Shown: positions 1 to 44,668 of the stretch, piece by piece
How the letters are laid out: every line of letters starts with the position of its first letter
How positions within the stretch are numbered: the stretch's first letter is position 1
Assembly (NCBI GenBank): GCA_030539495.1
Contig: JAUNRX010000014.1
Location: forward strand, 1-44,668
DNA from: a bacterium
GTDB lineage: Bacteria > Bacillota > Clostridia > Lachnospirales > Lachnospiraceae
DNA: 44,668 nt
Reading direction: 5' to 3'
Notes under the pieces: model-generated
What the model saw: the letters and a program-made list of their open reading frames with translations, nothing else
The model's database searches: none
Told to the model about the DNA's origin: nothing
Position numbers and translations under genes: made by a program

Positions 1-27
1 TAATTTTCATAATGCTTGTCCATGCCC

Positions 28-1083
28 CTATTTTCGGCGCTTTGCAACGACAATAAATCTTCCCATATTATCAGGAATATGCTTAGAACAGGTGGAGAGT
101 GTAATCAATTCATCACCGTAATTCACATTAATTCCAGTATCATAAAGCTTGTTTTTATTTAGAAAATCTATGTATTCGTAGAACTCCTTGGGGGTATCAT
201 AGCCGGTAAAATAGTAGTAACGGAAGCCGTCCTCATTGCTCATTAACACTTTGGTAAAGGCACAGGCAATAATATCATAGGTGCCCTCGTCATAAAGACT
301 GTCAAAATGAATCGTCGGATGGGCATTATAGAAAGATTCTTGTTCATATCCATGGAGTATGTTGAACATGGTGTCTCTGGTCCAAATATTATGTCCATAG
401 ATAATCAGATTATTGTCTCGTTTATCAGAACGAAGGATATTGTTTTCATCAATCCAAATGGAACCATTTTCACTATATTGTTTATTAAAATTACGGCGCT
501 CATAATAATCCTTCTCTTTCGTGTACATAACAGGATAATCAATAGTGGTATTATCAATTCGGATCCAGCCGATTAAGTCATTATTCTTTTCATATGCTTT
601 CTGGTATTGAGGAAGAATATTAGAGTGCTTGTCTGTATTCTCTACAGGGCTTTTCGTTATGGTAGGATCAGCGGTCTCAGTCGGCTTTTTAGTGGCCTTA
701 TTTTTTTTCCCGGTACTAGATGGCTTTACGGGTGCAGCCTTAGTAGGAGGAGGTGAAGGTGAAGTACTGACCGTAGGAAGCTTTGTATTAGGCTTTAACT
801 TATTATAATCAATATCATTTTTGGCACTAGCAACAGCATTCGCCAGCTGATTATTGATTTCATCCGTCGTATAGTTGGTATACTTGTGAAATAAAATCAC
901 ACCAAGACTATATAGAAGTCCACAAATGAGAACTATATTGATCACAATATTAAGCCTACTTCGTTTATGCTTTTTATGTTTGTATTTATGTACGGTGTAT
1001 GTTTTGAAATTCTTTCTAATAGGAGTATATTTCTTTTCCTCTATAGGTTTTTCTGTTTTCTTATGCAATAAATGTAGCTTCAT
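28..1083 (-). CDS. srtB: class B sortase (cysteine transpeptidase)
   Basis: Membrane-anchored transpeptidase that would cleave a sorting signal on a secreted protein and attach it to cell wall or pilus. The start at 1083 (MKLHLLHKK) is chosen because AGGAGG lies 8-9 bases upstream; a 15-codon longer reading from 1128 has no such site. The 351-residue product has a basic cytoplasmic N-terminus, one membrane helix (about 44-66), a Pro/Thr/Lys-rich linker (about 95-150) and a C-terminal sortase domain. Catalytic residues are visible: His231 in IIYGHN, Cys332 in TLSTCS and Arg342 in GRFIVV. The domain starts with the 'LIGWIRI' and 'DYPV' motifs usual for class B sortases in clostridia. No substrate with a sorting motif is encoded next to it, so its target is unknown. 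It is transcribed divergently from the split protease gene. Confidence 0.93.
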   Translation of the reverse strand: MKLHLLHKKTEKPIEEKKYTPIRKNFKTYTVHKYKHKKHKRSRLNIVINIVLICGLLYSLGVILFHKYTNYTTDEINNQLANAVASAKNDIDYNKLKPNTKLPTVSTSPSPPPTKAAPVKPSSTGKKNKATKKPTETADPTITKSPVENTDKHSNILPQYQKAYEKNNDLIGWIRIDNTTIDYPVMYTKEKDYYERRNFNKQYSENGSIWIDENNILRSDKRDNNLIIYGHNIWTRDTMFNILHGYEQESFYNAHPTIHFDSLYDEGTYDIIACAFTKVLMSNEDGFRYYYFTGYDTPKEFYEYIDFLNKNKLYDTGINVNYGDELITLSTCSKHIPDNMGRFIVVAKRRK

Positions 1084-1141
1084 AGATATTTGTCCTCCTG
1101 ATTTCAGTAAGTAAGAAAACCATATCAAATTTTATGTAATG

Positions 1142-1170
1142 ATTATAACAAATATTGTCAAAAATGTCCA
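1142..1170 (-). promoter_or_regulatory. sigma-A-type promoter of the sortase gene
   Basis: Read on the minus strand: -35 TGGACA (1165-1170), 17-base spacer, -10 TATAAT (1142-1147). It lies about 60 bases upstream of the sortase ATG. The boxes match the vegetative consensus in 5 of 6 and 6 of 6 positions. Confidence 0.65.
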
Positions 1171-1318
1171 TGAAATAGACGGTTTACCGAATAACAAAAC
1201 CGATGCTACTTGAATATTATACTAGTGATGAACTCTATGAGGTGAAATATGCATAACTTATAATGACTGCTATTAGAACTGGTCATACGTAATCGTAAGA
1301 TAGCAGAGTAATATAGGT

Positions 1319-1789
1319 TTGGATAATAAAATGAAATATATGGGATTCGGAAAGAAGCAAATGGAGCATAACACTGATAAGGTTCAGATTATCGTAACTA
1401 ATCGTGAACTAAAGGAGATTGTAACAAGGATTACTAATAATTATTGTGTAAAATATGCTCTTCCAATGATAGATTCTGTAGTAATAGAAGTAGAGCGAGG
1501 GTTCACACAGTCGCTTCTTACTTGTGATTACCACATAAAAAAAGAAATGAATGTTGAGATGGATACCATTATTCATGCGCAAATGAATCGTGCTGCCCAT
1601 ATTATTCAGTTGGACACAGCAAGACAGCAACGTGTATTTGGTGAAGGTGTTGGAGTTGCTGTCCTTGACACAGGAGTTTATCCACATTCAGACTTAACAT
1701 TTGGAAAAAATCGAATTATAGCATTTTATGATGTTGTGAATGGAAGACGATATCCATATGATGATAATGGTCATGGAACACATGCGTGA
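1319..1789 (+). CDS. AprX-like S8 subtilase, 5' part, interrupted by the integrative element
   Basis: N-terminal piece of a subtilisin-family serine protease. It carries the catalytic Asp117 (VAVLDTGV) and catalytic His152 (DDNGHGTH), then reads one element-derived Ala codon and stops at TGA (1787-1789). The Asn and Ser of the active site are missing here; they lie 8 kb away at 9758-10498. No signal peptide is visible, and an N-terminal region of about 95 residues precedes the catalytic core, as in cytoplasmic AprX-type proteases. TTG at 1319 or ATG at 1331 could start it; neither has a strong ribosome binding site. As it stands the fragment cannot be an active protease. Fusing codons 1-155 to the piece starting at 9758 gives a 401-residue protein with the family motif HGTHVxGIIAGNG intact, so this is an interrupted gene rather than decayed DNA. 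Confidence 0.9.
   Translation: MDNKMKYMGFGKKQMEHNTDKVQIIVTNRELKEIVTRITNNYCVKYALPMIDSVVIEVERGFTQSLLTCDYHIKKEMNVEMDTIIHAQMNRAAHIIQLDTARQQRVFGEGVGVAVLDTGVYPHSDLTFGKNRIIAFYDVVNGRRYPYDDNGHGTHA
1779..1784 (+). other. attL core of the serine-recombinase element (CACATG)
   Basis: Left junction. CACATG here is repeated at 9753-9758. To its left is protease coding sequence (attB half). To its right is element DNA containing the right half of attP: TGCGTGA at 1783-1789 and the arm ATTCCTA at 1797-1803. The central CA (1781-1782) is the inferred crossover dinucleotide. Confidence 0.85.
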
Positions 1790-1907
1790 AGACACTATTC
1801 CTATCGAAGGAAGAACATTATTGTAGGAAATGGGACATGCTATAAGTAGGCCTAATGATATAATAAATGACATAACAAATTGAAATACAAATATTACCAA
1901 ATAGTCG

Positions 1908-1936
1908 TTGTAAGTTTCGCGAAACGGTGCTACTAT
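1908..1936 (+). promoter_or_regulatory. candidate promoter of the maltodextrin operon with a 12-bp palindrome in its spacer
   Basis: -35 TTGTAA (1908-1913), 17-base spacer, -10 TACTAT (1931-1936); each box matches consensus in 4 of 6 positions. The spacer opens with GTTTCGCGAAAC (1914-1925), a perfect 12-bp palindrome. That placement, between the two boxes, is a classic repressor site. The promoter lies about 125 bases upstream of the binding-protein gene and just upstream of two LacI-type operators. Confidence 0.45.
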
Positions 1937-1951
1937 ATAACCATGAAATAT

Positions 1952-1977
1952 CGGAAACGTTACCGATAACGTTACCG
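1952..1977 (+). promoter_or_regulatory. two tandem LacI-family operators
   Basis: CGGAAACGTTACCG (1952-1965) and CGATAACGTTACCG (1964-1977) are each imperfect palindromes (12 of 14 bases symmetric) centred on CG, the layout of LacI/MalR-type operators. They share AACGTTACCG and their centres are 12 bp apart, so they sit on nearly the same face of the helix. They lie just downstream of the candidate promoter. The likely ligand is the LacI-type regulator encoded at 6884-7924 in the same element, which is an inference. Confidence 0.6.
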
Positions 1978-2060
1978 CTATAAACACAACCGTACTAATC
2001 GAAGAGGATAATAGGCTACTTAAGAAAGTAAATAAGCAATGAAAAGAAGGAGAGAGAAGT

Positions 2061-3410
2061 ATGAAAAAGAAGCTTATTAGCATGCTCATGATTCTGGTTG
2101 TAGCAGCAATCTATCTTACTGGCTGTGGGGATAGTGACAGTAAGAAGGCATCCAATGACGGCACAAAGAAAGGTAAGGTTTATTATCTAAGTTTCAAGCC
2201 TGAATCTGATCAGATCTGGCAGAACATTGCCAAAGAGTATCAGAAAGAAAAGGGCATCGAAGTCAAGGTTGTAACTGCAGCAAATGGTACATATGAACAA
2301 ACCTTGAAATCAGAAATTGCGAAATCAGATGCACCAACATTATTCCAGATTAATGGTCCAGTAGGCTATCAAAATTGGAAAGATCATTGCCTCGACTTAA
2401 AGGATACTGATTTATATAGCTGGTTAATCGATAAGAATATGGCAGTAAAAGATGGCGACGGTGTTTATGGTATTCCATATGTTGTTGAAGGATATGGCAT
2501 TATTTATAATGAAGAGATTATGGACAAGTACTTTGCATTAAGTGACAAAGCTGTAGATATCAATTCTACATCAGAAATCAAGAGCTTTGACATGTTAAAG
2601 AAAGTTGCAGAAGACATGACCGCTAAGAAAGATAAGTTAGGCATTGAAGGCGTATTTGCTTCAACCTCTTTATTACCAGGTGATGACTGGAGATGGCAGA
2701 CTCATTTAGCTAACTTACCAATCTATTATGAATATAAAGACAAAGGAATTAATGATACAGATAAGCTTGAATTCAAATATGCAGAGAATTTCAAGAATAT
2801 ATTTGACCTATATATCAATAATTCATGTACAAAGCCACAAATGTTAGGCAGTAAATCAGTAGTTGACTCAATGGCAGAGTTTGCTCTTGGCAAAGTTGCA
2901 ATGGTTCAGAATGGTAACTGGGGCTGGTCACAGATTGCTGAGACGAAAGGTAATGTTGTAAAAGAGGATAAAGTTAAATTCCTTCCTATCTATACAGGTA
3001 TGCCAGAAGAAGAAAAACAAGGCTTATGTATTGGTACTGAGAACTTCTTCTGTATTAACAGTAAGGCATCCAAAGAAGACCAGCAGGCTTCTATTGATTT
3101 TATACAGTGGTTATATAACTCTGATTACGGCAAAAAAACTGTAACCAACGATTTGAAGTTTATTTCTCCATTCTCAACATTTAAAGATGATGAGAAACCT
3201 ACGGACCCATTAGCAAAAGAAGTAATTAAGTACATGAGTGACACTTCCTTGAATACAGTATCATGGAACTTCACTTCTTTCCCAAGCCAGACGTTCAAAG
3301 ATAATTTTGGAGCAGGCTTATTACAATATGCAAATGGCAAGGAGTCTTGGGACGATCTAAAAGCAGCAGTAATTAAAGATTGGGAAGCAGAAAAAACTGC
3401 TACGAAGTAA
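2061..3410 (+). CDS. malE: carbohydrate ABC transporter substrate-binding lipoprotein (maltodextrin type)
   Basis: Captures sugar outside the cell and delivers it to the permeases encoded just downstream. The 449-residue product begins with a lipoprotein signal peptide (MKKKLISMLMILVVAAIYLTGC; lipobox LTGC, acylated Cys22) and continues as a family 1 extracellular solute-binding protein. It keeps aromatic residues and the 'MVQNGNWGWSQI' segment common in sugar binders. The start has a good site (AGGAGAG) upstream. A maltodextrin substrate is inferred from the co-transcribed GH77 amylomaltase and the LacI-type regulator; binding residues cannot be assigned from sequence alone. The gene is first in the operon inside the element and is separated from the permeases by about 250 bases holding a strong hairpin. 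Confidence 0.85.
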   Translation: MKKKLISMLMILVVAAIYLTGCGDSDSKKASNDGTKKGKVYYLSFKPESDQIWQNIAKEYQKEKGIEVKVVTAANGTYEQTLKSEIAKSDAPTLFQINGPVGYQNWKDHCLDLKDTDLYSWLIDKNMAVKDGDGVYGIPYVVEGYGIIYNEEIMDKYFALSDKAVDINSTSEIKSFDMLKKVAEDMTAKKDKLGIEGVFASTSLLPGDDWRWQTHLANLPIYYEYKDKGINDTDKLEFKYAENFKNIFDLYINNSCTKPQMLGSKSVVDSMAEFALGKVAMVQNGNWGWSQIAETKGNVVKEDKVKFLPIYTGMPEEEKQGLCIGTENFFCINSKASKEDQQASIDFIQWLYNSDYGKKTVTNDLKFISPFSTFKDDEKPTDPLAKEVIKYMSDTSLNTVSWNFTSFPSQTFKDNFGAGLLQYANGKESWDDLKAAVIKDWEAEKTATK

Positions 3411-3516
3411 CAGATAAAATTGAATATGCTACACCATTAGTTGACATATATGAATTACTTGATTATCAAGCACATCTTAGGCTGACTCCAAGATGACATA
3501 ATTATTGGACTAAATA

Positions 3517-3586
3517 GAAAAGGGGCTTTCGCAAGATACGTGAATATCTTCGTATGGAGATTGTATTTTGGGGTGGCCCCCTTTTC
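3517..3586 (+). terminator. hairpin between binding-protein and permease genes (partial terminator or RNA stabiliser)
   Basis: GAAAAGGGGC (3517-3526) pairs with GCCCCCTTTTC (3576-3586) with one bulged C. A second stem lies inside it (ATACG 3536-3540 with CGTAT 3550-3554). The following T-run is short, so full termination is unlikely. The position fits the common arrangement in which the binding protein is made in excess over the permeases. Confidence 0.55.
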
Positions 3587-3657
3587 TTACCTGAACAGGA
3601 ATCGTAATGGCAAAAATCACGAGAAAAAAGTGGTTTATTATAGGAAGGAGCGTATCT

Positions 3658-4503
3658 ATGCAGCGTACTTTGAAGAAATATTTCATTGTATTTACATTAC
3701 CAACATTGATTGCTTTTGCCATTGCATTTGTCATTCCATTTGTTTACGGTATCTACCTTTCCTTTTGTTCTTTTACAACAGTAACTGATACAAAATGGGT
3801 GTGGTTTGATAACTATATAAAAGCCTTTTCAAACAATAAGGAATTTTTAAATGCACTTTGGTTTACAGCAAAATTTGCAGTTGTGGCACTAGTTAGCATT
3901 AATGTATTCGCCTTTTTACTGAGTTTGGCATTAACAAGGAAGATCAAAGGAACTAATATTTTTAGAACCATTTTCTTTATGCCTAACTTAATTGGCGGTA
4001 TTGTTCTAGGATACATATGGCAGTGTATTATTAACGGTGTACTTTCAAAATTTGATTTATATCTACTAAGTGATAGCAAATATGGTTTTTGGGGATTGGT
4101 TATTCTAATGAATTGGCAAATGGTTGGATATATGATGGTCATCTATATTGCAGCATTGCAGAATGTTCCAAGTGACTTATTAGACGCAGCAAAGGTAGAT
4201 GGTGCAGGTGCAATGCAGCGATTAAGGTATATCACCATACCAATGGTAATGCCATCAATCACGATTTGTACATTCTTAACGCTTAGCAACTCATTTAAAT
4301 TATTTGATCAAAACCTAGCTCTTACTGCAGGCGCACCTGCAAAACAAACTCAGATGCTGGCATTGGATATCTATAATACATTCTATGGCAGAAATGGTTT
4401 TGAAGGTGTCGGGCAGGCAAAGGCCGTTATGTTCTTTGTCTTGGTAGCTGTAATTGCCTTTACACAGCTTCGCTTTACTAGAAGTAGGGAGGTAGAGTCA
4501 TGA
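3658..4503 (+). CDS. malF: sugar ABC transporter permease, MalF type
   Basis: One of two membrane subunits of the importer. ATG at 3658 (MQRTLKKYF) is preferred because AAGGAG lies 7 bases upstream. An in-frame ATG at 3607 would add 17 residues that overlap this ribosome binding site. The 281-residue product has six hydrophobic segments and the permease EAA-like loop 'LLDAAKVDGAGAMQRLRYITIP' region (about residues 180-200), which docks on the ATPase. Its stop overlaps the start of the next permease by four bases (ATGA), so the two are translationally coupled. It lacks the long periplasmic insert of enterobacterial MalF, as is usual for Gram-positive versions. The substrate is inferred from the operon. 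Confidence 0.88.
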   Translation: MQRTLKKYFIVFTLPTLIAFAIAFVIPFVYGIYLSFCSFTTVTDTKWVWFDNYIKAFSNNKEFLNALWFTAKFAVVALVSINVFAFLLSLALTRKIKGTNIFRTIFFMPNLIGGIVLGYIWQCIINGVLSKFDLYLLSDSKYGFWGLVILMNWQMVGYMMVIYIAALQNVPSDLLDAAKVDGAGAMQRLRYITIPMVMPSITICTFLTLSNSFKLFDQNLALTAGAPAKQTQMLALDIYNTFYGRNGFEGVGQAKAVMFFVLVAVIAFTQLRFTRSREVES

Positions 4504-5342
4504 TAAGGAAAGAGAAAATCTGCAACTTCTTTATTTATATAATACTAATTGCGTTAGTTGTATTATTCTTTGCTCCTGTATTCTTTGTAATACTGAATTC
4601 TTTTAAGGAGAAGCTTTATATAAGCAGTAATCCTTTTAGTATTCCAAAAGGAGAGATGTTTGCAAGCTTAACGAACTACACCAATGGAATTGAGAAAACT
4701 TCCTTTTTCCACGCATTTGGATGGTCTACCTTTATTACTGTAGGATCCGTATTGGTAATATTATTGTGTACAGCTATGACAGCTTGGTATATTACACGTG
4801 TAAAGTCAAAACTTACTTCCTTCTTATATTACATGTTTGTTTTTTCTATGGTTGTACCATTCCAGATGGTTATGTTTACAATGTCAAAACTGACAGATAT
4901 GTTACATATGAATAACCCATTGGGAATGATCGTAGTTTATTTAGGATTTGGCGCAGGATTATCCGTGTTTATGTTTGCCGGCTTTGTAAAGTCAATTCCG
5001 GTAGAGATTGAGGAGGCAGCATTAATTGATGGCTGCAGTCCGATAAAAATGTTTTTCACAATTATTGTACCAATCTTAAAACCAACAGTAATTACAGTGG
5101 CAATTTTGAATACAATGTGGATATGGAATGATTATCTGTTACCATATTTAACAATTGGTTTATCCACGGAATATAAGACAATTCCAGTTGTGGTCCAGTA
5201 TTTAATGGGATCATATGGTGCAAAAGACTACGGTGCATTAATGGCACTTCTTGTACTAGCAATTATTCCAATTATTATATTCTATCTTTGCTGCCAGAAA
5301 TATATTATTAAGGGCGTAGTAGCAGGGGCAGTGAAAGGTTAA
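4500..5342 (+). CDS. malG: sugar ABC transporter permease, MalG type
   Basis: Second membrane subunit, 280 residues with six hydrophobic segments. The EAA loop reads EEAALIDGCSPIKMFFTIIVP (about residues 170-190). The C-terminus 'KGVVAGAVKG' is typical of this subfamily. It overlaps the preceding permease gene by four bases. No ATPase gene (MalK/MsmX) follows; the cassette must borrow a host multitask ATPase, which is common in Firmicutes. Confidence 0.9.
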   Translation: MIRKEKICNFFIYIILIALVVLFFAPVFFVILNSFKEKLYISSNPFSIPKGEMFASLTNYTNGIEKTSFFHAFGWSTFITVGSVLVILLCTAMTAWYITRVKSKLTSFLYYMFVFSMVVPFQMVMFTMSKLTDMLHMNNPLGMIVVYLGFGAGLSVFMFAGFVKSIPVEIEEAALIDGCSPIKMFFTIIVPILKPTVITVAILNTMWIWNDYLLPYLTIGLSTEYKTIPVVVQYLMGSYGAKDYGALMALLVLAIIPIIIFYLCCQKYIIKGVVAGAVKG

Positions 5343-5359
5343 GCAAAGGAGAGATTATA

Positions 5360-6841
5360 GTGCGTGGAAGCGGTATTTTATTACCTATTTCGAGTTTGCC
5401 ATCGAAGTATGGCATTGGGAGCTTTTCAAAAGAGGCCTTTGAGTTTGTAGACCGACTCAATAAGGCTGGACAGAAGTATTGGCAAATTCTACCCATAGGT
5501 CCTACGGGATTTGGAGATTCTCCATATCAGGCACTATCTACATTTGCAGGTAATCCTTACTTTATTGATTTGGATCAATTAGTAGAAGAAGGATACTTAT
5601 TACAAGAGGAAGTTGAGAGCTTAGATGTAGGCGACGATGAAAGAAATGTCGATTATGGAAAGGTATATAATACCCGAAATGAGATATTAGAGAAGGCATT
5701 TGCACGATTTAAGGAACACATAGAAGATGAATTTTATCAATTTGAAGAAGAAAATAGTTATTGGCTGCAGGACTATGCATTTTATATGGCTGTAAAAAAA
5801 GCACATAATGGAGCAAGCTATGTTACTTGGGAAGAAGATATTCGATTAAGGAAGTCGGAAACGGTAGTCCATTATGAAAAAGTATTGGAAGAGAATATCC
5901 TATGCTATAAATTTCAGCAGTATATGTTCTTTAAGCAGTGGCACAAGTTGAAAGATTATGCAAATAGGAAAGGAATTAAGATTATCGGAGATATTCCATT
6001 CTATGTTGCAACAGATAGCGCAGACTGTTTTTCACAGCCATCTTTATTTCAATATGATGAAAAGAATACTCCAACCCATGTGGCTGGCTGTCCTCCGGAT
6101 GCATTCTCAGAGAATGGACAGCTATGGGGAAATCCACTGTATGACTGGGAATATTTAAAGAATACAGATTATGAATGGTGGATTAACCGAATTCGCCATA
6201 GCTTAATTATGTATGATATTATCCGACTGGATCATTTTAGAGGATTTGAAGAATATTATGCAATTCCAGCTGGAAGCAGTACGGCAAAAGTCGGAGCATG
6301 GAAGCGAGGACCAGGTATTGAGTTCTTTAAGACCATAAAGCGTGTGCTTGGAGATGTATCAATTATTGCAGAAGATTTGGGATTTTTAAATGAGGCAGTA
6401 TACAGTCTTGTTAGAGAAAGCGGCTTTCCTGGAATGAAAGTATTGCAATTTGCATTTGATTCTAGAGAAGACAGTGACTATCTTCCTCATAATTATGATA
6501 AGAACTGTGTGGTGTATACAGGAACCCATGACAATAATACAGTTCTTGGTTGGTATCAAGAAATTAGTAGTACGGATCAGGAATTTTTAAAGGACTATAT
6601 GAATTTGCAGGAAGACAATATGAGAGAGTTAAATTGGAATATTATCCGATTGGCATTATCTAGCGTAGCAGATACTTGCATTATACCGATTCAGGATTAT
6701 TTAGGGCTTGGAAGTGAAACAAGAATTAATCGTCCTGGATCACAGGGGGCGAATTGGAAATGGCGAATGAGAAAAAATGAATTTAGTGATGAATTAGTAA
6801 AGAAAATAAATCATTTAGTAACATTATATGGAAGAAAGTAA
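5360..6841 (+). CDS. malQ: 4-alpha-glucanotransferase (amylomaltase, GH77)
   Basis: Cytoplasmic enzyme that transfers alpha-1,4-glucan segments between maltodextrins and releases glucose, so imported maltodextrins can be used. The 493-residue length is normal. It starts at GTG 5360, nine bases after AAAGGAGAG; the MRGSGILLPISSLPS opening is the family hallmark. Catalytic residues are visible: nucleophile Asp291 (RLDHFRG), acid/base Glu338 (IIAEDLG) and Asp391 (GTHDNNT). The segment 'GDIPFYVATDSAD' and 'PPDAFS..GQLWGNPLYDW' are also conserved GH77 blocks. It lies 17 bases after the permease gene and is part of the same operon. All key motifs are intact, so the enzyme should be active. Confidence 0.95.
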   Translation: MRGSGILLPISSLPSKYGIGSFSKEAFEFVDRLNKAGQKYWQILPIGPTGFGDSPYQALSTFAGNPYFIDLDQLVEEGYLLQEEVESLDVGDDERNVDYGKVYNTRNEILEKAFARFKEHIEDEFYQFEEENSYWLQDYAFYMAVKKAHNGASYVTWEEDIRLRKSETVVHYEKVLEENILCYKFQQYMFFKQWHKLKDYANRKGIKIIGDIPFYVATDSADCFSQPSLFQYDEKNTPTHVAGCPPDAFSENGQLWGNPLYDWEYLKNTDYEWWINRIRHSLIMYDIIRLDHFRGFEEYYAIPAGSSTAKVGAWKRGPGIEFFKTIKRVLGDVSIIAEDLGFLNEAVYSLVRESGFPGMKVLQFAFDSREDSDYLPHNYDKNCVVYTGTHDNNTVLGWYQEISSTDQEFLKDYMNLQEDNMRELNWNIIRLALSSVADTCIIPIQDYLGLGSETRINRPGSQGANWKWRMRKNEFSDELVKKINHLVTLYGRK

Positions 6842-6883
6842 GAAGAGAATAATCTTACGTAATAAATGTAAGAGGGGATTAGA

Positions 6884-7924
6884 ATGGAACAGATTACAAT
6901 TAAAGATATTGCAAAACTATGTGGCGTTGGTGTGAGTACGGTTTCTAGGGCAATTAATAATCATCCAGATATAAATACAGAGACCAAAGAAATGATCTTA
7001 GAGGTTGTGAAGGAATATAATTATGTGCCCAATAATAGTGCAAGAAATTTAAAGAGATATGATGCCAAAGCTATAGCAATTTTAGTCAAAGGGATGAACA
7101 ATCCTATGTTTTCAACGATGCTTACAATTATGGAAGAGGAAATTAAGTGTAATAAATATGCCCTTGTTCTTAGGCATGTTAAGCCAAATGAAGATGAGAT
7201 TGATGTTGCTATTGAACTGGAGAATGAAAGACATTTAAGAGGAATTGTATTTTTAGGTGGTTTCTTTGTTCATTCGGAGGAAAAGCTGGCATTAATTAAT
7301 GTTCCATTTATAATCAGCACAGTGAGCAGTATTACTGAGAATATTGACAAAAGTAAGTATTCTTCAATCGCAGTGGACGATCGATTAGAAAGTTATAAGG
7401 CAGTTGAATACCTAATTAAACAGGGGCATAAAAAGATAGCGATTATAACAGCTGCAAAAGCAGATCAAAGTATTGGACGACTTAGGCTAGAAGGATATTG
7501 TAATGCATTAAAAGAATATGGAATTGAAGTACAAGAGAGCTTGATTGGATATATGCCGGAAGATTGTAGAGAGTATTCCTACCGAAATGGCTATGCAGTA
7601 ATGAAGGAGTTATTAGATCGAGGACCAAAGTTTACAGCAGTATTTGCAATTTCAGATATTTTGGCAATTGGAGCATGTAAGGCAATCTTTGAGGCAGGAA
7701 AATCAATTCCAGAGGATTACTCTGTAGTGGGGTTTGATGGAATTGAGATGGCGGGATATTATCACCCATCCATTACAACCATTAGTCAGCCGGTAAACCA
7801 ATTGGCTCAAGAGTCCATTCATATTTTATTCGATGTAATTAAAGGAAAATCCGTACATAAGCATAAGATGCTGCCGGCAGAATTATCAATCGGTGGATCA
7901 ACGAGAAATATCATACGTTTTTAG
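6884..7924 (+). CDS. LacI-family transcriptional regulator of the maltodextrin cassette
   Basis: DNA-binding sugar-responsive repressor, 346 residues. The N-terminal helix-turn-helix reads TIKDIAKLCGVGVSTVSRAI (residues 4-23), followed by the hinge helix (NNSARNLKR). The rest is a periplasmic-binding-protein-like sensor domain, including 'AIFAISDILAIGACKAI' -like and 'SVVGFDGIEMAGYYHPSITTISQP' blocks. It follows the amylomaltase gene by 42 bases with its own GAGGGG site. Position suggests that it controls the operon through the paired CG-centred operators at 1952-1977, with a maltodextrin or maltose as inducer (inference). A hairpin terminator follows. Confidence 0.92.
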   Translation: MEQITIKDIAKLCGVGVSTVSRAINNHPDINTETKEMILEVVKEYNYVPNNSARNLKRYDAKAIAILVKGMNNPMFSTMLTIMEEEIKCNKYALVLRHVKPNEDEIDVAIELENERHLRGIVFLGGFFVHSEEKLALINVPFIISTVSSITENIDKSKYSSIAVDDRLESYKAVEYLIKQGHKKIAIITAAKADQSIGRLRLEGYCNALKEYGIEVQESLIGYMPEDCREYSYRNGYAVMKELLDRGPKFTAVFAISDILAIGACKAIFEAGKSIPEDYSVVGFDGIEMAGYYHPSITTISQPVNQLAQESIHILFDVIKGKSVHKHKMLPAELSIGGSTRNIIRF

Positions 7925-7927
7925 AAG

Positions 7928-7974
7928 AAGGGATACCCAGGTAATCATTTTATTACAGGGGCAATCCCTTTTGC
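7928..7974 (+). terminator. terminator after the LacI-type regulator gene
   Basis: AAGGGAT (7928-7934) pairs with ATCCCTT (7964-7970), with an inner stem GTAAT/ATTAC (7941-7945 with 7952-7956), followed by a short T-run. It would end the metabolic operon and separate it from the recombinase genes. Confidence 0.6.
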
Positions 7975-8000
7975 ATAATGCAATAAATTAATCATAAAAT
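7971..8000 (+). promoter_or_regulatory. candidate promoter of the recombinase unit
   Basis: -35 TTGCAT (7971-7976), 18-base spacer, -10 TAAAAT (7995-8000). The -35 lies in a 13-base palindrome (TTGCATAATGCAA, 7971-7983) that could be a binding site. It is 32 bases upstream of the small ORF that precedes the recombinase. Confidence 0.4.
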
Positions 8001-8031
8001 ATAGTAAGAGATAAAGTAAAGGATATACGGT

Positions 8032-8214
8032 ATGAAGCAGGAAAATATAAAGTGTAAAATCGAGGTTGTTCATCATTTTAAGAGTGAGGATGAGAAAGAA
8101 CGAAGGAAACATTTGTATCAGATACTGCTGGAATATAAAGAGCATTTACAGGCAATACAAGAAATGGATGGAGAGGAGGAGGTAAAAAATGACCATGGCA
8201 GCCCTCTATATTAG
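8032..8214 (+). CDS. 60-residue protein coupled to the serine recombinase; candidate directionality factor
   Basis: I do not recognise a family. The product is short, charged and probably helical (many Lys, Glu and Asp; the run EDEKERRKHLYQILLEYKEH looks like one amphipathic helix, about residues 20-39). It has no cysteines beyond one near the start and no membrane segment. Its last 26 bases overlap the start of the recombinase, whose AGGAGG site lies inside this ORF, so the two are translationally coupled. Small proteins encoded beside large serine recombinases sometimes control excision, which makes this a candidate, but nothing in the sequence proves it. It could instead be a leader ORF that only couples translation. 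Confidence 0.6.
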   Translation: MKQENIKCKIEVVHHFKSEDEKERRKHLYQILLEYKEHLQAIQEMDGEEEVKNDHGSPLY

Positions 8215-9736
8215 ACTGTCCAAGGAAGATGAGGAAAAGAGATATGATGGAGATGAAAGTGAGAGTATAAAGAACCAGCGCTTGCTTTTATTACAATATG
8301 CCAGTGCCCATAGTTATCAAGTGTATAATATTTATGTAGATGAAGATTATTCAGGCCTTTATGATACAAAGCGGCCAGCATTTTACCAAATGTTAAAGGA
8401 TGCTAGAGAAGGGAAGTTTGACACGATATTGTGTAAGTCACAAAATCGTTTCTCTAGGAATATGGAACATATAGAAAAGTATTTACATAAAGAGTTTCCA
8501 TTATTAGGAGTCCGATTTATTGGAGTAGTGGATGGAACCGATACCGCATTCAGTTCTGGAAAAAAGGCAAGACAGATCAATGGACTGGTAAATGAATGGT
8601 ATTGTGAGGATTTATCAGAAAATATTAAGGCAGTGTTACAGAAGAAAATGGAGGATGGACAATATATTTCTGCATTTGCCACATATGGATATAAAAAGGA
8701 TGAGGAAGATCATCATAAGATAGTAGTGGATCAAGTAGCAGCCGGAATTGTAACCTATATTTATCAATTGTATTTGGCAGGCAATGGGATTGGAAAGATT
8801 GCAGAAATTTTATCATCTAAGCATATTCCAACACCATTACAGTATAAGCATATGCAAGGATTAAAGTATCAGACTCCGAAGGGATATTATAGTGAAAGTG
8901 GATTGTGGAGTATTTCAACAATAAAGAGAATCTTGTCAAATCCGATCTATATTGGAACATTAATTCAAGGAAGAGAACGAAAGGTTAGTTATAAAGATAA
9001 AAAGGTTGTCCTTTTACCAAAAGAGAAGTGGCATGTGATTGAACATAATCATGAGCCAATTATTAAAAAAGAGGTATTTGATCAGGTACAGACACTTCTT
9101 GGAGAACGAAGAAAGTCGTTTGGAAAAAAGACATTAGAGAATAAAGTAACGAATATATTTGCTGGGAAATTGGTTTGTGGTGACTGTAAAAAAACACTTT
9201 ATAAAGCAAGTACTAGCCGAAATAAAGCCTATCATTACTATATGTGTCAGCTGTATAAGCGATCGAATCGCAGGGAATGCAGCCGCAATGCAATTCGTTC
9301 CGATGAGTTAGAGAATGTGGTATTAGAAAATGTTAATCGTTTAGTGAAGCATTATATTACAAAGAATGAACGACAGGTATTGCAAGGAAGCTTCCATAGG
9401 GAGGATATGAAGAAGGCGGATATGGGACGCCTGGTAGGTGAAAAAGAACATATTCTAAAAGCAATGAGTATGTTATATATAGATTATTCGAAAGGATCTG
9501 TTTCTGAGAATGATCGGATAGAAATTCAAGAGCTATTATATAAGTCACTTAAGGATACCGAACGGGAGATTACCGAATTAGCGGTAACGAGCAATGAAGA
9601 GAAAGAAGAGAAAAAAAAGGAAATAGAGATTAAGAAGTTAGATTATTATTTAATACAATCGTTAATCCAAACCATTGAAGTCAGTGTAAAAGAGGATTCT
9701 GGAAAGGTTAAGCTAGTGTTCTTCTGGAATATTTAG
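8189..9736 (+). CDS. large serine recombinase (integrase of the element)
   Basis: Cuts and rejoins DNA at att sites through a 5'-phosphoserine link. The 515-residue product has an N-terminal resolvase domain with Tyr7-x-Arg9-x-Ser11 (YIRLS; Ser11 nucleophile) and Arg87/Arg90 in SQNRFSRN. The 'recombinase' domain follows (about 155-300; ISAFATYGYKKD, IYIGTLIQGR), then a zinc ribbon with Cys330, Cys333, Cys353 and Cys364. A charged helical stretch near 395-485 fits the coiled coil that governs integration versus excision. The start at 8189 has a perfect AGGAGG eight bases upstream. The stop codon TAG (9734-9736) forms part of the left attP arm, so the gene abuts its attachment site as is typical. 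Motifs are complete, so it is probably active. Confidence 0.96.
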   Translation: MTMAALYIRLSKEDEEKRYDGDESESIKNQRLLLLQYASAHSYQVYNIYVDEDYSGLYDTKRPAFYQMLKDAREGKFDTILCKSQNRFSRNMEHIEKYLHKEFPLLGVRFIGVVDGTDTAFSSGKKARQINGLVNEWYCEDLSENIKAVLQKKMEDGQYISAFATYGYKKDEEDHHKIVVDQVAAGIVTYIYQLYLAGNGIGKIAEILSSKHIPTPLQYKHMQGLKYQTPKGYYSESGLWSISTIKRILSNPIYIGTLIQGRERKVSYKDKKVVLLPKEKWHVIEHNHEPIIKKEVFDQVQTLLGERRKSFGKKTLENKVTNIFAGKLVCGDCKKTLYKASTSRNKAYHYYMCQLYKRSNRRECSRNAIRSDELENVVLENVNRLVKHYITKNERQVLQGSFHREDMKKADMGRLVGEKEHILKAMSMLYIDYSKGSVSENDRIEIQELLYKSLKDTEREITELAVTSNEEKEEKKKEIEIKKLDYYLIQSLIQTIEVSVKEDSGKVKLVFFWNI

Positions 9737-9758
9737 GAATTTAAATATCAAGCACATG
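9734..9758 (+). other. attR: left half of attP and the CACATG core
   Basis: Right junction. Element side: arm TAGGAAT (9734-9740), inner half-site TCAAGCA (9748-9754), core CACATG (9753-9758). Protease coding sequence follows. Combined with 1779-1803 it forms the predicted attP: outer arms TAGGAAT/ATTCCTA are a perfect inverted repeat and inner half-sites TCAAGCA/TGCGTGA pair at 6 of 7 positions. Both are symmetric about the CA at 9755-9756. Confidence 0.82.
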
Positions 9759-10498
9759 TGTGTGGGATCATTGCAGGAAATGGCCATGAATCAGGTGGAG
9801 AATATATGGGAATAGCTCCAAGCTGCAATATTATTGGAGTAAAAGTATTGAATAATAAAGGAAATGGTAATGTATCAGATGTATTAGCAGGTTTACAGTG
9901 GGTAGTGAATAATAAGGAACGATATAATATTAGAATAGTGAATATTTCAGTAGGAACCACGTCATCTGATTGTTATGATGAGAATTCAGCATTAGTAAAA
10001 GGTGTGAATGCTGTTTGGGATGCAGGAATAATTGTAGTAGTGGCAGCAGGAAATAATGGACCAAAACCAAAATCAATTTCAACGCCAGGAATTAGTAGGA
10101 AAGTGATTACAGTAGGTGCCTCCGATGATGATGTAAGTGTTGAACTTTCAGGAAGCAGGGCAAAAGATTATTCAGGAAGAGGACCTACGAATGCATGTAT
10201 AAAGAAGCCGGATGTGGTAGCACCAGGATCCAATATAGTTTCTTGTAATGTGACCAAGCCGAGAGGTGGATTTAACTTTTTTGCACCAAAACGAGAAGTT
10301 CAGCTTTATACGATAAAAAGTGGGACCTCTATGGCTACACCAATGGTATCGGGAGCAATTGCATTATTACTAGATAAATATCCAGAAATGACGACTCAGG
10401 AAGTTAAGCTTCGAATTAAGAATAGTTGTATTGATATGGGCCAGCCTTGGAGTAAACAGGGATGGGGACTTCTCAATATCAGAGAACTATTAAAGTGA
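9758..10498 (+). CDS. AprX-like S8 subtilase, 3' part, separated by the integrative element
   Basis: C-terminal piece of the interrupted protease. It carries the oxyanion-hole Asn99 (VVVAAGNNGP) and catalytic Ser191 (SGTSMATPMVSGA), numbered from the GTG at 9758. It begins at the Val of HGTHV, the codon next to the crossover. The GTG has no ribosome binding site, so separate translation is doubtful. In the joined gene these residues become Asn254 and Ser346 of a 401-residue protein. The reading frame is open from the junction to the TGA at 10496 with no decay, so the gene has been kept intact or was interrupted recently. Family knowledge: AprX-like proteases are cytoplasmic and non-essential in Bacillus; the role here is unknown. 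Confidence 0.9.
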   Translation: MCGIIAGNGHESGGEYMGIAPSCNIIGVKVLNNKGNGNVSDVLAGLQWVVNNKERYNIRIVNISVGTTSSDCYDENSALVKGVNAVWDAGIIVVVAAGNNGPKPKSISTPGISRKVITVGASDDDVSVELSGSRAKDYSGRGPTNACIKKPDVVAPGSNIVSCNVTKPRGGFNFFAPKREVQLYTIKSGTSMATPMVSGAIALLLDKYPEMTTQEVKLRIKNSCIDMGQPWSKQGWGLLNIRELLK

Positions 10499-10596
10499 AT
10501 AGATAAAATGGTATTAATTAATTGAATTATAAACACCATTTCGTTATAATTGATACTATAATTATTATGACGGTAAAATACTAGGGAGTAAATGAA

Positions 10597-11025
10597 ATGT
10601 TTGATTTTAAATTCGATTGGAAAGAAGAGCTTGAGATTGGGATTCCCCGAATTGATGTGCAACATAAGGAATTATTTCATATAGTAAGAGACATGGAACA
10701 ATTGCTTATTACAAGATGCATTGGTGTTAGTAATCAACAATTAATTGATGTAGTGAGACAGTTAAGAGAGTTTGTATCATATCATTTTTATGAAGAAGAA
10801 CAGCTTATGAATGAATATGATTATTCATTAAAGGAAGCTCATATTAAGTCCCATAACAAAATGAATGAAATGGTGTTAGCAATTGATTTACCTAAATTAG
10901 GAGAAATGCCATTTGATGAACTTAAAAAAATTAAAGATAATACACAGGACTGGATTTTTGAGCATATGTTTAATGCAGATAAACACATGGCATTAGAGAT
11001 TATACAGAAAATGCAACAACAATAA
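10597..11025 (+). CDS. bacteriohemerythrin
   Basis: Small cytoplasmic four-helix protein with a di-iron site that binds O2; in anaerobes it is thought to buffer or sense oxygen. The 142-residue length is normal. The iron ligands are visible in order: His in IDVQHKELF (res 22), His and Glu in SYHFYEEEQL (about 57 and 61), His in AHIKSHNKM, and His plus Asp in EHMFNADKHM. It starts at the ATG at 10597 after AGGGAG. It stands alone between the split protease gene and a strong terminator. Confidence 0.93.
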   Translation: MFDFKFDWKEELEIGIPRIDVQHKELFHIVRDMEQLLITRCIGVSNQQLIDVVRQLREFVSYHFYEEEQLMNEYDYSLKEAHIKSHNKMNEMVLAIDLPKLGEMPFDELKKIKDNTQDWIFEHMFNADKHMALEIIQKMQQQ

Positions 11026-11032
11026 AATAAGC

Positions 11033-11077
11033 AAGGGCTATTATACAGAGTAATAAAATGTATAATAGCCCTTTTTT
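11033..11077 (+). terminator. strong intrinsic terminator after the hemerythrin gene
   Basis: AAGGGCTATTATAC (11033-11046) pairs perfectly with GTATAATAGCCCTT (11060-11073), followed by six T (11072-11077). Confidence 0.9.
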
Positions 11078-11205
11078 CTATCATAATATAAAGTTGAGAA
11101 TTGTATTATTATTTACGAAATAAGGAGAAAATGAGAAAAAATGGTTTTTTAAATGAATATATATGTAAAAAACGATAAAAAAACTAATAAATATTCATTT
11201 TTCGC

Positions 11206-11234
11206 TTGCATATTCTGAATAATGTTACTATAAT
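11206..11234 (+). promoter_or_regulatory. promoter of the YjiH-family gene
   Basis: -35 TTGCAT (11206-11211), 17-base spacer, -10 TATAAT (11229-11234), about 40 bases before the start codon. Confidence 0.6.
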
Positions 11235-11274
11235 GCAATAAGATACACGTAACAAACAAGGAACAGGAGTAAGT

Positions 11275-12636
11275 ATGGAAAAATCAAATCGTAATTTACA
11301 AAATTATTTGAAATTTATTCTTCCGTCATTAGTCGGAATTGTTTTATTTATTCTTCCAATTAATGATCATGGACAGTTTACAATACCTATTGCAGTATTA
11401 TCTAATTTATTAATGGAGTTTTTTGCAAAGTATATTAATGTTATTTTAGTCGTGTTAATTTGCACTTCCTTTTTTGGAAGTATTCTTATAAAAGTTATTA
11501 AAAAAATAAATTCGGAAACAAAGCTATTAAAATTTGAGTTAATTGCAACTTTATTTGATATTAAGCCACTTAGCTTAGTAATCCGTGGAATATCAACAGT
11601 ATATGTTGTGATTACATACTTCTTTCCACAGTATGAAGTCATTGCATCTACAGCAACAGGAGGACTTGTATTTTCAGACTTGCTACCTGTATTATTTAGT
11701 ATTTTTTTATTAGCAGGAATTTGTCTTCCTTTATTATTAAACTTTGGTCTATTAGAGTTTGTTGGAACCCTATTAATCAAAGTAATGCGTCCAGTATTTG
11801 GGCTGCCAGGAAGAAGTGCAGTAGATGCAATTGCTTCTTGGTTAGGTGATGGAACAATCGGTGTATTATTAACAAGCAAACAATATGAGGACGGTTACTA
11901 TACAGAAAAAGAAGCATGTGTCATTGGGACAAACTTCTCCTTAGTATCCATTACATTCAGCCTTGTTGTCATTAATACGGTTGGTCTAGGAAATATGTTT
12001 TTACAATTTTATTTAACAGTGACATTTGCATGTATCATCGCAGCTATTGTAATCCCTAAATTACCACCATTATCAAGAAAACGTGATACGTTGATTGATG
12101 GAACAAAACCAGAACATTTAGAGGAACAGGAAGGCAAGGCAAGCGCATCTTACGGCGTGCAATGTGCATTAGAAAAAGTTGAAAATATTAATGTATTTGA
12201 AAGTATTATCATTGATGGCATGAAGAATGTAATCGATATGTGGATTAGTGTAATTCCAATCGTAATGATGGTTGGAACAACAGCCCTAATTATAGCAGAA
12301 TATACGCCAATCTTTAAATATTTAGGACTTCCATTTGTACCAATTTTACAAGTATTAGGACTTCCGGAAGCACATGCAGCAGCTCAGGCAATGTTTGCAG
12401 GCTTTGCAGATATGTTAATTCCATCCGTTATGGTAGCAGATTCTGTGCAAAGTGATATCACAAGATTTGTTGTTGCAGCGGTATCAGTTTCTCAGTTAAT
12501 TTATTTATCTGAGGTTGGAGCATTATTACTTGCTTCCAAGATCCCTGTAAAATTAAAAGATTTAGTGATTATATTTATTGAACGTACCTTAATCACGCTA
12601 CCGATTATTGCAGGGATTGCGCATCTATTATTCTAG
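11275..12636 (+). CDS. YjiH-family membrane protein with nucleoside-recognition (Gate) domains
   Basis: Polytopic inner-membrane protein of 453 residues with roughly ten hydrophobic helices. The segments 'GLPGRSAVDAIASWLGDGTIGVLLTSKQYEDGYYTEKEACVIGTNFS' region (about 178-224) and the C-terminal 'PEAHAAAQAMFAGFADMLIPSVM' repeat-like block (about 364-386) are the Gate-domain signature of YjiH proteins. These are related to nucleoside transporter gates and to spore maturation proteins SpmA/SpmB. The transported solute is not established for the family. It starts at ATG 11275 after a GGAG site and forms a single-gene unit with its own promoter and terminator. Confidence 0.82.
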   Translation: MEKSNRNLQNYLKFILPSLVGIVLFILPINDHGQFTIPIAVLSNLLMEFFAKYINVILVVLICTSFFGSILIKVIKKINSETKLLKFELIATLFDIKPLSLVIRGISTVYVVITYFFPQYEVIASTATGGLVFSDLLPVLFSIFLLAGICLPLLLNFGLLEFVGTLLIKVMRPVFGLPGRSAVDAIASWLGDGTIGVLLTSKQYEDGYYTEKEACVIGTNFSLVSITFSLVVINTVGLGNMFLQFYLTVTFACIIAAIVIPKLPPLSRKRDTLIDGTKPEHLEEQEGKASASYGVQCALEKVENINVFESIIIDGMKNVIDMWISVIPIVMMVGTTALIIAEYTPIFKYLGLPFVPILQVLGLPEAHAAAQAMFAGFADMLIPSVMVADSVQSDITRFVVAAVSVSQLIYLSEVGALLLASKIPVKLKDLVIIFIERTLITLPIIAGIAHLLF

Positions 12637-12695
12637 ATAAGAGTTTCCAAGCAATAGGACGTAGAAAAAGAAAAAAAGTAGTTGTTTATCAAATG

Positions 12696-12732
12696 ACAGC
12701 TGTCACCGAAACCGAGTGGCAGCTGTTTTTTT
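12696..12732 (+). terminator. intrinsic terminator after the YjiH-family gene
   Basis: ACAGCTGTCAC (12696-12706) pairs with GTGGCAGCTGT (12716-12726) with one mismatch, followed by seven T. Confidence 0.9.
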
Positions 12733-12793
12733 CTTTGGCATTAAAAGGTGGAAAAAAATCTGATAAAGTGTAAAAATTAGTATAGGTTAAAAC

Positions 12794-12821
12794 TTGAAAT
12801 TAGCGAAAGATAAGGTACAAT
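12794..12821 (+). promoter_or_regulatory. promoter of the YesM/YesN two-component genes
   Basis: -35 TTGAAA (12794-12799), 16-base spacer, -10 TACAAT (12816-12821), 49 bases upstream of the kinase start codon. Confidence 0.55.
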
Positions 12822-12870
12822 GGTAGATATAAGGAAAAATATAGAATTTACATAACTTATAGGTGAAAGA

Positions 12871-14670
12871 ATGAGATATTTAAAAAAATGGCTACATGAA
12901 CTTTGTCGATTGCATAGAAATATAAAGCTTAAAGAGAGATTACTCATTGTTTATACACTATGTGGGATTATACCATTGGTGGCGGTTAGTGTTTATTTTA
13001 GTAATGGGACTAACAATACATTGATCAAACAGTCGGAGCAATCAGAGTTTGCTGAACTATCCTTAATTCAGGATGCATTAAATGAAAATATTAGGGTAGT
13101 CACCGATGTATCAAAAAAGCTATATTTTGATCCGAACATTGAGCATATTGCATTTTCTAATTACAACAGTTATAAAGAGGTGTTAAATGACTATCGGAAT
13201 TACACAAAGTTTACAGAATATCTTACCGATTATCATCAGGAGATTAGTAGCATTACTATGTATCTAACAAATAAGACGATTGCAAATAGTGGTAGCTTTA
13301 TTTATGCTGATCAGAATATTCGTAATTCAGAATGGTACAAGGATACTATTTTAGCCGATGGAAAACCAATTTGGAGTTATGTATACAGCAATTTTAATAT
13401 GAGGAATTCGCTTCGATTAACAAGGGTAATTAAGACGGCAGAAGGTAAGACAGTAGGCGTACTCTCTATTGTAATGCAGAACAAGCGGACGGAGCTCCCG
13501 ATAGCTAATCGCAGTAACAACACAGTAATGCTATTAAATGATAAAGAAGTAATACATACAAATAATCAGGATATCGACCTAAAAGAACTGATTCAGCTAG
13601 TTCAGTCCATACCTGAAGATGAAAATGAAAACTATAAAAAGGTTATTTATAATGATGAAACTTGTATCCTGACATATGAGAGAATTCGACCAACCTATTC
13701 AGAGTCCTACTTTACGATTGCAAGCATTCGGCCATATAGTGAGATTCTGGCAGCAACAGATCATAGTAAGCGTACAGGATTTTTCTTTATAGTGATATGT
13801 GTTTCTCTATCGTTAATCTTAATCATTACATTTTCCCATAAGTTTAGTCAACGAATGAATATACTGAAGCGTGAAATGCATAAGGCAGCGAATGGGGATT
13901 TTCATATTGAAAGTGTATCAGGACAAAATGATGAGATTAGCGAATTATATGATGATCTACATAAGATGATTGAAAGTATTCAGATATTAATGTCTAAGAT
14001 TGTTGAAGAACAGGTGCAAAAAGAAAAGATATATTCAAGACAAAAGGACGTTGAATTTAAGATGCTGGCAAGTCAAATCAACCCTCATTTTCTTTATAAT
14101 ACGTTAGAGACCATTCGAATGAAAGCAAGAGTAAATCATCAAAGTGATATAGAAGATTTAGTAAAGATGCTTGCAAAAATGATGCGAAGGAATATTCAGG
14201 TAGGCGACCGACTTGTCTCGATAAAGTCTGAAATTGAGTTAGTAGAGTATTACCTGAAAATTCAGCATTATCGATTTGGAGATCGTATTCAGTATAAGAT
14301 TGAAGTGGAAAAAGAGTTAGAGAATAAGCCAATTTTACCATTGCTAATTCAGCCTATTGTTGAAAATGCATTTGTACATGGGCTGGAATCCAAAGAGGGA
14401 TCTGGCTTGTTGAAGATTGTAGTGAGAAAGCAAGAGAGAACAATTCAGATCATAGTAGAGGATAATGGCATTGGAATTTCAACGAATCATCTAGAGGAAC
14501 TTTTAGCATCTATGAATGATTTAGATGAATTAGATAAAAGTCATATCGGACTAAGTAATGTAAATCAAAGGATTAAACTTCTATATGGCATGGAGTATGG
14601 AATTATGATTGAGACAGTTGAAAATCAGGGAACAACTGTAGTGATTTCATTACCTATAGAAGCTGATTAA
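12871..14670 (+). CDS. YesM-type sensor histidine kinase
   Basis: Membrane kinase that senses an extracellular cue and phosphorylates the regulator encoded 24 bases downstream. The 599-residue product has a first membrane helix (about 24-45), an extracellular sensor region of about 260 residues, a second helix (about 305-325), a HAMP linker and a His_kinase domain with His406 in QINPHFLYNTLE. It ends with an ATPase domain holding the N-box (VENAFVHG) and G-box (VEDNGIGIS). The QINPHFLYN form is the LytS/YesM subclass, which in Firmicutes usually controls a neighbouring oligosaccharide transporter. That fits the Lpl-type permeases and binding proteins downstream. Confidence 0.92.
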   Translation: MRYLKKWLHELCRLHRNIKLKERLLIVYTLCGIIPLVAVSVYFSNGTNNTLIKQSEQSEFAELSLIQDALNENIRVVTDVSKKLYFDPNIEHIAFSNYNSYKEVLNDYRNYTKFTEYLTDYHQEISSITMYLTNKTIANSGSFIYADQNIRNSEWYKDTILADGKPIWSYVYSNFNMRNSLRLTRVIKTAEGKTVGVLSIVMQNKRTELPIANRSNNTVMLLNDKEVIHTNNQDIDLKELIQLVQSIPEDENENYKKVIYNDETCILTYERIRPTYSESYFTIASIRPYSEILAATDHSKRTGFFFIVICVSLSLILIITFSHKFSQRMNILKREMHKAANGDFHIESVSGQNDEISELYDDLHKMIESIQILMSKIVEEQVQKEKIYSRQKDVEFKMLASQINPHFLYNTLETIRMKARVNHQSDIEDLVKMLAKMMRRNIQVGDRLVSIKSEIELVEYYLKIQHYRFGDRIQYKIEVEKELENKPILPLLIQPIVENAFVHGLESKEGSGLLKIVVRKQERTIQIIVEDNGIGISTNHLEELLASMNDLDELDKSHIGLSNVNQRIKLLYGMEYGIMIETVENQGTTVVISLPIEAD

Positions 14671-14694
14671 ACAATATTCTTAAAGGAGAGACAA

Positions 14695-16233
14695 ATGTAT
14701 AAAGTACTAATTGTTGACGATGAGACAATTGTTCGCCAGGGAATCAGACAGTTAATCGAATGGGAGAAGCATGGATTTGAAATCTGTGCAGAAGGTATTG
14801 ATGGAAAAGATGGACTAAAAAAGATAGGGGAGTACCAGCCGGATCTAGTACTGGTAGATATTAAGATGCCAGGTCTTTCAGGAATTGAGCTGGTTAAAGA
14901 GGCAAGAAAACAAGGATATAAAGGGGTATTTCTAATATTAACGGGTTATTCTGATTTTTATTTTGCCAAGTCCGCAATAAATCTAGGGGTAAAGGGATAT
15001 CTTTTAAAACCAATTGATGAGGATGAAGTGCATGGAATGCTGGATGAGATCAAACAGGAGCTTGATCAGGAAAGATTTCATGAATCTTATGTATCGGTGA
15101 GTGTGAAGAAAGCAAAACAAGAGGTACTTCGAAGAGTACTGTCGCACCGGCTTGAAATGGCATTACTACAGAAAGATGTGGCACTATATCATATTGATTT
15201 TTCATCAAACTGTTATTGTGTCTGTATTGCCAAGTTTAATAGCCACATGCTGGAGGATGAATGTATTCTTGAGAAATCTGTAATTGATGACAAGCTAGAT
15301 ACATTATTAGTGGGGATTAATAATGTCGAAACTATTACCGAGGAAGATAAGGCGATACTGATTCTAAAGGGACATACTTATGAGAAAGCATGTGAGATGT
15401 TATGTGCAAACAATCAGAGAATCAAAAATCGAGAAGGAGAGGCTTTCTTTTTAACATTTGGACATACGGTAGTTTCATGGAAAGATCTCGTATATTCTTA
15501 TGAATGTGCGAAACTTTTGTTGGATTACGAGTTTTTATATGACTCAGAAGGTGCTTTAACCATAAAGGTATTTGAAAATGTGGAGCAGGGCTATCTTGAA
15601 AACTTTGTAGAGCGTCTTTGTAATATGATAGAGGTTGGAAATAAAGACGGAATCCACCAGGCGCTGCAAAATTATGAGAATCATATCAAGACAAGCCTGA
15701 TTCAAGAATCCGAGGTGAAGGTCCTTACAGCACAAAATCTTATATTATTACATAATAATTTATGTAAACGATATGAGAAGATTAAAGACCATTTCCCAAG
15801 CTTAAGCCAGATTACTTCCAGAATTATGGAGGCTACATCGATAGAGCAGTTGAAGGAACATGTTACAAAATTTGCATATCAGCTTTGTGACTGCATCGGC
15901 AATACTTCCTCAGATAATGTAGTGAAACGAATGTATGCCTATATGGATAAAAATTATGATAAAGAGTTGAAACTTGAGAACATTGCTAAAATGTTTAACT
16001 ACAATAGTGCCTATTTAGGAAAGGTATTTAAGAAGGAATTTGGCGAAAGTTTCAATGTTACGTTAGATAAAATCAGAATTGAAAATGCGAAAAAGTTCTT
16101 ATTATCAGGGAGCATGAAGGTATATCAGGTGTCAGAAAAGGTTGGATTTAGTAATATCGACTATTTCTGTTCTAAGTTTAAGAAGTACGTAGGGGTAAGT
16201 CCAAAGGAGTTTAAGAAAGAAAAAGTCAATTAA
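14695..16233 (+). CDS. YesN-type response regulator with AraC DNA-binding domain
   Basis: Partner of the preceding kinase, 512 residues. The receiver domain (1-120) shows Asp8-Asp9, phosphoacceptor Asp55 (LVLVDIKMPG) and the conserved Lys in YLLKPI. A long middle region of about 270 residues links to a C-terminal AraC-type double helix-turn-helix (about 410-510; LENIAKMFNYNSAYLGKVFK, VGFSNIDYFCSKFKKYVGVSP). It probably activates the transporter operon downstream in response to sugar (family knowledge plus position). Confidence 0.94.
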   Translation: MYKVLIVDDETIVRQGIRQLIEWEKHGFEICAEGIDGKDGLKKIGEYQPDLVLVDIKMPGLSGIELVKEARKQGYKGVFLILTGYSDFYFAKSAINLGVKGYLLKPIDEDEVHGMLDEIKQELDQERFHESYVSVSVKKAKQEVLRRVLSHRLEMALLQKDVALYHIDFSSNCYCVCIAKFNSHMLEDECILEKSVIDDKLDTLLVGINNVETITEEDKAILILKGHTYEKACEMLCANNQRIKNREGEAFFLTFGHTVVSWKDLVYSYECAKLLLDYEFLYDSEGALTIKVFENVEQGYLENFVERLCNMIEVGNKDGIHQALQNYENHIKTSLIQESEVKVLTAQNLILLHNNLCKRYEKIKDHFPSLSQITSRIMEATSIEQLKEHVTKFAYQLCDCIGNTSSDNVVKRMYAYMDKNYDKELKLENIAKMFNYNSAYLGKVFKKEFGESFNVTLDKIRIENAKKFLLSGSMKVYQVSEKVGFSNIDYFCSKFKKYVGVSPKEFKKEKVN

Positions 16234-16265
16234 AAGTAACTATTTATGCAACGAGCACAGAAAAA

Positions 16266-16334
16266 ACCTGAATTTTTAGTCATAGAAATTATAATAACTA
16301 AAAATTTATGTATTTCATGTATAATAACTCAGGT
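16266..16334 (+). promoter_or_regulatory. inverted-repeat region upstream of the YesMN-linked transporter genes
   Basis: The 172-base gap between regulator and permease holds nested inverted repeats: ACCTGA/TCAGGT (16266-16271 with 16329-16334) around AATTTTTAGT/ACTAAAAATT (16271-16280 with 16297-16306). A TATAAT lies at 16320-16325. It may terminate the regulator transcript or form the activator and promoter region of the transporter. The sequence does not decide which. Confidence 0.4.
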
Positions 16335-16405
16335 GTAAATTACCTAATGTTTCCTATATACTATAGTTAAGTCATTAAACTATTAAAAATAAATAGGAGG
16401 GCAAA

Positions 16406-17827
16406 ATGGAACGAACGAAAAAATCAGTAAATGTTATATATGTTGTGTTACGTCTTTTGACAGTTCTTTCTTGCATCGGTTTATTTGTATCCTCATTAAA
16501 TCCTGCCAGAATATCAGATTTAGTCAGTAAGACAGCATCTCTTTTTACATCCGCGATATCTTATTCAAATACAAAAGAAGGCTTTACCAGAGCATTATCA
16601 GCAGGCTGGATTAGCCAAGGAACAATTACTTTATTATATGTATCCAGTTTATTTACATTCTTAGGGATTTGTGCTGTAATCGCTGGTGCATGTATGTCAG
16701 TTGGTACAAGAAAGTTACAAAGATTAGGACTTTATTTAAACATCGGTGGATCTGTAGTAGGTATTATTTCTATTGCGGGTATCTATATGGCATATAACCA
16801 ATTATTTGACAGCCCACTTGTTTCCAAATTACAGCCAATATTCAGTGCTGGGTACTATTTTTATTGGGCAATCCTTGCAATTATATTAATTTTGAGCATT
16901 ATAGTACTAGTATTATCTCCAAAAGTAGAAAAAAATGAGAAGTATGGAATGGAAAGCAAATATAAACTGTTCTTATTATTTGTACCATTTATTGCATTAA
17001 TATTCGTTTTCTCTTATTTACCATTATGGGGTTGGAGATATGCATTCTTTGATTATAAATCAGGTGGTACGATTACCTTAGACTCCTTTGTAGGATTTAA
17101 GTACTTTACAATGTTATTCCAAAATGCTTCTACAAGAAGCGATATTGTTAAAGTTCTTAGAAATACATTAGCAATGAGCTTCTTAGGAATTGGTACTTCA
17201 TGGGTAGCTATGGCATTTGCAATTTTCATTAATGAAATTAAATGTAAACCATTTAGAAGAATGATTCAGACATTGACGACGATTCCAAACTTTATCAGTT
17301 GGGTTTTAGTTTATGCAGTAGCATTCGCAATGTTTTCTACAGAAGGTTTCATCAACAGCGTTATAGGTGGAACGACAAATTACCTAATGAGCGGAAGTCA
17401 TATCTGGCTTAAGATGTTAGCTTGGGGCTTATGGAAAGGTACAGGCTGGAGTGCAATTATTTATATCGCAGCTATTTCAGGTATTGATCAACAATTGTAT
17501 GAAGCTGCAACCGTTGATGGTGCAGGCAGATTCCAAAGGATGAGACATATTACTCTTCCAGGTTTAGTTCCTACCTATTGTGTATTACTTTTATTAGCAG
17601 TTGCGGGTATATTAAGCAATGGTATGGATCAATACTTAGTATTTGAAAATCCACGTAATACAGAAACAATCCAAGTACTTGATCTATATGTTTACAAATT
17701 AGGTATTCAAAACGGTCGTATTCCATTATCTACTTTAATAGGTATGGTTAAATCTATAGTCAGTGTAGTATTGCTATTTGGTGCGAATAAGATTTCTAAA
17801 GCTGTTCGTGGCGAAAGTATCATATAG
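16406..17827 (+). CDS. LplB/YtcP-family ABC permease with an extra N-terminal membrane domain
   Basis: Membrane subunit of an oligosaccharide importer. The C-terminal 290 residues are a normal LplB-type permease with the EAA loop YEAATVDGAGRFQRMRHITLP (about 370-390). The N-terminal 175 residues are unusual: they contain about four extra hydrophobic helices (near 9-30, 69-97, 104-127, 146-167) that ordinary permeases of about 300 residues lack, followed by a charged linker (KVEKNEKYGMESKYK). The AGGAGG site fits the ATG at 16406, and an ATG for a short form after the extension has no evident site, so the long form looks real. It is followed by its partner permease after 15 bases. Confidence 0.88.
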   Translation: MERTKKSVNVIYVVLRLLTVLSCIGLFVSSLNPARISDLVSKTASLFTSAISYSNTKEGFTRALSAGWISQGTITLLYVSSLFTFLGICAVIAGACMSVGTRKLQRLGLYLNIGGSVVGIISIAGIYMAYNQLFDSPLVSKLQPIFSAGYYFYWAILAIILILSIIVLVLSPKVEKNEKYGMESKYKLFLLFVPFIALIFVFSYLPLWGWRYAFFDYKSGGTITLDSFVGFKYFTMLFQNASTRSDIVKVLRNTLAMSFLGIGTSWVAMAFAIFINEIKCKPFRRMIQTLTTIPNFISWVLVYAVAFAMFSTEGFINSVIGGTTNYLMSGSHIWLKMLAWGLWKGTGWSAIIYIAAISGIDQQLYEAATVDGAGRFQRMRHITLPGLVPTYCVLLLLAVAGILSNGMDQYLVFENPRNTETIQVLDLYVYKLGIQNGRIPLSTLIGMVKSIVSVVLLFGANKISKAVRGESII

Positions 17828-17842
17828 GGAGGGAAATGGAAT

Positions 17843-18760
17843 ATGTCAAAGAAAGTCAAACAACAAAAAGTATTTTATAGAAGAAAACCTTCAGACATTG
17901 TATTTAACATAATCAATTATGGTGTATTTGGAATATTTGCAATTGCATGTTTCTTCCCATTTTACTACATCTTCATTAACACAATCAGTAATAATGATTT
18001 AGTTAAAAGGGGCGCAATTAAATTAATTCCTAAGGGATTACAGCTTCAGAACTACTTAGCATTACGTCAGGTGGATGAACTTGGACGAGCATTTCTAGTA
18101 ACCGTAGGACGAACAGTCCTTGGTACTGCACTTATGGTACTTGCTTCTGCATTTATTGGTTATATTGTAACAAAACAGGAGATGTGGCATCGTAAGTTAT
18201 GGTATCGTTTTATGATCGTCACAATGTATTTTAATGCAGGTATCATTCCATGGTTTGTTACATTATCTGCATTAAACTTAACAGGTACTTTCTGGGGATA
18301 TATCATTCCTGGTATTGTGGCACCTTACAACATTATCTTAGTTAAAACGTACATAGAGTCAATTCCGGCAGAGCTGGAAGAGAGTGCTCAGATGGATGGA
18401 GCTTCTTATATGACCGTATTTAGAAAGATTATCTGGCCATTAAGCAAGCCAATCTTAGCAACAATTGCAATCTTTGGTGCAGTTGGACATTGGAACTCTT
18501 TTACTGATTCCATTATCTTAATGTCTTCTACTCCAAAGTGGTATACCTTACAACATATCTTATACAACTACTTAAATAAGACAACAAATATTCAGGCAAT
18601 GATGTCAAATCCAGATATGATTGCCAGTGGAAACCAGTTAAATGAGAAAGCAATTAAGTATACCGTATCCATGGTGTCCGTTATCCCAATCTTAATTGTA
18701 TATCCTTTTATGAATCGTTACTTTGAAGAAGGTATTATGTTAGGAGCTGTAAAAGGTTAA
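17843..18760 (+). CDS. LplC/YtcP-family ABC permease (second subunit)
   Basis: Partner membrane subunit, 305 residues, six hydrophobic segments. The EAA loop reads EESAQMDGASYMTVFRKIIWP (about 174-194), and the C-terminus 'YFEEGIMLGAVKG' is typical of this family. It lies 15 bases after the first permease. No ATPase is encoded nearby; a shared MsmX-type ATPase is expected. Confidence 0.92.
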   Translation: MSKKVKQQKVFYRRKPSDIVFNIINYGVFGIFAIACFFPFYYIFINTISNNDLVKRGAIKLIPKGLQLQNYLALRQVDELGRAFLVTVGRTVLGTALMVLASAFIGYIVTKQEMWHRKLWYRFMIVTMYFNAGIIPWFVTLSALNLTGTFWGYIIPGIVAPYNIILVKTYIESIPAELEESAQMDGASYMTVFRKIIWPLSKPILATIAIFGAVGHWNSFTDSIILMSSTPKWYTLQHILYNYLNKTTNIQAMMSNPDMIASGNQLNEKAIKYTVSMVSVIPILIVYPFMNRYFEEGIMLGAVKG

Positions 18761-18844
18761 GGTATGTCTTTTAGCCATTGCACATGGCTTAAGATAAATG
18801 ATTTAAAACAAAAAATATTTAAACATAAAAGAGGAGGAGATTAT

Positions 18845-20665
18845 ATGTTTAATTTTAAAAAAGTTGCTTCGGCAGTGACGCTGGCTGCAGTTGCAAGTAC
18901 GACAATGCTTGGGTGTGCCAGAACAACGAGTACAACAACGACAACGACGACGGAAGCAACCAAAGCAGATCCAAATTCAAAACAATTAGAAGCTGATAAT
19001 TTAAAGGATATTATTCCTGAACAGACATTAAAGTTAGATGTTTATACACAAACAGCAAACTATAATGGTATGCAGACTGGATGGTTTGCAAAAATAATAA
19101 AGGACAAATTTAATGTTGAATTAAATATCATCAGTGATGCCAATGGTATTTTTGATACGTTAATGGAGAAAGATAACTTAGGCGATATTGTAATCTTTGG
19201 TGATAATGGTGATAAATATAAACAAGCTGCAACAAGTGGAAAGTTATATGATTGGGATGCACAGAATGAACATTTATGTTCCAAATATGCACCATACATT
19301 TGGAATCATATGCAAACAGCATTAGAGCAAAATAGAGGAATTACCAAAGAACAAAATAAGATTTATGGTTATGGATACAATGTAGCATCTAGCTCAGATT
19401 CTCATGGCTCCTTCTTCTATCATCCAGATATTCGTTGGGACTTATATGAACAAATTGGAATGCCAGAAGTTAAAACATTAGAGGATTATATTCCAGTATT
19501 GAAAAAGATGCAGGAAATTTGCCCTAAATCTGATTCAGGAAAGAGTACTTATGGTGTATCCCTATTTAAAGACTGGGATGATAACTATGTAATGTATGTA
19601 AAGGCTACGGCAGCTTTATATGGATATGATGAATTTGGTTTTGGTCTTTATGATGTAGATACACAAACATTCCAAGGTGCATTAGAAAAAGACGGTATGT
19701 ATTTAAGATGTTTGAAATTCTATAATAAATTATATCAAGAAGGATTACTTGATCCTGATTCAATGACTCAGACAGCTACAGAGGCTGGTGAAAAGTTTAA
19801 AGATGGTGCTGCATTCTTTGACTTATTTACTTTTAATGGTGCTACGAACTACAATAGTACAGAGCATTTAAAAGCAGGAAAGGGTATGTTTGCATTACCA
19901 GCAGCAGACTCTAAGACAATCTGTTATGGTAACAGTTTATTAGGTGGTAACAGACAATGGTGTATCGGTGCAAAATGTAGTAATCCAGAATTAGCAATGG
20001 CCATTATCAATTACTTAGCAACTCCAGAAGGTACTCTTGTTAACTATAATGGACCTAAGGGTGTATGCTGGGATTACGATGAAAATGGTGATACCTATTT
20101 AACTGAATTAGGTCTTGAATGTAAGAAGAGCTCTAAAACTGAGTTAAACAAAGATGGTTATACTGGACAATATGGTGATGGTACAAACCAAATGAACATT
20201 ACTTCTTGGAGTATTGATGATATTAACCCAGATTCAAAATCCAAAGAAACTTATAACTATTTATATTGGAAAACTTACCTTGCTACAGAGCAGACAGATA
20301 TCCAAAAGAAATGGGAGAAATGGAATGGCGGATATATCAAATCCGATGAATACATTGAACAAAAATGTAAATATACAGTTTCTCCACTTACTTCCTATGT
20401 AGCAACTGAAAAGGATGAATCTCTAAAGACTAAATGGGAACAAGTTAAGACATGTATTAGAAAGTATACATGGAATGCAATCTTTGCAAAGAATGACGAT
20501 GAGTATAATCAAATCGTAGATAAGATGATTTCAGAAGCAAAAGGTTATGGATATGATGAATGTACAGAGTTCCAGCAAAAAGAAGCTGAGAAGAGAAAAC
20601 AATGCGAAGATGCAGTAAAATCAGCATCAACATCTACAACAAAGACAGACAGTACAGCAAAATAA
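18845..20665 (+). CDS. oligosaccharide-binding lipoprotein (LplA/YtcQ type)
   Basis: Extracellular binding protein for the two permeases upstream. ATG 18845 is chosen because GAGGAGGAG lies seven bases upstream and the product then opens with a lipoprotein signal peptide (MFNFKKVASAVTL..., lipobox MLGC). A 27-codon longer reading from 18764 would put a hydrophilic stretch before it. The 606-residue length is usual for LplA-type proteins, which are longer than MalE. A Thr-rich linker (about 25-42) follows the lipid-bearing Cys. A hairpin lies just after the stop, so this may be the end of the main transporter transcript. Confidence 0.9.
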   Translation: MFNFKKVASAVTLAAVASTTMLGCARTTSTTTTTTTEATKADPNSKQLEADNLKDIIPEQTLKLDVYTQTANYNGMQTGWFAKIIKDKFNVELNIISDANGIFDTLMEKDNLGDIVIFGDNGDKYKQAATSGKLYDWDAQNEHLCSKYAPYIWNHMQTALEQNRGITKEQNKIYGYGYNVASSSDSHGSFFYHPDIRWDLYEQIGMPEVKTLEDYIPVLKKMQEICPKSDSGKSTYGVSLFKDWDDNYVMYVKATAALYGYDEFGFGLYDVDTQTFQGALEKDGMYLRCLKFYNKLYQEGLLDPDSMTQTATEAGEKFKDGAAFFDLFTFNGATNYNSTEHLKAGKGMFALPAADSKTICYGNSLLGGNRQWCIGAKCSNPELAMAIINYLATPEGTLVNYNGPKGVCWDYDENGDTYLTELGLECKKSSKTELNKDGYTGQYGDGTNQMNITSWSIDDINPDSKSKETYNYLYWKTYLATEQTDIQKKWEKWNGGYIKSDEYIEQKCKYTVSPLTSYVATEKDESLKTKWEQVKTCIRKYTWNAIFAKNDDEYNQIVDKMISEAKGYGYDECTEFQQKEAEKRKQCEDAVKSASTSTTKTDSTAK

Positions 20666-20686
20666 TAAGTATTATTCAACTAGCAG

Positions 20687-20708
20687 GGCAGTGGGGAGAC
20701 TCACTGCC
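20687..20708 (+). terminator. hairpin after the first LplA-type gene
   Basis: GGCAGTG (20687-20693) pairs with CACTGCC (20702-20708). The T-rich tail is imperfect (TTGTTGATTTTA), so it may only partly terminate. Confidence 0.5.
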
Positions 20709-20711
20709 TTG

Positions 20712-20740
20712 TTGATTTTACAGGAAAAAACCGATATAAT
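20712..20740 (+). promoter_or_regulatory. promoter of the second binding-protein/yesL unit
   Basis: -35 TTGATT (20712-20717), 17-base spacer, -10 TATAAT (20735-20740). It indicates that the second lipoprotein and YesL can be transcribed separately from the upstream transporter genes. Confidence 0.6.
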
Positions 20741-20781
20741 GTAAATTATACCAAATATAGGATTTTGAAGGGGGAATGCAA

Positions 20782-22410
20782 GTGAAACGATTGCTTTCGA
20801 GCGTACTTCTTGTCAGTACACTAGTTTGTTCTCTAGGTTCTTGTAGCAATCAATCCAATACTGAGATATCAGACCCGATTACATTTGTTTTTTATAATGC
20901 AGACGGAGCAGAGGAGACATGGAGTGACCCAGTAGCTAAACAAATCACAAGAAAGACGGGAGTCACGTTGAACATTGATTCTCCTGTAAATAGTGATGAA
21001 AAAAGAGTGAAGCGAATGATTGCATCAGGAGAATACCCAGATTTTCTTTATGCAAAGGGGGAAAGCCAAAGTCTGATTGAAGCAGGAGCTTTGATGGATC
21101 TGACAGAATTAATTGATCAGTATGGACCCAATATAAAAAAACTATATGGGGATGAGTTTCAAAAGTTAAAGTATAGTAAGGGAAATCCAGGTATTTATTT
21201 GCTTTCCAGCTGGCAAGTTGGGGGAGAGATTGTATCTACTTCGGGAACTGCACAGCTTCAGTGGGCTGTTTTAAAAGAAAATCAATATGTGATACCAAAG
21301 ACATTATATATGTATGAAAAGGCAATCAGGACTTATATGAATAAGTACCAGACCATCAATGGTAAGGATACCATTGGAATTTCCCTTTGTTGTTCCGACT
21401 GGCATTGGTATACCACGTTATCGAATCCTGCTGGATTTATTGCAAATGGTTCTCCTGATAATGGCCAGTGGATTATAGAGAACAGTACATATAAAGCAAA
21501 TTATAAGACCTCCTACAAAGGACAAAAAGAATATTTTAAGTGGTTAAATCAGATGTATTTAGAGGGAATTTTAGATCCGGAATTTGCAACGCAGACAAAT
21601 GAGGAGTATCTAGAAAAGATTGCAGAAGGAAGAGTACTTGGAATTATGGATGCAGACTGGCATTATGCAGGAGCAGTGGCTTCCCTAAAGGCCAGCAACC
21701 AGTATGAGCGCACGTATGCGTCATTACCTGTTACAATGAATGATACAATAAAATGTGCTTCCTTACAGAAACAAGGATTAAAGACCGGATGGGGCATCGG
21801 AATTACAAAAGCATGCAAGGATCCGGTAAGAGTAATTCAGTTTATAGATTATCTTTGCTCTGAGGAAGGTCAGATCCTACTTAATTGGGGAATAGAAGGC
21901 ATTCATTATTTTGTTGATGAGGAAGGAAAGCGCTATCGAACGGCAGAAGAAATAAAGAAATATAATGAGGATACGAATTATAAAGAGAGAACAGGTATTG
22001 AAATACACAGATACCCATTTCCAAGCTATGGAGGCAACATACTAGACTCCACGGGGAATCCTTATACGCTAACGAGTACAGTATCACTGGAAAGTCAGTA
22101 TGATGAGGAGCAGAAGGCTGCATTAGCGGCCTGGAATGTAAAAGACTTAATTGATATTTTTCCAGGATCTGAGGAATTTGAGACACAGGAATATTCACCG
22201 GTATGGACCGATACATTACCGAAGGAGTTAAAGGACCTACAAGATGAGTTAGATAGAATTTCTTGTAGGGGATTGGTTGATTGCATTATTTGTGATTCAG
22301 AACAGTTTGAAGAGGAATGGGATAACCTACAGGAGAACCTTGATAAAGCAGGAAGAAAGCAAGCAGAGAAGATGCTTACTGAGTATATACAGGAAGAGGT
22401 AGGAAAATAA
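20782..22410 (+). CDS. second LplA-type solute-binding lipoprotein
   Basis: Extracellular binding protein, 542 residues from the GTG at 20782. GTG is preferred over ATG 20776 because AAGGGGG lies seven bases before the GTG but almost touches the ATG. The signal peptide (VKRLLSSVLLVSTLVCSLGSC) has lipobox LGSC. The architecture resembles the preceding lipoprotein (GEYPDFLYAKGES.., WGIGITKACKDPVRVIQFIDYL) but sequence identity looks low. Two binding proteins for one permease pair suggest two ligands or a sensory role with the YesM kinase. Neither is proven. Confidence 0.85.
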   Translation: MKRLLSSVLLVSTLVCSLGSCSNQSNTEISDPITFVFYNADGAEETWSDPVAKQITRKTGVTLNIDSPVNSDEKRVKRMIASGEYPDFLYAKGESQSLIEAGALMDLTELIDQYGPNIKKLYGDEFQKLKYSKGNPGIYLLSSWQVGGEIVSTSGTAQLQWAVLKENQYVIPKTLYMYEKAIRTYMNKYQTINGKDTIGISLCCSDWHWYTTLSNPAGFIANGSPDNGQWIIENSTYKANYKTSYKGQKEYFKWLNQMYLEGILDPEFATQTNEEYLEKIAEGRVLGIMDADWHYAGAVASLKASNQYERTYASLPVTMNDTIKCASLQKQGLKTGWGIGITKACKDPVRVIQFIDYLCSEEGQILLNWGIEGIHYFVDEEGKRYRTAEEIKKYNEDTNYKERTGIEIHRYPFPSYGGNILDSTGNPYTLTSTVSLESQYDEEQKAALAAWNVKDLIDIFPGSEEFETQEYSPVWTDTLPKELKDLQDELDRISCRGLVDCIICDSEQFEEEWDNLQENLDKAGRKQAEKMLTEYIQEEVGK

Positions 22411-22428
22411 ATCTTAGGAGGAAACGAG

Positions 22429-23094
22429 ATGAAGTTTTTTAGTGTCGACGGCAAATTATTTACTGGGTTTAATAAGATATTAGATATTATGTATTTAAAC
22501 ATACTATGGATTTTATTCAGCCTGCCCATCATCACCATAGGAGCATCTACAACAGCTGCATTTCAGCTGGCGATGAAAATGGTAAATGATGAGGAGGGGT
22601 ATATAGGGAGAGGCTTCGTTAAGGCATTTAAAGAAAATTTCAAACAGTCAACAATTGTCTGGATCATTATGATGGTACTTGGAGAAATATTGTATATAAA
22701 TTATCAGTTGATTGGTAATTTAAAGAATCCACCGATTATATTATATGTAGTTACAGTGATTGCTACATTTCTATATGTAATTGTATTTATTGCAGTATTT
22801 CCACTTATTGCGCGTTATGAGAATACCATTAAGCAAACATTGATTAATTCCTATATGATTACAGTAAGGCATTTAGGACATACTGTAGGGATGCTTTTAC
22901 TACTTGGTATTTTTGGATTCTTCTATATTATTTCCAATATTACATTAATCTTTGGAAGCTTTATTATACCGGGATTACTTATTTATATAGCAAGCTCTTG
23001 TTATCTGAAAATCTTTCAAAAGGTAGAAGGGGCGAGAGAAGCAACAATACAAGCAAAAAAAGAATTAGAAGAGGAAAAAGCGCGAAATATGTAG
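22429..23094 (+). CDS. yesL: YesL-family membrane protein (DUF624)
   Basis: Small polytopic membrane protein, 221 residues, about five hydrophobic helices. The opening 'FFSVDGKLFTGFNKILDIMYLN' and 'SLPIITIGASTTA' blocks are characteristic of YesL/DUF624. These proteins are usually encoded with YesMN systems and Lpl-type transporters; the molecular role is unknown. It follows the second lipoprotein by 18 bases with an AGGAGG site. Confidence 0.9.
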   Translation: MKFFSVDGKLFTGFNKILDIMYLNILWILFSLPIITIGASTTAAFQLAMKMVNDEEGYIGRGFVKAFKENFKQSTIVWIIMMVLGEILYINYQLIGNLKNPPIILYVVTVIATFLYVIVFIAVFPLIARYENTIKQTLINSYMITVRHLGHTVGMLLLLGIFGFFYIISNITLIFGSFIIPGLLIYIASSCYLKIFQKVEGAREATIQAKKELEEEKARNM

Positions 23095-23131
23095 ATTACA
23101 CTTAATAAAAATTAGTTTAATATGCCTTTTA

Positions 23132-23160
23132 TTGACATGAATGGATAAGTTTGATAATAT
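23132..23160 (+). promoter_or_regulatory. promoter of dapL
   Basis: -35 TTGACA (23132-23137), 17-base spacer, -10 TAATAT (23155-23160), 29 bases before the start codon. Confidence 0.7.
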
Positions 23161-23189
23161 AAACAATCAGAAGGAAAGGAGTTTTAAAT

Positions 23190-24386
23190 ATGCCAAAGTT
23201 AAATGAAAACTATTTGAATTTAAAAGAAAGCTATTTATTTGCTGAAATTGCACATAGAGTAGATGCCTTTACAAAAGCAAACCCAGATAAGAAAGTCATC
23301 CGTTTAGGTATTGGTGATGTTACATTACCATTAGGAGAAAAGGTAATCACAGCATTGCATGAAGGTGTTGACTGCATGGCCAGCTCTGAAACATTCAAAG
23401 GATATGGCCCTGAAAAAGGCTATGAAATGGTTCGTAATTCAGTAGTGGAATACTATGAAAGAAATGGTGTTTCTATTGATGCTGATGAAGTATTTATCTC
23501 CGATGGAGCAAAAAGTGATACAGGTAATATTACTGAATTATTTGACAAAGATAATGTAATCCTTGTCCCAGATCCAGTATATCCTGTTTATGTTGATACA
23601 AATATTATGGACGGAAAAAATGTTACATATATTAATGCAAATGCGGAAAATAATTTCTTACCTATGCCAGATCCAAACCAACATGTGGACGTAATCTATA
23701 TGTGTTCTCCTAACAATCCAACAGGAGCTGCTTACAATCATGAACAATTAAAAGTTTGGGTTGATTATGCATTAGCAAACGATGCAGTAATTCTTTACGA
23801 TTCTGCATATGAATGTTTTATTACAGACCCTACATTACCACGCAGTATCTTTGCTATCGAAGGTGCAAAAGAGTGTGCAATTGAATTCTGTTCTTTATCC
23901 AAGACAGCAGGATTTACAGGAACTCGTTGCGGCTATACAGTCGTTCCTCATGATCTTAAGTTTACAGCAAGCACAGGCGCAGAAATGTCCTTAAATGCTA
24001 TGTGGACTCGTAGACAGACTACAAAATTCAATGGTGTTTCTTATATTGTACAAGCTGGTGCAGCCGCAGTATTTACAGAAGAAGGTATGGAAGAATGTAA
24101 AGAAAACATTCGTTACTACCAAGAAAATGCTAAGATTATTGCAGATTGTTTAGCAAAGAAGGGAATTCGTTATTTCGGTGGCGTAAACTCACCATATATT
24201 TGGTTCGAGTGTCCGAATAATATGGAATCCTGGACATTCTTCGATTACCTATTAAATAATGCTTATGTAGTAGGTACACCTGGTGCTGGTTTTGGTAACA
24301 ATGGGAAGAACTATTTCCGTTTAACTGGATTTGGTAATCGTGAAAATACAATAGAAGCAATGAAGAGATTTGATGAGTTATTCTAA
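23190..24386 (+). CDS. dapL: LL-diaminopimelate aminotransferase
   Basis: PLP enzyme that makes LL-diaminopimelate from tetrahydrodipicolinate in one step, for lysine and peptidoglycan synthesis. The 398-residue length and the opening (NENYLNLKESYLFAEIAHRV, then IRLGIGDVTLPL) are those of the DapL family. PLP-binding features are visible: Lys238 in SLSKTAGFTGTR, the 'SPNNPTG' motif near 172-178 and 'YDSAYE' near 203-208. The ribosome binding site is AAGGAG. It has its own promoter and no obvious partner gene. Confidence 0.95.
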   Translation: MPKLNENYLNLKESYLFAEIAHRVDAFTKANPDKKVIRLGIGDVTLPLGEKVITALHEGVDCMASSETFKGYGPEKGYEMVRNSVVEYYERNGVSIDADEVFISDGAKSDTGNITELFDKDNVILVPDPVYPVYVDTNIMDGKNVTYINANAENNFLPMPDPNQHVDVIYMCSPNNPTGAAYNHEQLKVWVDYALANDAVILYDSAYECFITDPTLPRSIFAIEGAKECAIEFCSLSKTAGFTGTRCGYTVVPHDLKFTASTGAEMSLNAMWTRRQTTKFNGVSYIVQAGAAAVFTEEGMEECKENIRYYQENAKIIADCLAKKGIRYFGGVNSPYIWFECPNNMESWTFFDYLLNNAYVVGTPGAGFGNNGKNYFRLTGFGNRENTIEAMKRFDELF

Positions 24387-24623
24387 TTTTAATTGTATAA
24401 AAAATAACACCATTTTATAGAAACGTGAAAAGTAACAGATAAAAGCTAATATTATACATGAAAATTAGATAAAATATTGTGAGAAAATATAAAAAAGATA
24501 CAAAACTGTTAATAATGAACAAAAAAATACAGGATAAATATAGAATATAAAAACACTTTTTTTTATTCTACATTAAAAAAAGTGATAAATAGATACTATA
24601 TTTTCTAAAAAATAAAATAAAAC
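24387..24623 (+). other. AT-rich non-coding stretch after dapL
   Basis: Very AT-rich (many A and T runs). It contains one hairpin of low stability, CACTTTTTTT with AAAAAAAGTG (about 24553-24583), which might end the dapL transcript. I see no convincing ORF, tRNA or repeat. Confidence 0.5.
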
Positions 24624-24652
24624 TTGAATGTATTAAGTTGAAGTGTTAAAGT
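24624..24652 (+). promoter_or_regulatory. candidate promoter of the structured leader/ncRNA
   Basis: -35 TTGAAT (24624-24629), 17-base spacer, -10 TAAAGT (24647-24652; 4 of 6). It would start transcription at about 24658, where base composition becomes less AT-rich and foldable. Confidence 0.4.
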
Positions 24653-24657
24653 AGGGT

Positions 24658-25088
24658 GGAAATAGTATGCTTCGATAGCATCACAGACTTATTATGAATA
24701 GTTACGGTGATGATGTAATAGAAGCAGCTATAATACTTTAAGTGTTTCTGTATGGTTATAGCCGCAAACGGCAGATAAGGCGTTTTAAGGCTAAGGATTG
24801 CAATGGTTTGAATAATCGTTACACAAATAAACAAACAGGTTAGCTAAAGATTATGGAGTTTTTAGAAGTATAAGCTAAGTAGCTTAGAGTTCTAAAAAGA
24901 ACTAATGAAAAAGAATAATTCTTGACAGCTTATCACTTTTTTCTGGTTCTTCTACTTATAAGTAGAAATTGATCTTAGCCATAAATTCTAAAAAACGACA
25001 TAAAAACGGTAAATTCTTTTGGGGAAAAGGATTTTCCAAAGCGAAGCTATCTTCTGCGATTTATTATGCAGAGGATAGCTTTTTTTTT
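24658..25088 (+). ncRNA. candidate structured RNA of about 430 nt ending in a strong terminator, upstream of PFOR
   Basis: No ORF of note lies here, yet several stems can be drawn: ATGCT/AGCAT near 24668-24682, GCTATAA/TTATAGC around 24730-24764, GCCG-CAAA-CGGC near 24762-24773, the long hairpin TTTTTAGAA/TTCTAAAAA (about 24858-24901) capped by TAAGCT-AAGT-AGCTTA, and the perfect palindrome TTCTACTTATAAGTAGAA (about 24950-24967). It ends at the terminator 25044-25088. I compared it by eye with tmRNA, RNase P RNA, T-box and common riboswitches and found no match. It may be a regulatory leader of the DUF3787/nifJ genes or a free-standing RNA. Confidence 0.45.
25044..25088 (+). terminator. strong intrinsic terminator between the leader and the nifJ unit
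   Basis: AAGCTATCTTCTGC (25044-25057) pairs with GCAGAGGATAGCTT (25068-25081) with one G.U pair and a 10-base loop, followed by eight T. Confidence 0.92.
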
Positions 25089-25191
25089 CCTAAATTATGT
25101 ATAATAGCCTGTCTAATTGCAAACAACTAATTATGTTAATTTTATATTTCTAGCAGTTTAATTATAAGAATTAGAAAGCGAGGAAAGACCA

Positions 25192-25386
25192 ATGCAATTT
25201 TTTAATCAGACAGCGTTATCAGGAAAAAATAACAAACGATTACATTCTTCCACTCCGACAAATAATGAAAGAACAGCCGCTTGGACAGATGAAGCAAGCG
25301 AGTTTAATGTAAGCCAAGTCAAAATACCAGACAACTATTGCGTAGAAGAAGCAAAAGACTGGGTTGACAATGGCAGCAGATTGTAG
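25192..25386 (+). CDS. DUF3787-like small protein (CDIF630_02480-type spore surface family)
   Basis: 64 residues. The C-terminal half, TAAWTD...VSQVKIPDNYCVEEAKDWVDN, follows the pattern I recall for the DUF3787 family (AAW, VS-V-IP, AK-WVD-N), members of which were found on Clostridioides spores. The match is from memory. The site GAGGAAAG precedes the ATG. The gene ends 12 bases before the start of the pyruvate:ferredoxin oxidoreductase gene, so the two are almost certainly co-transcribed. A functional link is not known. Confidence 0.65.
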   Translation: MQFFNQTALSGKNNKRLHSSTPTNNERTAAWTDEASEFNVSQVKIPDNYCVEEAKDWVDNGSRL

Positions 25387-25398
25387 GAGGGAGAACTA

Positions 25399-28300
25399 AT
25401 GGGAAAAGTAACAATGACAGTAGATGGAAATACTGCCGCAGCTTATGTCGCATATGCATATACTGAAGTTGCAGCAATATATCCAATTACCCCATCTTCA
25501 CCAATGGCAGAGACTGTTGATGAATGGGCAGCACATGGACAAAAGAATATCTTTGGTGAAACAGTTGATGTTGTTGAAATGCAATCAGAAGCAGGTGCAT
25601 CTGGTGCATTTCATGGTGCCTTACAAGGTGGTGCATTAACAACTACATTTACAGCATCTCAAGGTTTATTATTAATGATACCAAACATGTATAAATGCTC
25701 TGGTGAATTATTACCAGGTGTATTTCATGTCAGTGCACGTTCTTTGGCAGCGAATGCACTTAATATCTTTGGTGATCATCAGGATGTTATGGCAGCAAGA
25801 CAGACAGGCTGTGTAATGCTTGCTTCTGGATCAGTTCAGGAAGTTATGGATCTTGCTCCGGTAGCTCACTTGGCAGCAATCAAAGGACGTCTTCCATTTG
25901 TACATTTCTTTGATGGATTTAGAACTTCTCATGAGATACAAAAAGTAGAGGGATTAGAATACAGTGATTATGGTTCTTTAATCGACCAACAGGCGTTATG
26001 TGCATTTAGAGAAAATGCATTATCACCTAATCATCCAGTAACTCGTGGTACAGCACAAAATCCAGATATTTATTTTCAAACAAGAGAATGCTGTAATCCA
26101 TTTTATGATAACATTGTCCCTGTCGTAGAAGAGTATCTTCAAAAAGTGGGGAATTTGACAGGACGTAAATACGGACTATTTGATTACTATGGAGCAGAGG
26201 ATGCAGAGAGCATTATTATTGCAATTGGTTCAGTAAATGAAACAATTGAAGAAGCCGTAGATTATCTAAATAGCAAAGGCGAGAAAGTAGGCGTTGTAAA
26301 AGTACATTTGTATCGTCCATTTTCAGTTTCTCATTTTATGGCTTGTATTCCTAACACAGTTAAGAAAATTGCTGTTTTAGATAGAACAAAAGAGCCAGGT
26401 GCAATTGGTGAACCTCTATATGTTGATGTATGTACTGCATTTAAGGGCCAGCCAATAAATCCAGTAATTGTTGGTGGTCGATATGGTTTAGGCTCTAAAG
26501 ATACAGATCCATATGAAATCGTCAAAGTATACGATAACTTAAAACAAGAACAACCAAAGAATCATTTTACAATTGGTATTGTAGATGATGTTACCAATAC
26601 TTCTTTAAATCAAAAGGATGTTAGCTTTGAACAGACAAGTGATATTATTTCCTGCAAGATTTGGGGACTTGGTTCCGATGGTACTGTAGGTGCAAATAAA
26701 CAAGCAATTAAGATTATTGGTAATGAGTCAGATCTTAAAGTACAAGCTTACTTCGAATATGACTCTAAAAAATCCGGTGGTATTACAATTTCTCATTTAC
26801 GTTTCGGCAAGGAGCCAATTCGTTCCACATACTTGGTACAAGATGCAAATTATGTAGCATGCCACAATCAGTCTTATGTTCACAATTATAATATGGTAGG
26901 TGATTTAAAGAAGAATGGTATCTTCGTATTAAACTGCCAGTGGTCAAAAGAAGAGTTAGATCAGAAACTTCCAGCTAGAATGAAACGAGAATTGGCAGAG
27001 AGAGATGCTAATTTTTATATTATAAATGCAGTTAAGATTGCAGAAGAAATCGGTCTTGGAAATCGTATCAATATGATTATGCAAGGTGCATTCTTTAAGC
27101 TAGTTAATGTACTTCCAGAAGAAGTATATATAAACAGTTTAAAATCTACAATTACTAAGATGTATGGTAAAAAAGGCGAAAAAGTCGTTTCTATGAATCA
27201 TGAAGCAGTAGATAAAGGTGTCGCCTTAATTGAAAAAATTGAGATACCAAAAGAGTGGGCAACTGCAGACAATAAAGCATGTGATTGTCATGAAGAAGTT
27301 GTTGAACCAGAGTTTATACAAAAAGTAGTTCGACCAATGGAGCATATGAGAGGCGATTCTTTACCTGTCAGTGTATTCAAGGGTAGAGAAGATGGTACGT
27401 TCCCTAATGGTATTTCTGCATACGAAAAACGTGGTATTGGTGTCAATATCCCAGAATGGATCTTAGAGAACTGTATCCAATGTAACCAATGTTCTTATAT
27501 CTGTCCTCATTCTTGTATCCGTCCATTCTTACTTGACGAACAAGAAGAAGCAGGAAAACCAGATACATTTGGAACTAAGAAGGCAGTAGGAAGAGGCCTT
27601 GAAGGATTACAATACAGAATTCAAGTCAGTCCAATGGATTGTACTGGATGTGGTAACTGTGCTGATATCTGTCCAGCAAAAGACAAAGCACTTGTTATGA
27701 AGAAATTATATACTCAAGTACCTGCAGAGGTACAGAACTGGGCATATGCTGTTGAGAAAGTAGGACACAAACCAGACAAAGCAACCGCTCATACAGTAAA
27801 AGACAGCCAGTTCAAACAACCATTAATGGAATTCTCAGGTGCTTGTGCAGGTTGTGGCGAGACACCATATATCAAGTTAGTCACTCAATTATTTGGTGAG
27901 AGAATGATGATTGCCAATGCAACAGGATGTTCCTCTATCTGGGCAGCAAGTGCACCAAGTACAGTATATACTGTAAATCGTGAAGGAAAAGGTCCATCTT
28001 GGGCAAACTCCTTATTTGAAGATAATGCAGAGTATGGATATGGTATGTACCTTGCAGTTAAGCATATGAGAAATAAGATCAAACAGTTAATGGAAGAATT
28101 AGTTGCCATGAACATTGATGAAAAGTTAAAAGAACTCTTCTTAGACTGGATTCAATATAAAGAAGATGGCAAGGTATCCAAAGAAGTAAGTGACAAGGTA
28201 ATGAATTACCTAAATGAATATCAATGCCAAGATGAAGTAACAAAAGCTAAGATCCAAGAGTTATTTGAATACAAAGATTACTTTGTAAAACGCTCTCAAT

Positions 28301-28953
28301 GGATTCTTGGTGGTGACGGCTGGGCATACGATATCGGATTTAGTGGACTTGACCAGGTTATGTCCTCTGGTGAAGATGTCAATATTTTAGTATTTGATAC
28401 TGAAATTTATTCCAACACAGGTGGTCAGGCATCCAAGGCAACACCAACAGCAGCAATTGCAAAATTTGCAGCATCTGGTAAGAAGTGTGGTAAGAAAGAT
28501 CTTGGCCGTATGATGATGACCTATGGAAATGTTTATGTAGCACAAGTTGGTATTCATGCAGATAATAATCAATTATTAAAAGCAGTAGAAGAGGCAGAAA
28601 GCTATCATGGACCATCCTTAATCATTGCTTATGCGCCTTGTATCAGCCATGGTCTAAAAGAAGGTATGGGACGTAGTATGGAAAATATCAAGCAAGCAGT
28701 AAAATGTGGCTATTGGCATCTATACCGTTACAATCCAGATCTTCGTAAAGAAGGAAAGAATCCATTTAAGTTGGATTCAAAAGAACCAACAGAGAGTTTC
28801 AGAGATTTCATTATGAAACAAGTTCGTTACAGTGCATTACAAAAACAATTCCCTGAACAAGCAGAAGAACTATTTGCACGTGCTGAGATTCAGGCACAAG
28901 AACGTTATGACACTTATAAGATTTTAAATGATATGAAGTTCGGTCAAGAATAG
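25399..28953 (+). CDS. nifJ: pyruvate:ferredoxin (flavodoxin) oxidoreductase
   Basis: Oxidises pyruvate with CoA to acetyl-CoA and CO2 and reduces ferredoxin; the core step of anaerobic pyruvate breakdown. The 1184-residue single-chain form is normal. Visible parts: N-terminal pyruvate-binding domain (YPITPSSPMAE near 29-39), the 2-oxoacid domain with 'GLGSDGTVGANK' near 431-442, an 8Fe-8S ferredoxin module with CIQCNQCSYICP (about 692-703) and CTGCGNCADICP (about 749-760), and Cys residues in GACAGCGETPY for the third cluster. The thiamine diphosphate site is GDGWAYDIGF (about 973-982). It has its own GGAGGGAG site. Confidence 0.97.
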   Translation: MGKVTMTVDGNTAAAYVAYAYTEVAAIYPITPSSPMAETVDEWAAHGQKNIFGETVDVVEMQSEAGASGAFHGALQGGALTTTFTASQGLLLMIPNMYKCSGELLPGVFHVSARSLAANALNIFGDHQDVMAARQTGCVMLASGSVQEVMDLAPVAHLAAIKGRLPFVHFFDGFRTSHEIQKVEGLEYSDYGSLIDQQALCAFRENALSPNHPVTRGTAQNPDIYFQTRECCNPFYDNIVPVVEEYLQKVGNLTGRKYGLFDYYGAEDAESIIIAIGSVNETIEEAVDYLNSKGEKVGVVKVHLYRPFSVSHFMACIPNTVKKIAVLDRTKEPGAIGEPLYVDVCTAFKGQPINPVIVGGRYGLGSKDTDPYEIVKVYDNLKQEQPKNHFTIGIVDDVTNTSLNQKDVSFEQTSDIISCKIWGLGSDGTVGANKQAIKIIGNESDLKVQAYFEYDSKKSGGITISHLRFGKEPIRSTYLVQDANYVACHNQSYVHNYNMVGDLKKNGIFVLNCQWSKEELDQKLPARMKRELAERDANFYIINAVKIAEEIGLGNRINMIMQGAFFKLVNVLPEEVYINSLKSTITKMYGKKGEKVVSMNHEAVDKGVALIEKIEIPKEWATADNKACDCHEEVVEPEFIQKVVRPMEHMRGDSLPVSVFKGREDGTFPNGISAYEKRGIGVNIPEWILENCIQCNQCSYICPHSCIRPFLLDEQEEAGKPDTFGTKKAVGRGLEGLQYRIQVSPMDCTGCGNCADICPAKDKALVMKKLYTQVPAEVQNWAYAVEKVGHKPDKATAHTVKDSQFKQPLMEFSGACAGCGETPYIKLVTQLFGERMMIANATGCSSIWAASAPSTVYTVNREGKGPSWANSLFEDNAEYGYGMYLAVKHMRNKIKQLMEELVAMNIDEKLKELFLDWIQYKEDGKVSKEVSDKVMNYLNEYQCQDEVTKAKIQELFEYKDYFVKRSQWILGGDGWAYDIGFSGLDQVMSSGEDVNILVFDTEIYSNTGGQASKATPTAAIAKFAASGKKCGKKDLGRMMMTYGNVYVAQVGIHADNNQLLKAVEEAESYHGPSLIIAYAPCISHGLKEGMGRSMENIKQAVKCGYWHLYRYNPDLRKEGKNPFKLDSKEPTESFRDFIMKQVRYSALQKQFPEQAEELFARAEIQAQERYDTYKILNDMKFGQE

Positions 28954-28964
28954 AGTAAACAGTA

Positions 28965-29005
28965 AGCAGCTAAGAGAAGCAGTATGGCAATCTTAGCTGC
29001 TTTTT
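28965..29005 (+). terminator. intrinsic terminator after nifJ
   Basis: AGCAGCTAAGA (28965-28975) pairs perfectly with TCTTAGCTGCT (28991-29001), followed by five T. Confidence 0.9.
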
Positions 29006-29040
29006 GTTATACTATGGATAAAAAACATAGGAGAAATTAA

Positions 29041-30003
29041 ATGAAAGTTGTTAATTTAGAAAAAGATTGTCTAGGAAATGATGTCGATTTTACAACATTA
29101 GAGCAGCTTGGAGAGACAACTAGTTACGGTGCAACAAAATATGAGGAAATTAGTGAACGCCTAAAAGATGCAGAGATTGCCTTAATTAATCGTTGCAGGA
29201 TGGAAGAAGCTACATTAAAAGACTGTAATAATTTAAAACTAGTTTGTATTATGGGAACAGGAACCGATATGATTGATCAGGAATATATGAAGTCCCGTAA
29301 TATCTTAGTCGCAAATGTACGCGATTATTCTACATATTCCGTTGCCCAACATACCTTTGCCATATTATTTTATGTACTAGAACACCTACGTTTCTTTGAT
29401 GATTATGTAAAAGATGAGAACTATGTGCAAGGAAAGATTCAAGATTATCAGAAAAGTAGACAATTTACCCAGTTAGCTGGTAAGACATATGGAATTTGTG
29501 GACTTGGTGCAATTGGCAGACAAGTAGCAGCCGTAGCAACAGCATTTGGTGCCAAGGTAATCTACTATTCCACAAGCGGAAAGAATAGTAATAGTGATTA
29601 TGAACAAGTAACCTTTGAGGAACTGTTAGAGCGCTCGGATATTATTAGTATTCATGCACCATTAACCGAGAAATCCAGAGGGATTTTCGATAAAAAGGCT
29701 TTTGAAAGAATGAAAGGGACTGCAATACTTGTAAATACAGGAAGAGGAGCTATTGTAAAGGAAGAGGACTTAGTGGAGGCATTAGAGTCAAAACAGATAT
29801 TAGGTGCAGCACTTGATGTATTATGTTTTGAACCAATGATGCAGGATAGTCCATTACTTAGAATTAAGGATTCGGATCGATTATTTATCACGCCTCATAT
29901 TGCATGGGCTGCAAGAGAGGCGCGACAATTGGTAATCGATGAGATGTGTGAAAATATGAAAGCATTCCAAATAGGAAAACATCGTAATATCATTTGGGAG
30001 TAA
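29041..30003 (+). CDS. D-isomer-specific 2-hydroxyacid dehydrogenase
   Basis: NAD(P)-dependent oxidoreductase interconverting a 2-oxoacid and a D-2-hydroxyacid, 320 residues. The Rossmann motif is GICGLGAIGR (151-160). The catalytic triad is visible: Arg235 (VNTGRG), Glu264 (DVLCFEP) and His286 (TPHIAW). Substrate cannot be set from sequence; D-lactate, D-glycerate/hydroxypyruvate or phosphoglycerate-type acids are possible. There is no C-terminal ACT domain, so it is not a long-form SerA. It converges on the ABC exporter operon with only seven bases between stops and no clear terminator. Confidence 0.9.
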   Translation: MKVVNLEKDCLGNDVDFTTLEQLGETTSYGATKYEEISERLKDAEIALINRCRMEEATLKDCNNLKLVCIMGTGTDMIDQEYMKSRNILVANVRDYSTYSVAQHTFAILFYVLEHLRFFDDYVKDENYVQGKIQDYQKSRQFTQLAGKTYGICGLGAIGRQVAAVATAFGAKVIYYSTSGKNSNSDYEQVTFEELLERSDIISIHAPLTEKSRGIFDKKAFERMKGTAILVNTGRGAIVKEEDLVEALESKQILGAALDVLCFEPMMQDSPLLRIKDSDRLFITPHIAWAAREARQLVIDEMCENMKAFQIGKHRNIIWE

Positions 30004-30010
30004 GGAAACA

Positions 30011-31843
30011 TTACATACTCTTAAGCTTATAATTTTTTGCCTGTTTTTCAAACATTTTAGCATATTGGCCATCTAACGCCATTAGTTCAGCATGGGTTCC
30101 TTGTTCAATTATCTGTCCATGTTCAAACATATAAATTCGATCGGCATCTCTTGTGGTAGAGAGACGATGAGAAATAAATATAATGGAGGAATGCTTGCAA
30201 AGCTCCATTATATTGGTGTTTAGCGTATATTCAGCAATAGGATCCAAGGCACTGCTAGGCTCATCTAGTATTGCTAGTGACAAATGAGTCGTCTTAGCAA
30301 ATAATCTTGCTATGGCGACTTTTTGTGCTTCTCCACCAGATAACAAGGAACCATCTTCATTAAACTCCCTTGTAAGTTCAGTATGAATACCATGATCTAA
30401 TTTCTTTAGTTTGTTCGAGAAATCAGCAGATTCCAGTGCCTTTAAAACGATAGCTTCGTCTTCTTTCCGACATTCCCTCATCAGGACATTTTCTGCAAGT
30501 GTAGCGGCATAAATCTGATAGTCCTGAAATACGGCTCCAATCTTGTCTCGATACTCCAAAGTATTAAATTCATTAATATTATAATTACCATAGCGAATTT
30601 CACCGGTAGTAGGGTTATAAAGATGCATTAAAAGCTTTACAAAAGTAGTCTTTCCAGCACCATTTTCTCCAACAATAGCAATTTTCTCACCAGGCTTGAT
30701 GGAAAGAGAAACGTCATGGAGGCTATCATGATCAGCACCATCATAACGATAGGTAAGATGATTGATTTCTAGAGGCTGTAATGTAGCTGGCACTGTAGCA
30801 GTCCCCTTGGCTTCCTCAATATTAACCTTGTAATCAATGAATTTACGGAATCGATCTGCATACAGCCCAACTCTTTGAAAATAAACAAGAGCATAGTTTG
30901 TACCATCTAGACGATTTCCAATAGTATTAGCAGCATTATTTAAAGAAGCAACATCACCAAGGGAAATGGAGAGTTTCACTAATGCAAGATAGCCTAGGTA
31001 CATAGGGATGCAAAAGTAAGATAAAAAAGTGAATACTACAATCCAGTTCACTAAGGATAAAATAGCAATCTTTATGCCATATTTTCTGGCAGCTGCCTGT
31101 TCTTCCTTGATGGCATCCTCAAATTGTTTATGTAGTGGAATAAAAATATTTGTAAGCTTGATTTCCTTTGCGTACTCTGGCTGGTAGAAGACACGTCTGG
31201 AATAATCAGATTTTCTACGAATTTTCTTTTGTGCTAATTCAAATTCATATTCTAGTTTGGTAATAGAAAAGCGAGTAATAATATTTACAATAAATCCAAG
31301 GACCGGAAAAATAGCAACGACTGGATTAATCGTACTAATAAATGCACTGGCAGTAATAATGGCAAGAGCATTACCAATTAAGTAGGTAACACATCCAATG
31401 GCTTGCTGCAACATAATCTCACATTGGGAGGTTGCGATTACAAAGTCATCAAAGTATTCTTTATGGTCATAACAAATCAAATCAATTTTAGCCGTTTTCG
31501 CTAACAGCTCCTGCTGTACACGTCCCGTAAAATCAATAAGACGAATATGATTGACATGTTCTAAACATTCGGTTAAAATTTCGGCCAAAGTAGCAAGCAG
31601 AGTTCCAATAATGATGTAAATAATAAGATCATTTATAGGTGTATTATTATAAAGCCGATCAATAATCCCTTTTAAAATAACGGTATCAAATAAGGTATTT
31701 ATGACAAAGCCAATACAGACAACTGAAAAGTAACAGATCATAAAGAATTTATCCAAGCGGACGGCATAGCGTATCATAAAAAAGGTGTTTCGAATAATCT
31801 CTGTTAGTGGAAGTTTATCTTTTTTCTTTGTTATCTTAGCCAT
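30011..31843 (-). CDS. ABC exporter half-transporter (membrane domain fused to ATPase), subunit 2
   Basis: 610 residues: about six membrane helices (1-330) then an ATPase domain. Walker A is GENGAGKTT, the signature is LLSGGEAQKVAIAR, Walker B is LAILDEPSSALD and the switch His is in FISHRLS. It is encoded three bases after a second half-transporter of similar length, so the pair probably forms a heterodimeric exporter. The signature 'SGGEAQKVAIAR' departs from the usual LSGGQxQR; in heterodimers one site is often degenerate, though here both sites keep the Walker Glu. The substrate is unknown; a peptide or drug is most likely from family knowledge. Confidence 0.9.
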   Translation of the reverse strand: MAKITKKKDKLPLTEIIRNTFFMIRYAVRLDKFFMICYFSVVCIGFVINTLFDTVILKGIIDRLYNNTPINDLIIYIIIGTLLATLAEILTECLEHVNHIRLIDFTGRVQQELLAKTAKIDLICYDHKEYFDDFVIATSQCEIMLQQAIGCVTYLIGNALAIITASAFISTINPVVAIFPVLGFIVNIITRFSITKLEYEFELAQKKIRRKSDYSRRVFYQPEYAKEIKLTNIFIPLHKQFEDAIKEEQAAARKYGIKIAILSLVNWIVVFTFLSYFCIPMYLGYLALVKLSISLGDVASLNNAANTIGNRLDGTNYALVYFQRVGLYADRFRKFIDYKVNIEEAKGTATVPATLQPLEINHLTYRYDGADHDSLHDVSLSIKPGEKIAIVGENGAGKTTFVKLLMHLYNPTTGEIRYGNYNINEFNTLEYRDKIGAVFQDYQIYAATLAENVLMRECRKEDEAIVLKALESADFSNKLKKLDHGIHTELTREFNEDGSLLSGGEAQKVAIARLFAKTTHLSLAILDEPSSALDPIAEYTLNTNIMELCKHSSIIFISHRLSTTRDADRIYMFEHGQIIEQGTHAELMALDGQYAKMFEKQAKNYKLKSM

Positions 31844-31846
31844 TTC

Positions 31847-33688
31847 TTATGCCTCCTTTTCTGACAAAACAGTATCCTGATAATTTTTTGCTTGAAGAGT
31901 AAACATCTTCTCGTAGGTGCCATGAAGCTTCATAAGCTCTTCGTGAGTTCCAGATTCTGAAATAGCACCATTTTCAAGAAGATAGATTTTATCAGCAACA
32001 CGAGCAGAAGAAAGGCGGTGGGAAATAAATACTACCGTTTTTTCTTTGGACACAGCCATCATATTTTTATACATATTGTACTCTGCAATTGGGTCAAGGG
32101 CACTAGAAGGCTCATCAAGGATTACAACATCAGGATTTTTGGCAAATACTCTAGCGATTGCAATCTTTTGTGTCTGTCCACCAGAGAATACCACGCCATT
32201 CTCATCAAACTCTTTTGTAACAATGGTATCAATCCCATTTGGAAGCTTGTCCAAGGTATCACCAAACTGAGCTTTTTCCAATGCTTCCACCACAAGTGCA
32301 CGTTCCTGTTCTGTCCTTGGTGAATGGAGCAATACATTTTCACATAAAGGTAGTGCAAAAATTTGTAGGTCTTGAAATACTGTTCCAAATAAGTCTAGAT
32401 ATTCTTTTTCATCGTAATCATTAATATTTTTACCACCCACTAAGATTTCACCATCAGTAACCTTATAAAGACGCATAAGCAGCTTGACCAAAGTTGTTTT
32501 TCCAGCACCATTGTGTCCAACTAAGGCAATACGCTGCCCTTTTTGTATTGTTAAGGATAGATTCTTGATGGTAGGGGAACTGGCTCCTTCATAAGTAAAG
32601 GTCACATTTCGAAATTCAATAGTATTAATGTTCGTAATTGGTTCTTTTTTGCCGGTTACAGATTGTATATAAAGCACATTCTGAGCAGAAGAGCCCTCTA
32701 GGAAGTCTCTCAAATTTTGAATATATAGGTCATGCTTCTTTAATAATAGAGCACGTTTAATTCCTTCATATATAACATAAGATGCTTCTCCAATTGCAGT
32801 TGCCATAGCGACATAGGAAGCAATACTTGCCCCGGTCCCGCTTTTTACACGATAAGCCATATAACTAAAGCAGGCAGTAAACACAAAGGCAAAGTAGAGG
32901 AGACATTCAATAGCCTCATAAAATACAATTGATTTGTTATATTCTTGTCCAGTCTTATAACGTGCCGTAAAGCTGTTTTTATGATGCTTTAATAAGAGTG
33001 ACTTAATTGGGTACAGACGAATTTCACTGGCATATTTTTTTTCATAGAAAACACGCTTACAGTATTCAGTAACACGTTTATCTCTTGTAGTGACCTTGTC
33101 TAGTTCATAAATGCGGTCCATTTTACGCTTGCCAATAAAAAGATTGCCTAATATTCCTGGAATGATAAACAGTACTAGTATAGGATCCACGCTGGAAATG
33201 ATACCTAGAATTGCGATTGCCTGAACGAGGTAAGCAATTGCATAAGTAAGGTCTTCCAATGTTTCTAGGGCCCTTGTATAGGTCTCATCAAATGCTCTTG
33301 TAAATTTGTCATAAAAATCAGGACGTTCAAATTCTACTAAGTCTAATTGTCTGGTACGGTCAATAATTTTATCAAATATAGATTTGTAAATAATGGGGTT
33401 ATGTAGTTTTTGATAGTAGGCTAATCCCGCTGATGTGAAATGTACAATAAGCTGCATTAGACAAAAGAAGATGACTAATGAACTTAATTTAGTAAAGGAT
33501 GTCCTTTGCTCAATACATTCATAGATATACTTGGTTAAGTAGACGGAGAAGAATGCGTCAAATAGCTGTTCAGAAATATTCTTGTATAGCATATAACTGA
33601 CGAGCCCCTTATCAGCATCCCAGATTAAGCCCATCATGTACTTTACGTTATGAAGCGTAGGTACTTTTGGTTTTGGTGTGGTAGACAT
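31847..33688 (-). CDS. ABC exporter half-transporter (membrane domain fused to ATPase), subunit 1
   Basis: 613 residues with the same layout as its neighbour: membrane domain (about 1-335) and ATPase with Walker A GHNGAGKTT, signature VFSGGQTQKIAIAR, Walker B VVILDEPSSALD and FISHRLS. The start follows an AAGGAGG site (minus strand) upstream of 33688. It lies 30 bases downstream of the GNAT gene and three bases upstream of the second half-transporter, forming a three-gene operon. Confidence 0.9.
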   Translation of the reverse strand: MSTTPKPKVPTLHNVKYMMGLIWDADKGLVSYMLYKNISEQLFDAFFSVYLTKYIYECIEQRTSFTKLSSLVIFFCLMQLIVHFTSAGLAYYQKLHNPIIYKSIFDKIIDRTRQLDLVEFERPDFYDKFTRAFDETYTRALETLEDLTYAIAYLVQAIAILGIISSVDPILVLFIIPGILGNLFIGKRKMDRIYELDKVTTRDKRVTEYCKRVFYEKKYASEIRLYPIKSLLLKHHKNSFTARYKTGQEYNKSIVFYEAIECLLYFAFVFTACFSYMAYRVKSGTGASIASYVAMATAIGEASYVIYEGIKRALLLKKHDLYIQNLRDFLEGSSAQNVLYIQSVTGKKEPITNINTIEFRNVTFTYEGASSPTIKNLSLTIQKGQRIALVGHNGAGKTTLVKLLMRLYKVTDGEILVGGKNINDYDEKEYLDLFGTVFQDLQIFALPLCENVLLHSPRTEQERALVVEALEKAQFGDTLDKLPNGIDTIVTKEFDENGVVFSGGQTQKIAIARVFAKNPDVVILDEPSSALDPIAEYNMYKNMMAVSKEKTVVFISHRLSSARVADKIYLLENGAISESGTHEELMKLHGTYEKMFTLQAKNYQDTVLSEKEA

Positions 33689-33718
33689 GAGTTCCTCCTT
33701 ATCACTTTGATCGTATTT

Positions 33719-34291
33719 TTATAGTAGAACATATTCGTTCTTTAAAATAGAAAAAATATCAATATTTACAATGCCAATGCCGTCCCAGTACATGCCTTGG
33801 CGGACGGTTCCCTCATATGTGAAATGGTTGCGTAGAAGAACACGCTTTGATTTTGTGTTTTCAGAAATAATAAGAGCTTGTACGCGGTGAATCTCAGCGG
33901 TACAAAATAGAAAGTTTAGTGCTAAATGGACAGCTTTTGTAGCATATCCTTTTCCCCAGTAAGTTTCATTTAACATATATCCGATCGTGACCATATTGAC
34001 AGATTTGTCGAAATCAAATAGTTCAATTAGGCCAATCATTTTTTGAATATCTTTTTTTTGATAAATTCCCCAATAAATAGCCTTTTTATGGTTGAAATCT
34101 CGTTCAAATTGTGTAATCATATTATAGACGACAGCTTTATTCTTTTTAGCGCTTGAGGAACTATATTTGTATAGGGTTTCATTGCTACATAATTCATACA
34201 TATCATTAAGATCTGAAGCAGTAATTTTACTTAATACTAACTCATCCGATTGAATTTCAGGAAAATGACTAAATAATTTAGCCTCATTCAT
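33719..34291 (-). CDS. GNAT-family N-acetyltransferase (RimJ/RimL type)
   Basis: 190 residues. The acetyl-CoA-binding fold is suggested by 'IGYMLNETYWGKGYATKAVHLALNFLF' (about 103-129) and by 'HRVQALIISENTKSKRVLLRNHFTYEG' near the end, both typical of RimJ/RimL-like enzymes that acetylate protein N-termini or small molecules. It starts after an AGGAGG site and is first in the operon with the ABC exporter pair. A role in modifying or resisting the exported compound is possible but only positional. Confidence 0.85.
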   Translation of the reverse strand: MNEAKLFSHFPEIQSDELVLSKITASDLNDMYELCSNETLYKYSSSSAKKNKAVVYNMITQFERDFNHKKAIYWGIYQKKDIQKMIGLIELFDFDKSVNMVTIGYMLNETYWGKGYATKAVHLALNFLFCTAEIHRVQALIISENTKSKRVLLRNHFTYEGTVRQGMYWDGIGIVNIDIFSILKNEYVLL

Positions 34292-34488
34292 ATATAACCT
34301 CCTAATGAAATAATAAATGTGTATTTTAATAGAGCATTTTTTCTACTTGAGGTAATATAGAAGAAAATATTCTGTCCTGATTTTCTTACTTTTATTATAA
34401 TAGTAATTTTGAATAAAGCAAACATTATAGTAAATTTAACCATAATTTATACTTACCATGTATTGCATAATAATAATTGGAAAAATTC

Positions 34489-34497
34489 TGCTATAAT
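34489..34497 (+). promoter_or_regulatory. extended -10 promoter of the NlpC/P60 gene
   Basis: TGCTATAAT (34489-34497), a TGn-TATAAT extended -10, about 80 bases upstream of the start codon. No good -35 is seen, which is normal for this promoter type. Confidence 0.5.
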
Positions 34498-34577
34498 TAG
34501 CAATGTGTCACTAAAAAGCTTGCTAATTGCTAGAGAAGCGATATGTAAGCAAAAAACAGAAAAGATGGAGAATAAGT

Positions 34578-35609
34578 ATGTTAAAAAAAGTTTTACAAAA
34601 GAGTATTATTTGCCTTATGGTCCCATTTTTAATGTGTATTAGCGTTTATACGCCAACAGTAGAAGCAGCTGTAGACACTACAAAAATTGATGCCTCCGAA
34701 TATGCGAAAGTCGGAATTACAAAAGTTGATAAACTTAATGTTCGACAATCGGCCAATACGAGCAGTAAAATCGTTGGTAAGCTAACCAAAGGAAATGCTG
34801 TAGTAATTAAATCAAAAAGCGGAAATTGGGCAAAGGTTACATCTGGTAATGTAACTGGTTATGTATGTACGGATTACTTAGCAATTGGAAAAGCAGGATA
34901 TTCCTACTATGACAAATATGCGACAGATTACGTAAAAGTAACGACGGCTACATTACGTGTTAGAAAGAGCAATAACACAAACTCCTCTATTTTAACAACG
35001 GTTAAAAGAGGACAATCATTCAAAGTACTTAGCACAAAGAAAGATTGGGCAAAGATTACGGCAAATGGTAAGACAGGCTGGGTATCCATGGATTATGTGA
35101 AAGTAACGTATAAGTTTAGCTACGCAACAAAAGTAGGAACTTCTACATCAACACCAACAAAGAAGCCAACTGCGACACCGACACCGACAAAGAAACCAAC
35201 TGCAACACCAACGCCGACAAAGAAACCTAGTAGTTCAACAACAAATTCTTCAGCTACAGGATCAAAAGTAGCAGCATATGCAAAAAGATTTGTAGGGAAT
35301 CCATATGTGTATGGTGGAACAAGTTTAACAAACGGGGCTGACTGTTCAGGATTTGTACAATCTGTGTACAAAAACTTCGGTATTTCTATTCCTAGAACAT
35401 CAAGAAGCCAATCTACGTATGGTAAAAAAGTTAGTACAAGTAGTTTACAACCAGGGGATATTATATTCTACGCAAATAACGGTACGGTAAATCATTGTGG
35501 TATTTATATTGGAGGCGGACAAATTGTTCATGCGAGCAGTCCTTCCACTGGTATCAGAATATCAAATTATAAGTATCGTTCAGTATATACAGTAAGAAGA
35601 GTTTTATAA
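34578..35609 (+). CDS. secreted SH3 / NlpC-P60 cell-wall hydrolase
   Basis: Endopeptidase that cuts cell-wall peptides. ATG 34578 (MLKKVLQKS) is preferred: it has a GGAG site and gives a clean signal peptide (cut near VEAA); a longer reading from 34527 would add 17 polar residues. The 343-residue product has two bacterial SH3 domains (about 35-100 and 112-175) that bind wall, a linker with three TPTKKP-type repeats (about 190-220), and a C-terminal NlpC/P60 domain. Catalytic residues are Cys256 (GADCSGF), His306 (VNHCGIYIG) and, as third residue, probably His318 (IVHAS). It is a single-gene unit ending at a bidirectional terminator. Confidence 0.95.
   Translation: MLKKVLQKSIICLMVPFLMCISVYTPTVEAAVDTTKIDASEYAKVGITKVDKLNVRQSANTSSKIVGKLTKGNAVVIKSKSGNWAKVTSGNVTGYVCTDYLAIGKAGYSYYDKYATDYVKVTTATLRVRKSNNTNSSILTTVKRGQSFKVLSTKKDWAKITANGKTGWVSMDYVKVTYKFSYATKVGTSTSTPTKKPTATPTPTKKPTATPTPTKKPSSSTTNSSATGSKVAAYAKRFVGNPYVYGGTSLTNGADCSGFVQSVYKNFGISIPRTSRSQSTYGKKVSTSSLQPGDIIFYANNGTVNHCGIYIGGGQIVHASSPSTGIRISNYKYRSVYTVRRVL
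35149..35232 (+). repeat. coding tandem repeat, Thr/Pro/Lys linker
   Basis: Three imperfect copies of a unit encoding TPTKKP(T/S), with ACACC and AAGAAACC motifs repeated. It lies between the SH3 and NlpC/P60 domains and is a length-variable wall-spanning linker. Confidence 0.8.
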
Positions 35610-35620
35610 AATCATAAACA

Positions 35621-35658
35621 AAAAAGGCTATCGAAGTATACTTCGGTAGCCCTTTTTT
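35621..35658. terminator. bidirectional terminator between NlpC/P60 and carbamate kinase genes
   Basis: AAAAAGGCTATCGAAG (35621-35636), loop TATA, CTTCGGTAGCCC then six T. The A-run and T-run let it work for both converging genes. Confidence 0.9.
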
Positions 35659-35670
35659 GTTATTACAAAA

Positions 35671-36600
35671 CTATTTGAAATGAGTTCCGGTCTTTCCGCG
35701 TACAGCAGATTTTGCTTGAGAAAGTGCAGCAATAATTGCATTATGCTTTGGATCAACGGAAACAAAGCTTGCAGCAGCCTGTACTTTTGGAAGCATAGAT
35801 CCAGAAGTAAAGTGACCATCCTCAATTAAGACCTGAGTTTCATCAAGAGTAAGTGCATCAAGGGGTTCCTCTTTTGCAGTATTAAAGTTTTTGCATACTT
35901 TTTCTACTCCGGTAAGGAAAAGCAACGTATCTGCATCTAATAATTCTGCTAATTTTTCACTTGCCAAGTCCTTTTCAATAATTGCACTGGCACCTTTTAA
36001 TTTGGCACCTTGTTGTAGAACAGGAATACCACCACCGCCGCAAGCAATTACGATTTGATTTGCATCAAGAAGTGCTTTAATGGCATCCAATTCATAAATG
36101 TCAATTGGCTTTGGAGAAGCAATCACTCTACGGTAGCCCTTTTCTTCTTTGACAACATAGTTGCCTTTCTTCTCCTCTTCTTTGGCTTCCTCTTCGGTCA
36201 TATAACGGCCGATTACCTTGGTTGGCTTATGGAATGCCTCATCAAATGGTTCTACACGAACTTGAGTAATAATAGTAGAAACCTGCTTATAAATGCCACG
36301 ATTTAATAATTCAGTACGAATTGCATTTTGTAAATCGAAGCCTATGTACCCTTGGCTCATTGCGCTGCATAAAGACATTGGAGCAACTGTATAGCTGTCA
36401 TCCAGTCTTGCAAACTCTGTCATTGCAGTATGTATCATTCCAACTTGCGGAGCATTACTATGTGTAATTACAATTCTATATTTCTCTTCTACAAGATCAG
36501 CAATTGCTTTCGCAGCTACTTTTACATTGGCTTGTTGCTCTGGAAAAGTAGTACCAAATGCACTATGTCCAAGTGCGACAACAATCGTTTTATTTTCCAT
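35671..36600 (-). CDS. arcC: carbamate kinase
   Basis: Makes ATP from carbamoyl phosphate and ADP, giving carbamate that breaks to NH3 and CO2; last step of arginine, agmatine or purine-ureide fermentation. The 309-residue length is normal. Family blocks seen: VVALGHSAFG near the start (family consensus has GGNAL here), 'ACGGGGIPV' near 190-198, 'EKDLASEKLAELLDADTLLFLTGVEKV' (about 215-241) and 'GHFTSGSMLPKVQAA' (about 267-281). The GHSAFG in place of GGNAL is a noted variant. No arginine deiminase or transcarbamylase gene is near, so it acts with enzymes encoded elsewhere. Confidence 0.92.
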   Translation of the reverse strand: MENKTIVVALGHSAFGTTFPEQQANVKVAAKAIADLVEEKYRIVITHSNAPQVGMIHTAMTEFARLDDSYTVAPMSLCSAMSQGYIGFDLQNAIRTELLNRGIYKQVSTIITQVRVEPFDEAFHKPTKVIGRYMTEEEAKEEEKKGNYVVKEEKGYRRVIASPKPIDIYELDAIKALLDANQIVIACGGGGIPVLQQGAKLKGASAIIEKDLASEKLAELLDADTLLFLTGVEKVCKNFNTAKEEPLDALTLDETQVLIEDGHFTSGSMLPKVQAAASFVSVDPKHNAIIAALSQAKSAVRGKTGTHFK

Positions 36601-36632
36601 ATAAATACCTCGCTTATTTTAGTATTACTTCA

Positions 36633-36660
36633 ATTATAGTATACAAGCAAGACAAGTCAA
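36633..36660 (-). promoter_or_regulatory. promoter of the carbamate kinase gene
   Basis: Minus strand: -35 TTGACT (36655-36660), 16-base spacer, -10 TATAAT (36633-36638), about 33 bases before the start codon. Confidence 0.7.
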
Positions 36661-36747
36661 GAAAAACAAAATTTTACAACTGGAGAGGCTGTTAATATGG
36701 TGTAATATTATAGTGGTATTATATATTATTATAGTTGTTTTGATTTA

Positions 36748-36776
36748 TTGACATTGGATACCCTTTCATATATAAC
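36748..36776 (+). promoter_or_regulatory. strong promoter of the TtcA-like gene
   Basis: -35 TTGACA (36748-36753), 17-base spacer, -10 TATAAC (36771-36776). It lies about 97 bases upstream of the ATG; the leader between holds nothing I recognise. Confidence 0.75.
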
Positions 36777-36872
36777 TAATACATACTTAAAATATAGAAA
36801 ACGTAGTGAAATACTATGAATTTTATACATAGATATAAATTACATTTATAGATAACTTAAAGGGAGGATAAT

Positions 36873-37526
36873 ATGAATTATCAAGTAATACAACAAAGCT
36901 TATTAGGGAAAAGTAAGTTGAACATATACAAAGATTTTAAGAAGATGGTAAAACGTTATCATTTAATTATGGAAAAGGATATCATTGCAGTTGAAATATC
37001 CGCAGATAAAAATAGCTTAACATTATTATCTTGTTTAAATGAGTTTTGTAAAGAAAATGGTTCTGCTTTTGAATTAAGATACTTCTTAGTAAAAGAAGGC
37101 AATGAGATTTCCAAGGAAATGCAACAAATTATAGAAGCATTTGAAATTAAAGAGTATGTATGTTTAGAACAAGAGAACATTGATGAAGTGTATATAAAAA
37201 TGCAAGAGCAAGGCTGTACGAAAGTCGCATTGCCAAATAATTATAACGATATTATTAATTCTACATTTATGACATTGATGCAAAGAAAAGAGGCTGCACA
37301 ACTTCAGCCTAAACGCTGTTCAAATCAAGTTGAAAAACTTCAGTTTATTCGTCCACTTTGCATTATCGAGGATACTTCCATTATTAAGTGGTTAGAAGGT
37401 ATGCAAATTCAAGTGGTAGAAGAGCTTACATTATTATCAAGGTTAGCTTTTGTAGAAGAAGATGTAGTATATTCAGAATATGGACAAAATGCAAAATACG
37501 AGTTCTCTATTTATGAGAGAATTTAA
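36873..37526 (+). CDS. degenerate TtcA-like PP-loop protein (pseudo-enzyme)
   Basis: 217 residues. The overall pattern follows TtcA-type tRNA 2-thiolation ATPases: MVKRYHLIMEKDIIAVEIS near the start, 'GCTKVALPNNYNDIINSTFMTLM' (about 114-136) and 'FIRPLCIIEDTSIIKWLE' (about 158-175). Active-site motifs are broken: the PP-loop SGGKDS reads SADKNS (43-48), the usual GHHxDD-type motif reads PNNYND (121-126), and the segment that normally carries the CxxC cluster ligands is absent. ATP pyrophosphatase and thiolation activity are therefore unlikely. It has a strong promoter, a good AGGGAGG site and a terminator, so it is an expressed intact gene, not decaying DNA. The assignment rests on remembered family sequences. 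Confidence 0.7.
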   Translation: MNYQVIQQSLLGKSKLNIYKDFKKMVKRYHLIMEKDIIAVEISADKNSLTLLSCLNEFCKENGSAFELRYFLVKEGNEISKEMQQIIEAFEIKEYVCLEQENIDEVYIKMQEQGCTKVALPNNYNDIINSTFMTLMQRKEAAQLQPKRCSNQVEKLQFIRPLCIIEDTSIIKWLEGMQIQVVEELTLLSRLAFVEEDVVYSEYGQNAKYEFSIYERI

Positions 37527-37535
37527 GTTATACAA

Positions 37536-37571
37536 AGAAATGTTACGATTCCTGTAGCATTTCTTTTTTTT
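37536..37571 (+). terminator. terminator after the TtcA-like gene
   Basis: AGAAATG (37536-37542) pairs with CATTTCT (37558-37564), with further pairing GTTAC/GTAG inside, followed by a T-run. Confidence 0.85.
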
Positions 37572-37674
37572 ATACATCAAAGTGTTTCTTCTGTTCTTTT
37601 TATTAAAAAGATGGTAATATTATTAGATACAAATAATTGTAAAATAATCTCGAATGGAAGGAAATAAAGCTAGA

Positions 37675-39741
37675 ATGATGAAAAAACGCTTGTATAGTAT
37701 CGCTTCGATGCTAATGGTGTTAGTATTTCTTTTGACAGGATGTTCTACAAATAAAAAACAATCAAATCCAGAACAGAGTGCAGAGGAAACAACGGCTTCT
37801 CCTGAAGTAGAATCTACGCAAACAGAGCAGAAGGTGATAATTAAGGGAACACCGCTTAATGAGAATAAAAGTGTCTATGCAATAGACGAATGGATTGATA
37901 AAAAAGGATATACCGTAGATACCTTATATTTCTATGATGACCATACCTTACTTGTTGTCTTAAAGGATGCAAAGAGTAAGTCTTATGTATATTATTATGA
38001 CATTGAAAATGGTGTACTAACAGGGGGGACCAAGATTGATCATGAGGCATATATGGATCAAGCCCTATTCTGTGATAATGGATTAATCCTATTAGGAACT
38101 TCGGTAGCGAATACATTTTATTACTTAGATAAGGAATTAAGCGTACTATTTGAGTCCAGTCAGCTTACGGATGGATATTCATCTATGGCAGGCAGTAAGG
38201 AAGGCACTTATTTTTATTATCTAGATTCCAAGGACAAAAATTTATATCAGTATATGCTAGAAACGCAGGAGTCCAAGCTGATAATGAAGCTGGATAAATC
38301 ATATGAAAATATATCAATCCGAGAAGTTACTGCAAATGGAAAATATATTGTGGCATCGTATTCAGACAGTAAGGGAAATCTAGAAACCTGTCTGATTGAC
38401 CCGGATAAGAAAATTATTACCGCAATGGACGGCGTCGGAAGCAATATTGTAACTGGACAGGATAATATTTATCTTATGGACTCTGAAAAGACAAGTGATG
38501 GATTTTTAGAGTACTTCGCAATCAATAATCCTAGAGTGCTTCATAAATTTTATTTTGACAATAAGATTGAGGGAATGAACTTCTATATAGACGGTGAAGA
38601 TGGGAATTTGTTGTCCATAAAAAATAATATTGATAAGAGTGACGAGCCTACGCTTTTAACATTCCAGTTGTATGATTTAAATAAAGGCTTTTTGACGCGC
38701 AGTGCTTCGATAGAAAGACAAGAACTATTTTCTTATGTAGGATATAAAGAGAAGGATGCAGATCCCGTAAATGATTGGTTTTTCTATTCCCCAGGTTATT
38801 ATGGGTTTAGTCCAAACCATAAAATTGCATACTTCACATATTTTATTGATAATAAGACAAGGGTCATGCTTTGGGATATGACAAAGGAAAATGAGATTGC
38901 AATGACTCAGTCGGGGACAGCATTTTATACCGATACGGATATTTCAGAGGAAGACAATGACACGTATGTGGAAGAGTTAAATAAAAAATATGGAGTAACG
39001 ATTTATATACGAAATAATGTGGTTAAGTTCTTTCCAGACTTTGCAGTAAATGCTCTATATAATGAGGAAACGACAAATTCAGCATTAAAGGAAGTAGAAA
39101 AGCTATTAAGCAGATTTCCAACGGGATTTTTCAAAGATCTAAAGTATGGCTCTATTAAAGGGCTAGAAATTTATTTGTGTGGAGCATTAGTACAAGGAAG
39201 CGACAATGGAATACAAAATCCAGGTGGTTTTGCACTTCAATATAAAGGGAAGCAAATGATCGTTATGGATGCAACTTATCCGCAAGGGTTAGTACAGTCT
39301 ATTTCTCATGAAATCATGCATGCTGTGGATAGCAAGCTGGAGTATATGGTGGATCGAGGAAAAGTCGGCAAAGGAATTTATACCAAGTGGTTAACCCTAA
39401 ATCCAAAGAAATATGATTATAAATATAGTTATGTTGATAAAGAAGGTGTGGAATATAACGCATTTAATAATGCAAAATATACGCCTACAGATGAAAAAAG
39501 TTTGGATGATGTCAATAATATTTACTTTATTGATTATTATGCAAATACATTTCCAATTGAAGATCGTGCACGTATCTTTGAATACTTGATGACAGCAGAT
39601 AATGAACTTTCCTATGAATTCAATAGTAAGCATTTAAAGAAGAAAGCAGATCTTTTATGTGAAATGATACGAGTAGCCATGCCATCTATTCCAGAAAATG
39701 AAGTGATGTATTGGGAAAAATATTTAAAAGCAAATAAATAA
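37675..39741 (+). CDS. lipoprotein with an HEIMH zinc-peptidase motif
   Basis: I do not recognise a named family. ATG 37675 (MMKKRLYSI) is preferred because GGAAGG lies upstream and a compact lipoprotein signal follows (lipobox LTGC); an ATG at 37654 is also possible. Of 688 residues, about 60-420 look like repeated beta strands rich in Tyr, Asp and Gly (such as YYYDIENGVL and FYYLDSKDKNLYQY), resembling a beta-propeller. The C-terminal third has His545-Glu-Ile-Met-His549 (SISHEIMHAVD) and a later 'YANTFPIEDRARIFEYLM' segment, whose Glu could be a third zinc ligand, as in gluzincin-type peptidases. It is therefore a likely cell-surface metallopeptidase; substrate unknown. Confidence 0.7.
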   Translation: MMKKRLYSIASMLMVLVFLLTGCSTNKKQSNPEQSAEETTASPEVESTQTEQKVIIKGTPLNENKSVYAIDEWIDKKGYTVDTLYFYDDHTLLVVLKDAKSKSYVYYYDIENGVLTGGTKIDHEAYMDQALFCDNGLILLGTSVANTFYYLDKELSVLFESSQLTDGYSSMAGSKEGTYFYYLDSKDKNLYQYMLETQESKLIMKLDKSYENISIREVTANGKYIVASYSDSKGNLETCLIDPDKKIITAMDGVGSNIVTGQDNIYLMDSEKTSDGFLEYFAINNPRVLHKFYFDNKIEGMNFYIDGEDGNLLSIKNNIDKSDEPTLLTFQLYDLNKGFLTRSASIERQELFSYVGYKEKDADPVNDWFFYSPGYYGFSPNHKIAYFTYFIDNKTRVMLWDMTKENEIAMTQSGTAFYTDTDISEEDNDTYVEELNKKYGVTIYIRNNVVKFFPDFAVNALYNEETTNSALKEVEKLLSRFPTGFFKDLKYGSIKGLEIYLCGALVQGSDNGIQNPGGFALQYKGKQMIVMDATYPQGLVQSISHEIMHAVDSKLEYMVDRGKVGKGIYTKWLTLNPKKYDYKYSYVDKEGVEYNAFNNAKYTPTDEKSLDDVNNIYFIDYYANTFPIEDRARIFEYLMTADNELSYEFNSKHLKKKADLLCEMIRVAMPSIPENEVMYWEKYLKANK

Positions 39742-39750
39742 TAAAGAGTA

Positions 39751-39790
39751 AAAAATGCTGCCAATAAGCAATGGATTGGTGGCATTTTTT
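39751..39790 (+). terminator. terminator after the HEIMH lipoprotein gene
   Basis: AAAAATGCTGCCAAT (39751-39765) pairs with ATTGGTGGCATTTTT (39775-39789) using two wobble pairs, with a T-run. Confidence 0.88.
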
Positions 39791-39826
39791 ATATTTATAG
39801 GAACAGAAAGATAGTTTTATTTTTAG

Positions 39827-39854
39827 TTGATAATAAACAGGAAAATGCTATAAT
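39827..39854 (+). promoter_or_regulatory. promoter of the DUF2812 gene
   Basis: -35 TTGATA (39827-39832), 16-base spacer, -10 TATAAT (39849-39854) preceded by TGC, an extended -10. Confidence 0.65.
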
Positions 39855-39902
39855 GTAATAAAAAGGGAAAAAATGTATTTTGTAACAATGAGAGGATAAG
39901 GT

Positions 39903-41273
39903 ATGAGGGAAAAAGATAAGAGAGTGGCTTATTGTAGTGTGCATTTACAACACTTAGACCGAGTCGAAGAATTTTTGAACAAGATGGCCAGTGAAGGCTG
40001 GTTTGTATATAAGTACATAGGAAGTCTTTTTTATTTTAAGAAGGGGACGCCAAAGGAAATTCAATACTACGCAGAAGTATTTGAAAAGGAAAAATGGAAT
40101 AATAGCTCTGAAAATACAAAAAATAAAGGATTTATAGAAAAATGCAAGCAGGAGGGCTGGACATTTGTTTATGCAAACTCCAGATTCCAAGTGCTGTCTA
40201 CTGACCGAATAAATAGTAAGAAGCCAAAGATGAAAGAGGAGACAGTCGTAGAAAGCATCTTTAAAAGCTATTATAAAGAATATTTTTATCTATTAATTTG
40301 CTTGATCTTTATGGCTTGTTGTAATGTATTTACGGAGTTTATGGGAATTGTACATATACTGACAAGTTTCAGCCAGTTTATCTATGTAGTGGCCTGGATC
40401 GCATTAGCTCTATTTTTATTGGCCTATATTCTGGTGAATCGAAAGTGGCATAGTAAGGTGAGAATTGCCGCCAAGCTTAAGCAGCAGCTTCCAGAGAATC
40501 CAAGAGGAAGAATGGCATATGTAGGCCTAAGTATCATAGTAATAATGCTGCTAATTAGTATTATTGGATTCTTTGTGGAAAGCAGGACATTTCATTCCAA
40601 AGGTGCATTTACAAGATGTCTTGTTTTATTTGTACTGGCAGGTTTGGTTTTACTAAATCAGCTGGTTAGAAGGAAAAAGAAAGGCAACTACTTGCTTCAA
40701 ATTTTAGGAAGTATAGGTGTATGTGCAATTGCAATAATCATCTACGCGATTGCCTATAATTGTTCTTCTATTTTTGTAGATGTACATAAGAAAAGTCAAT
40801 TTGCTTATGAGGTAAATGGGAAGTCTGGAGAAATCAATAGATATGAGGATGAGATTCCTTTTGATTTAGAGGACTTTGGTATTACAACAAATTCTAAAAC
40901 TGAGTATTCCAAATATCATCAGGTAGACGGAGAATTTGTGATTAAAAAGGATTATTATAGTGATGAACCGACACTTATTACGGTTGATGATACGAAAAGC
41001 AGTGAACCTTGTCTTTACTATATTGTATATAAGACAAAAAGTAAGTATTTGTATAATCGAATCTTAAAGGATGAGTGTTATAATGGCGTCGAAGATTACA
41101 CCTATGATATCATTGAAAATAATAATTTAAAGGCGAAAAAAGTGTACGTAAAGAAAATTGATGATAAATTCTACGAGTATATTTTTCTATATGATAATGT
41201 AATCGTAGAGGTAAATATTAATTCAAAATTAACAGAGAAACAATTAGAGAAAGTTGGAGATTTTGAATATTAA
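39903..41273 (+). CDS. DUF2812 membrane protein
   Basis: 456 residues. The N-terminal cytoplasmic domain of about 105 residues is of the DUF2812 type: VEEFLNKMASEGWFVYKYIG, then 'YYAEVF' and 'CKQEGWTFVYANSRFQVLST'. About four membrane helices follow (near 122-145, 155-180, 200-222, 232-250, with another near 265-285), then an extracellular C-terminal domain of about 160 residues. DUF2812 genes in Firmicutes often sit beside PadR-type regulators, but none is seen here. Function unknown. Confidence 0.82.
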   Translation: MREKDKRVAYCSVHLQHLDRVEEFLNKMASEGWFVYKYIGSLFYFKKGTPKEIQYYAEVFEKEKWNNSSENTKNKGFIEKCKQEGWTFVYANSRFQVLSTDRINSKKPKMKEETVVESIFKSYYKEYFYLLICLIFMACCNVFTEFMGIVHILTSFSQFIYVVAWIALALFLLAYILVNRKWHSKVRIAAKLKQQLPENPRGRMAYVGLSIIVIMLLISIIGFFVESRTFHSKGAFTRCLVLFVLAGLVLLNQLVRRKKKGNYLLQILGSIGVCAIAIIIYAIAYNCSSIFVDVHKKSQFAYEVNGKSGEINRYEDEIPFDLEDFGITTNSKTEYSKYHQVDGEFVIKKDYYSDEPTLITVDDTKSSEPCLYYIVYKTKSKYLYNRILKDECYNGVEDYTYDIIENNNLKAKKVYVKKIDDKFYEYIFLYDNVIVEVNINSKLTEKQLEKVGDFEY

Positions 41274-41290
41274 AACTAAATAATTGACCA

Positions 41291-41335
41291 TATTTAAGAG
41301 GCTGAATCGCTTTGTGCGGGGCAGCCTCTTAAATA
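41291..41335 (+). terminator. long hairpin after the DUF2812 gene
   Basis: TATTTAAGAGGCTG (41291-41304) and CAGCCTCTTAAATA (41322-41335) are a perfect 14-bp inverted repeat with a 17-base loop. The U-tract is weak (TTAAATATT). Confidence 0.7.
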
Positions 41336-41442
41336 TTACAATAACATTCGAAATTTGTAACATCTGTAGTTTGTGTATAGCAGATATGTTAAGGTTTTAT
41401 TAAGTAATAGTATGGGAAATGTAATGGTGGGGGAGAAGAATC

Positions 41443-42213
41443 TTGGAGATAGTTGCAAGTTATAATACGGATGTCGGAATTCGTAAAAAAATAAATCAAG
41501 ATAGCATTTGTCTGCAAATGATTGAACAAAATGGATATACCATTACAATGGCAGTAGTCTGTGATGGTATGGGTGGATTAGAGCAGGGAGAGATTGCAAG
41601 TGCAACGCTAATCCATAGTTTTACACAATGGTTTGATCAAAGACTTCCTAAGTTATGTGAATCAGGTCTTACCTTTGAACAGGTGCAGGAGGATTGGAAA
41701 AGCCTTGTATTACAGACAAATGAATTGCTAATTCAGTATGGTAAGCAACAGGGAAAGAAGCTTGGAACAACAGTGACTGCAGTGTTTATTTGTGATGAAT
41801 ATGGAATGTTTGTGCTCCATGTGGGAGACTGCAGGCTATATGAGTTAAAGCAGTATATTAGGCAGATGACGGAGGACCAGACTTTTGTAGAATTACAAGT
41901 AAAAAAGGGATTAATTACGCGAGAACAGGCAAGAGAAGATCCTAGACAAAATATTATTTTACAGTGTGTGGGAGACTCGAGTCAAATTGATTTGGATATG
42001 AAGCTATATCCAATAAAGCGAGATTGTACCTATGTGCTTTGTTCAGATGGATTTCGTCATAAGATATCGGAAGAAGAAATATATACGCATCTACGTCCAT
42101 TGGAACTATCGACGCAGAACAGTATCGATCAGAATATAAAGTATTTGGTAGAACTATGTAAAGAAAGAAAAGAACAGGATAATATAAGCGTGATTGTAAT
42201 ACGAACGTTATAA
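41443..42213 (+). CDS. prpC: PP2C-family Ser/Thr protein phosphatase
   Basis: Removes phosphate from Ser/Thr residues; partner of the kinase encoded 15 bases downstream. The 256-residue product starts at TTG 41443 after a GGGGGAG site. The metal-binding motifs of PP2C are visible: NQDS (19-21), VVCDGMGG (39-45, Asp41), LGTTVTAV, LHVGDCRLY, LCSDGFRHKI and DNISVIVI near the end. It is soluble with no membrane segment. Confidence 0.94.
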   Translation: MEIVASYNTDVGIRKKINQDSICLQMIEQNGYTITMAVVCDGMGGLEQGEIASATLIHSFTQWFDQRLPKLCESGLTFEQVQEDWKSLVLQTNELLIQYGKQQGKKLGTTVTAVFICDEYGMFVLHVGDCRLYELKQYIRQMTEDQTFVELQVKKGLITREQAREDPRQNIILQCVGDSSQIDLDMKLYPIKRDCTYVLCSDGFRHKISEEEIYTHLRPLELSTQNSIDQNIKYLVELCKERKEQDNISVIVIRTL

Positions 42214-42228
42214 AGCTGGGGGAGCATT

Positions 42229-43911
42229 ATGGCAACTATCGGGTCAATTATTGAAAATAAATATGAGGTATTAAAGTTAATTGGACAGGGTGGTATGTCC
42301 AAAGTTTATTTGGTTATGGATATTCGACTGAATAAACAATGGGCAATTAAGGAGATTAATGATCGAGTTGAAGATAAGGATTTCTTATTGAGTAGTTTGG
42401 CGGAGGAAGTAAAGCTGCTTAAGAAATTAGATCATCCTGCTCTGCCAAGAATTATTGAGGTTATAGAGAAAGAAGACCTATTATACGTAGTTATGGATTA
42501 TGTGGAAGGAGAGCCATTAAGCAAGATTATTAATCATTTTGGGCCACAGCCACAGACCCTTGTAATTGAATGGGCCAAGCAGTTATGCGGGGTGTTGCAT
42601 TATTTACATACAAGAAATCCGGCAATTATTTATCGTGATATGAAACCGGATAATATTATGCTTAAGCCAGATGGAAACTTAAAATTAATCGACTTTGGTA
42701 TTGCAAGAGAATATAAGGAAAAGCATAGCTCGGATACAGTAAGTCTTGGTACAAAAGGATATGCAGCTCCAGAACAGTTTGGCGGACATGGCCAGACAGA
42801 CCCTAGAACCGATATATACTGTCTTGGCGTTACGTTATATCATTTGGTAACCGGAAAGAGTCCAAGCGAACCACCTTATGAGATTTATCCAATAAGGCAT
42901 TGGAACTCTAATTTATCAGGTGGATTAGAGCAAATTATATCAAAATGTACGCAGGCAAATCCAAAAGAGCGGTATCAAAACTGTATGGAACTTTATTATG
43001 CTCTGTGCAATTATACGAAAATTGATATGGAGCATATTAAGCACCAGAAAATAAAAATTAGGATATTTGTATGTATATCAATAGCAAGTATTCTTCTTGG
43101 CCTGACAGGCATTGGATCTTATTTATTGATGAAACATGAGGAAAATAAAAACTATGATACGATTCTTCTTCGTGAAGAGGCAACTTCTGATCAGGAGACT
43201 GCAAAAAAGCTGCTATTATCAGCAATCGAGATTTGTCCAAATAATACAGAAGCGTATTTACACCTAGTTGATTTGTATAAAGAGGATACTGTATTTTCAC
43301 AAGATGAGGAAGAACAGCTGCTCAGCTTATTAAGTGGCAACTTAGATTCCATAAAGAAGCAAAAAGACTATAACATGTTGGCATTTCAAATTGGAAAGAT
43401 GTATTGGTATTATTATGATTATGGCCAAACAAATGAAAATGATAATAAGATTACAAGAATGAAGAGTTCTATACGATGGTTTGAAGACGTTCTTAGATAT
43501 TCAGATCAGTCTTTTGAGCAGTACAATATGGCCGCTGTCTACCAAAGCATTGGAAAGTTTAATCGGGATATTACTTTAAATATTGAGGAAGCCAATGATC
43601 AAGGAAGCTATGCTCCTTATTTTAAAGATCTAAATGAATTAATGTCATTAGTACAGACAAGCAATGAAGAGAGTGAAATTGTAAAACTAGAGTTATACAG
43701 TATTATCACATCATCCATAGAGGTATACGCTAGAAAGTTCAAAATAGATGGTGTTGCTAAAAATGAAGTATTTAATATGTATAATTCTATTTTAGAGAAG
43801 GCAAAACAGACAGAAGCTATGACGGAGAAAACAGAAGATATAAAGAAGTATATTTTGGGCAGAGAGAAAGATGTGCGTATGATACTGGAGAGTACGTACG
43901 CGACAAAATAG
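42229..43911 (+). CDS. membrane Ser/Thr protein kinase (PknB-like)
   Basis: 560 residues. The cytoplasmic kinase domain (1-265) has the glycine loop GQGGMSKV (19-26), Lys41 (AIKEI), Glu60, catalytic Asp137 and Asn142 (YRDMKPDNIM), metal-binding Asp155 (DFGIA) and APE-like AAPEQF. The His of HRD is Tyr, a common bacterial variant that does not mean loss of activity. One membrane helix (about 278-298) leads to an outside C-terminal domain of about 260 residues that looks helical and TPR-like (ATSDQETAKKLLLSAIEICP, NNTEAYLHLVDLYKED). There are no PASTA repeats, so it does not sense muropeptides in the usual way. It is paired with the PP2C phosphatase. Confidence 0.93.
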   Translation: MATIGSIIENKYEVLKLIGQGGMSKVYLVMDIRLNKQWAIKEINDRVEDKDFLLSSLAEEVKLLKKLDHPALPRIIEVIEKEDLLYVVMDYVEGEPLSKIINHFGPQPQTLVIEWAKQLCGVLHYLHTRNPAIIYRDMKPDNIMLKPDGNLKLIDFGIAREYKEKHSSDTVSLGTKGYAAPEQFGGHGQTDPRTDIYCLGVTLYHLVTGKSPSEPPYEIYPIRHWNSNLSGGLEQIISKCTQANPKERYQNCMELYYALCNYTKIDMEHIKHQKIKIRIFVCISIASILLGLTGIGSYLLMKHEENKNYDTILLREEATSDQETAKKLLLSAIEICPNNTEAYLHLVDLYKEDTVFSQDEEEQLLSLLSGNLDSIKKQKDYNMLAFQIGKMYWYYYDYGQTNENDNKITRMKSSIRWFEDVLRYSDQSFEQYNMAAVYQSIGKFNRDITLNIEEANDQGSYAPYFKDLNELMSLVQTSNEESEIVKLELYSIITSSIEVYARKFKIDGVAKNEVFNMYNSILEKAKQTEAMTEKTEDIKKYILGREKDVRMILESTYATK

Positions 43912-43926
43912 AAGGGAGGCAGTAAA

Positions 43927-44385
43927 ATGGTTGCATTCTATAAATGGCTGTACATAGTAGCAATAACCTTATCAATTATGTTATTTATGCTAGCAATAGT
44001 GTTGTTTTTTGCATTACGCATCCGTGCAGTGATCAAGGAACTAAAGAATTCTCATGAGCAAGAGGATATCAAAGTCCTACTAAAAAACAGCGTGTTATTA
44101 AATCCACAAATCCAAGATGATCTTCCAAATATTGAAGGCTACAATGATTTACTTGCCTCTTATTTTAAAATTCTAAAGCAGCAGGAAAAGCAAATTGAGG
44201 AGATGCAAAGAAATGCTCGCCGCCAAAGAGGAGAGTTGGTAGAGGAGCCCAAGATTATAATTCCAACGTATGGAATGGAGTTAAATGCACCAAAGAGTTT
44301 CTTGGGTCATAAAAAGTATAATGTCGCATTGGCAGGAACGGATGTAATTGCCAAACTAGAGCCTCAGATAGAGGAGAATAAATAA
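43927..44385 (+). CDS. small single-pass membrane protein of unknown function
   Basis: 152 residues, not recognised. It has an N-terminal membrane helix (about 10-33), then a mostly helical cytoplasmic region with a predicted coiled coil (ILKQQEKQIEEMQRNARRQR, about 81-100). It lies 15 bases after the kinase and is likely co-transcribed, so it may be a kinase substrate or scaffold (positional inference only). Confidence 0.75.
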   Translation: MVAFYKWLYIVAITLSIMLFMLAIVLFFALRIRAVIKELKNSHEQEDIKVLLKNSVLLNPQIQDDLPNIEGYNDLLASYFKILKQQEKQIEEMQRNARRQRGELVEEPKIIIPTYGMELNAPKSFLGHKKYNVALAGTDVIAKLEPQIEENK

Positions 44386-44414
44386 GGGGATAGGAGTAAG
44401 AAGGAGGAGCAAGT

Positions 44415-44668
44415 ATGAGAGGGAGAAGCATAAGGGTTATAGGAATTATATTGGTATTGTTTGTTTGTATGTTTGGCTTGAGCGGTAAAGGGGTACACGT
44501 GGCAGCACAGGATACAGCAGCAAGTGGAGATAAGATATATGGAGATTATTCGTATCAAGTGTTGAGTGACGGGAATATATCAATTAGCAAATATAATGGG
44601 AATGCAAGCGAAGTGCATGTACCAGAGATGATTGATGGGAAGAAAGTTACGGAGATTGGGAAAGATGC
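44415..44668 (+). CDS. secreted leucine-rich-repeat (BspA-like) protein, 5' part
   Basis: Runs off the end of the window. ATG 44415 follows AAGGAGGAG. The visible 84 residues have a signal peptide (hydrophobic core GIILVLFVCMFGL) and then 'YSYQVLSDGNISISKYNG' and 'VHVPEMIDGKKVTEIGK', the characteristic opening of BspA-like LRR_5 surface proteins. It follows the kinase genes by 29 bases and belongs to the same operon. Length and C-terminal anchor cannot be seen. Confidence 0.8.
   Translation, partial: MRGRSIRVIGIILVLFVCMFGLSGKGVHVAAQDTAASGDKIYGDYSYQVLSDGNISISKYNGNASEVHVPEMIDGKKVTEIGKD

Follow-up and report, generated by a model that had tools for sequence, protein, structure and literature searches.

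An AprX-like subtilase gene split by a likely sporulation-type element that carries a sugar operon in Lachnospiraceae

The known gene-intervening elements include skin, gin, vfbin, vrin, SP-beta, and yin, and the genes that they split are sigK, spoVFB, spoVR, spsM, gerE, and yabG. Skin is under mother-cell control, and its small directionality factor in C. difficile, CD1234, is under SigE and SpoIIID (PMC5025042, PMC6957869). The gerE gene split by gin is rejoined during sporulation, and its excision has been shown by experiment (PMC5595907).

Here, we analyze 44,668 nucleotides of DNA from a Lachnospiraceae bacterium (contig JAUNRX010000014.1; the whole stretch is hereafter the window), in which a 7,974-bp segment (1781 to 9754) interrupts an AprX-like subtilase gene after the catalytic His codon. 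We consider it likely that this segment is a sporulation-type, skin-like gene-intervening element that is excised in the mother cell and has captured a sugar operon as cargo. A full-text search of open-access journal articles found no description of subtilase or dacF genes interrupted in such a way.

The split gene and its junctions

The 5' fragment of the subtilase gene (1319 to 1789, forward strand) ends in GHGTHA and a stop codon. The 3' fragment (forward strand) is an open frame that begins with VCGIIAG at 9755, contains SGTSMA, and runs to a stop at 10498. Copies of CACATG lie at 1779 to 1784 and 9753 to 9758, a spacing of 7,974 bp. Joining the flanks in silico removes these 7,974 bp and yields a protein of 401 amino acids, with the reading frame kept and without an internal stop. 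The frames therefore bear out an earlier note on this DNA, which had described an AprX-like protease split at its His motif, with GHGTH to the left and VCGIIAG to the right, and restored to 401 codons by joining. In the joined protein, the motifs LDTG, GHGTH, AAGNNGP, and SGTSMA start at residues 116, 151, 251, and 343. These positions fit the note's Asp117, His152, Asn254, and Ser346, among which are what we take to be the catalytic residues.

The right half alone matches Pfam Peptidase_S8 (E 7e-43); a Pfam scan of the left half alone gave no match. In nine intact relatives, the left half aligns immediately ahead of the right half, which agrees with the earlier claim that the two belong to one gene. 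The note's own test also called for an intact gene at this locus. The gene is indeed intact in all relatives compared (9/9), but none of the nine shares the flanking genes tested, and no locus was found that has these flanks and lacks the element.

The same split occurs in two other species of the genus (G001 and G002), and the joined genes of all three species, including the present one (G000), have no internal stops. The CACATG reported for both junctions is present here; in G002, the ends have only CACA in common. Thus, comparison of the ends places the crossover dinucleotide probably at CA, at 1781 to 1782 and 9755 to 9756. As in a gene-intervening element, a coding gene is split, a short direct repeat marks the ends, the join is in frame, and the segment encodes its own site-specific recombinase.

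Element contents and conservation in three species

All genes of the insert lie on the forward strand. They encode an extracellular solute-binding protein (2061 to 3410; Pfam SBP_bac_8; G000-G001 omega 0.055), two ABC permeases (3607 to 4503 and 4500 to 5342; both BPD_transp_1), a GH77 4-alpha-glucanotransferase (5360 to 6841; Glyco_hydro_77, E 4e-186), a LacI-family regulator (6884 to 7924; LacI and Peripla_BP_3), a 60-amino acid protein (8032 to 8214), and a large serine recombinase of 515 amino acids (8189 to 9736). This gene content is as first described. The description of the sugar genes as a maltodextrin operon is based on the GH77 enzyme and on a weak match to MalE (E 4e-5, below the curated cut-off).

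The recombinase has the Resolvase, Recombinase, and Zn-ribbon Pfam domains of a large serine recombinase. Ser11 in its motif YIRLSKED, presumably the catalytic serine, is invariant across the three species. The small open reading frame (ORF) overlaps the recombinase start, has a 54-amino acid counterpart in G002, and matched no protein family or known directionality factor among those searched. It is a candidate recombination directionality factor. The element ends also form a symmetric site, identified by comparing the ends. Its right arm, ATTCCT (1797 to 1802; ATTCCC in G002), and its left arm, AGGAAT (9735 to 9740), agree at 14, 17, and 12 of 25 positions in the three species, compared with 6 to 11 of 25 for the other three arm pairings. 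The distance from GGAAT to the crossover CA is identical in all three species, as is that of the right arm.

In G001 and G002, the element sits at the identical codon with identical gene order, and this repetition shows that the split is not a product of chance. Element lengths are 7,974, 7,976, and 7,982 bp in the three genomes, all of which are drafts (G001 with 8% contamination). Both subtilase fragments, the recombinase, and the small ORF are under strong purifying selection. Omega is 0.030, 0.037, and 0.050 for the right fragment (dS 0.74 to 2.6), 0.116 for the left fragment (G000-G001 dN 0.058, dS 0.503), 0.059 for the recombinase, and 0.068 for the small ORF (G000-G001). A single position and gene order, near-equal lengths, and constrained fragments together point to a long-held element that would restore the gene by excision. 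The element does not look like a recent gene-killing insertion, and we discarded a recent mobile insertion as the main reading because of this conservation and selection.

Sporulation association and promoter motifs

We find that the subtilase tracks the sporulation gene spoIVA. Among 397 genomes of the family, 228 have both genes, 6 only the subtilase, 29 only spoIVA, and 134 neither. Thus, spoIVA occurs in 228 of 234 subtilase carriers and in 29 of 163 non-carriers, an odds ratio of 176 from raw counts that ignore kinship; the control gene, hemerythrin, gives 5.5. Pieces of spoIVA on different contigs (G146, G312) or close together (G246, G138) were not counted as splits. The host genome has spo0A, sigK, and spoIVA, and is probably that of a spore former. 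Its sigK, which had at first seemed interrupted by stops, is an intact ORF of 216 amino acids. In C. difficile, a candidate counterpart of the subtilase, the intracellular serine protease isp (CD2000), appears in a list of the SigE regulon (PMC3789822). A task for the protease in sporulation is suggested by the spoIVA co-occurrence and by SigK-like motifs, both read from sequence data.

The promoter motifs were scored against the SigE and SigK consensuses of B. subtilis. A SigK-like motif (AC-N16-CATACGTAA, 7/8 consensus; 1266 to 1292, forward strand) has its -10 start 35 nt ahead of the TTG of the subtilase gene and is also present in G001. Motifs with at least 7/8 agreement precede 30 of 52 subtilase genes, compared with 12 on the reverse strand and a shuffle mean of 6.9 (highest 15 in 300 shuffles). 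With strict patterns, SigK is found at 7 of the 52 genes, and SigE (2), SigG (2), and SigF (0) are near shuffle level.

A SigE-like motif (TGCATAAT-N13-CATAAAAT; 7972 to 8000, forward strand) lies ahead of the recombinase operon. It scores 12/12 here and in G001, a score reached at 3 of 89,336 window positions, and 10 in G002, where the motif taken alone is weak (P 0.045). The summed score of the three species was reached by none of 2,000 shuffles, and the -10 element starts 39, 39, and 41 nt ahead of the small ORF. A score of 11 precedes 5 of 15 recombinases of the SUB group, two of them from this genus. There is no enrichment before recombinases with other targets (DAC, 2 of 28 against a shuffle mean of 0.8; ATP, 0 of 14), nor before those of mobile type (0 of 20). 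Such a site is therefore not a general mark of related recombinases.

These data suggest a mechanism. In growing cells, the element would keep the subtilase gene split. During spore formation, most likely in the mother cell, SigE would turn on the operon of the small ORF and the recombinase. The recombinase would then join CA with CA, probably aided by the small-ORF product as a directionality factor, removing a 7,974-bp circle and rebuilding the 401-codon protease gene, which may then be transcribed from the SigK-type promoter. The mother cell dies and the forespore retains the element, so the sugar operon would be safe in the germ line. A search of viral_contigs with the pattern of the element ends gave 0 matches, and thus no sign of the excised form.

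Related elements, alternative explanations, and known systems

In 12 genomes outside the genus, a subtilase is broken at the same motif and a related recombinase is present, as the earlier note had anticipated for related elements. Cultured bacteria with this type of split include Anaerotignum sp. MB30-C6 and Tyzzerella sp. An114. Elements at this site elsewhere carry other genes, and the sugar operon thus looks like captured cargo. A related recombinase is also present in G340, which has a short right-half subtilase frame. Several other candidates were rejected as splits. In G137, a 7.35-kb interval separates the halves; it holds parE, parC, and ABC genes, and a related recombinase is absent. 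G433 and G324 have the right half only, again without a related recombinase; the short frame in G246 reflects a frame problem or a small gap.

Other clades of related recombinases adjoin fragments of a DacF-like carboxypeptidase or a PRK06851-like ATPase. The ATPase fragment, counted as one half, was found at 14/14 loci at E 1e-4 (13/14 at E 1e-8) and lies at most 600 bp from the recombinase in 9/14. In a recombinase tree made with a quick method and containing several long branches, the subtilase-splitting rows share one side with 23 unlabelled rows, and a single origin of the splits does not emerge. A tentative reading, to which we give slightly less than even weight, is that large serine recombinases of one broad family were domesticated across Clostridia as switches in several sporulation-linked genes, with programmed DNA elimination in mother cells, safe germ-line homes for ordinary operons, and shrunken recombinases. 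The targets in this reading are the subtilase catalytic His motif, the SAND motif of the DacF-like carboxypeptidase, and the PRK06851-like ATPase. In the same reading, the operons housed are for sugar uptake, TRAP transport, thiamine salvage, and ferritin, and some recombinases have shrunk to about 300 amino acids, without zinc ribbon or coiled coil.

Excision might instead be programmed or random in growing or stressed cells, as phase variation or bet-hedging, so that protease-positive cells lose the sugar operon and sporulation plays no particular part. We regard this as unlikely. We infer the element's directionality signals and promoters, the operon's own LacI regulator means that sugar state could matter, and yin was found excised at every time point in the cited data (PMC10747680). 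However, such excision predicts permanent loss of the element in some lineages of the genus; the two closest relatives both retain it, and the subtilase tracks spoIVA family-wide.

Still less probable is the earlier note's view of an ordinary integrative mobile element that couples sugar uptake, as a host benefit, to disruption of a protease gene. Large serine recombinases commonly move islands, and at one locus (L099) the same motif is occupied by a larger element that encodes a related recombinase along with an ATPase and other non-metabolic genes. Phage records also contain related recombinases, the best at 47% over 69% of the query, on an unannotated faecal contig. Yet no conjugation or phage gene was found among the element ORFs (those of at least 60 amino acids listed; Pfam run on the nine main ORFs of the split gene and insert). 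Near-identical DNA is absent from 72,556 plasmid and 50,697 phage records, the element-end pattern is likewise absent from viral_contigs, and the recombinase occurs once in its own genome. Furthermore, place and content are constant in three species despite saturated synonymous change, and the fragments are constrained.

It is very improbable that the halves are translated separately and assemble in trans, with a stable insertion that needs no excision. Both half frames are open and constrained, and the right half could start at GTG 9758, or at TTG in G002; but these starts vary between species, and the conserved recombinase, the symmetric ends, and the selection on them would be left unexplained.

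If mother-cell excision of a sporulation-type element is correct, programmed gene splitting in Clostridia is far more common than the known cases suggest, protease and peptidoglycan-hydrolase genes are cut at active-site codons, and metabolic operons persist in DNA that the mother cell discards. It would also name a sporulation-linked protease and provide a small natural system made up of a recombinase, its att sites, and a candidate directionality factor.

The known systems closest to this element are gin, skin, yin, SP-beta, and the fdxN element. Like gin in gerE of Bacillus cereus ATCC10987, the element is non-phage and has a short direct repeat, a serine recombinase, and a candidate extra factor; unlike it, gin has a non-protease target and is 28.6 kb long with 31 genes and three recombinases, most genes being given as unknown (PMC5595907). 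Skin in sigK of B. subtilis and C. difficile also uses a large serine recombinase, but it is a prophage remnant with a different target, and the C. difficile recombinase gene is expressed constitutively and located away from CD1234, which differs from the arrangement here (PMC5025042, PMC6957869). Yin in yabG of Clostridium botulinum likewise interrupts a protease gene, in this case one for a spore protease and believed to be under SigK control, and its recombinase has the same three Pfam domains; that protease is a cysteine protease, and yin is prophage-like and described in the cited text as unique to one strain (PMC10747680). The recombinase profile had its best match among PDB sequences in YokA (9dxh, E 1.6e-17). 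This integrase (SprA/YokA) belongs to SP-beta, where a serine recombinase similarly restores a mother-cell gene, but SP-beta is an active prophage and its target is spsM (PMC4191935). Against the XisF family (NCBIfam NF041201), the recombinase scored 104 of 375 bits, below the curated cut-off. XisF of the fdxN element in heterocyst cyanobacteria resembles the proposed system in that a gene is restored when the element leaves the chromosome of a terminal cell type, and differs from it in host and in its role in nitrogen fixation (PMC6957869).

Division of the subtilase gene and the ends of its element

One AprX-like S8 subtilase gene lies in two fragments in the window (1319-1789 and 9755-10498), divided after its catalytic His motif, GHGTH. 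Between the fragments are genes for a solute-binding protein (SBP), two ABC permeases, a GH77 enzyme, a LacI regulator, a 60-aa protein (the small ORF, a candidate directionality factor) and a 515-aa large serine recombinase. The earlier note had described a single subtilase split by this element, and our analysis bears this out: CACATG is present at both the left and right junctions, and joining the fragments takes out 7,974 bp and leaves a 401-codon gene in which LDTG, GHGTH, AAGNNGP, and SGTSMA are all in place. A second GH77 gene of the same genome (G000:C225:14156-15619) is 49% identical to that of the element.

In a recombinase search covering 98 relatives, the closest recombinases belong to two other species of the genus (G001, 86%; G002, 65%). 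Both carry the identical order of SBP, permease, permease, GH77, LacI, small ORF, and recombinase, with the recombinase ending 22 bp before the subtilase right half; the element measures 7,974, 7,976, and 7,982 bp across the three species. In G003, the fourth genome from this genus, the subtilase is uninterrupted (386 aa), and the search found no such recombinase there at E 1e-60. Uninterrupted alleles, which the earlier note had proposed seeking in relatives, also occur in eight more genomes. The flanking sortase, hemerythrin, and nucleoside-recognition genes are absent from all nine intact-gene regions compared (15-18 kb long, except for 12 kb in G027), so that the empty site is established for the gene and not for the locus.

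The arm beside the recombinase (left) and the arm beside the left fragment (right) together form a near-palindrome centred on CA, the probable crossover dinucleotide. The pattern AGGAAT-N14-CA-N14-ATTCC(T/C) is common to all three species, and the spacers differ. Arms of the element-end pair match at 14, 17, and 12 of 25 positions; the empty-site pair matches at 10, 9, and 9, and attL and attR at 6-11. Judged by serine integrases in general, the element-end pair has the appearance expected of a retained attP-like site.

Selection on the fragments and association with sporulation

Pairwise dN/dS values (Nei-Gojobori) among the three species were low for the right half: 0.030 for G000-G001 and 0.037 and 0.050 against G002 (dS 0.74, 2.6, and 2.1, respectively). 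The left half gave 0.116 for G000-G001; against G002, its dS was saturated, with dN of 0.20-0.23 over 92 codons. Values for the recombinase and small ORF were 0.059 and 0.068. No stop or frame break was found in the three joined genes, of which the G002 left half ends at a contig end. This pattern is not that of a gene inactive ever since the three species shared an ancestor, and both halves are therefore still in use.

The subtilase right half was found in 234 of 397 family genomes (E 1e-40), and spoIVA in 257 of the same genomes. Both occur in 228, subtilase only in 6, spoIVA only in 29, and neither in 134 (odds ratio 176; Fisher P 7e-68, a value too small because the genomes are related). 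The contrast with a control is still large: for hemerythrin (201 of 397) and spoIVA, the corresponding counts are 166, 35, 91, and 105 (odds ratio 5.5). The host genome itself carries spo0A and spoIVA together with an uninterrupted sigK, and spoIVA is likewise present in G001 and G002 and in four genomes outside the genus with a split subtilase (G052, G091, G081, and G340).

Promoter-like motifs were scored against B. subtilis consensuses. Upstream of the small-ORF/recombinase operon, a SigE-like site scores 12 of 12 in G000 and G001 and 10 in G002, its -10 starting 39, 39, and 41 nt before the small ORF (shuffle P 0.002, 0.0035, and 0.045; joint sum reached in 0 of 2,000 shuffles). Such enrichment was not seen in related recombinase groups that split other genes, which argues against a general rule. 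Before 52 subtilase genes (50 relatives, G000, and G001), a SigK-like motif with at least 7 of 8 positions precedes 30, compared with a shuffle mean of 6.9 (highest 15 in 300 shuffles) and 12 on the reverse-strand control; perfect motifs precede 6 (shuffle mean 0.29). A stricter scan of these genes gave 7 for SigK (shuffle mean 1.0), 2 each for SigE and SigG, 0 for SigF, and 4 for SigA.

Related recombinases in other genomes and genes

We surveyed the 80 loci that a search with the recombinase gave (the first, L066, is that of G001) together with the genomes of the 98-relative search. In twelve genomes outside the genus, the subtilase is interrupted at GHGTH/HV and the stretch also contains a related recombinase. 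The halves lie together, 5.2-8.1 kb apart, in L110, L114, L115, L117, and L118, and one per stretch in L116, L140, L178 (G340), L036 (G081), L176 (G091), L099, and G052 (L064 with L177). Recombinase and half are 25-630 bp apart, except in L114 and L118 (1.7-4.9 kb). Cargo varies between loci; named by eye from sequence, it comprises thiM, thiE, GntR, and TRAP transporter genes in L115 and ferritin and a MATE transporter in L118. For the subtilase fragments of L110, L115, L116, and L117, dN is far under dS. In L076, L084, L087, and L097, the subtilase is intact nearby and the recombinase lies inside another gene.

Several loci have further features. Recombinases of ~300-320 aa (L115 10001-10921, L110, L114, L116-L118, L120, L127, and L064) are perhaps excision-only enzymes; those of L115 and L118 have no zinc ribbon by Pfam, and those of L110, L115, and L116 show dN of 0.12 with dS over 1.3. 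In L099 (1-12099), which may be a conjugative element that targets this subtilase motif, the recombinase adjoins the left half, with ATPase, NlpC-like, and other genes on the far side. In L179 (G137:C20:1-14000), subtilase halves 7.35 kb apart (5474-13740) enclose parE, parC, and ABC-transporter genes (named by eye), and no related recombinase was found with this split subtilase. G091 also has sigK in two pieces with 15.5 kb between (L183, G091:C14:36000-55000) and spoIVA in two pieces with 17 kb between (L200, G091:C6:21500-41000); in both cases a distantly related serine recombinase lies close to one of the pieces. With the subtilase, this makes three split sporulation-linked genes.

At 28 of the 80 loci (L084 8061-12060 and 27 further loci, L067-L111), a related recombinase accompanies fragments of a DacF-like D-Ala-D-Ala carboxypeptidase whose break falls at one shared point, the SAND motif, where fragments end or begin. 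Both halves are in the stretch at >50% identity in 11 of the 28, a half lies within 600 bp of the recombinase in 19, and a second, intact DacF copy is close by in several; the L084 element is just 2.7 kb. In a quick tree, these 28 recombinases group as a single clade with support of 100. In C. difficile, dacF is listed under SigG (PMC3789822). Another clade, of 14 recombinases, goes with a PRK06851-like ATPase, with an N-terminal match in all 14 (E 1e-4) and within 600 bp in 9. Where read, the fragment ends directly after DGTxPH (L102 11576-11881, L088 12177-12494, and L077 11634-11933, minus strand). In the remaining, mobile-type clade, neither subtilase, DacF, nor ATPase fragments were seen.

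Proposed excision and known sporulation elements

SigE-triggered excision followed by expression under SigK is the best reading of our analysis. SigE would activate the small ORF and recombinase in the mother cell, after which the element would be excised as a circle and the rejoined (composite) subtilase gene would be expressed under SigK. The sugar operon would thereby be kept in the germ line only.

In the skin element of C. difficile, a small factor, CD1234, under SigE and SpoIIID is described as restricting excision to the mother cell (PMC5025042). The logic of mother-cell excision, proposed here, is that shown for skin (PMC5025042) and for gin (PMC5595907), both gene-intervening elements excised in sporulation. 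Excision of the present element is inferred. Among elements of this type, it has a new target gene, is retained vertically across species, carries metabolic cargo, and gives hints of a wider family.
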